Source: a virus. From it: a stretch of 37,760 nucleotides of DNA. This document shows, piece after piece, positions 1 through 37,760 of this stretch; position 1 is the stretch's first letter, and each line of letters starts with the position of its first letter. The position numbers and the translations under genes were made by a program. The stretch is taken from IMG/VR virus record IMGVR_UViG_3300025684_000001, positions 1-37,760 of that record; one strand, 5' to 3'. The notes under the pieces were generated by a model that was not told the DNA's origin, did not search any database, and saw nothing but the letters and a program-made list of their open reading frames with translations.

Positions 1-99
1 ATTGCTGCACAATATCAGCCCAAGTGGCTGGTTTGGGAGAACGTCCCCGGCGTCTTGTCTAGCCAACGAGGACGGGATTTTGGAACCTTCCTCGGGGCG
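1..99. repeat. Direct terminal repeat, left copy
   Basis: These 99 bases are identical to 37662-37760. The methyltransferase reading frame continues cleanly across the join, so the two ends are one place on a circular or circularly permuted map. A repeat of 99 bases is more likely the overlap left by an assembler than a biological terminal repeat, which in podoviruses is usually longer. The unique length is 37,661 bp. Confidence 0.95.
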
Positions 100-972
100 T
101 TGGGCCAGCTCGGGTATGGGTTCGCCTACAGAGTGCTTGACGCTCAATACTTCGGAGTGGCCCAGCGCCGCCGCCGTGTGTTTGTTGTCGGATACCTTGG
201 AGACTGGCGACGTGCCGCAGCGGTTTTATTTGAGCGCGAAAGCCTGTCAGGGCATTCTGCGCCGAGCCGAGAAGCGGGGCAAAAAGCTGCCCCCACAGTT
301 ACACAAGGCGCTCCATTCAGTCGCACAGGAAACCAGCGAGTAGAGGCGGAAGCTATTGTGGCTAAATGCTTGACTGCGCGTGGCGCTGGTGCTGGCAATT
401 GCGATCCAGAAACAAGCAACATGATACCCATTGCCTTTGGCGCGCAAAACAGCGCCAACCAAGGTCACAGCGTGTCAACGGAAGTCACGCCAACGCTAGA
501 TAAAAGCAAGACGCCAGCGGTGGCGATACAGGCACAAGCGTTAAAGGAAAAACAGCCGAAGTCTCAGGGTTTTGGAATTGATGACAGCGGCGTTTCTTAT
601 ACGTTAACAAGCGGTGATCGTCACGCGGTGTGCGCACCGTTAAATACACAGCTTGGATTGCGTGGCCCTGACACTAGCAACTCAAGCCGCGAAGGTGTTG
701 GCATTGGCAAAAATGGCGATCCTAGCTTTACACTACAAGCCGCGCACTCTCACGCAGTTATCATTCCAGCAGCAGTCCGTCGCCTAACACCAATAGAATG
801 CGAGCGCTTGCAAGGCTTCCCTGACGACTTCACGCAGATACCGTGGCGCAATAAGCCAGCAGAAGATTGCCCGGATGGGCCTCGATATAAGGCAATGGGC
901 AACTCAATGGCTGTTCCGGTTATGCGCTGGATTGGCGAGAGAATACAAATGGTGGAGAGTTTAGATGACTGA
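1..972 (+). CDS. C5-cytosine DNA methyltransferase, C-terminal part
   Basis: This is the continuation of the gene that starts at 37371. Joined across the terminal repeat it gives about 420 residues. The part here carries the ENV motif (VI, residues 110-112), the QRRRR motif (VIII, 152-156), an insert of about 190 residues, then the RxLTxxExxRLQGFPD motif (IX, 357-374) and a GNS motif (X, about 397). The enzyme would transfer a methyl group from SAM to C5 of cytosine. The insert contains degenerate repeats, each with a TLT/TLQ-type core followed by HAV, and probably forms the target-recognition region. It is the last large gene of the early-type rightward unit, which suggests self-protection of phage DNA against host restriction. 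Target sequence unknown. Confidence 0.93.
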   Translation: MAAQYQPKWLVWENVPGVLSSQRGRDFGTFLGALGQLGYGFAYRVLDAQYFGVAQRRRRVFVVGYLGDWRRAAAVLFERESLSGHSAPSREAGQKAAPTVTQGAPFSRTGNQRVEAEAIVAKCLTARGAGAGNCDPETSNMIPIAFGAQNSANQGHSVSTEVTPTLDKSKTPAVAIQAQALKEKQPKSQGFGIDDSGVSYTLTSGDRHAVCAPLNTQLGLRGPDTSNSSREGVGIGKNGDPSFTLQAAHSHAVIIPAAVRRLTPIECERLQGFPDDFTQIPWRNKPAEDCPDGPRYKAMGNSMAVPVMRWIGERIQMVESLDD

Positions 973-1075
973 CGAAGAGGTAGAGCGTAAAATTCACATC
1001 GCCGGACTTGTCGGAGCCATCTTTGGCTTTGCAAGCGGCGCTGGCTTAATGATGCTGGTCGCGCTTATATTTTGA
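965..1075 (+). CDS. Small single-pass membrane protein (36 aa)
   Basis: The ATG lies 8 bases inside the end of the methyltransferase gene, typical of translational coupling. The 36-residue product has a charged N terminus (MTDEEVERK) followed by one hydrophobic, glycine/alanine-rich stretch of about 25 residues ending in VALIF, so it should be a single membrane helix. I do not recognise a family. It could be a small membrane-acting early protein or a superinfection factor, but nothing in the sequence shows this. It ends the rightward unit, about 160 bases before the convergent lysis operon. Confidence 0.55.
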   Translation: MTDEEVERKIHIAGLVGAIFGFASGAGLMMLVALIF

Positions 1076-1081
1076 AATCGT

Positions 1082-1194
1082 GCAGGGTGGCCGTTGAATT
1101 GAATGCTGGCACATTTGGTAGCAACGTCACTCTAGGCTAAACAACCACCATTCCCGTGGTAAGTCGATTTTTCTTGTGATGATAGCCACCCTGC
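1082..1194 (+). ncRNA. Possible structured RNA (three-way junction)
   Basis: A perfect 10-bp inverted repeat (GCAGGGTGGC at 1082-1091, GCCACCCTGC at 1185-1194) encloses two further stems. CGTTG (1092-1096) pairs with CAACG (1122-1126). ACCAC (1144-1148) pairs with GTGGT (1156-1160) across a seven-base loop. No convincing reading frame covers it, and it lies between convergent transcription units. It is not a tRNA: there is no T-arm motif and the outer stem is too long. It could be a small RNA, a processed 3' end or a bidirectional stop structure. The strand is not determined by the sequence. Confidence 0.3.
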
Positions 1195-1234
1195 TCAAAC
1201 GTTATAACCGAAGTATGAACATGGCCACAAGTGG

Positions 1235-1615
1235 CTATTTAAAGCTGTCGAGTGTTTTCTGCATCGACAGCTTATCGTCCAGAAACTCTTGTTCCGAAAT
1301 GTATGTCGTCACGCTGCTCACCTCATCGCCGCGGCGGAAGATTATGGCGTCCAGATGTATGGCCACAAAAGCGTAAATGTCTGATGTCTGGCCGCTCTTT
1401 TTGACCGTGTGGAAGGCGCACTTAGGGAAAGTTTTATTGTTCTTGCTGGCAGTCTTAACCTGCAATGTCAGGACGCGTGTGTCCGTTTGTATATACGCGT
1501 CGTGGTCATTAATCTGACAGAGCGTGCAAGAGTAGCCGGCGAGCGATAGGCGGGCGAGCGCAAGATACTCGCCCGCTCTGCCGACTGCGGCACGGTTTTT
1601 CTGGTCTTGGTTCAA
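1235..1615 (-). CDS. Putative PD-(D/E)XK-type nuclease (126 aa)
   Basis: The start is a TTG one base after the endolysin stop codon; no ATG in frame gives a complete domain. The pattern E16, then D39 in a short turn, then a strand with LQVKT (Q52, K54) matches the core of PD-(D/E)XK nucleases, with Gln in place of the usual Glu in the E-x-K half. The N-terminal GRAGEYLALARLSLAGY helix resembles the first helix of Holliday-resolvase-like and restriction-like members. It is the last gene of the leftward lysis operon. Host DNA degradation or a homing-type role are both possible. The fold call rests on motif spacing only. Confidence 0.6.
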   Translation of the reverse strand: MNQDQKNRAAVGRAGEYLALARLSLAGYSCTLCQINDHDAYIQTDTRVLTLQVKTASKNNKTFPKCAFHTVKKSGQTSDIYAFVAIHLDAIIFRRGDEVSSVTTYISEQEFLDDKLSMQKTLDSFK

Positions 1616-1616
1616 C

Positions 1617-2246
1617 TTATCCAGCGATCAGCCAAGTGTGAATTTTACGCGTCTGGTTGATGCGATCCTCGAGGCCGTGATGGCCTCCATTCACGATACG
1701 CGTAATCCGCTTGATGGTCTCATCGCCGACACCGTCGTCGGCAATGGCGAACAGGCCGTTCTTCTGGAAAAACCACAACGCAGTTTCAAACGCATAATCT
1801 TCGGCCAGCTTCGACGGATACTCAAGCACCTCGGGCAGGTTCATGTCAGCCGCAAAAGCCTTGACGTTTGACTTGCCCGTGAGCTGAAGGAAACCTTTGC
1901 CAGCGAAATTGTAACCGTCACCACTGGCCTCATCACCGTTTCCCATGCGGCTTGAGTAGACCTTGTTGGCTAGACCCTGTGGGTTTTTCGCATACGGCTC
2001 CGCGCTCTCAACGGTCGGGAAGCGTGATGGCCAGACGGCTTGGATGCGCTCAGGCGTCGAGTAGTACAAACCCTCTGTGGTGCGTTTGAACCCGCCGCTC
2101 TCGTGGTGTGATTGGCCAAGCAAGTGCGCGCCACGATTGGGCGACAGGTCATAGTGCTTGGCGATGGCTCTGGCCGTGTTTGGGCCAAACGCGCCATCGG
2201 CTGAAACTCCAATTTTAGATTGGAGCAGCTTCATTGCTTCACTCAT
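1617..2246 (-). CDS. Endolysin, GH19 (chitinase-like) muramidase
   Basis: The 209-residue protein has the glycoside hydrolase 19 signature. QSHHESGG holds the likely catalytic acid Glu49, with Glu58 nearby, and KGFLQLTGKSN matches the family's substrate-cleft motif. The first 30 residues look like the end of a peptidoglycan-binding fold (LLQSKIGVSADGAFGPNTARA). It would cleave host peptidoglycan at lysis. There is no signal peptide, so release depends on the holin encoded upstream in the same operon. The start codon overlaps the stop of the preceding small gene. Length is normal for a phage GH19 endolysin. Confidence 0.92.
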   Translation of the reverse strand: MSEAMKLLQSKIGVSADGAFGPNTARAIAKHYDLSPNRGAHLLGQSHHESGGFKRTTEGLYYSTPERIQAVWPSRFPTVESAEPYAKNPQGLANKVYSSRMGNGDEASGDGYNFAGKGFLQLTGKSNVKAFAADMNLPEVLEYPSKLAEDYAFETALWFFQKNGLFAIADDGVGDETIKRITRIVNGGHHGLEDRINQTRKIHTWLIAG

Positions 2247-2413
2247 GTTGTTCTCTTTTTAGACGCCGGCTTAGGCTTTTTCTTCGCCGTCTTGGCAGCC
2301 GCTTTAAATGCACTGGCTTTTGGCGCTCCCGCCGTGCCGGGCTTACGCATCCTCTCCCCGCTTCCGGCTTTGATACGCGCGCGCTTCTTTGCGATGTTTT
2401 CGTAAAGTGACAT
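2243..2413 (-). CDS. Small Lys/Ala-rich basic protein (56 aa)
   Basis: This frame starts MSLYENIAKKRARIKAGSGE and continues with a Lys, Ala, Pro-rich basic tail ending KKRTT. Its stop overlaps the endolysin start (ATGA). Small proteins beginning MSLYENI with a basic tail are frequent beside DUF6321-like genes in phages; the function is unknown to me. The composition suggests nucleic-acid binding or a disordered protein. The start ATG is preceded by a weak AGGTTGATGAG ribosome site. Confidence 0.75.
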   Translation of the reverse strand: MSLYENIAKKRARIKAGSGERMRKPGTAGAPKASAFKAAAKTAKKKPKPASKKRTT

Positions 2414-2417
2414 CTCA

Positions 2418-2672
2418 TCAACCTCTCTTCGACTTTGTGCCGCTGCACTTCCACCGTTTACGCGATAGATTGAGCGGGCTGTTTGGATCTTTGGCGGCGC
2501 TCGGAAACTTCTTCTTCTGCGCTGCGGATCGAGCGCAGTACGCGTCGCCCTTTTTGGTGCCGGGCTTCACGCGCGGGCCGCCGCCTTTGGCTTTGCCGGC
2601 TTGGCCATAGCTGACCTTGCGGCCGCTGGCCGTGACTTTTACGCGGGCCTTGCCCCTCGCTGGTGTCGCCAT
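2418..2672 (-). CDS. DUF6321-like small basic phage protein
   Basis: The 84-residue protein has the features I associate with DUF6321: TASGRKVSYGQAGKAK, then a GPRVKPGTKKGDAYCARSA segment and a C-terminal NSPLNLSRKRWKCSG block. It is strongly basic with two cysteines in conserved places. The function is unknown. Similar genes often sit with the MSLYENI-type protein, as here, five bases away. It is cotranscribed leftward with holin and endolysin but has no visible lysis feature. The codon phase is clear, and the opposite-strand frame over the same bases is a shadow. Confidence 0.85.
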   Translation of the reverse strand: MATPARGKARVKVTASGRKVSYGQAGKAKGGGPRVKPGTKKGDAYCARSAAQKKKFPSAAKDPNSPLNLSRKRWKCSGTKSKRG

Positions 2673-2684
2673 TTCGCTGTTCCT

Positions 2685-2873
2685 CTATGCAGTTTCGCCG
2701 ACTTTGAAGCAATACGGCCTCACGGCGAAGCCTTTGTCAACCAATTCAAGGGCTAAAGTCATTGCGTCAACTTGGCAATCAGCCTCTCTACTCCAGATGT
2801 TTTTCGTGTTTGCGACCACCACACAAGATTGCGCCTCCAATGTTGAGCATATCAGGAGGGCCGCGAGAAACAT
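2685..2873 (-). CDS. Small exported Cys-containing protein (62 aa)
   Basis: The N terminus MFLAALLICSTLEAQSC is a short hydrophobic signal-like segment that could be cleaved after the Ala near residue 14. The rest holds four cysteines in all, followed by an alpha-helical stretch (DAMTLALELVDKGF) and the C-terminal end PYCFKVGETA. This suggests a small disulfide-bonded periplasmic protein. The ATG lies three bases from the stop of the preceding membrane protein. Position in the lysis operon fits an outer spanin-like or lysis-timing role, but no lipobox is clear. Family not recognised. Confidence 0.6.
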   Translation of the reverse strand: MFLAALLICSTLEAQSCVVVANTKNIWSREADCQVDAMTLALELVDKGFAVRPYCFKVGETA

Positions 2874-2875
2874 GA

Positions 2876-3229
2876 CTATTTGCCGCCGTTCATATTCATG
2901 TGGTCTCGACCGATGTATTTCAACTCACTTTCTATGACCGCTATTCGCGCCTTCAGCTTATTGATCTCGCCAATGGCCATTGTCATAGACCCCAACTCAT
3001 CCCAGAGTTCCTCAATCTCAACGAAAGCATATTCGATTTCCATTGCATTGGCTTCGACATCACGCTTGAGATTTATGTTGTCCTCAATAGCCATGCGCGA
3101 GCCGATCTGCCCGACGGTTTTTTCCAAACTCGCAATGGTCGCAGCCTGCTGGCTGACCCACCACACACCAGCGGCGAGTTGCACAGCCATAGCTGCCACG
3201 AGGGCCAGAGGTAGTTTGACGTTTTCCAT
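2876..3229 (-). CDS. Membrane-anchored coiled-coil protein, possible i-spanin
   Basis: The ATG at 3229 overlaps the holin stop (ATGA); an in-frame GTG one codon earlier is less likely. The 117-residue product has one N-terminal membrane helix (LPLALVAAMAVQLAAGVWWV) followed by about 80 residues of heptad-rich, charged coiled coil (SLEKTVGQIGSRM, EIEELWDELGSM, INKLKARIAVIE). That layout, one anchor plus a periplasmic coiled coil, is that of Rz-like inner-membrane spanins. The neighbours holin and endolysin agree with a lysis role. No sequence-level family identification is possible. Confidence 0.6.
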   Translation of the reverse strand: MENVKLPLALVAAMAVQLAAGVWWVSQQAATIASLEKTVGQIGSRMAIEDNINLKRDVEANAMEIEYAFVEIEELWDELGSMTMAIGEINKLKARIAVIESELKYIGRDHMNMNGGK

Positions 3230-3600
3230 CACTTCGCCTTTTTCTTATCCATAAAGCCTTCAGCCGCGCCGGCGCCAAAGTAGAAACCCAAGATCACAAT
3301 CATGGCCCAGCCGATCTGGAAGTCTTCAAGCACGCGCTGCACCTTATCAGCGTCAGCCACGCGATCCATTAGAGTAAAGCCCAGCACCATTGCAAAGCAC
3401 ACGAGATATGTAAACGTAAACGAGAACGCTATCACACGCTGTGCCAATTTGAACGGAGCATATGCGCCCATAATGTCAACTTTGGCCTTCGTCTTCGCCG
3501 CGATCTCTTCCTCAGTCGACGTGTGAAAGCTGTCGATCAGGTCTATGCCAGACTTGATGACGTCTCCACTGCCAAATATCTTCCCAAGTATTCCTGTCAT
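3229..3600 (-). CDS. Holin, three-helix gene-transfer-agent type
   Basis: The ATG at 3600 follows AGGAGG with six bases spacing, which decides against the GTG one codon upstream. The 123-residue product has an amphipathic N terminus (TGILGKIFGSGDVIKSGIDLIDSF), a polar segment, and two strong membrane helices at about residues 57-80 and 95-116, ending in a basic tail (DKKKAK). This arrangement matches the GTA_holin_3TM family common in Rhodobacterales and their phages. It would form membrane lesions that release the endolysin at the end of infection. Confidence 0.85.
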   Translation of the reverse strand: MTGILGKIFGSGDVIKSGIDLIDSFHTSTEEEIAAKTKAKVDIMGAYAPFKLAQRVIAFSFTFTYLVCFAMVLGFTLMDRVADADKVQRVLEDFQIGWAMIVILGFYFGAGAAEGFMDKKKAK

Positions 3601-3636
3601 CACTGGCCTCCTGTGATCTTAAAGCACTTCAAGTAT

Positions 3637-3861
3637 TCATTGTCTTTCGATCAGCCTGTCGATTTTAGCATCGAGGCCGTCGAGACGGTTCATTACACGG
3701 TTCATTTGGTCCGAGCTGTCGGCCTTGGTGATGTATTCCTCACGCGTGCGGTTGAGCAAAATTTGCAAGCGCGTCACCTCACTGACCCACGACTTCACCC
3801 AGAAGCCCACAGCGGCCACGCCAATTGATAGGAGTGCATTCCACATAAATTCCGCTTCCAT
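3637..3861 (-). CDS. Small membrane/coiled-coil protein (74 aa)
   Basis: The start at 3861 is preceded by GAGGA with suitable spacing; a second Met at codon 6 is an alternative. The product has one membrane helix (FMWNALLSIGVAAVGFWVKSWV) then a charged coiled coil (RLQILLNRTREEYITK, MNRVMNRLDGLDAKIDRLIERQ). Proteins of this design lie next to holin and endolysin genes in many marine phages. It may assist the holin or act as a spanin-like link. It is the first gene of the leftward operon, directly downstream of the promoter at 3898-3925. Confidence 0.75.
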   Translation of the reverse strand: MEAEFMWNALLSIGVAAVGFWVKSWVSEVTRLQILLNRTREEYITKADSSDQMNRVMNRLDGLDAKIDRLIERQ

Positions 3862-3897
3862 ATGGTTCCTCGGGTATTCAATTTCACTTCACCAATT

Positions 3898-3925
3898 ATT
3901 ATCACATTTTGTGCCGACCGTCCAA
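3898..3925 (-). promoter_or_regulatory. Sigma70-like promoter of the lysis operon
   Basis: On the minus strand TTGGAC (3920-3925) and GATAAT (3898-3903) are separated by 16 bases, with TGT directly before the -10 element (extended -10). It points at the first lysis gene 37 bases further on. Two strong hexamers plus the extended element make it the most convincing promoter in the window. A host-polymerase promoter suits a phage that encodes no RNA polymerase. Confidence 0.6.
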
Positions 3926-3961
3926 CCAACCATAATTCTACTTGTGCCCTGCAACCTGTGC

Positions 3962-3969
3962 TGTTAACA
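3962..3969. promoter_or_regulatory. TGTTAACA palindrome before the RHH gene
   Basis: This exact 8-base palindrome lies 23 bases before the ribbon-helix-helix start codon, in the 131-base divergent spacer 3862-3992. The same octamer occurs in front of terL (10352), at 12573 and at 35099. A GCAA element lies just upstream, roughly as in the larger control regions at 12.5 and 35.1 kb. This is a plausible autoregulatory operator. Confidence 0.4.
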
Positions 3970-3992
3970 CTACGTTACAAATGGAGGGATCA

Positions 3993-4160
3993 ATGTCTAA
4001 ACTGAAGCAAATAGGGCCGCGCGTGCGGCTGGATATCGCTGAGAAGCTGAAGGAGTATTGTAAGGCGCACCGTGTCAGCTCGTCGATGCTGGTCGAAAAA
4101 CTTATTGCAGAACATCTGGAAGCGAGCGGGTATGACATCGAAGATTACAATCGGAATTGA
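3993..4160 (+). CDS. Ribbon-helix-helix (Arc/CopG-like) DNA-binding protein
   Basis: The 55-residue protein starts at the ATG behind GGAGGG; earlier in-frame starts lack a ribosome site. The strand RVRLDI followed by helices AEKLKEYCKAHR and SSSMLVEKLIAEHLEAS is the ribbon-helix-helix pattern: strand residues would contact the major groove as a dimer. It is the first gene of the rightward replication unit and is read away from the lysis promoter, so it is well placed to switch between these units. The nearby TGTTAACA palindrome, also found at other control regions, is a candidate binding site. It overlaps the next gene by 29 bases. Confidence 0.75.
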   Translation: MSKLKQIGPRVRLDIAEKLKEYCKAHRVSSSMLVEKLIAEHLEASGYDIEDYNRN

Positions 4161-4590
4161 TCCGGGCTACCGGACCGGCGGCGTGGCGCTGCTCGGCGAT
4201 GGCTTTGCTGAGGTGCACGACCTGCCGGTCTACACCGAGGGCGGCGTCGACGTGATCGCGCTGCTCGACATCATCAACAGCGCCGGCCCGGTGGAGCATA
4301 TTTGGCTTGAAAAGCAACAGGCTATGCCGAAGCAGGGCGTCGTTTCGGTGTTCAAGCTGGGCTTCGCCTACGGCCAGATCCTGACGACTGCCGCACTGTC
4401 TGGCCACCCGTACAGCGAAGTGCGGCCGGCTAAGTGGAAGTCGAGCATGAACCTGCCGAAGGACAAGGACGCGGCGCGCCGGCAAGCCCAGCAATGGTAT
4501 CCAGATCTGGCGCTGCGACTGAAGCGGAAGAAAGACGAACACCGTGCGGAGAGCCTGCTGATCGCCGCGTATGGGAGGGGCGAGAGATGA
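4132..4590 (+). CDS. RuvC-like Holliday junction resolvase
   Basis: The 152-residue protein begins MTSKITIGIDPGYRTGG, where Asp10 sits on the first strand of an RNase H-like fold. Glu60 in HIWLEKQQ and the C-terminal group Asp135, His137, Glu140 (KKDEHRAESLLIA) complete the acidic metal-binding set of RuvC-type enzymes. It would cleave four-way DNA junctions made during recombination-type phage replication and before packaging. The start overlaps the preceding regulator gene; a longer frame with an upstream ATG would add an unrelated N terminus. The next gene begins on its stop codon (ATGA). Confidence 0.9.
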   Translation: MTSKITIGIDPGYRTGGVALLGDGFAEVHDLPVYTEGGVDVIALLDIINSAGPVEHIWLEKQQAMPKQGVVSVFKLGFAYGQILTTAALSGHPYSEVRPAKWKSSMNLPKDKDAARRQAQQWYPDLALRLKRKKDEHRAESLLIAAYGRGER

Positions 4591-5381
4591 CTGTAAAATT
4601 TGACATGACCAACGAGGCGTATCACCTCGAGCCATCTTTGAGCGCCAGTGGCGCCAAGACGATAGCACTTGGATCGCCGGCCGAGTACAAATACGGCGAG
4701 TTTAAGAGCAGCCCCGCATTCGACGTGGGCACGGCCACGCACACGCTGGTATTCGAGCCGCAGAACGCGGCCAGCATTTGGTGCGGTCCAGAGACGCGCC
4801 GGGGGCTCGACTGGAAGCGTAAGAAACTCGAGGCCGACGAGGCGGGCGCCTTGCTGTTGACGGAGGCGGATTACCGCTTGGCCGCTGACATGGCTGAAGC
4901 TGTGCGATCAAACCGTGCAGCCGCGGATCTTCTCAGCGGCGATCTGGTCTGCGAGGCCAGCATATTCAGCAAGGATCCTTCGACCGGCGTCGAGATGCGC
5001 TGCCGCCCAGACGGGTGGCGCCGGGACATTGGCGCGCTGATCGACTTGAAGACGACCATTGCGTCAGACCCCGAGGGCTTTGCTAAGCAATGCGCCAATC
5101 TGGGTTATCATATACAAGACCAATTTTACCGGCGGTGCATGGAAAACGCCGGATTTGAGGTCGACCGCTTTTGCTTCATAGCGGTGCAAAAATCACGTCC
5201 GCACTTAGTCGGCGTGTACGAATTGGACTGGGCCAGCCTCGATGAGGGGAAGGCCGCAGTTCAGTACGCTCTCGAGAAATATCGTAAGGCGAGCGAGAGC
5301 AACGAGTGGGGCTACGATTTTGGGGACTTGAAAACGATCCAAATTCCGCGTTACTCATTTAGGTTCAGTCAGATTGACTGA
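4587..5381 (+). CDS. RecE-like PD-(D/E)XK exonuclease
   Basis: The 264-residue product has the signature of the phage exonuclease VIII/RecE-like C-terminal domain: an N-terminal NEAYHLEPSLSASGAKTI block, FDVGTATHTLVFEP, and the catalytic strands with MRCRPDGW and LIDLKTT (Asp, then D-x-K). QDQFYRRCMENAG forms the helix that follows. It would resect double-stranded DNA ends for single-strand annealing or recombination-dependent replication. The start ATG overlaps the resolvase stop by four bases and follows GGGAGGGG; translation from further upstream would overlap the whole end of the resolvase. No separate RecT-like annealase is seen; the SSB-like neighbour may partner it. Confidence 0.88.
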   Translation: MTVKFDMTNEAYHLEPSLSASGAKTIALGSPAEYKYGEFKSSPAFDVGTATHTLVFEPQNAASIWCGPETRRGLDWKRKKLEADEAGALLLTEADYRLAADMAEAVRSNRAAADLLSGDLVCEASIFSKDPSTGVEMRCRPDGWRRDIGALIDLKTTIASDPEGFAKQCANLGYHIQDQFYRRCMENAGFEVDRFCFIAVQKSRPHLVGVYELDWASLDEGKAAVQYALEKYRKASESNEWGYDFGDLKTIQIPRYSFRFSQID

Positions 5382-5412
5382 AAAACGGCAACCATAGTCT
5401 AGGAGACAACAT

Positions 5413-5997
5413 ATGCCAATATCATTCGGAAGTTCAGAAAGTTCTGGAAACTCACTATTTATTCGCTCAAATCTGCCGCAAAATCGCTGGTGGGTGAAGA
5501 CGGAAGCGGGCGATGAGAACATCGACATGTCTCGCGGCTTCGCAGTAGACATCAAAAACGTGCAGTTCGGGTGGCTGCACATCGACATCGGCGTGCGCGA
5601 CTGGCAGCCGTGGCCATCACCCTCCGAGCAGATCCCGCGGCCCAGTGAGCAGTACAAGCAGGGCTTCGAGGTCAAATGCTGGCTGGTCGACGGTCGTGAG
5701 GCGTCGTTCAGTGGAAACTCGTATGGCCTCGGCCAGTTCATCGCCAAGCTGTACAATCAGTGTGAGCAGTCGAATGAATTTGCGACGCAGATCCCGATTG
5801 TACAAGTCACAGGCAGCACTCCGGTGGTGATCGGCAAGGGCACGTCATACGATGTGTCGTTCAACATCTCCAAGTGGATCAACCGCCCGGAGAACGGCGA
5901 AGCGCACCCGGCGGCAGAAGCGGCACCCGCAATGGCGCCAGCGCCTGCACCGGCACCTGCCGCAGCGCCCGCAGCCGATAACAACTTCGGCTTCTAA
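5413..5997 (+). CDS. Single-stranded DNA-binding-like protein
   Basis: The 194-residue protein has a beta-rich body of about 155 residues with aromatic strands (NRWWVKTEAGDENIDM, VQFGWLHIDIGVRDWQPWP), then a 30-residue Ala/Pro linker and the C-terminal tip ADNNFGF. Body, flexible linker and acidic-aromatic tip are the plan of bacterial and phage SSBs, where the tip recruits partner enzymes. It follows the exonuclease gene after 31 bases with its own AGGAG site. The OB fold is inferred from layout and context and not proven. A recombination annealase is less likely because the body is beta-rich. Confidence 0.65.
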   Translation: MPISFGSSESSGNSLFIRSNLPQNRWWVKTEAGDENIDMSRGFAVDIKNVQFGWLHIDIGVRDWQPWPSPSEQIPRPSEQYKQGFEVKCWLVDGREASFSGNSYGLGQFIAKLYNQCEQSNEFATQIPIVQVTGSTPVVIGKGTSYDVSFNISKWINRPENGEAHPAAEAAPAMAPAPAPAPAAAPAADNNFGF

Positions 5998-6003
5998 GCA
6001 ACA

Positions 6004-6029
6004 TGGCCGCCTGCCTCGGTGGGCGGCCA
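6004..6029 (+). terminator. Hairpin after the SSB-like gene
   Basis: TGGCCGCC (6004-6011) pairs perfectly with GGCGGCCA (6022-6029) across a ten-base loop. It lies a few bases after the SSB-like stop codon and before the ribosome site of the next gene. There is no U-run, so it is more likely a partial terminator or a transcript-stabilising 3' end than a full stop. Confidence 0.4.
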
Positions 6030-6047
6030 AACTATAGGGTGGAAACT

Positions 6048-6323
6048 ATGAGCACGCAGAGATTTTGGACGGTAAAGGATTACTCAAATCCAGACTATCC
6101 CGGCACCACAAGGCAGAATTCGTTTGAATGCCCGAAGGCGGCGAGGAAATTTGCTGAGAAGCTATTGGAGGAAGGATCCGGTCGTGATGACGTGTTCCTC
6201 ATTAATCCGGCTGGCACGGAGCTAATGCTTAAATGGCAGCACGACGAGGCGCGCGAACGCCGATCCCGTGGATTACCGCCGAAAGCGGCGTATCTAATGC
6301 CGGGAGGGTTTGGCCATGAGTGA
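6048..6323 (+). CDS. Hypothetical protein (91 aa)
   Basis: The start at 6048 (MSTQRFWTVKDY) follows GGGTGGA; an upstream in-frame ATG at 6003 lies inside the hairpin and is rejected. The protein is mixed alpha/beta with a helix ECPKAARKFAEKLLEEG and a charged C-terminal half. I do not recognise a family. It overlaps the primase-helicase gene by 8 bases, so the two are translationally coupled, and a replication accessory role is reasonable but not shown. Confidence 0.6.
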   Translation: MSTQRFWTVKDYSNPDYPGTTRQNSFECPKAARKFAEKLLEEGSGRDDVFLINPAGTELMLKWQHDEARERRSRGLPPKAAYLMPGGFGHE

Positions 6324-8517
6324 GAGATACTTTAGTAAAGTCGCGGAGAGCGCAGTGGCCGACGTGGCCGGTGCGATCAAGGGGAGCCGCAACGAAATTT
6401 TAAACAAGGCCGCGTTCAGCCTCGGGCGCCACGCCCACATGGCACCGGCAAACTTAGACGCAGCGATCAGCGAATTGCACAGCGCAGCGAAGGCGATGGG
6501 CCTGCAAGACCACGAGATCAAGGCGACGATTGGCAGCGGCTTCAAGCGCGGTGGCGACAGCCCGAAGGAGCTCGAGAACGCGGACGCAATGCCGTACACG
6601 CCGTCCGAGTTCGAGCGGCTTATGTCGCGTCTGGCTGCCAAGGATATGCTGGCAAAGGACGACGAGACCCGCGCAGACAAGATGCGTAAGGCCCGCGAAA
6701 TCTGGGAGCGCGGCGTCACGATTTCACGCGATAACATTGACGCCGTGCGTCCGGCGCTACTCTACCTCAACTCACGGGGTCTGAGAGCCAGCACAGCCTC
6801 GGATGCAGCGCGGTTTAGCCCGAATATATACGACGGCCCCGCAATTATGTTTCCCGCGCTTGATCCAAGTGGAGAAGTGTGCGGCGTGCAGAGCGTGCTG
6901 CTCACACCCGAGGGGCACAAGCGCGAGCACAATGGCATCAGCAAATACAGCCGCGGCGTGATCGCCGGCAACGTCATGCGGATCGGTAGCGAGCACGAGG
7001 GCGGCGTCATCATCATGACTGAGGGTCCAGAGGATGCGTTGAGCGTGTATCAGGCGGTCGGCGACGAGGCGACGGTCGTGTGCACGTTTGGCAAGGCCGG
7101 CATGTCCACATATCCCGTGCCGCGTGCGTCCGACGTGACGATCTGTGCCGACCCGGATCTGGACGTGGATGCGGTGGCAGATGTGCTGCGCGGCGACGGC
7201 AGCACCGACGTCCACGTCGTGCGGTTCGACATGCTGGGCGTCGAGGGTGTCAAGGACGCTAACGACTACCTGCGCGAGACCAACGCCGAGAAATTGCGTG
7301 AGGCTCTGGCGATGGCCAAGCCGGTCGCGCAGGTACAGGCCGAGATCGCGCAGTCAGAGCGCAGCTACCCGACGCCCTACGATCCCGTCGATCCGGCGTC
7401 GATCCCGGCGCGGCGCTGGATCTATGGCCAGCACTACATCCGGTCAAACGTGTCTGTGCTGGCTTCCGCCGGGGGCGTGGGCAAGACGTCGATGCAGATC
7501 GTGGAGGCGCTGGCAATTTGCACCGGCCGTCCGCTGCTCGGTGAGGTCGTGCACGAGCCGTGCAATGTGTGGGTGATTAATTTGGAAGACCCATACGAGG
7601 AGCTCCAGCGGCGTGTGGCCGCGGCTATGCTGCACTACAACGTCACGGCCGACGAGATCCGGGGCAAGCTGTTTCTGGATGCGGGCCGCGACATGAACAT
7701 CATCTTCGCCAGACAGGACCGCGAGGGCATCACAGTCGACGACGCGCTGGTCGACTACCTGACGGCCAAGATTACGGAGAACAAGATCGGGCTGGTCTCG
7801 ATTGACCCGTGGGTCGGGGCGACTGGCATCAACGAGAACGACAACGTCGCAATGAACGCCGCCGTCGGGGCTGTGCGCTCCGTGTGCGACGTCACAGACT
7901 GCGCGGCGTCTCTCGTGCACCACATCCGCAAGGGTAACGGCTCTGACGAAGCGAATGTTGATAGTATCCGAGGCGCAGGATCCTTGCTCGGCGCGGCTAG
8001 AGCGGCGCGCGTCATTAACCGCGTGTCTATGGAGGATGCGATGAAGTTGGGCGTGTCGGAGACCGAGGCGCTGGGCATTTTTAAAGTGGAGGACGGCAAA
8101 TCGAATATGGCACCGCCGGCAGCGAAGGCGGTCTACCGGCGCATGGTCGGCGTAAAATTGCCGAATGGGGAATATGTCGGGGTCGCGACCGAGTTCGCAA
8201 TGCCTGACCTTTTCGACGGCGTGAGCGCCAAGGACGCGATGAAGGTGCAGCGTGACGTCGGGCAGGCGGCACAGCGCGGCGAGTTTATGCGCCAGAACCC
8301 GCAGGCAAAGCAGTGGGTGGGCAACGTCGTGGCGCTGCACCTCGAGCTGGACGTCGACAAGAAGCACGAGAAGGCCAAGGTCAGCGCAATCGTCAAGAAG
8401 TGGATCGAGACCGACGTTCTGCGCATCGAGCGCGAGAAAGACTTGCGCACCGGGCGTGACGTGCCGGTGGTTGTCGTGGGTGAGTGGATCACGGGCGAGG
8501 AGGCGGGCGTCAATTGA
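6316..8517 (+). CDS. Primase-helicase: TOPRIM plus RepA-like ATPase
   Basis: The 733-residue protein starts at the ATG seven bases after GGGAGGG; a TTG two codons earlier is less likely. The N-terminal half has a TOPRIM module: MTEGPEDAL with Glu236, and ICADPDLD with Asp279 and Asp281. A linker leads to a RecA-type ATPase with Walker A SAGGVGKTS (384-392) and Walker B LVSIDP (Asp497), followed by VHHIRKGNG and a RGAGSLLGAARAARV helix typical of RSF1010 RepA-like hexameric helicases (AAA_25). It should prime and unwind DNA at the phage fork. No DNA polymerase is encoded nearby, so replication probably uses the host enzyme. Confidence 0.9.
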   Translation: MSERYFSKVAESAVADVAGAIKGSRNEILNKAAFSLGRHAHMAPANLDAAISELHSAAKAMGLQDHEIKATIGSGFKRGGDSPKELENADAMPYTPSEFERLMSRLAAKDMLAKDDETRADKMRKAREIWERGVTISRDNIDAVRPALLYLNSRGLRASTASDAARFSPNIYDGPAIMFPALDPSGEVCGVQSVLLTPEGHKREHNGISKYSRGVIAGNVMRIGSEHEGGVIIMTEGPEDALSVYQAVGDEATVVCTFGKAGMSTYPVPRASDVTICADPDLDVDAVADVLRGDGSTDVHVVRFDMLGVEGVKDANDYLRETNAEKLREALAMAKPVAQVQAEIAQSERSYPTPYDPVDPASIPARRWIYGQHYIRSNVSVLASAGGVGKTSMQIVEALAICTGRPLLGEVVHEPCNVWVINLEDPYEELQRRVAAAMLHYNVTADEIRGKLFLDAGRDMNIIFARQDREGITVDDALVDYLTAKITENKIGLVSIDPWVGATGINENDNVAMNAAVGAVRSVCDVTDCAASLVHHIRKGNGSDEANVDSIRGAGSLLGAARAARVINRVSMEDAMKLGVSETEALGIFKVEDGKSNMAPPAAKAVYRRMVGVKLPNGEYVGVATEFAMPDLFDGVSAKDAMKVQRDVGQAAQRGEFMRQNPQAKQWVGNVVALHLELDVDKKHEKAKVSAIVKKWIETDVLRIEREKDLRTGRDVPVVVVGEWITGEEAGVN

Positions 8518-8771
8518 TGGATGACTTCGACGAAGAATACGATGAAATCTTCGGAGACGAGGCCATTGAGCGCCTGTTCACGGTCTTGTGGTCCGAGGAT
8601 ATCGGGGCGTGCAGCGTCGAGTTCAAGCCGGGCTTCCTTCATCCGAGGACGCTGGAGGAGCGGAAGCATCGCACCGAGATCCTCGTCAGCACGATGTGGA
8701 CGATAGAGCGCGCGCTCATGATGATGGATGACCAGCTACTAAGGAGCCGTGATGATGACGTGCTGCATTAG
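8517..8771 (+). CDS. Hypothetical acidic protein (84 aa)
   Basis: The ATG shares a base with the helicase stop (TGATG), so it is translated by coupling. The 84-residue product is acidic at both ends (MDDFDEEYDEIFGDE and DDQLLRSRDDDVLH) with a predicted helix-rich middle. No known motif is visible. It ends immediately before the GC-rich inverted-repeat block and could be a replication accessory protein, which is only inference from position. Confidence 0.6.
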   Translation: MDDFDEEYDEIFGDEAIERLFTVLWSEDIGACSVEFKPGFLHPRTLEERKHRTEILVSTMWTIERALMMMDDQLLRSRDDDVLH

Positions 8772-8776
8772 TGCTT

Positions 8777-8812
8777 CCACACCTTCCACACTTGGGGTGT
8801 GGGGAGGTGTGG
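8777..8812. repeat. Inverted repeat / hairpin of CCACAC units
   Basis: CCACACCT-T-CCACAC (8777-8791) pairs with GTGTGG-GG-AGGTGTGG (8797-8812), giving a 14-bp stem with a small internal loop and a five-base terminal loop. It begins five bases after a stop codon. It belongs to a 172-base non-coding block (8772-8943) dominated by GTGTGG/CCACAC units. Candidate functions are replication origin (iteron cluster behind the helicase gene) or strong terminator; there is no U-run. Confidence 0.6.
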
Positions 8813-8842
8813 ATAGTGTGGAGAGTAGGGCCATTTCACGTT

Positions 8843-8890
8843 CCACACCACCACCCCCTATTATATAGGGTGGTGTGGTGTGGTGTGTGG
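8843..8890. repeat. Second inverted repeat with AT-rich centre
   Basis: CCACACCACC (8843-8852) is the exact complement of GGTGGTGTGG (8869-8878). The centre includes CCCTAT and ATAGGG arms around TAT. The right arm runs on into further GGTGTGG units up to 8890. GC-rich direct/inverted units around a TTATATA core resemble iteron-type origins. Confidence 0.5.
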
Positions 8891-8911
8891 CAGAGGGAAA
8901 AATTGGGTGTG

Positions 8912-8922
8912 GTTAACATTAG
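8912..8922 (+). promoter_or_regulatory. GTTAACATTAG control motif
   Basis: GTTAACATTAG lies 21 bases before the start codon of the gene at 8944. The identical 11-mer is part of the duplicated control regions at 12.5 kb (minus strand) and 35.1 kb (plus strand). This copy lacks the second TTAACATTA unit. Probably a single binding site of the same regulator. Confidence 0.4.
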
Positions 8923-8943
8923 GGACGGAAGGGGAGTTGTGAC

Positions 8944-9549
8944 ATGGCAAAGAAGGTGAGTGGCAAAGCGAAGCCGAAGTACACGAGGGCGAGGAAGGAC
9001 AAGGGGACGTTTGAGACTGGCAGCCAGAGCAAGCCGATCTCACGTCAGGTCGATGGTCAACTGGCTCCGCTGGATCGCAAGGCGCGGGAGAAGACGCTGA
9101 AGTGGGGTGACACTCTGCCGTCTCTCGTGAGCCCGGAGCTCGCTGGCCGCTTCGAGGCGGCGTATGACGCGCTGCGGGTTAAGATCGAAGCGGATGACGT
9201 GGTGGCGGTGCATCAGATCGCAACGCAGCTCATTCGGGCGTGGGACGTGCTGGAGGCGGAGGCAGAGGCTAACGGGCACCAGCCGGTCGGACGGCACGCG
9301 TACTGCATCGAGATCGCCTCTGGCAACATCGTTTGCATTGCGCTGCACGACGCCGTTGGCATAAGGCGTGAACATCCAGAGTGGATCGTGTATGATATGG
9401 CCGACGCGGCAATCGTGCTGGGTAATAACTTTAGCAGCGAGTTCATCGAGAAGACGCTGGCGCAGTTTCCCGAGGCCAAGGTGACGCGGTGCATCGGGCC
9501 AGCGAACAGCACGTTTGACGTGGCGCTGGGTGACGAGATACCATTTTGA
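8944..9549 (+). CDS. Unknown protein with SSB-type C-terminal tip (DEIPF)
   Basis: The 201-residue protein starts behind GGGGAG. Residues 1-55 are basic and probably disordered (KAKPKYTRARKDK). The remainder is mixed alpha/beta. It ends GDEIPF, very close to the DDDIPF tip that bacterial SSBs use to bind partner proteins. It lacks the long Gly/Pro linker of an SSB, so it may be a DNA-binding protein that borrows the tip, or a replication protein that competes with host SSB. It lies between the possible origin and the small terminase gene and has its own regulatory motif upstream. Family not recognised. Confidence 0.65.
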   Translation: MAKKVSGKAKPKYTRARKDKGTFETGSQSKPISRQVDGQLAPLDRKAREKTLKWGDTLPSLVSPELAGRFEAAYDALRVKIEADDVVAVHQIATQLIRAWDVLEAEAEANGHQPVGRHAYCIEIASGNIVCIALHDAVGIRREHPEWIVYDMADAAIVLGNNFSSEFIEKTLAQFPEAKVTRCIGPANSTFDVALGDEIPF

Positions 9550-9564
9550 GCAGGAGAGTGTGAC

Positions 9565-10020
9565 ATGGGTACAATTGGCAAGTTGAAGCTGGCAGCGCTC
9601 GAGGCTGCCGGCGAGGAAGAGATCTTCGGCATGATCGCTCTGGGCAAGAACGCCTCGGACGTCATCGCGCATTATGACGTGGGATGGAACATCTTCCACA
9701 AGTGGATCGCTGCCGGCGAGGGCAGGGCTGCACGCTATGACGAGGCGAAGCAGATGGCTGGTCACTATTACGCGTCGCAGGCGCAGAAGGTGGCCGACGA
9801 GATGCACCAGCACGAGGCGACGGTGAACAGCGCGAAGCTGGCGGTCGACGTGCTCAAGTGGAAGGCGGCGAAGGCGTCGCCCGAGTATGACACGAGGCAG
9901 CGCGACGTCTCGGTCAACATCAGCGTCAACGACCTGCACGCGCAGGCTGCGATGCTGCTCAATAGCGTCGGTGGCGATCTCATCGAGGGCGAGGCAGTCG
10001 AGGTCGAGGATGACGATTGA
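9565..10020 (+). CDS. terS: Terminase small subunit
   Basis: The 151-residue protein has an N-terminal helix-turn-helix-like part (EIFGMIALGKNASDVIAHYDVGWNIFHKWIAAGEG) followed by long helices with VADEMHQHEATVNSAKLAVDVLKWKAAKASP, a pattern typical of phage small terminases, where the first part recognises the packaging site and the helices form the ring. An acidic tail (EAVEVEDDD) ends it. It sits just upstream of the large subunit, as expected, but separated by 340 bases. Ribosome site AGGAGA is well placed. Confidence 0.8.
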   Translation: MGTIGKLKLAALEAAGEEEIFGMIALGKNASDVIAHYDVGWNIFHKWIAAGEGRAARYDEAKQMAGHYYASQAQKVADEMHQHEATVNSAKLAVDVLKWKAAKASPEYDTRQRDVSVNISVNDLHAQAAMLLNSVGGDLIEGEAVEVEDDD

Positions 10021-10095
10021 GCGCGAAAACGCACATCAACGCAGCGAAGCGTGCGCGTATGCGCGTGCCGCAGCGCGGCGGAAGCGTCAAGATCG

Positions 10096-10133
10096 TGCCA
10101 CATTTGGCCGCTCGGGAGCGCTCAAATGTGGCA
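10096..10133. repeat. Strong hairpin between terS and terL
   Basis: TGCCACATTTG (10096-10106) pairs exactly with CAAATGTGGCA (10123-10133). The inner part CCGCT/AGCG extends the stem to about 17 pairs with one mismatch and one wobble, closed by a four-base CGGG loop. There is no U-run after it. It may be a packaging-recognition structure or a transcript-processing site between the terminase genes. Confidence 0.55.
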
Positions 10134-10174
10134 ATATTAAGGCAAACGCGGGGCAAAATGGCTAAGATGCTGAG

Positions 10175-10201
10175 TTGTAACGATATATTATTTAACATAA
10201 T
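10175..10201 (+). promoter_or_regulatory. Possible promoter before terL
   Basis: TTGTAA (10175-10180) and CATAAT (10196-10201) are 15 bases apart in an AT-rich island inside GC-rich sequence. The stretch also contains TTAACATAA (10192-10200), one base different from the TTAACATTA control unit. The spacing is short for a standard promoter. terL begins 160 bases downstream. Confidence 0.3.
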
Positions 10202-10228
10202 ACGGGTTATGCGTCTTAGCTCGGTTTC

Positions 10229-10264
10229 GGGGCGAAATCGCTGCCGGAATGCGCGTTTTGCCCC
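10229..10264. repeat. GC-rich hairpin upstream of terL
   Basis: GGGGCGAAA (10229-10237) pairs with TTTTGCCCC (10256-10264), nine pairs with one wobble, around an 18-base loop. It runs into a C tract. A terminator in the usual sense is unlikely because no U-run follows on either strand. Confidence 0.35.
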
Positions 10265-10350
10265 CCCCCTTCGACAGCGCCGGCCGGTGCAAATGCTCAT
10301 GACCCCCTCACGCACCCCCGGAAAAATTTTTCACATACCCACACAACGGA

Positions 10351-10360
10351 GTGTTAACAC
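10351..10360. promoter_or_regulatory. GTGTTAACAC palindrome touching the terL start
   Basis: This 10-base palindrome fills the space between the GGAG ribosome site and the terL ATG. It contains the TGTTAACA octamer shared with other control regions. A protein bound here, or at the RNA level a change of structure, could block terL translation or transcription. Confidence 0.4.
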
Positions 10361-11782
10361 ATGAACGCCCCCAGCCCCCAAGATAACCCGTTTCTGAAGT
10401 TGATGCGGCGCTACCGCGACGATCCGGTGGCCTTTGCCCGCGAGGTGATCGGCATCGAGCCGGACGAGTGGCAGGAGGAGCTCTTGGACGCGATTGCCGC
10501 CCCCAAGATCCGCCGCATTACCGTCAGGTCTGGCCACGGTGTCGGCAAGTCGACTGCGATTGCCATGGCGGCCATCTGGCACGTCCTGATGCGGTATCCG
10601 AGCAAGACGGTGGTCACGGCCCCCACGTCCGCGCAGCTCTTTGACGCGTGTTTCGCGGAGATGAAGAACGTCGCCAAGCGGCTCAAGCCCCCATTCAACA
10701 ACTTACTCGAGGTCAAGTCGGACCGGATCGAGCTGAAGAGTGCCCCGGAGAGCACGTTTATCTCGTGCCGGACGTCGAGATCGGAGCAGCCGGAGGCATT
10801 GGCCGGGGTGCACTCTGAGAACGTGTTGCTGCTGGCGGATGAGGCGTCAGGTGTGCCGGAGGCCGTGTTTGAGGCTGCCTCGGGCTCGATGTCGGGCCAC
10901 GAGGCCACCACTGTGCTCACCGGCAACCCGACGCGTAATACTGGCTTCTTTTACGACACTCACACGCGGCTCAAGGAGGACTGGTACACGATGCACGTCT
11001 CCTGCGTCACCAGCCCGCGCGTGGCCGAGGATTTCGTAGAGGACATGAAGCGCCGGTACGGCGAGGACAGCCCCGCGTTCCATGTGCGCGTCTTGGGAAA
11101 TTTCCCGCCGTCGGAAGAGGACACGGTGATCCCGGTGTCGCTGATCGAGCACGCGTTTAATAACGACGTGAAGGTGCACGAGGACACGGCGGCGATTTGG
11201 GGCTTGGACGTGGCGCGTCAGGGCGGCGACAGCAGCGTTCTGTGTAAGCGGCAGGGTCCGAAGATCCACCCGCTCACTGTGTGGCGCAACTTGGACCTGA
11301 TGCAGCTCTCTGGCGCTGTGAAGGCGGAATATGACGCCATGCCCCCGTCCCGGCGCCCCATCGAGATCATCATCGACAGTAACGGCTTCGGCGCCGGCGT
11401 GTTGGATCGTTTGCGGGAGTTGGGGCTGCCGGCGCGTGGCTTGAACGTGTCGGAGCGCGCGGTGGCGAAGCAGACGTATTTGAACCTGCGCGCTGAGCTG
11501 TGGTTTAAGTGCAAGGCGTGGCTCGAGGGCATGGACGTGTCGCTGCCGCGTGATGATGGCCTGTACGCGGAGCTGGCGGCCCCGCGTTACACGTTCACGT
11601 CGTCTGGCAAGATACAGGTGGAGAGCAAGGAGAGTATGAAAAAGCGCGGCGTGCGATCTCCCGACCGCGCCGACGCGCTGTGTTTAGCACTGGCCAATGA
11701 CCACACGACGATGGCGTTTGGCACTGCGTCCGCCGGCTCGTGGTCAAAGCCGATCCGGCGGAACATTCGTGGCGTGGTTTAG
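10361..11782 (+). CDS. terL: Terminase large subunit
   Basis: The 473-residue packaging motor has Walker A SGHGVGKS (57-64), Walker B VLLLADE (Asp160, Glu161), and the coupling motif TGN (187-189). The C-terminal RNase H-like nuclease carries Asp283 (WGLDVARQGGDSS), Asp339 (IIIDSNG) and the SPDRADAL acidic pair (435, 438). It would drive DNA into the prohead through the portal and cut the concatemer. The start follows GGAG, nine bases away, with a palindrome between. The 3' end overlaps the convergent unknown gene by four bases. Confidence 0.95.
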   Translation: MNAPSPQDNPFLKLMRRYRDDPVAFAREVIGIEPDEWQEELLDAIAAPKIRRITVRSGHGVGKSTAIAMAAIWHVLMRYPSKTVVTAPTSAQLFDACFAEMKNVAKRLKPPFNNLLEVKSDRIELKSAPESTFISCRTSRSEQPEALAGVHSENVLLLADEASGVPEAVFEAASGSMSGHEATTVLTGNPTRNTGFFYDTHTRLKEDWYTMHVSCVTSPRVAEDFVEDMKRRYGEDSPAFHVRVLGNFPPSEEDTVIPVSLIEHAFNNDVKVHEDTAAIWGLDVARQGGDSSVLCKRQGPKIHPLTVWRNLDLMQLSGAVKAEYDAMPPSRRPIEIIIDSNGFGAGVLDRLRELGLPARGLNVSERAVAKQTYLNLRAELWFKCKAWLEGMDVSLPRDDGLYAELAAPRYTFTSSGKIQVESKESMKKRGVRSPDRADALCLALANDHTTMAFGTASAGSWSKPIRRNIRGVV

Positions 11783-12294
11783 GCGTTCTCGACCTCCTCG
11801 ACCAGCTTCTGGCCTTTTTCGACCCACTGCTCGAGCGTGAGGTCGTTGAGTTTTCGGTGATCGACGTGAAGTTCGCCCACTGCTTCCGGGATGGCGCTGG
11901 TTAACGGGTCGTGGTGCAGATATACAAACTTCCAGCCGGTTTTGTGGCCGCTATTTTCAAAACGGTGCACCACTCGCTTGATTATTAGGTTTGGGTGCCC
12001 GATTGCGTCGAGTATGAGCTCGCGCGTGAGGCGCTTTGGTTTCATCGCCCGCTTGATCGGCACCGCCATTCTGGGCGGTGACTGCGGGTATTCTGCGCCC
12101 ACAGCCCGCTCGCGCTCGATGTAGCGCCTGACGTTAATCTTGGCGATCTCGCACTCGCCGTAGGTTATCTGGTATGATAGCCCCCTAGCGAGCTCAAGCG
12201 CCTCCTTTGACGCCTCTTCGGTCTCTGCGGTGATTGCGAGATACAGGCCCAGCTCGACGGCTTCCCGCGTGTTTTTTGGTGCGTTGTTGTGCAT
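11779..12294 (-). CDS. Unknown protein (171 aa), leftward unit
   Basis: The ATG overlaps the stop of the upstream gene (TAATG), so both are one operon. Residues 10-45 (TREAVELGLYLAITAETEEASKEALELARGL) resemble small helical proteins I know from marine phages (LALYLAITA-type repeats). The middle is basic and proline-rich (KRAMKPKRLTRELILDAIGHPN) and the end is acidic. The function is unknown. It is transcribed against the terminase and virion genes and is governed by the control region at 12542-12600, so it is probably expressed with the early unit at 35 kb. Confidence 0.75.
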   Translation of the reverse strand: MHNNAPKNTREAVELGLYLAITAETEEASKEALELARGLSYQITYGECEIAKINVRRYIERERAVGAEYPQSPPRMAVPIKRAMKPKRLTRELILDAIGHPNLIIKRVVHRFENSGHKTGWKFVYLHHDPLTSAIPEAVGELHVDHRKLNDLTLEQWVEKGQKLVEEVENA

Positions 12295-12533
12295 TACTCT
12301 TCTCCCTCGGTTTCCATTTTTGCGAATGACGGTTTGCCATGCCAGATTGACTTGGCGATTGTGACGGCAGCGAAGATCTGCGCGCTGTCTGGCTTGGCCT
12401 CCAGCACCTCCTCAGCGTGTTTGCGCGCGGCGCCATATGCTTCGGGCCACTGCGCTGTCGCCTCATAGGCGCTCAGGGCGGCCTCAGCCATTTCGTTGAT
12501 TTCGTGTTTATTCATGTATCTGCGGTATAGCAT
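12294..12533 (-). CDS. Unknown small helical protein (79 aa), leftward unit
   Basis: The ATG at 12533 follows AAAGGA with eight bases spacing; an internal Met (codon 7, MNKHEINEM) is an alternative start. The protein is almost wholly helical: EINEMAEAALSAYEATAQW, AYGAARKHAEEVLEAK, AQIFAAVTIAKSIW. No family recognised. It is the first gene behind a control region nearly identical to the one at 35 kb, which implies coordinated, probably early, expression although it lies inside the late region. A host-takeover or regulatory function is plausible but not shown. Confidence 0.7.
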   Translation of the reverse strand: MLYRRYMNKHEINEMAEAALSAYEATAQWPEAYGAARKHAEEVLEAKPDSAQIFAAVTIAKSIWHGKPSFAKMETEGEE

Positions 12534-12541
12534 TTCAGTTT

Positions 12542-12600
12542 TCCTTTGTTTCTGTCTATAATGTTAACCTAATGTTAACACCCACCCATTACAAGCGCTA
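12542..12600 (-). promoter_or_regulatory. Duplicated control region, leftward copy
   Basis: Read on the minus strand, 12580 to 12542 matches 35099-35137 at 38 of 39 positions: TGTTAACATTAG, one variable base, a second TTAACATTA, then TATAGACAGAAACAAAGGA up to the ribosome site. Further upstream GCTTGTAATG (against GCTTGCAATG) is also conserved at the same distance. The two TTAACATTA units are 11 bases apart, one helical turn. TATAGA may be the -10 element; no good -35 hexamer is present, suggesting an activator or a repressor covering the site. Confidence 0.7.
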
Positions 12601-12723
12601 ATTTGCAAAAAACTGGCCCTCCCTGCATTTTTTTGTTATCCTGTGCGCGTTAGTGGCTAACTCCCACCCGGCCACTGAGCCACCCGGCTCCCCCGCGCTG
12701 TCATCCTCCCATGCTGGCGCGGG

Positions 12724-12752
12724 GTTACTTCGGGCAGGTTTTGCTGTATTAT
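12724..12752 (+). promoter_or_regulatory. Possible promoter of the virion unit
   Basis: TATTAT (12747-12752) with a poor -35 match (GTTACT, 12724-12729) at 17 bases lies 30 bases before the first virion-cluster gene. The weak -35 suggests it needs an activator. It is placed where a late promoter is expected, in the spacer 12534-12781, which otherwise holds no gene. Confidence 0.3.
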
Positions 12753-12781
12753 CGTGGGAAACGAGGGACGAGGGCGCACTT

Positions 12782-13495
12782 ATGGGCATATTAGACGATC
12801 TGGCGATGGGTTTCGGCCTCAAGGAAAGAGACCGGGACTATTACGACCGAACCTCCGCCACGATAAGTCGGAACCAAGGCTCTGACGCCGGCGACAAGTA
12901 TATGTCCGGCCTCGGCGACAAATACAAAGCCGCCCCCAACTACTCCAACGCCATCGGCCCATCTCTGGCTGACTTCCGCCAAATACCCAACACAGGTGCC
13001 GGCGCGAACCCATACGACGCCTCCGGCAACCTCCGCTCGGACTACAAGCCCGGATCTGCGGCCCAGCGCTACAGAGACGTCGGCCGCCCGCAGCCCGGAA
13101 CACTGCCGCACATGCTGACCCGATCTCCGGGCATCTTGGGCATCCTCGCTAACCTCTTTGGCGGCTACAAGCCGATCCAGCCGCAAGGTGAATTGCGGTC
13201 GTCGTACAAGCCAATGAGCGCTAAGGCGGCGCCTATGGGCTTCACGCCTGAGCCGGTTGAGACGTCAGTGCTTTCTGATTATTCTGGAATTCCAGCGGGT
13301 ATGGAGGCGCAATACAGTACGTCTCCGGCGCCTCTCTTAGCGGGGCAGGATATGCAGCCACCCCCAGTGGACGCAGAGTTTGAGGCGTGGCTGCAAACTG
13401 ACCAAGGAAGGCCGTACAATCTGCCAGACCTGCCGGCTGATTTCGTGCGCCGCGCGTTCGAGACATCCAAGCGCCTTAAAGCAGGAAAGTTTTAA
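12782..13495 (+). CDS. Unknown virion-cluster protein (237 aa)
   Basis: The start at 12782 (MGILDDLAMGFGLKERD) follows ACGAGGG; a GTG far upstream would translate the promoter spacer and is rejected. The protein is rich in Tyr, Pro, Gly and Ser and contains a duplicated element, GNLRSDYKPGSA and GELRSSYKPMSA, with a hydrophobic ILGILANLFGGY between them. It ends with a helical, charged segment. Low complexity and position next to a transglycosylase suggest an internal virion or tail-associated protein. No family recognised. Its stop overlaps the next start (TAATG). Confidence 0.7.
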   Translation: MGILDDLAMGFGLKERDRDYYDRTSATISRNQGSDAGDKYMSGLGDKYKAAPNYSNAIGPSLADFRQIPNTGAGANPYDASGNLRSDYKPGSAAQRYRDVGRPQPGTLPHMLTRSPGILGILANLFGGYKPIQPQGELRSSYKPMSAKAAPMGFTPEPVETSVLSDYSGIPAGMEAQYSTSPAPLLAGQDMQPPPVDAEFEAWLQTDQGRPYNLPDLPADFVRRAFETSKRLKAGKF

Positions 13496-14055
13496 TGCCA
13501 GATTATGATTTCAAATCCTTGCTCGACGCGATCCAGCGCCAAGAAAGCAGCCGCAACCGCGACGACCCAAACGAGACCACAAAGCCGCTCCCACTGGTTA
13601 ACCCGGAGAGCGGCGCACGCGGCCAGATGCAGGTCGTGCCGGGTGCTGCGATGGATCCGGGTTACGCGGCACAGGGCGCGAAGGACGTGTTTGATATCGC
13701 TGAAGAAATGTTCGGCAAGAAATTTAGTCGCGATGAGCAGACCGCGAAGGACTTGCTCGACATCCCGGAGGTCAACCGCGCCTATGCTGACGCATACATG
13801 CGCGCCATGATCGAGCGCTTTAATGGCGACATCGACAAGGCGGTGGGCGCGTACAATGCCGGCCCCGGCCGCATGCTCGACGCCGACGGCAAATATTACA
13901 ACTTGCCAGCCGAGACGCAGCAATACATCGACAACGTGCGCCAGTATTACAACCAGTCGACCGGCGACAACTACGGCATCACAGTGTCACCGACGCCGCG
14001 CATGCGCCCCGGCAGCGTAAGGCCGCAGGCGCGCCCAACAGGATTACTTGGCTGA
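13495..14055 (+). CDS. Lytic transglycosylase (SLT-like), virion-associated
   Basis: The 186-residue protein shows the SLT fold markers: catalytic Glu17 in IQRQESSRN, GARGQMQVVPGAA, and AVGAYNAGPGRML. Residues after about 150 are a Pro/Arg tail. It would open peptidoglycan locally during DNA entry and not at lysis, because it lies in the virion cluster and not beside the holin. P22-like phages place such activity among tail or ejection proteins. Start and stop overlap both neighbours by a single base, so translation is coupled. Confidence 0.85.
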   Translation: MPDYDFKSLLDAIQRQESSRNRDDPNETTKPLPLVNPESGARGQMQVVPGAAMDPGYAAQGAKDVFDIAEEMFGKKFSRDEQTAKDLLDIPEVNRAYADAYMRAMIERFNGDIDKAVGAYNAGPGRMLDADGKYYNLPAETQQYIDNVRQYYNQSTGDNYGITVSPTPRMRPGSVRPQARPTGLLG

Positions 14056-15740
14056 TGGATCTACGATACTACGTCCCACCAAATTTGCGCGGCGCCTATG
14101 ACGTGGCCAGCAATGTCGGAACCGGAGCTTACAACTTACTGAGTTCGTTTCAGCGAGACCCCTTCGGCACTAATAAGGCCATCGGTCAGGGCATGATCGA
14201 GGGTGTAGTTGACACAGTCTCGGACCCAGTCGGGACAGCCAGAGAGTTTGGCGGGACGTTAAAGCGAGGTCTGACATATACCGCCGCAGACAAGTTGATG
14301 GATATGTTTGGCGTTGAGCCCAAAGACGCGTCGCCCGATCAGCTTATAGCATCAAACGAGGCTCTCGCGTCCGACAGAGCCGCCGCATTGGGCACATTGG
14401 CTTCTGTAGTGCCAGGGGTTGGACCAGCTACTCGAGTTGCCAGCCGATTAGAGGTTGACCCCAATTCTATGGGCTCCCTGCTCGGTAATGTGCGTTTAAG
14501 GCCGAAGGCATCTGCGCCATTCGACGCTGGTCGGGGCACCGCCGGCAATAGCGGCCCGAGCCTTCTGGACGCGCTCGAGGCTCGCGCCGCTCAGATGGAA
14601 TTTAAGCCGCCCGACCGTATTCAGCCTGCTCCGGGCGGAGCGGGAATATTTGACAGAGATTATCAAACGCCTGCTCCCAGCGGCGCTTTTGAGGACTTAT
14701 CGTTAAAATACCCGCGGAACCCAGACGCCAAAGCGCCACTTCCAAAAGGCGACAGGTCTCGCATTCTCGTGGACCGCAGGGAGGCTATATCAAGCGCCTT
14801 GGCGGATCGCATTCGGGCGACAGGTCAGCTCGACGCTGACACGCGCTACTTCTACCACACTGACGGGCCGGTCTACCGCGCCGCCAGAAACGCTGGCCTG
14901 ACTGATGTCGAGGCGCAGGCTTATTTGCGTGATCTTAGTAACAATGTGGCAGCTACAAGCCCGCGCACAAAAGTTGAAGAGAATTTACGCAACGCCACAC
15001 TCGTGATGGCTAAAGATCAGCAAGGCATACCATTTCGGGATGTCGTCGGTCCCGGCACTATACGGCCAGACGGCACTAAGGGTATCAGTGAAAAAGGTTA
15101 TCCCATGATGACTGCCAAGGGTGGGATCCACGGCGGCCTATTGGATGACGTGGCGGCCACTGGCGCTATGGATGTGGCGAGAAATCCTAAGCCGTCCAAC
15201 TTCGGCGCGAACCTATCAGGGAACCGCAGCGGTGTCACAATGGACACTCACGCGATCCGAGGCACGTTGATGACGTTGAATGAAATGGAGCCGGGATCGG
15301 TTCCCGAAGGCTTTATCCTGCCAAAATTCCGAGATCAGTACGCCAAAGACCCTAGTGTCCTAACGCCCAATATGATCGACGACACACTCGCGTCTCAGAT
15401 GACAGGTCCAAAAGGCAGCACCACCAAGTTGCAGACTGAATATCCTGTATTTGCGGACATATGGCACGACGCAGCCGCAAAGTTGGGCGTGTCTCCGGCC
15501 GAGGCTCAGTCAATGGGCTGGTTTGGCTTCGGAGATGAGACAAATCTGGGAAGCGCGAGAAAAACGCCGGTGGATATATTTGATGATCGACTGAGCGTTA
15601 CAGCACAGGCGCTTGGCATCACCCCACAGGAGGCTGCGCGTTCAGTGTTTCGCCGGAAAATACCTTTACTCGCGGCTCCTTTTGCTGCCGCTCCGCTTTT
15701 GGCTCTACAGCCCCAGCAAGATCCAAGACAACAATATTAG
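14055..15740 (+). CDS. Virion-cluster protein with DUF7178/HhH-GPD-like segment
   Basis: The 561-residue protein begins with a Gly/Ala-rich amphipathic part (residues 1-130) and ends in a hydrophobic tail (IPLLAAPFAAAPLLALQP). Residues about 265-410 hold NNVAATSPRTKVEENLRNA and, further on, KPSNFGANLSG followed by GVTMDTHAIR. This resembles DUF7178 phage proteins as I remember them. The order Lys379, Asn382, Asn386, Asp397-Thr-His, Arg402 has the same spacing as the Lys120/Asp138 region of endonuclease III. If real, it would be a DNA-glycosylase-like domain in a protein packaged or ejected with DNA. Between the transglycosylase and portal genes, an ejection role fits. The enzyme idea is inference. 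Confidence 0.7.
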   Translation: MDLRYYVPPNLRGAYDVASNVGTGAYNLLSSFQRDPFGTNKAIGQGMIEGVVDTVSDPVGTAREFGGTLKRGLTYTAADKLMDMFGVEPKDASPDQLIASNEALASDRAAALGTLASVVPGVGPATRVASRLEVDPNSMGSLLGNVRLRPKASAPFDAGRGTAGNSGPSLLDALEARAAQMEFKPPDRIQPAPGGAGIFDRDYQTPAPSGAFEDLSLKYPRNPDAKAPLPKGDRSRILVDRREAISSALADRIRATGQLDADTRYFYHTDGPVYRAARNAGLTDVEAQAYLRDLSNNVAATSPRTKVEENLRNATLVMAKDQQGIPFRDVVGPGTIRPDGTKGISEKGYPMMTAKGGIHGGLLDDVAATGAMDVARNPKPSNFGANLSGNRSGVTMDTHAIRGTLMTLNEMEPGSVPEGFILPKFRDQYAKDPSVLTPNMIDDTLASQMTGPKGSTTKLQTEYPVFADIWHDAAAKLGVSPAEAQSMGWFGFGDETNLGSARKTPVDIFDDRLSVTAQALGITPQEAARSVFRRKIPLLAAPFAAAPLLALQPQQDPRQQY

Positions 15741-15749
15741 AGGCTTGAT

Positions 15750-17873
15750 ATGGACTATGACATGAATAAGATGGCCTCAGAGCTTGAGGCAGAGCTTAAC
15801 CCGGACGTGATGGACGAGGTGGAGTTGCAGTCGGTCGTCGCGCGCGAGCTCGAGGACGCAATCGACTATATCGACAACTACATCAGCCCCAAGCGAGCTG
15901 AGGCGACCAAATATTACAACGGCGCCCCATTCGGGAACGAGGAAGAAGGCCGCAGTCAAGTGGTCAGCCGAGACGTGCGGGATACCGTACAGGCCGTCAT
16001 GCCGTCGCTGATGCGCGTGTTCCACGGCTCCGACGAGGCAGTGTCATATATCCCCACCGGCCCAGAGGATGTCGAGGCGGCCCAGCAGGCGACCGACTAC
16101 GCCAATTTCATTATGAACCGCGACAACAACGGCTTCTTGGCGATGCACTCAGCATTTAAAGACGCCCTGATCCGCAAGGTCGGCATCATCAAGTGCTTCT
16201 GGGAAGACAAGACAGAAGTCGAGACCTATAACCTGACCGGCCTTGACGATGCTGCACTTGCAGCACTCGCCGCCGACCCGGACGCGGAAATCACTGTGCA
16301 GTCGTCTGAGACTTTCGGCGAGCCGCAGATCGACCCCAACACCGGCCAGTTTATCATGCCGCCAATGGTCCACAGTGTGACAGTCGAATATGTGCGCCCA
16401 GATGGCCGCGTGCAGATCGAGGCTGTGCCGCCCGAGGAGTTCCTGATCTCTCGCGAGAGTAAGGACGTCGAGACGTCTGACTATGTCGCGCACCGCCGCA
16501 TCATCACGGTGTCCGAGTTGATCTCCATGGGCTACAGCGCCGAAGAGGTCGAGGATCTGGCGTCGGCCCACGACGACATGAACACCAACGTCGAGCGCAA
16601 CACTCGAAACCCAGCCCTGTCAAACGAGATGAACGCGCGCAACGACGAGGCGATGCGCAAGGTGCTTTATGTAGAGAGTTACATACGCGTCGACTATGAC
16701 GGCGACGGGATCGCCGAGTTGCGTAAAATTTGCACCGCGGGCGACGGCAACAAGATCCTGAGCAACACGCCAATCACAATGGCGCCGTTTGCCACATTTA
16801 CCCCGGAGCCAGAGGCGCACGACTTTTTCGGATCATCCTTGGCAGACGCAGTCATGGACATCCAGCTCATCAAGTCAAACGTCATGCGCAACACGCTCGA
16901 CAGCCTGAGCCAGAGTATCAACCCGCGCTTGGCGATTGTTGAGGGCATGGTGAACCTGGAAGACGCAATGTCTACCGAGAATGGCGCAATCATCCGTCAG
17001 CGTGCCGCCGGCCAAATTCAGCCAATGAGCATCCCGTTTGTCGGTCAGGCCGCGTTCCCGGTCTTACAGTACATGGACGACGTCAAGGAGGCCCGTACAG
17101 GCATCTCCAAGGCGTCAATGGGTTTGGATGCGTCTGCACTCCAGAGCAGCACTGCCGGCGCTGTAAACGCCACTGTGGCGGCCGCACAGCAGCACATCGA
17201 GCTGATCGCCCGCGTGTTCGCCGAGACCGGCATGAAGCGCCTGTTCCAGATCATCTTGCAGCTCATCACTACGCACCAAGACCAGCCGCGCATGGTGCGC
17301 CTGCGCAATAAATTCGTGCCTATCGATCCGAGGGCTTGGAGCGCAGACATGGACGTGTCCGTTAATGTGGCGTTGGGCCGTGGAACAGACACTGAGCGCA
17401 TGATGATGCTGCGCCAGATCGGCGAGATGCAGAAGGAGGCCATGGCCACAATGGGTCAAATCAATCCGCTCACCGACATGGCAAAGCTGGGCAACACGCT
17501 CAAGTCGATGACCGAGCTGGCTGGCTTCAAAGACACCTCACAATTCTGGAACGACCCGGCCGACTTCCAGCCGCCGCCACCAGACAACAAGCCCGACATC
17601 AACGAGCAACTGATCCAAGTGCAAATTCAGCAGATCCAAGCGGACATGCAGAAGAAGGCAGCCGAGTTGCAGCTCAAGCGTGAGAACATGATGATGGAGG
17701 ACGACCGCAAGCGCGACGAGCTCGAGGCCGAGCTGTTCGTGAAGGCGGAGGAAATGCAGGCCAAATACGGCACGCAGTTGAACGTCGAAAAGATCCGCTC
17801 CGAGCTGGCGATCAATCGCGAGATAATGCGCGGACAAGTTGACGTCATAAAGGAGGGAGCGCGTGAAGAGTAA
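15750..17873 (+). CDS. Portal protein, P22 type
   Basis: At 707 residues it is close to P22 gp1 (about 725). It has the P22 portal features: an N-terminal YIDNYISPKRAEATKYYNG clip/wing start, VVSRDVRDTVQAVMPSLMRVF, VPPEEFLISRES, and AHDFFGSSLADAVMDIQLIKSNVMRNTLDSL in the stem, and a long Gln/Glu coiled-coil C terminus (residues about 610-700) like the P22 barrel. It forms the dodecameric gate through which DNA enters and leaves. The start has only a weak AGAGG site. The next gene overlaps its end. Confidence 0.92.
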   Translation: MDYDMNKMASELEAELNPDVMDEVELQSVVARELEDAIDYIDNYISPKRAEATKYYNGAPFGNEEEGRSQVVSRDVRDTVQAVMPSLMRVFHGSDEAVSYIPTGPEDVEAAQQATDYANFIMNRDNNGFLAMHSAFKDALIRKVGIIKCFWEDKTEVETYNLTGLDDAALAALAADPDAEITVQSSETFGEPQIDPNTGQFIMPPMVHSVTVEYVRPDGRVQIEAVPPEEFLISRESKDVETSDYVAHRRIITVSELISMGYSAEEVEDLASAHDDMNTNVERNTRNPALSNEMNARNDEAMRKVLYVESYIRVDYDGDGIAELRKICTAGDGNKILSNTPITMAPFATFTPEPEAHDFFGSSLADAVMDIQLIKSNVMRNTLDSLSQSINPRLAIVEGMVNLEDAMSTENGAIIRQRAAGQIQPMSIPFVGQAAFPVLQYMDDVKEARTGISKASMGLDASALQSSTAGAVNATVAAAQQHIELIARVFAETGMKRLFQIILQLITTHQDQPRMVRLRNKFVPIDPRAWSADMDVSVNVALGRGTDTERMMMLRQIGEMQKEAMATMGQINPLTDMAKLGNTLKSMTELAGFKDTSQFWNDPADFQPPPPDNKPDINEQLIQVQIQQIQADMQKKAAELQLKRENMMMEDDRKRDELEAELFVKAEEMQAKYGTQLNVEKIRSELAINREIMRGQVDVIKEGAREE

Positions 17874-18105
17874 GCAACAAATCGTGGATGATGGCCGGCA
17901 GGCCGACCGTCTTCTGCGTGACACAGATCTGGCTCGGTTTCTTGACGAGATCGAGCAAGAGTGCTGGGGCGACTTCAAGTCGACCGCGACCAGCGATAGC
18001 GACGGCCGTGAGGCCGTTTACATGAAATTGCAAGGCGTCGACGCGGTGCGTCGGTCGCTGCGCGCAATGGTGGATAATGCGGCTATTGAGGAAAAGCGAA
18101 AATAG
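17863..18105 (+). CDS. Small protein between portal and scaffold (80 aa)
   Basis: It begins with GTG behind a strong GGAGGG, inside the last codons of the portal gene. The 80-residue product is helical and charged (DDGRQADRLLRDTDLARFLDEIEQECW, then DAVRRSLRAMVDNAAIEEKRK). Genes of this size and position occur in phages with P22-like portals and SU10-like coat proteins. The function is unknown; a portal-assembly or scaffold helper is plausible. Confidence 0.75.
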   Translation: MKSKQQIVDDGRQADRLLRDTDLARFLDEIEQECWGDFKSTATSDSDGREAVYMKLQGVDAVRRSLRAMVDNAAIEEKRK

Positions 18106-18127
18106 GCGTATATTAGGAGAATAAGTC

Positions 18128-19135
18128 ATGGCAGAAAACAACACCCCGCAAGGGATTGGGTTGTCAGAGGCACAAAATGCAATCAGCGCGATGATGGCAC
18201 CCTCTCAAGAGGACAACGCCACTGAGGTTGATGCGCAGGTCGAGGAAGCCGATCAGGTGGACGAGGCCGAAATGTTCGATGATGCGGAGGACGAAAGTCA
18301 CGAGGCGGAGGCGAGCGATCTTGATGACGAAGACGAAACCTATGAGGGCGACGACACTTCTCAAGAGTTCGATATCATGGCGGCAGCAGTCGAAGTGAAT
18401 GGCGAAGAGAAAACGGTCGAAGAGCTCAAAAGTGGCTATCTAAGGCAGCAGGACTACACCCGCAAAACTCAGGCACTGAGCGAAGAGAAAAAAGAATTCT
18501 CGGAGGTACAGGCCGCAGTATTGCAGGAGCGTGCACAATACGCTGAGGCGCTGCCCATGTTGGCGCAGCAAATTCAGCAATCGGTCGAACAGGAGCCGGA
18601 TTGGGACACACTGTATGACACAGACCCCGCTCTGGCCGCGAAGGCGGAACGTCAGTGGCGTAAACAGCTAGAGCAGAAGCAGCAGCAACTGCAAGCAGTT
18701 CACGCCGAGCAACAGCGGATGCAACAACTGGAGCAGCAGAGAGTTGCCCAAATGCAATCGCGGTTCGTGGAGGAGCAAAGGCAGATCCTGCCGGACGTGA
18801 TCCCCGAATGGAGAGATGCGAAAGTGGCGGCACAAGAGGCCGGCGAAATTCGCGATTTTCTATTGCAGTCAGGTTTTCAGGAAGCTGACATCGACGGGAT
18901 GAATTCCGCAGTGGTCGTTAAAATGGCCAGACTGGCAATGCTACAAGCGCGTGGCGCAAACCGAGCTGATAAGGCAAAGGCCAAGCCTAAACCAGCTAAG
19001 GGGAGCAAGACGATGCGGGCAGGGTCACGCGGTACGCAACCGAGACCGAAAAATGCGGTACGCGAAGCGCAACAGCGTCTAAAACAAACCGGCCGCGTCA
19101 ATGATGCCGCAGCCGCCATCAAAGCCTTATTGTAG
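18128..19135 (+). CDS. Scaffolding protein
   Basis: The 335-residue protein has the hallmarks of a phage scaffold: a very acidic N-terminal third (EEADQVDEAEMFDDAEDE), a KTVEELKSGYLRQQDYTRKTQ turn, a long Gln/Glu/Arg coiled coil (residues about 110-230), and a basic C-terminal helix-turn-helix (QQRLKQTGRVNDAAAAIKALL) of the kind that binds coat protein in P22 gp8. It lies between portal and coat genes, the P22 order. It would guide prohead assembly and be released before packaging. Ribosome site AGGAG is good. Confidence 0.88.
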   Translation: MAENNTPQGIGLSEAQNAISAMMAPSQEDNATEVDAQVEEADQVDEAEMFDDAEDESHEAEASDLDDEDETYEGDDTSQEFDIMAAAVEVNGEEKTVEELKSGYLRQQDYTRKTQALSEEKKEFSEVQAAVLQERAQYAEALPMLAQQIQQSVEQEPDWDTLYDTDPALAAKAERQWRKQLEQKQQQLQAVHAEQQRMQQLEQQRVAQMQSRFVEEQRQILPDVIPEWRDAKVAAQEAGEIRDFLLQSGFQEADIDGMNSAVVVKMARLAMLQARGANRADKAKAKPKPAKGSKTMRAGSRGTQPRPKNAVREAQQRLKQTGRVNDAAAAIKALL

Positions 19136-19147
19136 GAGAAATATACA

Positions 19148-20104
19148 ATGGCAATCGTAGGTAATACATTCACCTCATTCGACGCGAAGGGTATTCGCGA
19201 AGAATTATCCAATATCATCAGTAACATAAGCCCAGAAGACGTTCCATTCCAGTCTAATGTCGGCTCCGAAAATGTGTCCAACACATATTTTGAGTGGCAA
19301 ACAGACGAATTGGCTAGTGCGCAGAACGTACCAGTCATTGATGGGGATGATGTTTCTTCTTTTGATTCAACAGCTTCCACTGCGCGCGTAGGCAACTACA
19401 CACAAATCGCCCGCCGCACAATGATCGTCGCTGACAACCTCGGCAGCCAAGATTTGGCCGGTCGCAACGATGAAATCAGCTACCAGATGGCCAAGCGCGG
19501 CTCTGAGCTGAAGCGCGACGTAGAGCTGATCTTGACTGCAAACGCAGCCAAAGGCGCGGGCAACTCTTCGACTGCTCGTGTGACTGGTGGCCTCGGCGCA
19601 TGGATCGCAACCAACACCAGCAAAGCTGGCGACGGCACAGACCCAACTGCTGTAGACGGTTCCGACGCCCGTAACGACGGCACCCAGCGCGACTTGACCG
19701 AAGCAATGGTCAAAGACGTGATGCAAAAGGCGTTTACAGAAGGTGGTCAGCCATCTGTTCTGATGGTCGGCCCTTACAACAAAACTGTTGTATCTGGCTT
19801 CGCCGGTATCGCCGCACAGCGTTACCAAGCGCCATCCGACGGTCCAACCACAATCATCGGCGCCGCTGACGTTTATCTGTCAGACTTCGGCACCTTGTCT
19901 GTGGTTCCAAACCGCTTCCAGCGTGAGCGTGACGCCTTCTTGCTCGACCCAGAGTACGCATCTGTATGCTACCTGCGTCCGATCCAAGCAGTCGATCTTG
20001 CCAAGACCGGCGACGCCGAGAAAAAAATGCTCCTCTGCGAAATGGGCCTCAAGGTGTCCCAGCAAAAAGCTCACGGCGGCATTTTCGATCTCAACGTATC
20101 ATAA
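19148..20104 (+). CDS. Major capsid protein, SU10 / DUF5309 type
   Basis: The 318-residue protein matches the SU10-like major capsid family (DUF5309). It begins TFTSFDAKGIREELSNIISNISPEDVPFQSNVG, then YFEWQTDELAS, NYTQIARRTMIVADNL, the spine helix region EISYQMAKRGSELKRDVELIL, and ends with RPIQAVDLAKTGDAEKKMLLCEMGL. It should adopt the HK97 fold and form the icosahedral shell. It is followed by a strong hairpin, common after highly expressed coat genes. AT-richer synonymous codons than its neighbours fit high expression. Confidence 0.95.
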   Translation: MAIVGNTFTSFDAKGIREELSNIISNISPEDVPFQSNVGSENVSNTYFEWQTDELASAQNVPVIDGDDVSSFDSTASTARVGNYTQIARRTMIVADNLGSQDLAGRNDEISYQMAKRGSELKRDVELILTANAAKGAGNSSTARVTGGLGAWIATNTSKAGDGTDPTAVDGSDARNDGTQRDLTEAMVKDVMQKAFTEGGQPSVLMVGPYNKTVVSGFAGIAAQRYQAPSDGPTTIIGAADVYLSDFGTLSVVPNRFQRERDAFLLDPEYASVCYLRPIQAVDLAKTGDAEKKMLLCEMGLKVSQQKAHGGIFDLNVS

Positions 20105-20110
20105 AATGGT

Positions 20111-20130
20111 GGGGCGGCTTCGGTCGCCCC
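20111..20130 (+). terminator. UUCG-tetraloop hairpin after the coat gene
   Basis: GGGGCGGC (20111-20118) pairs with GTCGCCCC (20123-20130), eight pairs including one wobble, closed by a C(UUCG)G tetraloop. It begins six bases after the coat stop codon. There is no U-run, so it probably protects the coat mRNA 3' end or reduces read-through and is not a full terminator. Confidence 0.6.
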
Positions 20131-20149
20131 AACTACTCTGGAGTGGGTA

Positions 20150-20452
20150 ATGAAAAGACTTTTTAGCGAAGACAAACTGACCGGGATCAAGAAGTTCTGG
20201 CATATCACCGACAAGGGTGAATATGTCGTCGAAACGGTTCAGCAGATGGACGCTATTCTGGACCAGAATAAGCGGGAATATAACAGCTCCGAGGAGCGGT
20301 GGGGTGAGAAGTTAAACAAGGTGGCAACTCTGCCGCTTTCAGTGTATTATCAATTGAAGCGCGAGGGTATCGCAGACGATCCCAAGCGACTGGCGAAATG
20401 GATGAACGACCCAGACAATCGGGCGTTCAGGACGAGAGGCGGTAGACTGTGA
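20150..20452 (+). CDS. Hypothetical protein after the coat gene (100 aa)
   Basis: The 100-residue protein begins MKRLFSEDKLTGIKKFWHIT and contains a heptad-like helix (ETVQQMDAILDQNKREYN) and a basic C terminus (FRTRGGRL). The family is not recognised. Location between coat and gp4-like adaptor suggests a head-completion or head-tail joining protein. The ribosome site is moderate (TGGAG). The stop overlaps the GTG start of the next gene. Confidence 0.7.
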   Translation: MKRLFSEDKLTGIKKFWHITDKGEYVVETVQQMDAILDQNKREYNSSEERWGEKLNKVATLPLSVYYQLKREGIADDPKRLAKWMNDPDNRAFRTRGGRL

Positions 20453-21054
20453 GCATTACAACTTATGCGGAGCTGAAATCGGCCATCGCTGACTTTCTCA
20501 ATCGGGATGACCTTACTTCGACAATACCGACTTTTATATCTCTTGGGGAGGCGCAAATTGCGCGCGATGTTCGGCACTGGAAGCAGGAGAAGCGCGTCAC
20601 CACGTCTGTAGACGAGCGATATGAAAACCTTCCTAATGACTGGATCGAGTTAAAACTTATAACTCTGTCCACTGGAGCTATGTTGGAGACTGTGGCGCCT
20701 TCGAATATGGCCGACATGAGGGCGAGAAGCGATACGCCGGGCGTCCCAAAATATGTCCGTATGACCGCGGACCAGTTAGAGTTTTATCCGACGCCAAGCG
20801 CGGCGACTGACATTTCGATGCTTTACTACGCACGCACTCCGGCGTTAAGTGACGCCTCGCCTACAAACTGGCTCCTATCTGACGCTCCTGACGTGCTTTT
20901 ATACGCATCCTTAATTCACTCAGCCCCGTATCTTGCGGAAGACGCCAGGGTGCAGATCTGGGGCTCTCTGTACCAGTCAGGCGTTGAAAAGCTAAATATT
21001 GAAAACCAAAGAGGCAGGGTCACTGGCCCCATGAGAATGGGGATACCTAGATAA
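20449..21054 (+). CDS. Head-tail adaptor, gp4-like
   Basis: The 201-residue protein starts with GTG, overlapping the preceding stop (GTGA). TYAELKSAIADFLNRDDLTSTIPTFISLGEAQIARDVRHW is the characteristic N terminus of phage adaptor proteins of the P22 gp4/SU10 type. The later DQLEFYPTPSAATDISMLYYARTPALSD and DVLLYASLIHSAPYLAEDAR segments also fit. It would bind under the portal and close the head before the tail hub attaches. Position after coat genes is as in P22. Confidence 0.85.
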   Translation: MSITTYAELKSAIADFLNRDDLTSTIPTFISLGEAQIARDVRHWKQEKRVTTSVDERYENLPNDWIELKLITLSTGAMLETVAPSNMADMRARSDTPGVPKYVRMTADQLEFYPTPSAATDISMLYYARTPALSDASPTNWLLSDAPDVLLYASLIHSAPYLAEDARVQIWGSLYQSGVEKLNIENQRGRVTGPMRMGIPR

Positions 21055-22187
21055 TGGCTACGACTGCATGGACCCAAACTGCTGGCATGAGCAGCGACAC
21101 GGAGGCTGACAATGTACAGGAGTTTGCGGAGCAGGCTGAGGCGTCTAAAGACGCCGCTGCGGCATCTGCTGCTGCTGCGGCCAGCAGTCAAACTTCTGCA
21201 TCGGGCAGCGCAACAGGCGCAGCCAACTCAGCAGCTTCTGCTTCCTCAAGCGCAACAGCCGCCGCTGCCAGCGCAGCGTCTTCAGCGTCCTCGGCGGTCA
21301 CTGCCAGCAGTGCGCAGACCGCGGCGGAAGCCGCAGAGTTAGACGCTCAAACCGCACAGGCCGCCGCTGAAGCCGCGCAGGCCGCCGCTGAGACTGCGCA
21401 GACCGCGGCTGAAACGGCCGAGACTAACGCCGAAACCGCAGAGACAAATGCTGAGACAGCGCAAGCTGCTGCTGAAGCGGCACAAGCCTCTGCCGAGGCA
21501 GCCAAGGACGCAATTGACGGTTTGTACTTAGGCGCGCAAGCATCTGACCCCACTGTTGACGGCTTAGGCGCTGCCCTTACGGCCGGAGACTGGTACTACA
21601 ACACAACGTCCAATGTCGTCCGAATTTATGACGGCTCTATTTTTGTGAATGGCTCTGTGGACGGGTCGTTGTTTGCCACAGCGGCGCAAGGCACATTAGC
21701 GGATAGCGCAGTCCAACCCAATGACAGCCCGTCGTTTGGCTCTATTACTGTAAGCGGAACGGTGGATGGTCGTGATGTTGCAACTGACGGCACAAAGCTC
21801 GATGGGATTGAGGCTGGTGCTGACGTAACTGACGCAGATAACGTAACGGCTGCTGGCGCACTAATGGACAGCGAGGTCACGAACCTTGCTCAAGTCAAAG
21901 CATTTGATAGCTCAGACTATGCCACAGCTGCGCAGGGAGCATTAGCTGCATCAGCTACACAACCGGGTGACTTGGCCACTGTAGCCACTTCCGGCGCATA
22001 CGGTGATCTGTCTGGAACGCCTACACTTGGCACTGCGGCGGCTACAGCATCAACTGACTATGCCACAGCAGCCCAAGGCGCAAACGCAGATACAGCATAC
22101 GGCTGGGGTGATCATGCTGCCGCCGGATACACAACACCAGCCGCAGCCGAGAGCAATGCTTTGGCTCTTGCGATAGCATTAGGATAG
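21054..22187 (+). CDS. Tail fibre with Ala-rich coiled-coil stalk
   Basis: The 377-residue protein has an N-terminal WTQTAGMSSDTEADN segment, then about 130 residues of Ala/Ser/Glu repeats (AAAEAAQ, AAETAET) that should form a trimeric coiled coil, then beta-rich repeats with SFGSITVSGTVDGRDV, GTKLDGIEAGAD and three copies of a DYATAAQGA-like unit. It is the first gene of the fibre block and probably the proximal fibre attached to the tail. The DNA is correspondingly repetitive. The last segment (GWGDHAAAGYTT) is found at the ends of many phage fibres. Confidence 0.8.
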   Translation: MATTAWTQTAGMSSDTEADNVQEFAEQAEASKDAAAASAAAAASSQTSASGSATGAANSAASASSSATAAAASAASSASSAVTASSAQTAAEAAELDAQTAQAAAEAAQAAAETAQTAAETAETNAETAETNAETAQAAAEAAQASAEAAKDAIDGLYLGAQASDPTVDGLGAALTAGDWYYNTTSNVVRIYDGSIFVNGSVDGSLFATAAQGTLADSAVQPNDSPSFGSITVSGTVDGRDVATDGTKLDGIEAGADVTDADNVTAAGALMDSEVTNLAQVKAFDSSDYATAAQGALAASATQPGDLATVATSGAYGDLSGTPTLGTAAATASTDYATAAQGANADTAYGWGDHAAAGYTTPAAAESNALALAIALG

Positions 22188-22190
22188 ATC

Positions 22191-22499
22191 ATGGCTAATA
22201 CCTTCAAGAATTACACAAGCGCCTCCGTAGGCACGTCCCCTGTCACAACTTACACAGTTCCCTCCGCAACAACGTCAGTTTTAATCGGCTGTACTGTAGC
22301 AAACACAACGGCAAGCTCCATCGTAGTCGATGTGCAAGCGGCTGGTGTTTACCTAATCAAGGATGCTCCCATCCCCTCTGGCTCTGCTTTGTCAGTCCTA
22401 GACGGTAAGGTGATCCTAGAGACCACAGACACGCTTGTTGTCACATCTGACACAGCATCTTCGGCTGACGTTATCGCAAGTGTACTGGAGCAAACATAA
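22191..22499 (+). CDS. Small beta-rich virion protein (102 aa)
   Basis: The 102-residue product is Thr/Ser/Val-rich with alternating hydrophobic pattern (TYTVPSATTSVLIGCTVAN, SIVVDVQAAGVYLI, LVVTSDTASSADVIASVLEQ), typical of a beta-sandwich. Proteins of this pattern accompany fibre genes in marine podoviruses. It may decorate or join fibres. The stop overlaps the next start (TAATGG). Confidence 0.7.
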   Translation: MANTFKNYTSASVGTSPVTTYTVPSATTSVLIGCTVANTTASSIVVDVQAAGVYLIKDAPIPSGSALSVLDGKVILETTDTLVVTSDTASSADVIASVLEQT

Positions 22500-23299
22500 T
22501 GGCGGGATATATTGGCTCTAAAACCTCTGTCACACAAGTAGACGGATACAATCGTACTGAAGCAGATGCTGAGTTTGTCAATGACCCCAACTCTGTCATT
22601 TCTGTCAGTGGCTCCAGCGTAGGCATTGGGACAGATTCGCCTAGTAGCCCACTAGAGATACAAACAACAGGCTCAACAACTGGGCTAAACATTACAAGCC
22701 CTGCTACCTCAATTCTTACCCTTACATCAGATGATGATGCAACCGCAGGTGGCCCATTTGTTGCCAATATAAAAGGTGCCTCTAATGGAGCCTTGCAGTT
22801 TGAAGTTGCCGGCTCAGAGCGTATGCGCGTCGATGCTGCTGGCCGTGTCACGATGCCGTATCAGCCAGCGTTTAGGGCGTCCCTCCTTGTAGGCACACCT
22901 ACCGCTTACATAGCGGGAGCTAGAGCTCTTAATTTTACTGATGTAGTACATAATATTGGTGGGCATTATGACGGCACCAATAAATTTACTGCCCCTGTTG
23001 CTGGGCTTTACCGTTTTTCATGTGACAGGGCGTTAAACACCCAAGGTCAAGACCAAGTTATTCGCCACCCAGAGATGTCTTTTTTTGTAAACGGAGCAGT
23101 CGCCCACTCAGTTAACACTGCTGTGTCGGTTACTAACGCAGTTACAGCTTCGGGTTACACCCACTTCGTGGTGAATATGGGAACAGAACTGTATCTCAAC
23201 GCCAATGATTATGTGCAGGTTCAGTTCAATTACGGTAACTCACCAAGCGTTTTATACGAATACGCAAGAAGTTACTTCAGCGGCTACCTTATCGGATAA
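22499..23299 (+). CDS. Tail fibre with C-terminal C1q-like domain
   Basis: Residues 1-12 (MAGYIGSKTSVT) are a motif shared with the fibre gene at 23591 (MSGYIGTQPVP). A middle part has fibre repeats (VGIGTDSPSSPLEIQTTGS, RMRVDAAGRVTM). The last 145 residues (PAFRASLLVG, KFTAPVAGLYRFS, FFVNGAVAHS, NANDYVQVQFNYG, YFSGYLIG) match the C1q/TNF-like jelly roll, which trimerises and can bind receptors. It is the first of three fibre genes that are each followed by a small gene. Confidence 0.85.
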   Translation: MAGYIGSKTSVTQVDGYNRTEADAEFVNDPNSVISVSGSSVGIGTDSPSSPLEIQTTGSTTGLNITSPATSILTLTSDDDATAGGPFVANIKGASNGALQFEVAGSERMRVDAAGRVTMPYQPAFRASLLVGTPTAYIAGARALNFTDVVHNIGGHYDGTNKFTAPVAGLYRFSCDRALNTQGQDQVIRHPEMSFFVNGAVAHSVNTAVSVTNAVTASGYTHFVVNMGTELYLNANDYVQVQFNYGNSPSVLYEYARSYFSGYLIG

Positions 23300-23311
23300 C
23301 AGGAGGCAACA

Positions 23312-23587
23312 ATGCCAGATATTACAATCACACTGACTGAGACACAGTATAAGGGTCTTGAGTATGCCGCCCTGTCACCTGAAGAGTGGGCCATCAACGC
23401 AGTCACAGAACGCTGCCGCATTGCCAACGATGAGATCGTGCAGATAACCGTCCAGCACTGCTTGGACAACGGCATCCAAGTGCCTGCAACCCGCGAAGAC
23501 ATCGTGGCGTATGCGTTCGCTAACGACATCGTAGCAACAGCCGCAGAGCGTCAAGCAGAGGCAGAAGCAGCCGCACAGGAGGTTTAA
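23312..23587 (+). CDS. Small fibre-companion protein A (91 aa)
   Basis: The 91-residue protein follows the C1q-type fibre with an AGGAGG site. It has a short beta start (ITITLTETQYKGLEYAAL), then helices with EEWAINAVTERCRIANDEIVQITVQHCL, and an Ala/Glu-rich end AEAEAAAQEV. It resembles small proteins found behind fibre genes in marine phages. A fibre chaperone or cap is a fair guess. Its last codons contain the AGGAGGT ribosome site of the next fibre gene. Confidence 0.7.
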   Translation: MPDITITLTETQYKGLEYAALSPEEWAINAVTERCRIANDEIVQITVQHCLDNGIQVPATREDIVAYAFANDIVATAAERQAEAEAAAQEV

Positions 23588-23593
23588 GCTATG
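23567..23593 (+). repeat. Coupling repeat, copy 1
   Basis: This 27-base junction (end of companion A, ribosome site, start of the next fibre) is identical at 23 positions to 25050-25076. Both encode a final Gln-Glu-Val, whose codons make the Shine-Dalgarno AGGAGGT. Confidence 0.65.
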
Positions 23594-24733
23594 TCAGGCT
23601 ACATAGGCACACAGCCAGTCCCACAGGCCACACAGACACGGGATAGCTTCACTTGTACAGCAGGTCAGACCTCGTTTGCCACATCGGGCTTCACCCCCAA
23701 CTTCCTAGACGTCTACCTGAATGGCGTTAAGTTAGCAGCAACAGACTACACAGCAAGCAACGGCAGTGACGTTGTGCTGGCCTCTGGTGCAGCCGCAGGG
23801 GATGTCCTTGAGGTGGTGGCTTATACTGCTTTCGAAGCAGCTAACGTGACTGGTGCTACAGACTTCACGGTTACTGGCAGCTTCACCTCACAGGGCATTG
23901 ATGATAACGCTACAAGCACGGCTATGACGCTGGATGGTAGTGGTAACGTGCTTGTGGGTAAGACTGCTGATAACTGGGGAACTACTGGCGTTCAAGTGCA
24001 TGGCTATGGCGTGGTAGCTGCTTCACGCAATGGCTATGTTATTAATGCTAATCGTGAAAACACTGACGGCGACATTGCAGTGTTCCGCAAAGACGGCTCC
24101 TCTGTGGGGAGTATTGGGGCTTTTTCTTCAAGTAACTTTGGTATTACTGGTTCTGCGCCCAATAAAGGTGGGTTGGTTTTTGCTACAAGTGAAGTTCTTC
24201 CCGCTAAGAATGGGACTTACTCTAGCTCAACAGTTGATCTCGGTAATGCTGGAACACTTTTCAAAGACCTCTACCTCTCTGGCGGTGTCTACCTTGGCGG
24301 CACTGGGTCGGCTAATAAGCTGGATGACGTGGAGACTGGCACGTTTTCGCCTTCAATTCTTGCATACTATGGAAACAATCCAGTCATTAGTTACTTTAGA
24401 CAACAAGGTAATTATACCAAAGTGGGTGACCTAGTACACGTTAATATAATGCTTGATATTGGATCGGCATCCAATCTAAGCGGCGATTTGATAATGGTTG
24501 GGCCTCTGCCGTTTGCTATAAGTCCCGGTGTAGAAGCCGAAGGCGTTTCAAATACGTCAGCTTGGACCCCACAACGAGGAAATAATATTAGTATTGGCTG
24601 CCACTCTATTACCCAGTCTTACATGGGCTTTTTAACGAGCAACCCCGGTTCTGGATGGGGGTGGGAACCAACCTCTATTATGCCAACGGGAGCTTCGGCA
24701 TTGAGACTTTCAATGACTTATATAACCGCATAA
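23591..24733 (+). CDS. Tail fibre (380 aa)
   Basis: The N-terminal 80 residues (GYIGTQPVPQATQTRDSF, GFTPNFLDVYLNGVKLAATDYTA, DVLEVVAYTAF) are a conserved attachment module of marine phage fibres. The centre has typical shaft repeats (STAMTLDGSGNVLVGKTADNWG, LGNAGTLFKDLYLSGGVYLGG), and the C-terminal 130 residues are a beta-rich tip (NYTKVGDLVHVNIMLDI) that probably binds the host surface. Its end is followed by a small hairpin and the companion gene at 24789. Codon use becomes AT-richer in the tip, a sign of domain exchange. Confidence 0.82.
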   Translation: MSGYIGTQPVPQATQTRDSFTCTAGQTSFATSGFTPNFLDVYLNGVKLAATDYTASNGSDVVLASGAAAGDVLEVVAYTAFEAANVTGATDFTVTGSFTSQGIDDNATSTAMTLDGSGNVLVGKTADNWGTTGVQVHGYGVVAASRNGYVINANRENTDGDIAVFRKDGSSVGSIGAFSSSNFGITGSAPNKGGLVFATSEVLPAKNGTYSSSTVDLGNAGTLFKDLYLSGGVYLGGTGSANKLDDVETGTFSPSILAYYGNNPVISYFRQQGNYTKVGDLVHVNIMLDIGSASNLSGDLIMVGPLPFAISPGVEAEGVSNTSAWTPQRGNNISIGCHSITQSYMGFLTSNPGSGWGWEPTSIMPTGASALRLSMTYITA

Positions 24734-24737
24734 CCAC

Positions 24738-24755
24738 CCCTGTTGGATCACAGGG
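24738..24755 (+). terminator. Small hairpin after a fibre gene
   Basis: CCCTGT (24738-24743) pairs with ACAGGG (24750-24755) across six bases, just after the fibre stop codon. It lacks a U-run, so at most it attenuates transcription or separates translation. Confidence 0.3.
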
Positions 24756-24788
24756 TAGTCAGTCCACGCCATAAAGGAGATAAACACG

Positions 24789-25070
24789 ATGGCACTAACA
24801 GAAGAAACAGTACAAGACAAAATAGAGATCGTATCAGAACACAAAATGATACAGGTCAGAACCGCAGTGGTCATCAAGCGTGACGGTGTAGAGATCAGCC
24901 GATCATTCTCACGCCATGTCGTTGCACCGGATGCAGACATCACAGGTGAAAGCGCAGAGGTGCAAGCCATTTGTGCAGCCGTACACACACAAGCGGTTAA
25001 GGATGCTTATGCAGCCCATCTTACTGCGTCACTAGACGCTGGGGCGTCAGCAGCCTCACAGGAGGTCTAA
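24789..25070 (+). CDS. Small fibre-companion protein B (93 aa)
   Basis: The 93-residue protein follows the second fibre with AAGGAG. It starts with a charged helix (EETVQDKIEIVSEH), has beta strands (MIQVRTAVVIKRDGVEISRSFSRHVV) and ends with a helix and the tail AGASAASQEV, similar to the end of companion A. The body differs from A, so only position and C terminus are shared. Again the final codons hold the AGGAGGT site of the next fibre gene. Function unknown; likely linked to assembly of its neighbouring fibre. Confidence 0.7.
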   Translation: MALTEETVQDKIEIVSEHKMIQVRTAVVIKRDGVEISRSFSRHVVAPDADITGESAEVQAICAAVHTQAVKDAYAAHLTASLDAGASAASQEV

Positions 25071-25076
25071 CCAATG
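25050..25076 (+). repeat. Coupling repeat, copy 2
   Basis: This matches 23567-23593 at 23 of 27 positions, covering the last codons of companion B, the embedded AGGAGGT and the next ATG. Confidence 0.65.
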
Positions 25077-26123
25077 AGTAAGGCACGAGGATTAGCAGAC
25101 TTAGGTAACGTCTATGACGATGGTGCCTTGTCGAACAGACGGATAAATCATAACGGAGACATGCGAGTGGCTCAAAGGGGAACCGCCTCTGTTACCCCTA
25201 CATCATCAGCTTCTCTTTATCCCGTTGACCGCTGGGGCGCTTATGCTCAACCTTCATCAAAGTATTCAGCGCAACAACAAACTGGTGGCCCTGCTGGTTT
25301 TGATAACTATGTTCGCTTTACATCTTTATCTAATCACACGTCAGTATCTACGGACTTCTTTCCGTTCTTTACTAATCTGGAAGGCCAAGATGTGCAGCAT
25401 TTGCAGTACGGTTCGTCTGATGCAAAAGACGTAACACTTAGTTTTTGGGTTCGCAGCAGTTTAACTGGAAATTTTTCAGTTTCATTCAGGGCGCAAGGTG
25501 CAACAGTTTCTTATATTGCAACTTATACAATAAGTGCTTCCAATACTTGGGAGTACAAAACAGTAACTGTTGCTGGTAATACTTCTACGTCTATTGATAA
25601 CGACAATACTCTTGGTTTTGATATAAACTTTGACCTTGGTCATGGATCAAATAGTGAAAATATTGCAAACACTTGGATTGCTGGAAGTCAAAACAGAGTT
25701 GCTGGTACGGTGCGATTAGTTGAGACAAACGGTGCAACACTAGACATCACAGGCGTCCAACTCGAAGTAGGCGACACAGCCACCCCATTCGAGCATCGGT
25801 CATTCGGGGATGAGTTGGCGAGGTGTAAAAGGTATTATGAACACGTTGGCGCAAGCTCAAACACAGAGTATACCTTTAAGTTGCAAGCTGCGGTCGAGGG
25901 CGAGAATATATCAGCGTGTCAAATTGGTTATCTTGTTGAAAAGAGGGCAGCGCCTACCTTGTCTCTTGGAACTCTTCAAGCATATCATGTTGGCCTTGGC
26001 GGTTGGACTACGACAAATCTTTCAGTGTATAATCACGGAAAACGAAACCTAACAGTTTACAAATCGTCTGATACTTCACCTAGACTTTTGCGTGGGTACG
26101 CCATTGCAGATGCGGAGATATAA
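25074..26123 (+). CDS. Tail fibre / receptor-binding protein (349 aa)
   Basis: The N terminus MSKARGLADLGNVYDDGALSNRRI is a known fibre lead-in. The body is a carbohydrate-binding-like beta sandwich (GFDNYVRFTSLSN, DVTLSFWVRSSLTGNFSVSF, NTWEYKTVTVAG, IAGSQNRVAG), closing with the widespread ITGVQLEVGDTATPFEHRSFGDELARCKRYYE signature of phage and bacterial surface-binding proteins, then a variable tip. It probably recognises surface sugar. It is AT-richer than the structural genes, suggesting recent exchange. Confidence 0.83.
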   Translation: MSKARGLADLGNVYDDGALSNRRINHNGDMRVAQRGTASVTPTSSASLYPVDRWGAYAQPSSKYSAQQQTGGPAGFDNYVRFTSLSNHTSVSTDFFPFFTNLEGQDVQHLQYGSSDAKDVTLSFWVRSSLTGNFSVSFRAQGATVSYIATYTISASNTWEYKTVTVAGNTSTSIDNDNTLGFDINFDLGHGSNSENIANTWIAGSQNRVAGTVRLVETNGATLDITGVQLEVGDTATPFEHRSFGDELARCKRYYEHVGASSNTEYTFKLQAAVEGENISACQIGYLVEKRAAPTLSLGTLQAYHVGLGGWTTTNLSVYNHGKRNLTVYKSSDTSPRLLRGYAIADAEI

Positions 26124-26125
26124 TC

Positions 26126-26308
26126 ATGGATAATATGAACATTACATCAGCGCAGTACACTACTGACATGGATGGCACCAACGCTTCCATCAAAGCCACC
26201 ATAGACGGCACTGAAATGTCTGTTCCGTTAGATTTAGCCAATCGCCACTACGCAGAAATCATGCGGCAGGTCGAGGCTGGAACGCTTGTGGTAGCTGAGG
26301 CTGGCTAG
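26126..26308 (+). CDS. Small fibre-companion protein C (60 aa)
   Basis: The 60-residue protein follows the third fibre after two bases. It has a beta hairpin-like start (TSAQYTTDMDGTNASIKATIDGTEMSVPLD) and a C-terminal helix (ANRHYAEIMRQVEAGTL). It has no sequence resemblance to companions A and B, but holds the same position behind a fibre. Function unknown. Confidence 0.65.
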   Translation: MDNMNITSAQYTTDMDGTNASIKATIDGTEMSVPLDLANRHYAEIMRQVEAGTLVVAEAG

Positions 26309-26325
26309 TATTAATCGAATAAAAT

Positions 26326-26368
26326 GTGTATAGTTGCAGCAACCGCCGTGCGAAGAGGAAACTGATAA
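26326..26368 (+). promoter_or_regulatory. Promoter-like leader before the Gly-rich adhesin
   Basis: GTGTATAGT (26326-26334) gives a TATAGT -10 element, and AGGAAACTGA precedes the start codon. Both elements recur with nearly the same distance in front of the gene at 27893. No good -35 hexamer is present here. Confidence 0.4.
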
Positions 26369-27409
26369 ATGACATTGCCAGCATCGGGTCAGATCACTCT
26401 AAACCAAGTCAACGTAGAGCTTGGCAATAGTGGCACCGCTCAGATCGACATGAACAGCTCTGCGGTTCGCAGCTTGTTCGAGCGGCCTTCCGGGCAGATC
26501 AGCCTGTCAGACGGACGCGGCAAGTCTAGTGTTTTTGCGTTTACCATATCGTCAAGCACTAAGCAGGCGAACCTCTACACACTGGCCACAGCCGCGGGCT
26601 GGAACGGAAATTCTATCGTTGAGGCTACTGTTGCGTCCAACGTCTATCTCTGGTCGGACAGCACATCCACAGCGGGCTTGACCATAAGTGGCAGCTTCCC
26701 GAACGGCGTAACGCTATTCAACAATGGTAAAATAATCGGAAGAGGCGGCAACGGGTCTAGCAGCACTTCCGCTGGGGGCAATGGTGGCCCAGCCGTATCT
26801 ATATCTTCGACAGGCGTTACCATCCGGAATAACTCCGGCGCCTACATAGCGGGCGGCGGCGGCGGTGGCGGCACTGCTGGGGGTTATCGCCAATCATACT
26901 CAGGCGGCGGCGGTGGAGCCGGTGGCGGTGTGGGTGGTAATAGCCGTGCAGCAGACGGAGGTCTCATCGGTATTGGCGGCGCAGGCGGCGCGATTGGTGC
27001 ATCTGGTAGCGCTGGCGCTTCCAATGGCGGCGGTGCCGCTGGTGGCGGTGGCGGATCAGGTGGTGGCGGCGGCGCTGGCTACGACTTTGGTTCAGGCTAT
27101 AACGAGGTCAGAGGCGGTCCAGGTGGCGGCGGTGGTCGAATCTTGCCGGGTACTGGCGGTTCTGGCTCTAACGGCGGCTACGGCTGTCTAGGTGGCGCTG
27201 GCGGTTCTTCGAGTGGCACTGGTGTAGCTGGCACCGCTCCTTATGCTGGATCAGGTGGCGGCGGTGGCGGCGGCGGAGGCTGGGGCGCTAGTGGTGGTCG
27301 TGGTAACGGTCTGAGCCATTTGTGGGAAAGCGCAGGCGGTGCAGGCGGCGCAGCTATTTCTGGATCGTACACGCTTGTTAATAGCGGCACAATTTACGGA
27401 GCGACATGA
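26369..27409 (+). CDS. Glycine-rich tail adhesin (polyglycine helix type)
   Basis: Residues 1-55 (LPASGQITLNQVNVELG, MNSSAVRSLFERPSGQISLSDGRGKS) are a common fibre attachment module. Residues about 125-345 are dominated by Gly-rich runs (GGGGGGGTAGG, GGAGGAIGASGS, GGGGGSGGGGGAG), followed by the C-terminal GSYTLVNSGTIYGAT. Repeated Gly-rich motifs of this kind form the polyglycine-II helix bundle in the gp38 adhesin of T-even phages such as S16, where connecting loops bind the receptor. The loops here (YRQSYS, YDFGSGYNEVR, LSHLWES) are the likely variable contacts. Confidence 0.8.
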   Translation: MTLPASGQITLNQVNVELGNSGTAQIDMNSSAVRSLFERPSGQISLSDGRGKSSVFAFTISSSTKQANLYTLATAAGWNGNSIVEATVASNVYLWSDSTSTAGLTISGSFPNGVTLFNNGKIIGRGGNGSSSTSAGGNGGPAVSISSTGVTIRNNSGAYIAGGGGGGGTAGGYRQSYSGGGGGAGGGVGGNSRAADGGLIGIGGAGGAIGASGSAGASNGGGAAGGGGGSGGGGGAGYDFGSGYNEVRGGPGGGGGRILPGTGGSGSNGGYGCLGGAGGSSSGTGVAGTAPYAGSGGGGGGGGGWGASGGRGNGLSHLWESAGGAGGAAISGSYTLVNSGTIYGAT

Positions 27410-27804
27410 TGACTTCACCCGCTAATGAGACAACCAATGTCGTAAAGTGGCAGGGAGCTTTTTCTCTGTTTGACACAGAGGCAGAGGCGATTGCGCACAG
27501 GGCCAGCTTTGTAAGCGACGCCCTGACGCGCCCCTCTGCGTATATCACAGCCGTGCCAGTCACCCTCGTCGGTGATGACGCTTGGGCGTGTGGCGGCGAA
27601 AACCTGACAGACGCTGAATTGCTTGCTGGCAATTTTTCAGGGTTTTACAACGTGTCTTCGCAGTACAACTCCTCTAGCTCGATTGGACTGGAGGCGCAGT
27701 ACCTGCCCAGCTTTATGGACTTGTACGAAGCTGATTTCTTGGGAACGGTGCCTCAAGTGTCAGAGTACGCAGGCAGCTTTACTGGTGATATTTCGGTTTA
27801 CTAA
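27406..27804 (+). CDS. Hypothetical adhesin-companion protein (132 aa)
   Basis: The ATG overlaps the adhesin stop (ATGATGA), and a second ATG follows at once. The 132-residue product has a start NVVKWQGAFSLFDTEAEAIAHRASFV, a central YITAVPVTLVGDDAWACGGENLTD, and a Tyr/Ser-rich end. No family recognised. Tight coupling to the adhesin suggests a chaperone or a partner on the same fibre. Confidence 0.65.
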   Translation: MMTSPANETTNVVKWQGAFSLFDTEAEAIAHRASFVSDALTRPSAYITAVPVTLVGDDAWACGGENLTDAELLAGNFSGFYNVSSQYNSSSSIGLEAQYLPSFMDLYEADFLGTVPQVSEYAGSFTGDISVY

Positions 27805-27832
27805 AGGGCAAGCAGCTCAACTAATCGAAAGA

Positions 27833-27861
27833 TTGGCCTTACTGTTAAAAGAGTGTATAGT
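27833..27861 (+). promoter_or_regulatory. Promoter before the short fibre gene
   Basis: TTGGCC (27833-27838) and TATAGT (27856-27861) are 17 bases apart, a good sigma70-type layout. The GTGTATAGT element and the AGGAAACTGA ribosome site match those in front of the adhesin gene at 26369. Confidence 0.5.
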
Positions 27862-27892
27862 GGTCGAAAGGGCCGGAAAATAGGAAACTGAC

Positions 27893-28318
27893 ATGGCAGA
27901 TACCACAAACTACGGCTGGACTAAACCCACGGTCGGCGGAAGCGAAGACCAATGGGGTACTCTAACAAACACAATCTTTGACCAGATTGATACGCTACTT
28001 GGCGGCATTAGCGCAGCCGAGTTCGCGATCCTAGACGGCGTCACGGCCTCTACGAGCGAGATCAACCATCTTGACGGTGTAACCAGCGGCATACAAGCAC
28101 AAATTAACACCAAGTCGCCAATTGCAAGCCCAACCTTCACCGGCACTGCGACAATACCGACGGCCTCTGTCAACACAGTGGACCTCGGAAATTGGACTGT
28201 CACCGAAGCGTCTGGCGTTTTAGAGTTTGCGACTGGCGGCGTTAAGAAAATGTCTCTGGACGCAAGTGGAAACCTAAAAGTCGTTGGCAATGTTACTGCC
28301 TATGGGACGATTGCATAG
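27893..28318 (+). CDS. Short tail-fibre-like protein (141 aa)
   Basis: The protein starts ADTTNYGWTKPTVGGSEDQWGTLTNTIFDQID, a common N-terminal module of phage fibres that attaches to the tail. A repeat with AEFAILDGVTASTSEINHLDGVTSG follows, and the end is a short shaft (TGGVKKMSLDASGNLKVVGNVTAYGTIA). No receptor tip is present, so it may be an adaptor or a fibre truncated after its shaft. It has its own promoter and closes the fibre block. Confidence 0.78.
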   Translation: MADTTNYGWTKPTVGGSEDQWGTLTNTIFDQIDTLLGGISAAEFAILDGVTASTSEINHLDGVTSGIQAQINTKSPIASPTFTGTATIPTASVNTVDLGNWTVTEASGVLEFATGGVKKMSLDASGNLKVVGNVTAYGTIA

Positions 28319-28342
28319 TCAAAATTTTATAAGGCAAGGCGA

Positions 28343-29821
28343 ATGGCACTCATACCGTTAAAAATTCCAGCCGGCTTCTTTAGAAACGGCACAGAGTTTG
28401 AAGCCGCTGGCCGCTGGCGCGATGGCAATCTTGTCCGGTGGCTTGGAACGTCCTTGCGCCCAGTTGGTGGTTGGCTTGAGCGTTTATCTTCCGCGACTAC
28501 TGCCGCGCCGAGAGGCATGCACACTTGGCTAGAGGGCAGCGGATCTCGCTGGATTGGGCTGGGAACGTACAACGAATTAAAGGTGGTGTCGCCATCTGGC
28601 ACATCATACGACATCACACCCTCCGGCCTGACTGCCGGGTATGAAAGCGCGCAGATCTTGACTGGCTACGGATATGGAACCTACGGCAGTGGGTTTTACG
28701 GGACTGAGCGAGTTGATGTCACAACGCCAGAAGAAGCCACCACTTGGACATTGGACAACTACGGAAGCTATTTGGTCGCCTGTAGTAACGCAGACGGCAA
28801 GGCGTACCAGTGGGTTGGCAACACCGCCACCGCTGCCACCGCGATCACAAACGCACCAACTAACAACTTGGGTGTGTTTGTCAGCGAGGAGCGCTTTTTG
28901 TTCTGCTTAGGTGCCGGCGGAGACCCAAGGGTCGTCCAATGGTCAGACCAAGAAGACATCACCACATGGACCCCAGCTAGTACAAATCAAGCCGGCTCTC
29001 AGACGCTCCAAACATCTGGAGAGATCATGGCAGCTCAACGTGGACGCGGGGCGACCCTCATTTTTACCGACATCGACATGCACCGCATGACATATGTGGG
29101 TGCTCCGTTTATTTACTCCACGGAGCGAGTTGGCACCAACTGTGGGCTTGTTGCTCGCAAGGCAGTTTCCACGTCTGACGCGGGCACGTTTTGGATGGGC
29201 CTGAAGTCGTTCTTCTTTTATGATGGCAGCTCGGTGCAAGAGTTGGAGTGCGAGGTCAAGGATTACGTCTTTGGCGACATTAACCGTTCTCAGGTATCCA
29301 AGTGCTGGGCCACTACAGTCGGCCAGCACGGAGAGGTATGGTGGTTCTACTGCAGCTCTAATTCAAGTGAAGTCGACCGATACGTCTCGTTTGACTACAA
29401 GCAAGGGTACTGGGTTACCGGAAGCCTGTCGCGCACTTGTGGCGTTGACCGCGGCGTATTCCGCAACCCAATAATGGCAACGTCAGGCGGAGCTATTTAT
29501 GACCACGAAAGTGGCTTGGATTATGAGGGCGCCACGGCGTTTGCTGAGACCGGCCCATTCTCGATTGGCTCAGGTGAAGGCATTGTCCGGGTAAACAAGT
29601 TGATCCCAGACGAGCTGACGCAAGGCGACGTCACGGCGACGTTCAAGACCCGTCTTTACCCGAATGGCGCGGAAACGTCCCACGGGCCGTTCGACATGGC
29701 CAACCCAACCTCCGTCCGCTTCAGTGGCCGTCAGGCTAGGATGCGTGTCGAGGCGGCGCGACCGGCGGACTGGCGCGTGGGTGTTATGCGAGTTAACGCA
29801 ATTCAGGGCGGCCGCAGATGA
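28343..29821 (+). CDS. Tail hub / DNA stabilisation protein, gp10-like
   Basis: The 492-residue protein starts IPLKIPAGFFRNGTEFEAAGRWRDGNLVRW, a widespread start of P22 gp10-like hub proteins (about 472 residues in P22). Repeating beta-blade segments follow (WTLDNYGSYLVACS, EERFLFCLGAGGDPRVVQWSD, RGRGATLIFTDIDMHRMTYVG, GEVWWFYCSSNS). The hub sits under the adaptor ring and holds the fibres or spikes and the needle. Its order after the gp4-like gene is that of P22 once the fibre block is discounted. The last codons overlap the next gene. Confidence 0.82.
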   Translation: MALIPLKIPAGFFRNGTEFEAAGRWRDGNLVRWLGTSLRPVGGWLERLSSATTAAPRGMHTWLEGSGSRWIGLGTYNELKVVSPSGTSYDITPSGLTAGYESAQILTGYGYGTYGSGFYGTERVDVTTPEEATTWTLDNYGSYLVACSNADGKAYQWVGNTATAATAITNAPTNNLGVFVSEERFLFCLGAGGDPRVVQWSDQEDITTWTPASTNQAGSQTLQTSGEIMAAQRGRGATLIFTDIDMHRMTYVGAPFIYSTERVGTNCGLVARKAVSTSDAGTFWMGLKSFFFYDGSSVQELECEVKDYVFGDINRSQVSKCWATTVGQHGEVWWFYCSSNSSEVDRYVSFDYKQGYWVTGSLSRTCGVDRGVFRNPIMATSGGAIYDHESGLDYEGATAFAETGPFSIGSGEGIVRVNKLIPDELTQGDVTATFKTRLYPNGAETSHGPFDMANPTSVRFSGRQARMRVEAARPADWRVGVMRVNAIQGGRR

Positions 29822-30471
29822 CGGCGCCCATTCCGCCACACGTCGGTCCGGACATATTTGAGTGGGCTCGCGGGTTTTCAGTGTGGACGCGTCGGGCGCT
29901 GTCTCAGCTCATCTTCAAGCCGGCAGACGCCGCAGCGATTGAAAACGGCACTCTGCTCTGGGACGATGCGGCCGGGTATCCGGTGGTGTCAAAAGGTGGC
30001 GAATGGCGTCAGATTGTGCTCGAGGATGGCAAATATGCCGGGGCTGTGACCGCCGACCAAACGGCAGCCTCAACCAACACAGCTTACGCTTTAACGTACA
30101 CCTCCAGCACGGCTGACGGCATTACAAATGGTACGCCAGCTTCGCGTCTTGTGTTTGCTGAAGCTGGGCAATACATGGTCAGTTTTTCTGCGCAAATTGC
30201 GTCCACGTCCAGCTCAACTGTAAACTTTTGGTTTTGGCCCCGCGTCAACGGCACAGACGTCTCTGGCTCAACTATGAAGAACGCTCTGCACTCGAATGGA
30301 TCAGTTTTGGTGGTGTCCCGATCTGCTATATTTGAGTTCTCGGCTGGAGATTATTTGGAAGCCATGTGGGCTGTTGATAGAACCAGCGGCATCTTGGATG
30401 CGACTGCGGCCACGGCGTTTGCGCCGGGCGCACCGGCGTCCACTATTGCAATAACGAGACTTCATGGGTGA
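29818..30471 (+). CDS. Needle-position protein with C1q/TNF-like tip
   Basis: The first 75 residues (PPHVGPDIFEWARGFSVWTRRALSQL) are helical and probably anchor in the hub. The last 135 (STNTAYALTYTSSTADGI, SRLVFAEAGQYMVSFSAQIAST, NFWFWPRVNGTDVSGS, FEFSAGDYLEAMWAV) match a C1q/TNF-like jelly roll. In the P22 order this slot is gp26, the needle; the Sf6 needle ends in a TNF-like knob. However, the long coiled-coil shaft of gp26 is missing, so it would be a very short plug if it is the needle. Overlaps both neighbours. Confidence 0.68.
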   Translation: MTAPIPPHVGPDIFEWARGFSVWTRRALSQLIFKPADAAAIENGTLLWDDAAGYPVVSKGGEWRQIVLEDGKYAGAVTADQTAASTNTAYALTYTSSTADGITNGTPASRLVFAEAGQYMVSFSAQIASTSSSTVNFWFWPRVNGTDVSGSTMKNALHSNGSVLVVSRSAIFEFSAGDYLEAMWAVDRTSGILDATAATAFAPGAPASTIAITRLHG

Positions 30472-30931
30472 GGGTGGCGCGGTGCGTGATAACGTGGTAA
30501 AGTTACACGAAGATCCAGAGGTCGTGGTGGCTCCGGCAGTGGCGGACGAAATCGACTACGGAATTGAGGTCGGCCTGCCGTTTCTGGAGGCCAGTATTGA
30601 GAGAGACAGCAGAAATGTTCCTATGGAGCGCGTTTTGGCGAACATTCGAGAAAGACGGTCCGTTGTGTGGCTCGTTTTTATTGCGGGCGAGCCTGTGGCT
30701 GCGTTCACTACTGCGGTCATGCAGCACCCCCTGCGTGAGACTTTATTTATTGAGCATCTCGGTGGCGCTAGACTTACTGAGTGGATGCCAACGGCTATGG
30801 AGGCGCTTGTGGAGTTAGCACAGAAAGCCAATTTGGCCGGCATCGAGGCGGACGGCCGCCACGGATTTGACAAATATATGGGACAGTGTGGCTTTGAGCG
30901 CAAATACGTCCACTATGAGATGGAGCTTTAA
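30464..30931 (+). CDS. GNAT-like protein in the gp14 position
   Basis: The 155-residue protein starts at ATG 30464 inside the preceding gene; a GTG at 30482 with a GAGGGT site is an equal alternative. From residue 30 the layout is that of a GNAT acetyltransferase: helix, LANIRERRSVVWLVFIAGEPVAAFTTAVM (beta 2-4), then ALVELAQKANLAGIEADGRHGFDKYMGQCGFERKYVHYEM (helix, beta 5, Gly-Phe turn). T7 gp13 and similar virion proteins are often annotated in this way. P22 gp14, in the same place, is needed for particle assembly. Enzyme activity is doubtful. Confidence 0.65.
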   Translation: MGEGGAVRDNVVKLHEDPEVVVAPAVADEIDYGIEVGLPFLEASIERDSRNVPMERVLANIRERRSVVWLVFIAGEPVAAFTTAVMQHPLRETLFIEHLGGARLTEWMPTAMEALVELAQKANLAGIEADGRHGFDKYMGQCGFERKYVHYEMEL

Positions 30932-30932
30932 G

Positions 30933-31985
30933 ATGGGCAGCACAACCAAGACAACCGAGCAGAAGATGCCAGCGTTTCAGGAGAGATATCTCACTGATAC
31001 CGTAATCCCTTTCGCCAAAGAAATTGCGGAAAAAACATTTACTCCATTTGAGGGCGACCGGGTCGCGGGGACCAGCGGGTTGCAGGAGCAAGCGTTGGCA
31101 GGGTACGGCTCTCTGGACATGGGCGGCGCTGCGTACAAGGAGGCGGGCGATGTCTTCTCCGGCTTGGCGGCGCGCACCCCCGAGGATCAAGCGGCACAGA
31201 TCGCGCAGTACCAAGGCCAGTTCACTCAGGGCGTAATCGACCCAACACTGGCCGCAATGGAGCGGCAGCGCGCAAAAGATATCGTGGGAGAGCAGTCTCA
31301 GATTACTGGCGCCGGTGCATTCGGAAACACCCGGCGCGACGTTTTTCAAGGCGAGCGCGCAGGCGAATACGACGCCCGCATGGGTCAGACATTGGCCGGC
31401 TTGCAACAGCAGGGCTTGCAGTACGGCACGCAGCGTGCGGCAGCCGAGGACGCGCTGCGCATGCAGGCGGCCGGTCAGGTCGCTGGCACCGCAGGTTCAG
31501 CGCTGCAATCGCAGATGGCTGGCCTCGGGTCTCAGCTAACTGCTGGCGCGATACCGCAGGGCATAGATCAAGCAGCCCTCGACGCGGCATACGAGCAATA
31601 CATGATGGAGCAGCAGTATCCACTGACGCAGCTCACCGCCCTTCAGGGCGGCGCCGCAGCGATCCCCACAGGGTACGGCAATACGACAGAAACGTCTGGC
31701 GGCATGGGCAACACCCTCGCGGCGCTTGGGTCGTTTGGCCAAGGTATAGGCGCAATGCGCTTCGGCCCCGGCTGCTGGGTGGCGCGCGAGGTTTATGGCG
31801 TCAACGATCCGAAGTGGCTCGAGTTCCGCGAGTGGCTCTTTGACTGGGCACCGGCATGGTTCCGCAACGCATATTTGAAATACGGTGAGCGAGTGGCCGC
31901 GGTGATCCGCAAGGCGCCATTCCTCAAGGCGGTCATACGCCCATTCATGGACGCGAAGCGCAAGAGCATTGGTTACGAGGGCTGA
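30933..31985 (+). CDS. Internal virion / DNA ejection protein 1
   Basis: The start at 30933 follows GGAG and lies two bases after the previous stop; the frame is open further upstream but without a ribosome site. The 350-residue protein is Gln/Ala/Gly-rich and helical (residues 1-260). The last 70 residues (CWVAREVYGVNDPKWLEFREWLF, YGERVAAVIRKAPFLKAVIRPFMDAK) are a C-terminal module I have seen at the end of many phage structural proteins. It occupies the P22 gp7 slot, a protein that leaves the virion with the DNA. Confidence 0.72.
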   Translation: MGSTTKTTEQKMPAFQERYLTDTVIPFAKEIAEKTFTPFEGDRVAGTSGLQEQALAGYGSLDMGGAAYKEAGDVFSGLAARTPEDQAAQIAQYQGQFTQGVIDPTLAAMERQRAKDIVGEQSQITGAGAFGNTRRDVFQGERAGEYDARMGQTLAGLQQQGLQYGTQRAAAEDALRMQAAGQVAGTAGSALQSQMAGLGSQLTAGAIPQGIDQAALDAAYEQYMMEQQYPLTQLTALQGGAAAIPTGYGNTTETSGGMGNTLAALGSFGQGIGAMRFGPGCWVAREVYGVNDPKWLEFREWLFDWAPAWFRNAYLKYGERVAAVIRKAPFLKAVIRPFMDAKRKSIGYEG

Positions 31986-31988
31986 GAT

Positions 31989-33146
31989 ATGAATTACCCA
32001 CTACAGCAATTTGACATTGACGAGCTCAAGCGCATGGGCATAGACACTACTGGTCTTACGGTGGGTTATCCGTCCACAGACGCCCACCGCCGCGCGCTGG
32101 GCATCGAAGATGACGTCGACCCCGGCGCGCTTCCTGATCCAGTCGTCCCAGCGGCAGCCCCAGTCGCAGCCCCGCAGATGACGCCAGACGCAGTGAGCGC
32201 CACTCCCGCGGCCCCAACAGTGGCGCAGGAGCAGCTATCAGCGCAAGGTGGCAGCTCGTTCATGGACGCGATTTTCGGGCCCAAAGAGGAAACTGACCAA
32301 TTTTCCAACCTCAACCGTCAGCAGCGGATGATGCTGGCATTCGGCGCGATCAAAGACGCCGGATTTGCATTGCAGGGTAAGGACAGCAACGCCTTCGGAA
32401 GCACACTCAAGGCGATCAACGACCAGATCGACATGGGGCGCAAAGCGAAGGCGGCGCAGGCGCAAAGAGACATAATGCAAAGCGCTATAGGCCCGGCAAG
32501 CGGAGAAATGTCGTTTGACCAAAGGCGTCAGCGACTTCAGCAGGCTCTGGCTTCAGGGGGGATAGACGCCCAGACATTTACTGCGATGATGACAGAGATT
32601 GAGCGGCAAGAAAAAGCCGAAATGGGTGAAAAAGGCAGGGGTCAAGCCGCAGTATCAACGCTGCGTGACATAGATAGCATTATATCTATGATTGACGAAG
32701 ACCCGACCATGACAACCGGCACTTGGGCTTGGATGACGCGAGGGCTGCCAATGCTTCCGGCAGGGAAGACGCAAGCCCTTATCGACAGCGTCGTGTCCTC
32801 TTTGGCCCTTGATAGCTTAAAAGCGCTAAAGGCCACAGGGGCCACTATGGGTGCGCTTAACCAGTCAGAATTAGAGCTTCTAAAAACAGAGCTGGCAAGA
32901 GTGGACCTCGCCGGTGGACCTGATTTCGTTAAGGATCAGCTCGGCAAGGTCCAAGGTCACTATCGACGGGTTATCTCCGACCTATATGATGGCGCAAGCG
33001 AAGACGACGCGGCAAAAATCACTGCGTTCTTGGGCCTCGATAAGCGGCCGTCTTGGGCCGGCGGACCTTCGCAGCCGTCAGGAGGGCAGCGCGAGGGCGA
33101 AACCGACGCAGAATTTTTGAAGCGTATGCGTGAAGGGAGAGTGTAA
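31989..33146 (+). CDS. Internal virion / DNA ejection protein 2
   Basis: The 385-residue protein has an N-terminal part with DIDELKRMGIDTTGL, an Ala/Pro linker (residues 45-80), and a helical body (RQQRMMLAFGAIKDAGFALQGKDSNAFGSTLKAIND, QRRQRLQQALASGG, TELARVDLAGGPDFVKDQLGKVQ). It ends ETDAEFLKRMREGRV, a common phage tail-end motif. It holds the P22 gp20 slot. Such proteins are thought to form part of the conduit across the host envelope. The stop overlaps the next ATG (TAATG). Confidence 0.72.
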   Translation: MNYPLQQFDIDELKRMGIDTTGLTVGYPSTDAHRRALGIEDDVDPGALPDPVVPAAAPVAAPQMTPDAVSATPAAPTVAQEQLSAQGGSSFMDAIFGPKEETDQFSNLNRQQRMMLAFGAIKDAGFALQGKDSNAFGSTLKAINDQIDMGRKAKAAQAQRDIMQSAIGPASGEMSFDQRRQRLQQALASGGIDAQTFTAMMTEIERQEKAEMGEKGRGQAAVSTLRDIDSIISMIDEDPTMTTGTWAWMTRGLPMLPAGKTQALIDSVVSSLALDSLKALKATGATMGALNQSELELLKTELARVDLAGGPDFVKDQLGKVQGHYRRVISDLYDGASEDDAAKITAFLGLDKRPSWAGGPSQPSGGQREGETDAEFLKRMREGRV

Positions 33147-34813
33147 TGGATCTTGAGGAGCTACTTGAATTAGCACGGCAAGCCGAAGCCGACGGTAGAA
33201 CCGCCGACAGAGACCGCCTCATGGATATGTATTTTGCGGAAGAGCAGAGCGCAAAGCCATCAACCACCGAAGACGTCATAAAGTCTGGCGCCTCTGGAGG
33301 TCTAGGCGGCTTTTCTAGCGCCCTTGATCTCATGGGCCAGGGCGCTACGCTAATCCAAGAAGGCCCATCGATGCTGTCACGCATGCTGTTTGGCGGCATG
33401 GAAGACGCGCCCGAGATGAACCTCGATCCGCAAATACTCCCCCTCGCCTCGAGACTGACTGGCGGATTTACAGAATACGAGCCGCAAACTAAAGCCGGAG
33501 AATACGCAAAAACGACTGGAGGATTTGTCGGCGGCGCTATAGCTATGCCATACGGCGGGCCACTTAATGCCGCAAGGTCGGTAGTTCTTCCTGCACTCGC
33601 AAGCGAAACAGCCGGGCAGATGACTAAGGGCACCGAGATGGAGGGGCCAGCGAGACTGGCCGCTGCACTTGGAACGCCGTTTGCGACGAGTGCAATGCGT
33701 CAGGGTATGCAGCGCGCGGTGCTTGGACCAGAGGCACGCCTGACGCAGCCGGGGTCTGAGAGGGCGGCCTCAGTCAGCACTCTGGAGCAGGCAGACGTCC
33801 CAATGACCACCGGGTTGAAAACTGGATCTCAGCGCCTGATGGCGTTGGAGGGAAACATGGAGCCGCCTCTGGCGACGAAAGCTGGCCTCACCTCAGCGGT
33901 CATGCGGTCTATGGGGTCAGACAGTCTACTGGCGACACCTAAAGCCTTGAAGAAGGCTAAGAAGCGCCTTGGAGATGTTTTCGATGCGGCTGAGGATATG
34001 GTTGATGACGTTCCGTCTCTTGATGTCGGATTAGCAGCCGAAAAAGTAATCGCAGATCACATAAATTTCTCCGGCACAGGCACAATAGTTCCCAAGCTGA
34101 GAATGGTAAGCGACCAGATCGTCGACGCAACCACAAATCAAGTGCCGCTCTCTGGCAAGAAGTTGCAAAATATGCGGTCGGACTTGCGCCGGATTATGAG
34201 CGAAGCCGGAAAGGACGACCAAAGCACCTTCCTAGCGGCGTTCCAGCTCAACTCGGTGATTGATGACTTCCTGATCGAGAGCATCAGGCAGACGCAGCCA
34301 AAATTTGTGCCAGAGCTAATGAAGGCGCGCGAAGAGTATCGCAATTTTCTGACCGCAATGCGTGCAAAGAAAATCCGCGGGTCTGATAGCGCCGGCGGCT
34401 ACATTTCGCCTGCCATGCTTTCGGGCGCACTACGCACCAGAGAGGGCGACAACTACATCTTGGGCACAGGGTCCGAATTGGCTGATCTGGGCCTTGCGGC
34501 TGAAGAAGTCATCAGCTCTATGCCGGCTGTTAAGGCGGGCGGAGTTCGTATATTTTCTGGAGGTGGTGGACTGCTGGGCGCGACTGGCGGTGGATATGCC
34601 GGGATGCAGTACGGCCTGGATCCGATTACTGCGGGCCTTACCGGCGCTGTGGCTGGTGCAGCTATTCCATACGCCGGCCGCGCTGCTATTAGGTCTGGGC
34701 CAGCGCAGCGTGCACTTATGCCGACGCAAAACAGCGCAGCCACGCAAATGCTTCTGGACACGCTGCGGTCTGGGGCACGTCAAACAGGCGGCCTGCTCAA
34801 CATACCCCAGTAA
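33146..34813 (+). CDS. Internal virion / DNA ejection protein 3
   Basis: The 555-residue protein holds the P22 gp16 slot (gp16 about 609 residues). It has glycine-rich amphipathic segments near residues 45-75 (SGASGGLGGFSSALDLMGQG) and 120-160, a long helical core (residues 250-410), and a strongly hydrophobic C-terminal stretch (GGGGLLGATGGGYAGMQYGL, ITAGLTGAVAGAAIPYAG) that could enter a membrane. Such features suit a protein ejected to form a channel in the inner membrane. It is the last gene of the late unit. Confidence 0.72.
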   Translation: MDLEELLELARQAEADGRTADRDRLMDMYFAEEQSAKPSTTEDVIKSGASGGLGGFSSALDLMGQGATLIQEGPSMLSRMLFGGMEDAPEMNLDPQILPLASRLTGGFTEYEPQTKAGEYAKTTGGFVGGAIAMPYGGPLNAARSVVLPALASETAGQMTKGTEMEGPARLAAALGTPFATSAMRQGMQRAVLGPEARLTQPGSERAASVSTLEQADVPMTTGLKTGSQRLMALEGNMEPPLATKAGLTSAVMRSMGSDSLLATPKALKKAKKRLGDVFDAAEDMVDDVPSLDVGLAAEKVIADHINFSGTGTIVPKLRMVSDQIVDATTNQVPLSGKKLQNMRSDLRRIMSEAGKDDQSTFLAAFQLNSVIDDFLIESIRQTQPKFVPELMKAREEYRNFLTAMRAKKIRGSDSAGGYISPAMLSGALRTREGDNYILGTGSELADLGLAAEEVISSMPAVKAGGVRIFSGGGGLLGATGGGYAGMQYGLDPITAGLTGAVAGAAIPYAGRAAIRSGPAQRALMPTQNSAATQMLLDTLRSGARQTGGLLNIPQ

Positions 34814-34816
34814 ACG

Positions 34817-35017
34817 CTATTTCTTAGCAGACTTTTTGGGCGCAGTCTTCGCGGGCTGCGCCTCAATTGCGTCTGCGGCTGCGCGGTGCAGCTCGGCCGC
34901 TTGATCTTGGATGATCGTGGCCGCCTTCTCGCAGAATTTGAACAGCGCCATGATGTTCACTACGCGGTGCGGATTGTTGAGATTGCGCACCAGTTCCTTT
35001 GTGTCGTCGTCGAGCAT
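34817..35017 (-). CDS. Hypothetical small protein (66 aa), leftward
   Basis: The ATG at 35017 follows GGAGG by five bases; a longer version from a TTG four codons earlier would start inside that ribosome site and is rejected. The product MLDDDTKELVRNLNNPHRVV, then MALFKFCEKAATIIQDQAAELHRAAADAI, is helical and ends in a basic tail (KTAPKKSAKK). It ends three bases from the late unit and is transcribed divergently from the early unit at 35146. Function unknown. Confidence 0.7.
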   Translation of the reverse strand: MLDDDTKELVRNLNNPHRVVNIMALFKFCEKAATIIQDQAAELHRAAADAIEAQPAKTAPKKSAKK

Positions 35018-35080
35018 GTGATCCTCCAAAATATGTCACTTGGAGACCCTATAACATTTTTTGCACAATGTGAACATTTA

Positions 35081-35137
35081 GTGCTTGCAATGCTTAGATG
35101 TTAACATTAGTTTAACATTATAGACAGAAACAAAGGA
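35081..35137 (+). promoter_or_regulatory. Duplicated control region, rightward copy (early unit)
   Basis: The segment holds GCTTGCAATG, six variable bases, TGTTAACATTAG, a second TTAACATTA 11 bases after the first, and TATAGACAGAAACAAAGGA leading into the ribosome site of the gene at 35146. The part 35099-35137 is identical at 38 of 39 positions to the minus strand of 12542-12580. TATAGA (35119-35124) may be the -10 element. The 128-base spacer 35018-35145 contains no gene. Confidence 0.7.
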
Positions 35138-35145
35138 GAACGGAC

Positions 35146-35412
35146 ATGACAATCGCAGCAATCGCTTACGGCTCAACAATCCGCGCATATGACTTTCAGC
35201 CAATGCCAGACCGCCCTGACCAATTCATCGAGGGCGTCGTTGTTGACGCAGGTATGATCAAACACCCCGAGCTTGGCCACAATATGTTCAGCGGCTACAC
35301 GATCCAAATCACGGGCGCTGCCCGCGCAGACGATCCGCGCATTGGAGATATTGGCTATGTCCCGTTTAAAACTGATTTCATGGATTTCGATGGCCGCATC
35401 GAAAAGATTTAA
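35146..35412 (+). CDS. Small early protein (88 aa)
   Basis: The 88-residue product is beta-rich, with GSTIRAYDFQPMPDRPDQFIEGVVVDAG, GYTIQITGAARADDPRIGDIGYVPFKTDFMDFDGRIEKI. The YDF(Q)PMP..-GVV and the DFDGR(I/V)E ends resemble small proteins that I recall from marine T4-like and podovirus genomes. Function unknown. It is the first gene behind the rightward control region and is followed by a strong hairpin, so its transcript may be more abundant than that of later genes. Confidence 0.75.
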   Translation: MTIAAIAYGSTIRAYDFQPMPDRPDQFIEGVVVDAGMIKHPELGHNMFSGYTIQITGAARADDPRIGDIGYVPFKTDFMDFDGRIEKI

Positions 35413-35419
35413 CCCAACC

Positions 35420-35435
35420 GGGGGCTACGGCCCCC
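35420..35435 (+). terminator. UACG-tetraloop hairpin after the first early gene
   Basis: GGGGGC (35420-35425) pairs with GCCCCC (35430-35435) across a C(UACG)G tetraloop of the very stable UNCG class. No U-run follows. It probably sets gene-to-gene expression ratios or protects the upstream mRNA. Confidence 0.6.
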
Positions 35436-35457
35436 ATCAACCCAGAAGGAGAGCATC

Positions 35458-35976
35458 ATGCTCAAAGAAATCACAACAACATTCACTGGCGATCATCACG
35501 CATTCGCCGTCCTGACTGACACCTACGAGCAGGCATATGTGCCCAACTCGGTCGTGTCGGCGATCAAGCTGGAAGTCGGCCGCACATACCGCGCCGGCGT
35601 TGTGGAAAACCGCCACGACCCGAAGGGCCAAACGCCGTGGTTCGTCACGTTCATCGAGGGCGCCGACTTTTCGACCAACAAAAATAGCGTATTCTCACCC
35701 CTAGTCGATTTGTTCGATGCGGAGCCCGAGGCAATCGAGCCGGTCAAGACGCTGACCGAGCTGGTGCACGAGGCAATCCCCTTAATGAACGGCGAGCCGT
35801 TTCTGGCCGCAGATCTAATGGAGCACACCGGCGCGGACATCAACGAGATCGGAACAATTCTTTACAACCTGCACCGCTACGGTAGAATTGCCGCCGCTAA
35901 GGTCTACAAGTCTGGCGAGCAGGTGCGGTCGACGCAAAACGTCTGGTGCGAAGACGTCAAGCGGCTGCTCAAATGA
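35458..35976 (+). CDS. Early protein with possible winged-helix C terminus (172 aa)
   Basis: Residues 1-75 are beta-rich (EITTTFTGDHHAFAVLTD, AYVPNSVVSAIKLEVGRTYRAGVVENR, PWFVTFIEGADF) and look like an OB or cold-shock-type barrel. Residues 100-170 (LTELVHEAIPLMNGEPFLAADLMEHTGADINEIGTILYNLHRYGRIAAAKVY) have the helix-helix-wing pattern of a winged helix. A DNA- or RNA-binding early regulator is therefore plausible. Family not recognised. Ribosome site AAGGAG. Overlaps the next gene (ATGA). Confidence 0.7.
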   Translation: MLKEITTTFTGDHHAFAVLTDTYEQAYVPNSVVSAIKLEVGRTYRAGVVENRHDPKGQTPWFVTFIEGADFSTNKNSVFSPLVDLFDAEPEAIEPVKTLTELVHEAIPLMNGEPFLAADLMEHTGADINEIGTILYNLHRYGRIAAAKVYKSGEQVRSTQNVWCEDVKRLLK

Positions 35977-36119
35977 TGCCGACGAAGCAAGACTGGGCGA
36001 TCCTGATCGCTTGGACTACACTGTGCGGGCTGCTAGTCGCCTGCACAGTGGCCACCCATTCCGAAGAACCAATGCGCCCGAAGGCGCGGCCAACAAACTG
36101 GGAGATCACCAATGGCTAA
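35973..36119 (+). CDS. Tiny membrane protein or lipoprotein (48 aa)
   Basis: The ATG overlaps the previous stop (ATGATG, two adjacent starts), and the end overlaps the next gene by 8 bases. After MMPTKQDW comes one hydrophobic segment (AILIAWTTLCGLLVACTVAT), ending in LVAC, which fits a lipoprotein signal cleavage site. The remaining 24 residues are polar and proline-rich. It may be an early envelope-acting protein, for example in superinfection exclusion; that is only inference from its size and placement. Confidence 0.55.
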   Translation: MMPTKQDWAILIAWTTLCGLLVACTVATHSEEPMRPKARPTNWEITNG

Positions 36120-36381
36120 AATAACCCGCGCTGAAGTCTTGGACACGGCCAAGGAATATGTGACCAAGGACCGCGCTGCCGACCATGGCGATATGGAAGA
36201 CAACTTCAAGACCATTGCCATTTATTGGAGCGTGCACCTTGGCGTCGAGGTGCTGCCCGTCGACGTAGGGGTGATGATGATGCTGCTGAAGGCGGCTCGC
36301 GCTAAATCAAACCCGCAACACGTCGATAATTATGTGGACGCGGCCGGATACGCCGCCTGCGCCGCGGAGTGCGCCACATGA
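36112..36381 (+). CDS. DUF6378-like protein
   Basis: The 89-residue protein contains EVLDTAKEYVTKDRAADHGDMEDNFKTIAIYWSVHLG, VDVGVMMMLLKAARAKSNPQHVDNYVDAAGYAACAAE, the pattern of the phage family DUF6378: a DHGD motif and NYVDAAGYAA end. The acidic and His residues in helical context resemble all-alpha MazG-like nucleotide hydrolases, and a role in nucleotide handling has been suggested to me by that pattern only. Overlaps both neighbours. Confidence 0.85.
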   Translation: MAKITRAEVLDTAKEYVTKDRAADHGDMEDNFKTIAIYWSVHLGVEVLPVDVGVMMMLLKAARAKSNPQHVDNYVDAAGYAACAAECAT

Positions 36382-36593
36382 TGGATGAATGGATCTGGAC
36401 GGACCCGAAACGGCTGGCGTGCCCAGAGTGCCATGGGGAGGGCACTCTGGAGGAGACCAGCTTCCTGATGCAGTCATCAACCCGAGACATCGGGGAGCCG
36501 GTGATCGAAACCGTGTTGTGCGAATATTGTGGCGGTCTGGGAGAAGTGGACCCGCCAGAGGACGAGGAGGACGACGATGCCGAGCCCATATGA
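36378..36593 (+). CDS. Small zinc protein with DnaJ-type CxxCxGxG motifs
   Basis: The start overlaps the preceding stop (ATGATGG). The 71-residue product has CPECHGEG near residue 16 and CEYCGGLG near 50, a pair of CxxCxGxG knuckles as in the DnaJ zinc-binding domain, enough to bind one zinc ion. The C terminus is very acidic (PPEDEEDDDAEPI). It may be a chaperone-like or regulatory zinc protein. It overlaps the following HTH frame, whose GAGGAGG ribosome site lies inside this acidic tail. Confidence 0.78.
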   Translation: MMDEWIWTDPKRLACPECHGEGTLEETSFLMQSSTRDIGEPVIETVLCEYCGGLGEVDPPEDEEDDDAEPI

Positions 36594-37374
36594 TCGTCAG
36601 GAGATGGTGCGGCGCATCCGCGAGTGTGCGGAAGACGGCCTGTGTAATATCGAGATCGCTCGATACCTGAACGTCTCGCCATCGACTGTGCACAGCGCAG
36701 CGCGCGAGTTTAGCATTGATGTAGTGAAGAGGAATGGTGGTCATGGACGAAAGAGTAGACAAATTGTTGAGCCGGATCGAGCGGGTGACGTCGGTCTTGA
36801 TGGAACGCAGCAAATTGCGCGGCCAGCCATACGTCCAGCAGACGGCGGAGGAGTTATCGTCGTTGCTCGAGGCGCTGAGGCGAGCTTTAAAGGATCAAGA
36901 GCATTGACGCCGCACCAGCGGCTGGTCCAAAAGCTGAAGGGCGTGACGTGTCTGAAAGAGGCGCGTGAGATCAAGTATGGCCACGACTTGTTCGAGTTTG
37001 AGAAGCGCATGTATATGGAGCAGCCCGAGAAGCGCGGGCCTCTCCCTGCGATGGTCCGGCGCTCATTCAAGGACACGCACAAGAAGGCGGCGCGCGAGGC
37101 TGAGGAGCGCGCAGAACGCGTTGTGAGCCAGATAGAGCGTCTGATGGACATGGTGGACGATGATCTCATCTTCACGTCCACAGAGGCCGCTGAGATGTTA
37201 GAAGACAGCATCCCGCGCGTTGCGTCATATCTCAAGCGAATGTGGGAGAAGGGAATGGTCTACAGGCACCGCGAGTTTATTCGGGTCGATGGCATGGCGA
37301 AAAAACAGTGGCGGTGGCTGTTCTGTAAAACGCCATTCACTTTTGACAAATATTTCGAGGATGATGAACAATGA
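36577..37374 (+). CDS. HTH protein frame, open through a nested gene
   Basis: The start follows GAGGAGG. Residues 1-50 are a clear helix-turn-helix (MVRRIRECAEDGLCNIEIARYLNVSPSTVHSAAREF). The frame then stays open for 265 codons, but residues about 56-109 have atypical composition and codon use because another frame (36743-36907) is the coding one there. The last 156 residues are probably a separate gene starting at TTG 36904. Either this is one fused protein, or the HTH protein lost its own stop codon, or translation shifts frame. The HTH part should bind DNA as an early regulator. Treat the C-terminal boundary as unsettled. Confidence 0.6.
   Translation: MPSPYDRQEMVRRIRECAEDGLCNIEIARYLNVSPSTVHSAAREFSIDVVKRNGGHGRKSRQIVEPDRAGDVGLDGTQQIARPAIRPADGGGVIVVARGAEASFKGSRALTPHQRLVQKLKGVTCLKEAREIKYGHDLFEFEKRMYMEQPEKRGPLPAMVRRSFKDTHKKAAREAEERAERVVSQIERLMDMVDDDLIFTSTEAAEMLEDSIPRVASYLKRMWEKGMVYRHREFIRVDGMAKKQWRWLFCKTPFTFDKYFEDDEQ
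36743..36907 (+). CDS. Nested small coiled-coil protein (54 aa)
   Basis: The ATG is preceded by AAGAGGA at nine bases. The product is a heptad-patterned helix pair: MDERVDKLLSRIERVTSVLM and QTAEELSSLLEALRRALKDQ. In this frame 40 of 54 codons end in G or C (hand count), as in other genes of this phage; in the overlapping long frame only 19 of 53 do. In-frame stops lie directly upstream. The stop overlaps the TTG start of the next gene. Function unknown. Confidence 0.6.
   Translation: MDERVDKLLSRIERVTSVLMERSKLRGQPYVQQTAEELSSLLEALRRALKDQEH
36904..37374 (+). CDS. Unknown protein with winged-helix-like segment (156 aa)
   Basis: A TTG start overlaps the nested gene's stop and follows AAAGGA by nine bases. 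The protein has QRLVQKLKGVTCLKEAREIKYGHDLFEFEKRMYM, a basic helix (KDTHKKAAREAEERAERVVSQIERLMDMV), and a winged-helix-like end (LIFTSTEAAEMLEDSIPRVASYLKRMWEKGMVYRHREFI). It is likely a DNA-binding early protein. It may alternatively be the C-terminal part of one long protein beginning at 36577. The stop overlaps the methyltransferase start (ATGA). Confidence 0.6.
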   Translation: MTPHQRLVQKLKGVTCLKEAREIKYGHDLFEFEKRMYMEQPEKRGPLPAMVRRSFKDTHKKAAREAEERAERVVSQIERLMDMVDDDLIFTSTEAAEMLEDSIPRVASYLKRMWEKGMVYRHREFIRVDGMAKKQWRWLFCKTPFTFDKYFEDDEQ

Positions 37375-37760
37375 AATACGGCTCAGTTTGCTCTGGCGTT
37401 GAAGCCGCCACCGCCGCATGGCATCCACTTGGATGGGAGCCGCAGTGGTTTAGTGAGATAGAAAAGTTCCCAAGCGCCGTGCTGGCGCATCATTACCCAG
37501 ATGTCCCTAACCTTGGCGACATGACACAATTTAAGGAGTGGCCCATTGACAGATCAATTGACCTTTTGGTCGGAGGAACCCCCTGCCAAAGTTTTTCAGT
37601 CGCAGGACTTCGCAAGGGACTTGATGACCCAAGGGGAAATCTCATGCTCACCTATCTTGCCATTGCTGCACAATATCAGCCCAAGTGGCTGGTTTGGGAG
37701 AACGTCCCCGGCGTCTTGTCTAGCCAACGAGGACGGGATTTTGGAACCTTCCTCGGGGCG
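37371..37760 (+). CDS. C5-cytosine DNA methyltransferase, N-terminal part
   Basis: The ATG overlaps the stop of the winged-helix gene. MKYGSVCSGVEAATAAW holds the SAM-binding motif I (SVCSG), followed by the acidic strand end EIEKFP, GDMTQF, and the catalytic motif IV GGTPCQSFSVAG with Cys72. The frame runs off the window and continues at base 1; the last 99 bases here are the repeated overlap. Full length is about 420 residues. See the entry at 1-972 for the remaining motifs and the recognition insert. Confidence 0.93.
   Translation, partial: MKYGSVCSGVEAATAAWHPLGWEPQWFSEIEKFPSAVLAHHYPDVPNLGDMTQFKEWPIDRSIDLLVGGTPCQSFSVAGLRKGLDDPRGNLMLTYLAIAAQYQPKWLVWENVPGVLSSQRGRDFGTFLGA
37662..37760. repeat. 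Direct terminal repeat, right copy
   Basis: This is the exact copy of bases 1-99 and marks circular closure of the sequence inside the methyltransferase gene. Features in this stretch should not be counted twice. Confidence 0.95.

Follow-up and report, generated by a model that had tools for sequence, protein, structure and literature searches.

In DNA glycosylases of the HhH-GPD superfamily, the catalytic Lys/Asp pair is located at the N-termini of successive helices. Their fold is all-helical and consists of two domains with the active site in between; the catalytic Asp follows a Gly/Pro-rich loop, and in bifunctional members the catalytic Lys lies at the beginning of the second HhH helix. 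In the OGG2 of Methanocaldococcus jannaschii (MjaOGG2), Trp198 stacks on 8-oxoG, Asp194, the counterpart of Gln315 in hOGG1, contacts the base, and the His after the catalytic Asp contacts phosphate (PMC3397491); this His is residue 149 of the MjaOGG2 sequence. Polyvalent proteins carry exchangeable modules on a carrier and are believed to enter the virion and be injected (Iyer et al. 2017, PMC5512222). The phage protein described here resembles them in its portal/terminase position, in its modular domains and in the ART-like, Mu-F-like and cell-wall hydrolase fusions of its relatives, but a glycosylase domain is not mentioned in the main text of PMC5512222. Brig-type glycosylases such as Brig3 are also comparable, as DNA glycosylases in phage-host conflict, but they are host-encoded and act against modified phage bases (PMC13160076).

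The window, i.e. the whole stretch of DNA analysed, comprises 37,760 bases of an IMG/VR virus record with SU10-type head genes. A gene for a protein of 561 aa sits in it between TerL/transglycosylase and portal, with the following features (window positions):

13495..14055, + strand: lytic transglycosylase (SLT) gene (PF01464, E = 9.9e-12), directly upstream of the 561-aa ORF and overlapping it by 1 base
14055..15740, + strand: ORF of the 561-aa protein, an N-terminal segment plus a predicted OGG2-like domain, with a DUF7178 match
14055..14669, + strand: N-terminal segment, residues 1-205, common to gp40 of Roseobacter phage CRP-738; residues 1 to ~147 persist in viruses that have another module in place of the glycosylase
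14670..15695, + strand: predicted OGG2-like (DUF7178-related) glycosylase domain, residues 206-547, from the AlphaFold2 model and VIA-align
15750..17873, + strand: SU10-type portal gene (PF23899, E = 1.4e-213), directly downstream of the 561-aa ORF
19148..20104, + strand: SU10-type major capsid protein (PF17236, E = 9.6e-89)

Two further ORFs of the window deserve mention. The one before the transglycosylase gene (12653-13495; 280 aa) keeps its position and varies in its middle; it matched no Pfam or PHROG family, and its product is probably another virion protein. The other, at 55-972, encodes a C5 cytosine methylase (PF00145, E = 4e-24) that aligns to the profile from position 116 only, its N-terminal part being missing or beyond the end of the record. 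Among 107 distinct relatives of the 561-aa protein outside the stand-alone DUF7178 set, a head or packaging gene was present in the flank of at least 68 and a portal gene within 700 bp of at least 46, both figures being lower bounds, since many of the loci are short fragments and other portal types were left out.

An earlier note, made from the sequence, had pointed to a resemblance to DUF7178 phage proteins, and this proved sound. DUF7178 (PF23802) was the only Pfam family reported by hmmscan for the 561-aa protein (E = 9.6e-6; 26.1 bits, just under the cut-off of 27), and profile-profile comparison with stand-alone DUF7178 proteins by hhalign gave a probability of 94.6% and E = 6.6e-8. The relatives in Microcystis phage MJing1 (29.8 bits) and Roseobacter phage CRP-212 (35.3 bits) both scored above the cut-off, and gp40 of CRP-738, which shares the N-terminal segment, carries a DUF7178 domain at 85.6 bits. 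In PHROG, the single match was phrog_3842, a family of unknown function. The 561-aa protein has the domain of PF23802/PHROG 3842 and shares with it the invariant Lys, Asp, His, Gln and Trp. Stand-alone DUF7178 proteins, of ~200 residues, occur in at least 156 phage records and are mostly annotated as hypothetical, with single records naming an N-glycosylase/DNA lyase (S-CRES3 gp63), a DNA glycosylase and a glycosylase. Compared with these, the 561-aa protein has longer insertions and lies in a head-gene cluster, whereas stand-alone DUF7178 genes are found outside head modules too.

The AlphaFold2 model of residues 206-547 (pLDDT 89.9, pTM 0.88) is almost all helical. Plain Foldseek of this model against PDB gave no significant match, unrelated helical proteins being on top. 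VIA-align, run on the same candidates, placed the Methanocaldococcus OGG2 first (3knt; Z 10.6, 178 aa, 3.1 A), the Thermotoga OGG2 (3n0u, TM1821; 182 aa, 3.6 A) having the same Z of 10.6, a value that, like others near 10, can arise by chance for helical models. The top four rows were all OGG2 or AGOG (Z 10.6-6.7), including AGOG 1xqo (Z 6.9, 190 aa, 4.5 A); the fifth was the phage base-modifying enzyme PUGT (8z2n; Z 4.5, 188 aa, 5.2 A), and the first row below it, an unrelated fold, had a Z of 3.3. Because of this chance level, a stand-alone DUF7178 protein was modelled separately (pLDDT 94). For this second model, ranks 1-8 of Foldseek against PDB were all OGG2 or AGOG (probability 0.97-1.00, E 0.02-0.3), and VIA-align gave Z values of 13.0 for SsOgg (3fhg; 172 aa, 3.5 A), ~10.5 for EndoIII-DNA complexes, 9.4 for 2abk (164 aa, 3.7 A) and ~9 for hOGG1, with HhH-GPD glycosylases making up 50 of the 50 matches listed. 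Structure prediction and structural search thus led, through both the VIA-align of the 206-547 model and the independent DUF7178 model, to the glycosylase-type fold that the earlier note had expected, and residues 206-547 almost certainly adopt the fold of the HhH-GPD superfamily, judging from these models. At the sequence level, a Pfam scan and a family-profile search of PDB matched neither PF00730 nor PF22175 nor any PDB chain, hhalign against small OGG2 and EndoIII sets was not significant, and PF22175 was absent from the 195 genomes of one phylum in which it was looked for.

Homologues of the 561-aa protein were found at 23 IMG/VR loci and in four phage records, the conserved unit spanning approximately residues 206-547 and the sequence N-terminal to it being variable among relatives. 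The earlier note had pointed to seven residues, Lys379, Asn382, Asn386, Asp397, Thr398, His399 and Arg402, as a signature with the spacing of E. coli endonuclease III (EndoIII), and the ORF translation confirms all seven at these positions. In an alignment of 42 sequences, including five CRP-901-like ones at 20-22% identity, the invariant residues (42/42) include Lys379, Phe383, Asp397, His399, Arg402, Glu462, Tyr463, Gln485 and Trp489; the two Asn of the signature fared differently, position 382 being Thr in 33/40 and Asn386 being replaced by Ser in the most distant branch. The conservation of Lys379 and Asp397, which had been set beforehand as a test, therefore holds down to ~20% identity. 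Lys and Asp are 18 residues apart in all 42 sequences, as they are in both E. coli EndoIII and M. jannaschii OGG2, and 17-22 apart across the wider DUF7178 set; because of this range, the letter-by-letter match to EndoIII is partly a coincidence, whereas the positions of K and D are not. The exact seven-residue signature was rejected as evidence of homology, as Asn382 varies and the K-D spacing varies in DUF7178.

It could be argued that the whole likeness is accidental, the protein being a structural helical bundle with a fortuitous K...D pattern, given that the pattern was chosen post hoc and contains the unconserved Asn382, and that plain Foldseek of the 206-547 model found nothing. However, five functional residues are invariant across very divergent relatives and two independent models converge on one superfamily, and we regard such an accident as extremely improbable.

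A gene of the CRP-901 branch (locus L095, 7809-9179) is not recognised by Pfam although, at ~20% identity, its product retains all of K, D, H, Q and W, which indicates that the family extends beyond the curated DUF7178. A search of plasmids for the domain core found none, and a genome scan for the domain yielded two MAG contigs only, with no informative cellular host.

The residues and the loop that we compare with known active sites are as follows:

14949..14969, + strand: AATSPRT inter-helix loop, residues 299-305 (S302 invariant in 42 sequences; P303 and R304 near-invariant)
15189..15191, + strand: Lys379, predicted catalytic Lys, corresponding to OGG2 K129 (invariant 42/42; second residue of helix 378-387 in the model)
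15243..15251, + strand: Asp397-Thr-His399, corresponding to OGG2 D147-R-H149 (both D and H invariant in 42/42; in the model, D sits at the N-terminus of the helix that follows)
15507..15521, + strand: Gln485...Trp489, predicted base pocket, corresponding to OGG2 D194...W198 and hOGG1 Q315...F319 (invariant 42/42)

In the model, Asp397 directly precedes helix 398-411 and follows a Gly-containing GNRSGVTM loop. The DUF7178 model is built likewise, its conserved Lys being residue two of a helix and its conserved Asp lying just before the next helix; His140, Gln185 and Trp189 of DUF7178 are invariant (43/43), Gln and Trp always being 4 apart. In low-probability hhalign alignments, for which no structure was used, the DUF7178 Asp pairs with OGG2 Asp147, and Trp189 of DUF7178 and Trp489 of the 561-aa protein both pair with OGG2 Trp198. 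The active site is very probably equivalent to that of the HhH-GPD glycosylases. In addition, the AATSPRT loop sits where OGG2 has its Asn-containing LTAN loop and EndoIII its LLSAQ, and may be equivalent to them in intercalating into DNA.

The earlier note had seen in the protein an EndoIII-like glycosylase domain that might act on DNA during entry or packaging, and of this claim the HhH-GPD-type fold and the conserved Lys/Asp have been borne out, whereas the nearest relatives turned out to be OGG2 and AGOG. With E. coli EndoIII (2abk), the phage protein shares the K...D spacing of 18 followed by DTH..R and, by fold via DUF7178, the superfamily, but it lacks the LPGVG hairpin and the [4Fe-4S] cysteines. 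Specifically, the canonical LPGVG/GIG hairpin is absent, the loop between helices 358-369 and 378-387 having 8 residues and no GxG, and the 561 aa contain no Cys at all. Since AGOG deviates at the hairpin too, its absence lowers only the claim to canonical membership. Membership of endonuclease III itself was rejected on account of the missing FeS cysteines and hairpin motif and the non-significant profile comparison. The domain is more OGG-like than EndoIII-like, because Gln485 and Trp489, with the OGG spacing, and His399 are invariant.

Compared with OGG2 (3knt, 3n0u, 3fhg; PF22175), the phage domain has a similar fold over ~180 residues, the same K-D spacing of 18 and invariant equivalents of K129, D147, H149 and W198; it differs in having no sequence match, no GIG hairpin and no C-terminal Lys sensor, in having Gln485 in place of Asp194, as in OGG1, and in being part of a larger phage protein. 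About 70 residues follow Trp489, with no terminal Lys at that point, and as the Lys sensor of OGG2 is thus unavailable, the substrate may not be 8-oxoG. AGOG (1xqo) shares the fold, a pair (Asp218...Trp222) corresponding to Gln485...Trp489 and a likewise non-canonical HhH, but its K-D distance is 32 (K140, D172) and it is a stand-alone archaeal repair enzyme.

The position of PUGT (8z2n; PaMx11 gp46) as fifth structural match, together with a hairpin unlike that of canonical glycosylases, raises the alternative that the fold has been kept for a chemistry other than base removal, such as base modification or the binding of flipped or bent DNA. OGG2 and AGOG are far better matches than PUGT, however, and thymidine hypermodification enzymes were not noticed among the window genes examined. 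The catalytic Lys/Asp and the OGG-type Gln/Asp...Trp pocket pair are both intact and invariant, which makes a PUGT-like base modification less likely, and we consider this alternative quite improbable. Real glycosylase activity of the predicted domain appears likely.

The segment in front of the domain behaves as a carrier. In five loci (L241-L245), the packaging genes, the first ~147 residues and the portal are kept at about 70-88% DNA identity, and the glycosylase is replaced by an unrelated C-terminal module. This module, of ~410 residues on the same N-terminal carrier (L241, 5440-6683; also in L242-L245), had no Pfam or PDB match and a weak PHROG match only. Another locus (L139, 4273-6120) has the window's order TerL-p280-SLT-X-portal, with X belonging to the other, CRP-738-type DUF7178 branch, which suggests that the two glycosylase branches replace each other at a single site. 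In relatives, the domain is also fused to the cell-wall hydrolase PF07486 (L046 and L126), to a Mu-F-like domain (L148) and to ART-PolyVal (L064), the last two matches being below cut-off, and to endolysin-type PHROGs. In Roseobacter phage CRP-901, a protein with a PBECR5 nuclease domain (L095, 9958-11517; PF18814, E = 3.4e-15) is encoded near the DUF7178-like gene, which would fit a cluster of injected enzymes. The family thus shows the portal-terminase gene company and the modular architecture by which polyvalent or ejected proteins are recognised.

A gene placed among TerL, transglycosylase and portal might instead encode a late protein that stays in the producing cell, where it would repair DNA or check its quality at the portal during packaging. 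Against this, the fusions to cell-wall hydrolase, transglycosylase-like endolysin and Mu-F-like domains point to entry, and packaging and injection are assumed for polyvalent proteins encoded at such positions (PMC5512222); a role confined to packaging therefore seems unlikely.

Since the glycosylase can be swapped for an unrelated module, an offensive role has to be taken seriously as a rival, in which the injected glycosylase, as one of several carrier modules, would excise bases from the DNA of the host or of competitor elements and leave abasic sites. Apart from the swap on the same N-terminal carrier, where the DNA on either side of the replaced part is about 70-82% identical, the fusions to ART-PolyVal (sub-threshold) or cell-wall hydrolase in relatives and the PBECR5 nuclease gene close by in CRP-901 speak for such a role, and the C5 cytosine methylase of the window could mark self DNA. 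However, the likeness to repair enzymes extends to the base pocket, stand-alone DUF7178 genes are not restricted to head modules, no self/non-self rule is evident and there is no sign of toxicity, and we judge an offensive role to be rather unlikely. The existence of L241-L245 without the glycosylase argues, for its part, against an essential repair role.

On balance we favour the reading that a virion (polyvalent) protein carries the OGG2-like DNA glycosylase domain as an exchangeable module, is delivered with the genome and excises bases. Fold, conserved residues, gene context, fusions and swaps have been computed here; packaging, delivery, catalysis, substrate and purpose are what we infer. 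The OGG2-like build, the conserved catalytic and base-binding residues and the head-gene setting suggest that the phage may send a base-cutting enzyme along with its genome. The domain, which makes up the C-terminal two thirds of the protein, would be a DNA glycosylase, possibly a glycosylase/AP-lyase, of the HhH-GPD superfamily with OGG2 as its nearest type. The protein, whose presence in the virion we predict as quite probable, would be synthesised along with the head proteins, enter the particle next to the lytic transglycosylase and portal, and reach the cell together with the genome. Gln485 and Trp489 would form the pocket that receives the flipped base, probably a purine that is damaged or modified, and the N-glycosidic bond would be cut using Asp397 and Lys379. 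The most likely purpose would be the processing of lesions of incoming phage DNA ahead of host repair.

The fold and the label of the stand-alone family are known, or at least suspected in annotations; in the open-access literature searched, whose coverage is incomplete, we found no description of a virion-borne phage glycosylase or of the head-cluster form. More tentatively, we propose that phages may carry a base-excision enzyme in their virions, built as an interchangeable module into an ejected protein, for repair of virion-borne damage or for attack on host DNA, and that DUF7178 may represent a large uncurated phage branch of OGG2/HhH-GPD. DUF7178, which has members in at least 156 phage records and no known function, thereby gains a testable structure and active site, and DNA base excision would be added to the activities that virion proteins may bring into the cell. 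An enzyme that repairs incoming DNA would help to explain how phages survive damage in sunlit water; if it attacks instead, glycosylases would also stand on the phage side of a conflict known for host glycosylases like Brig3.
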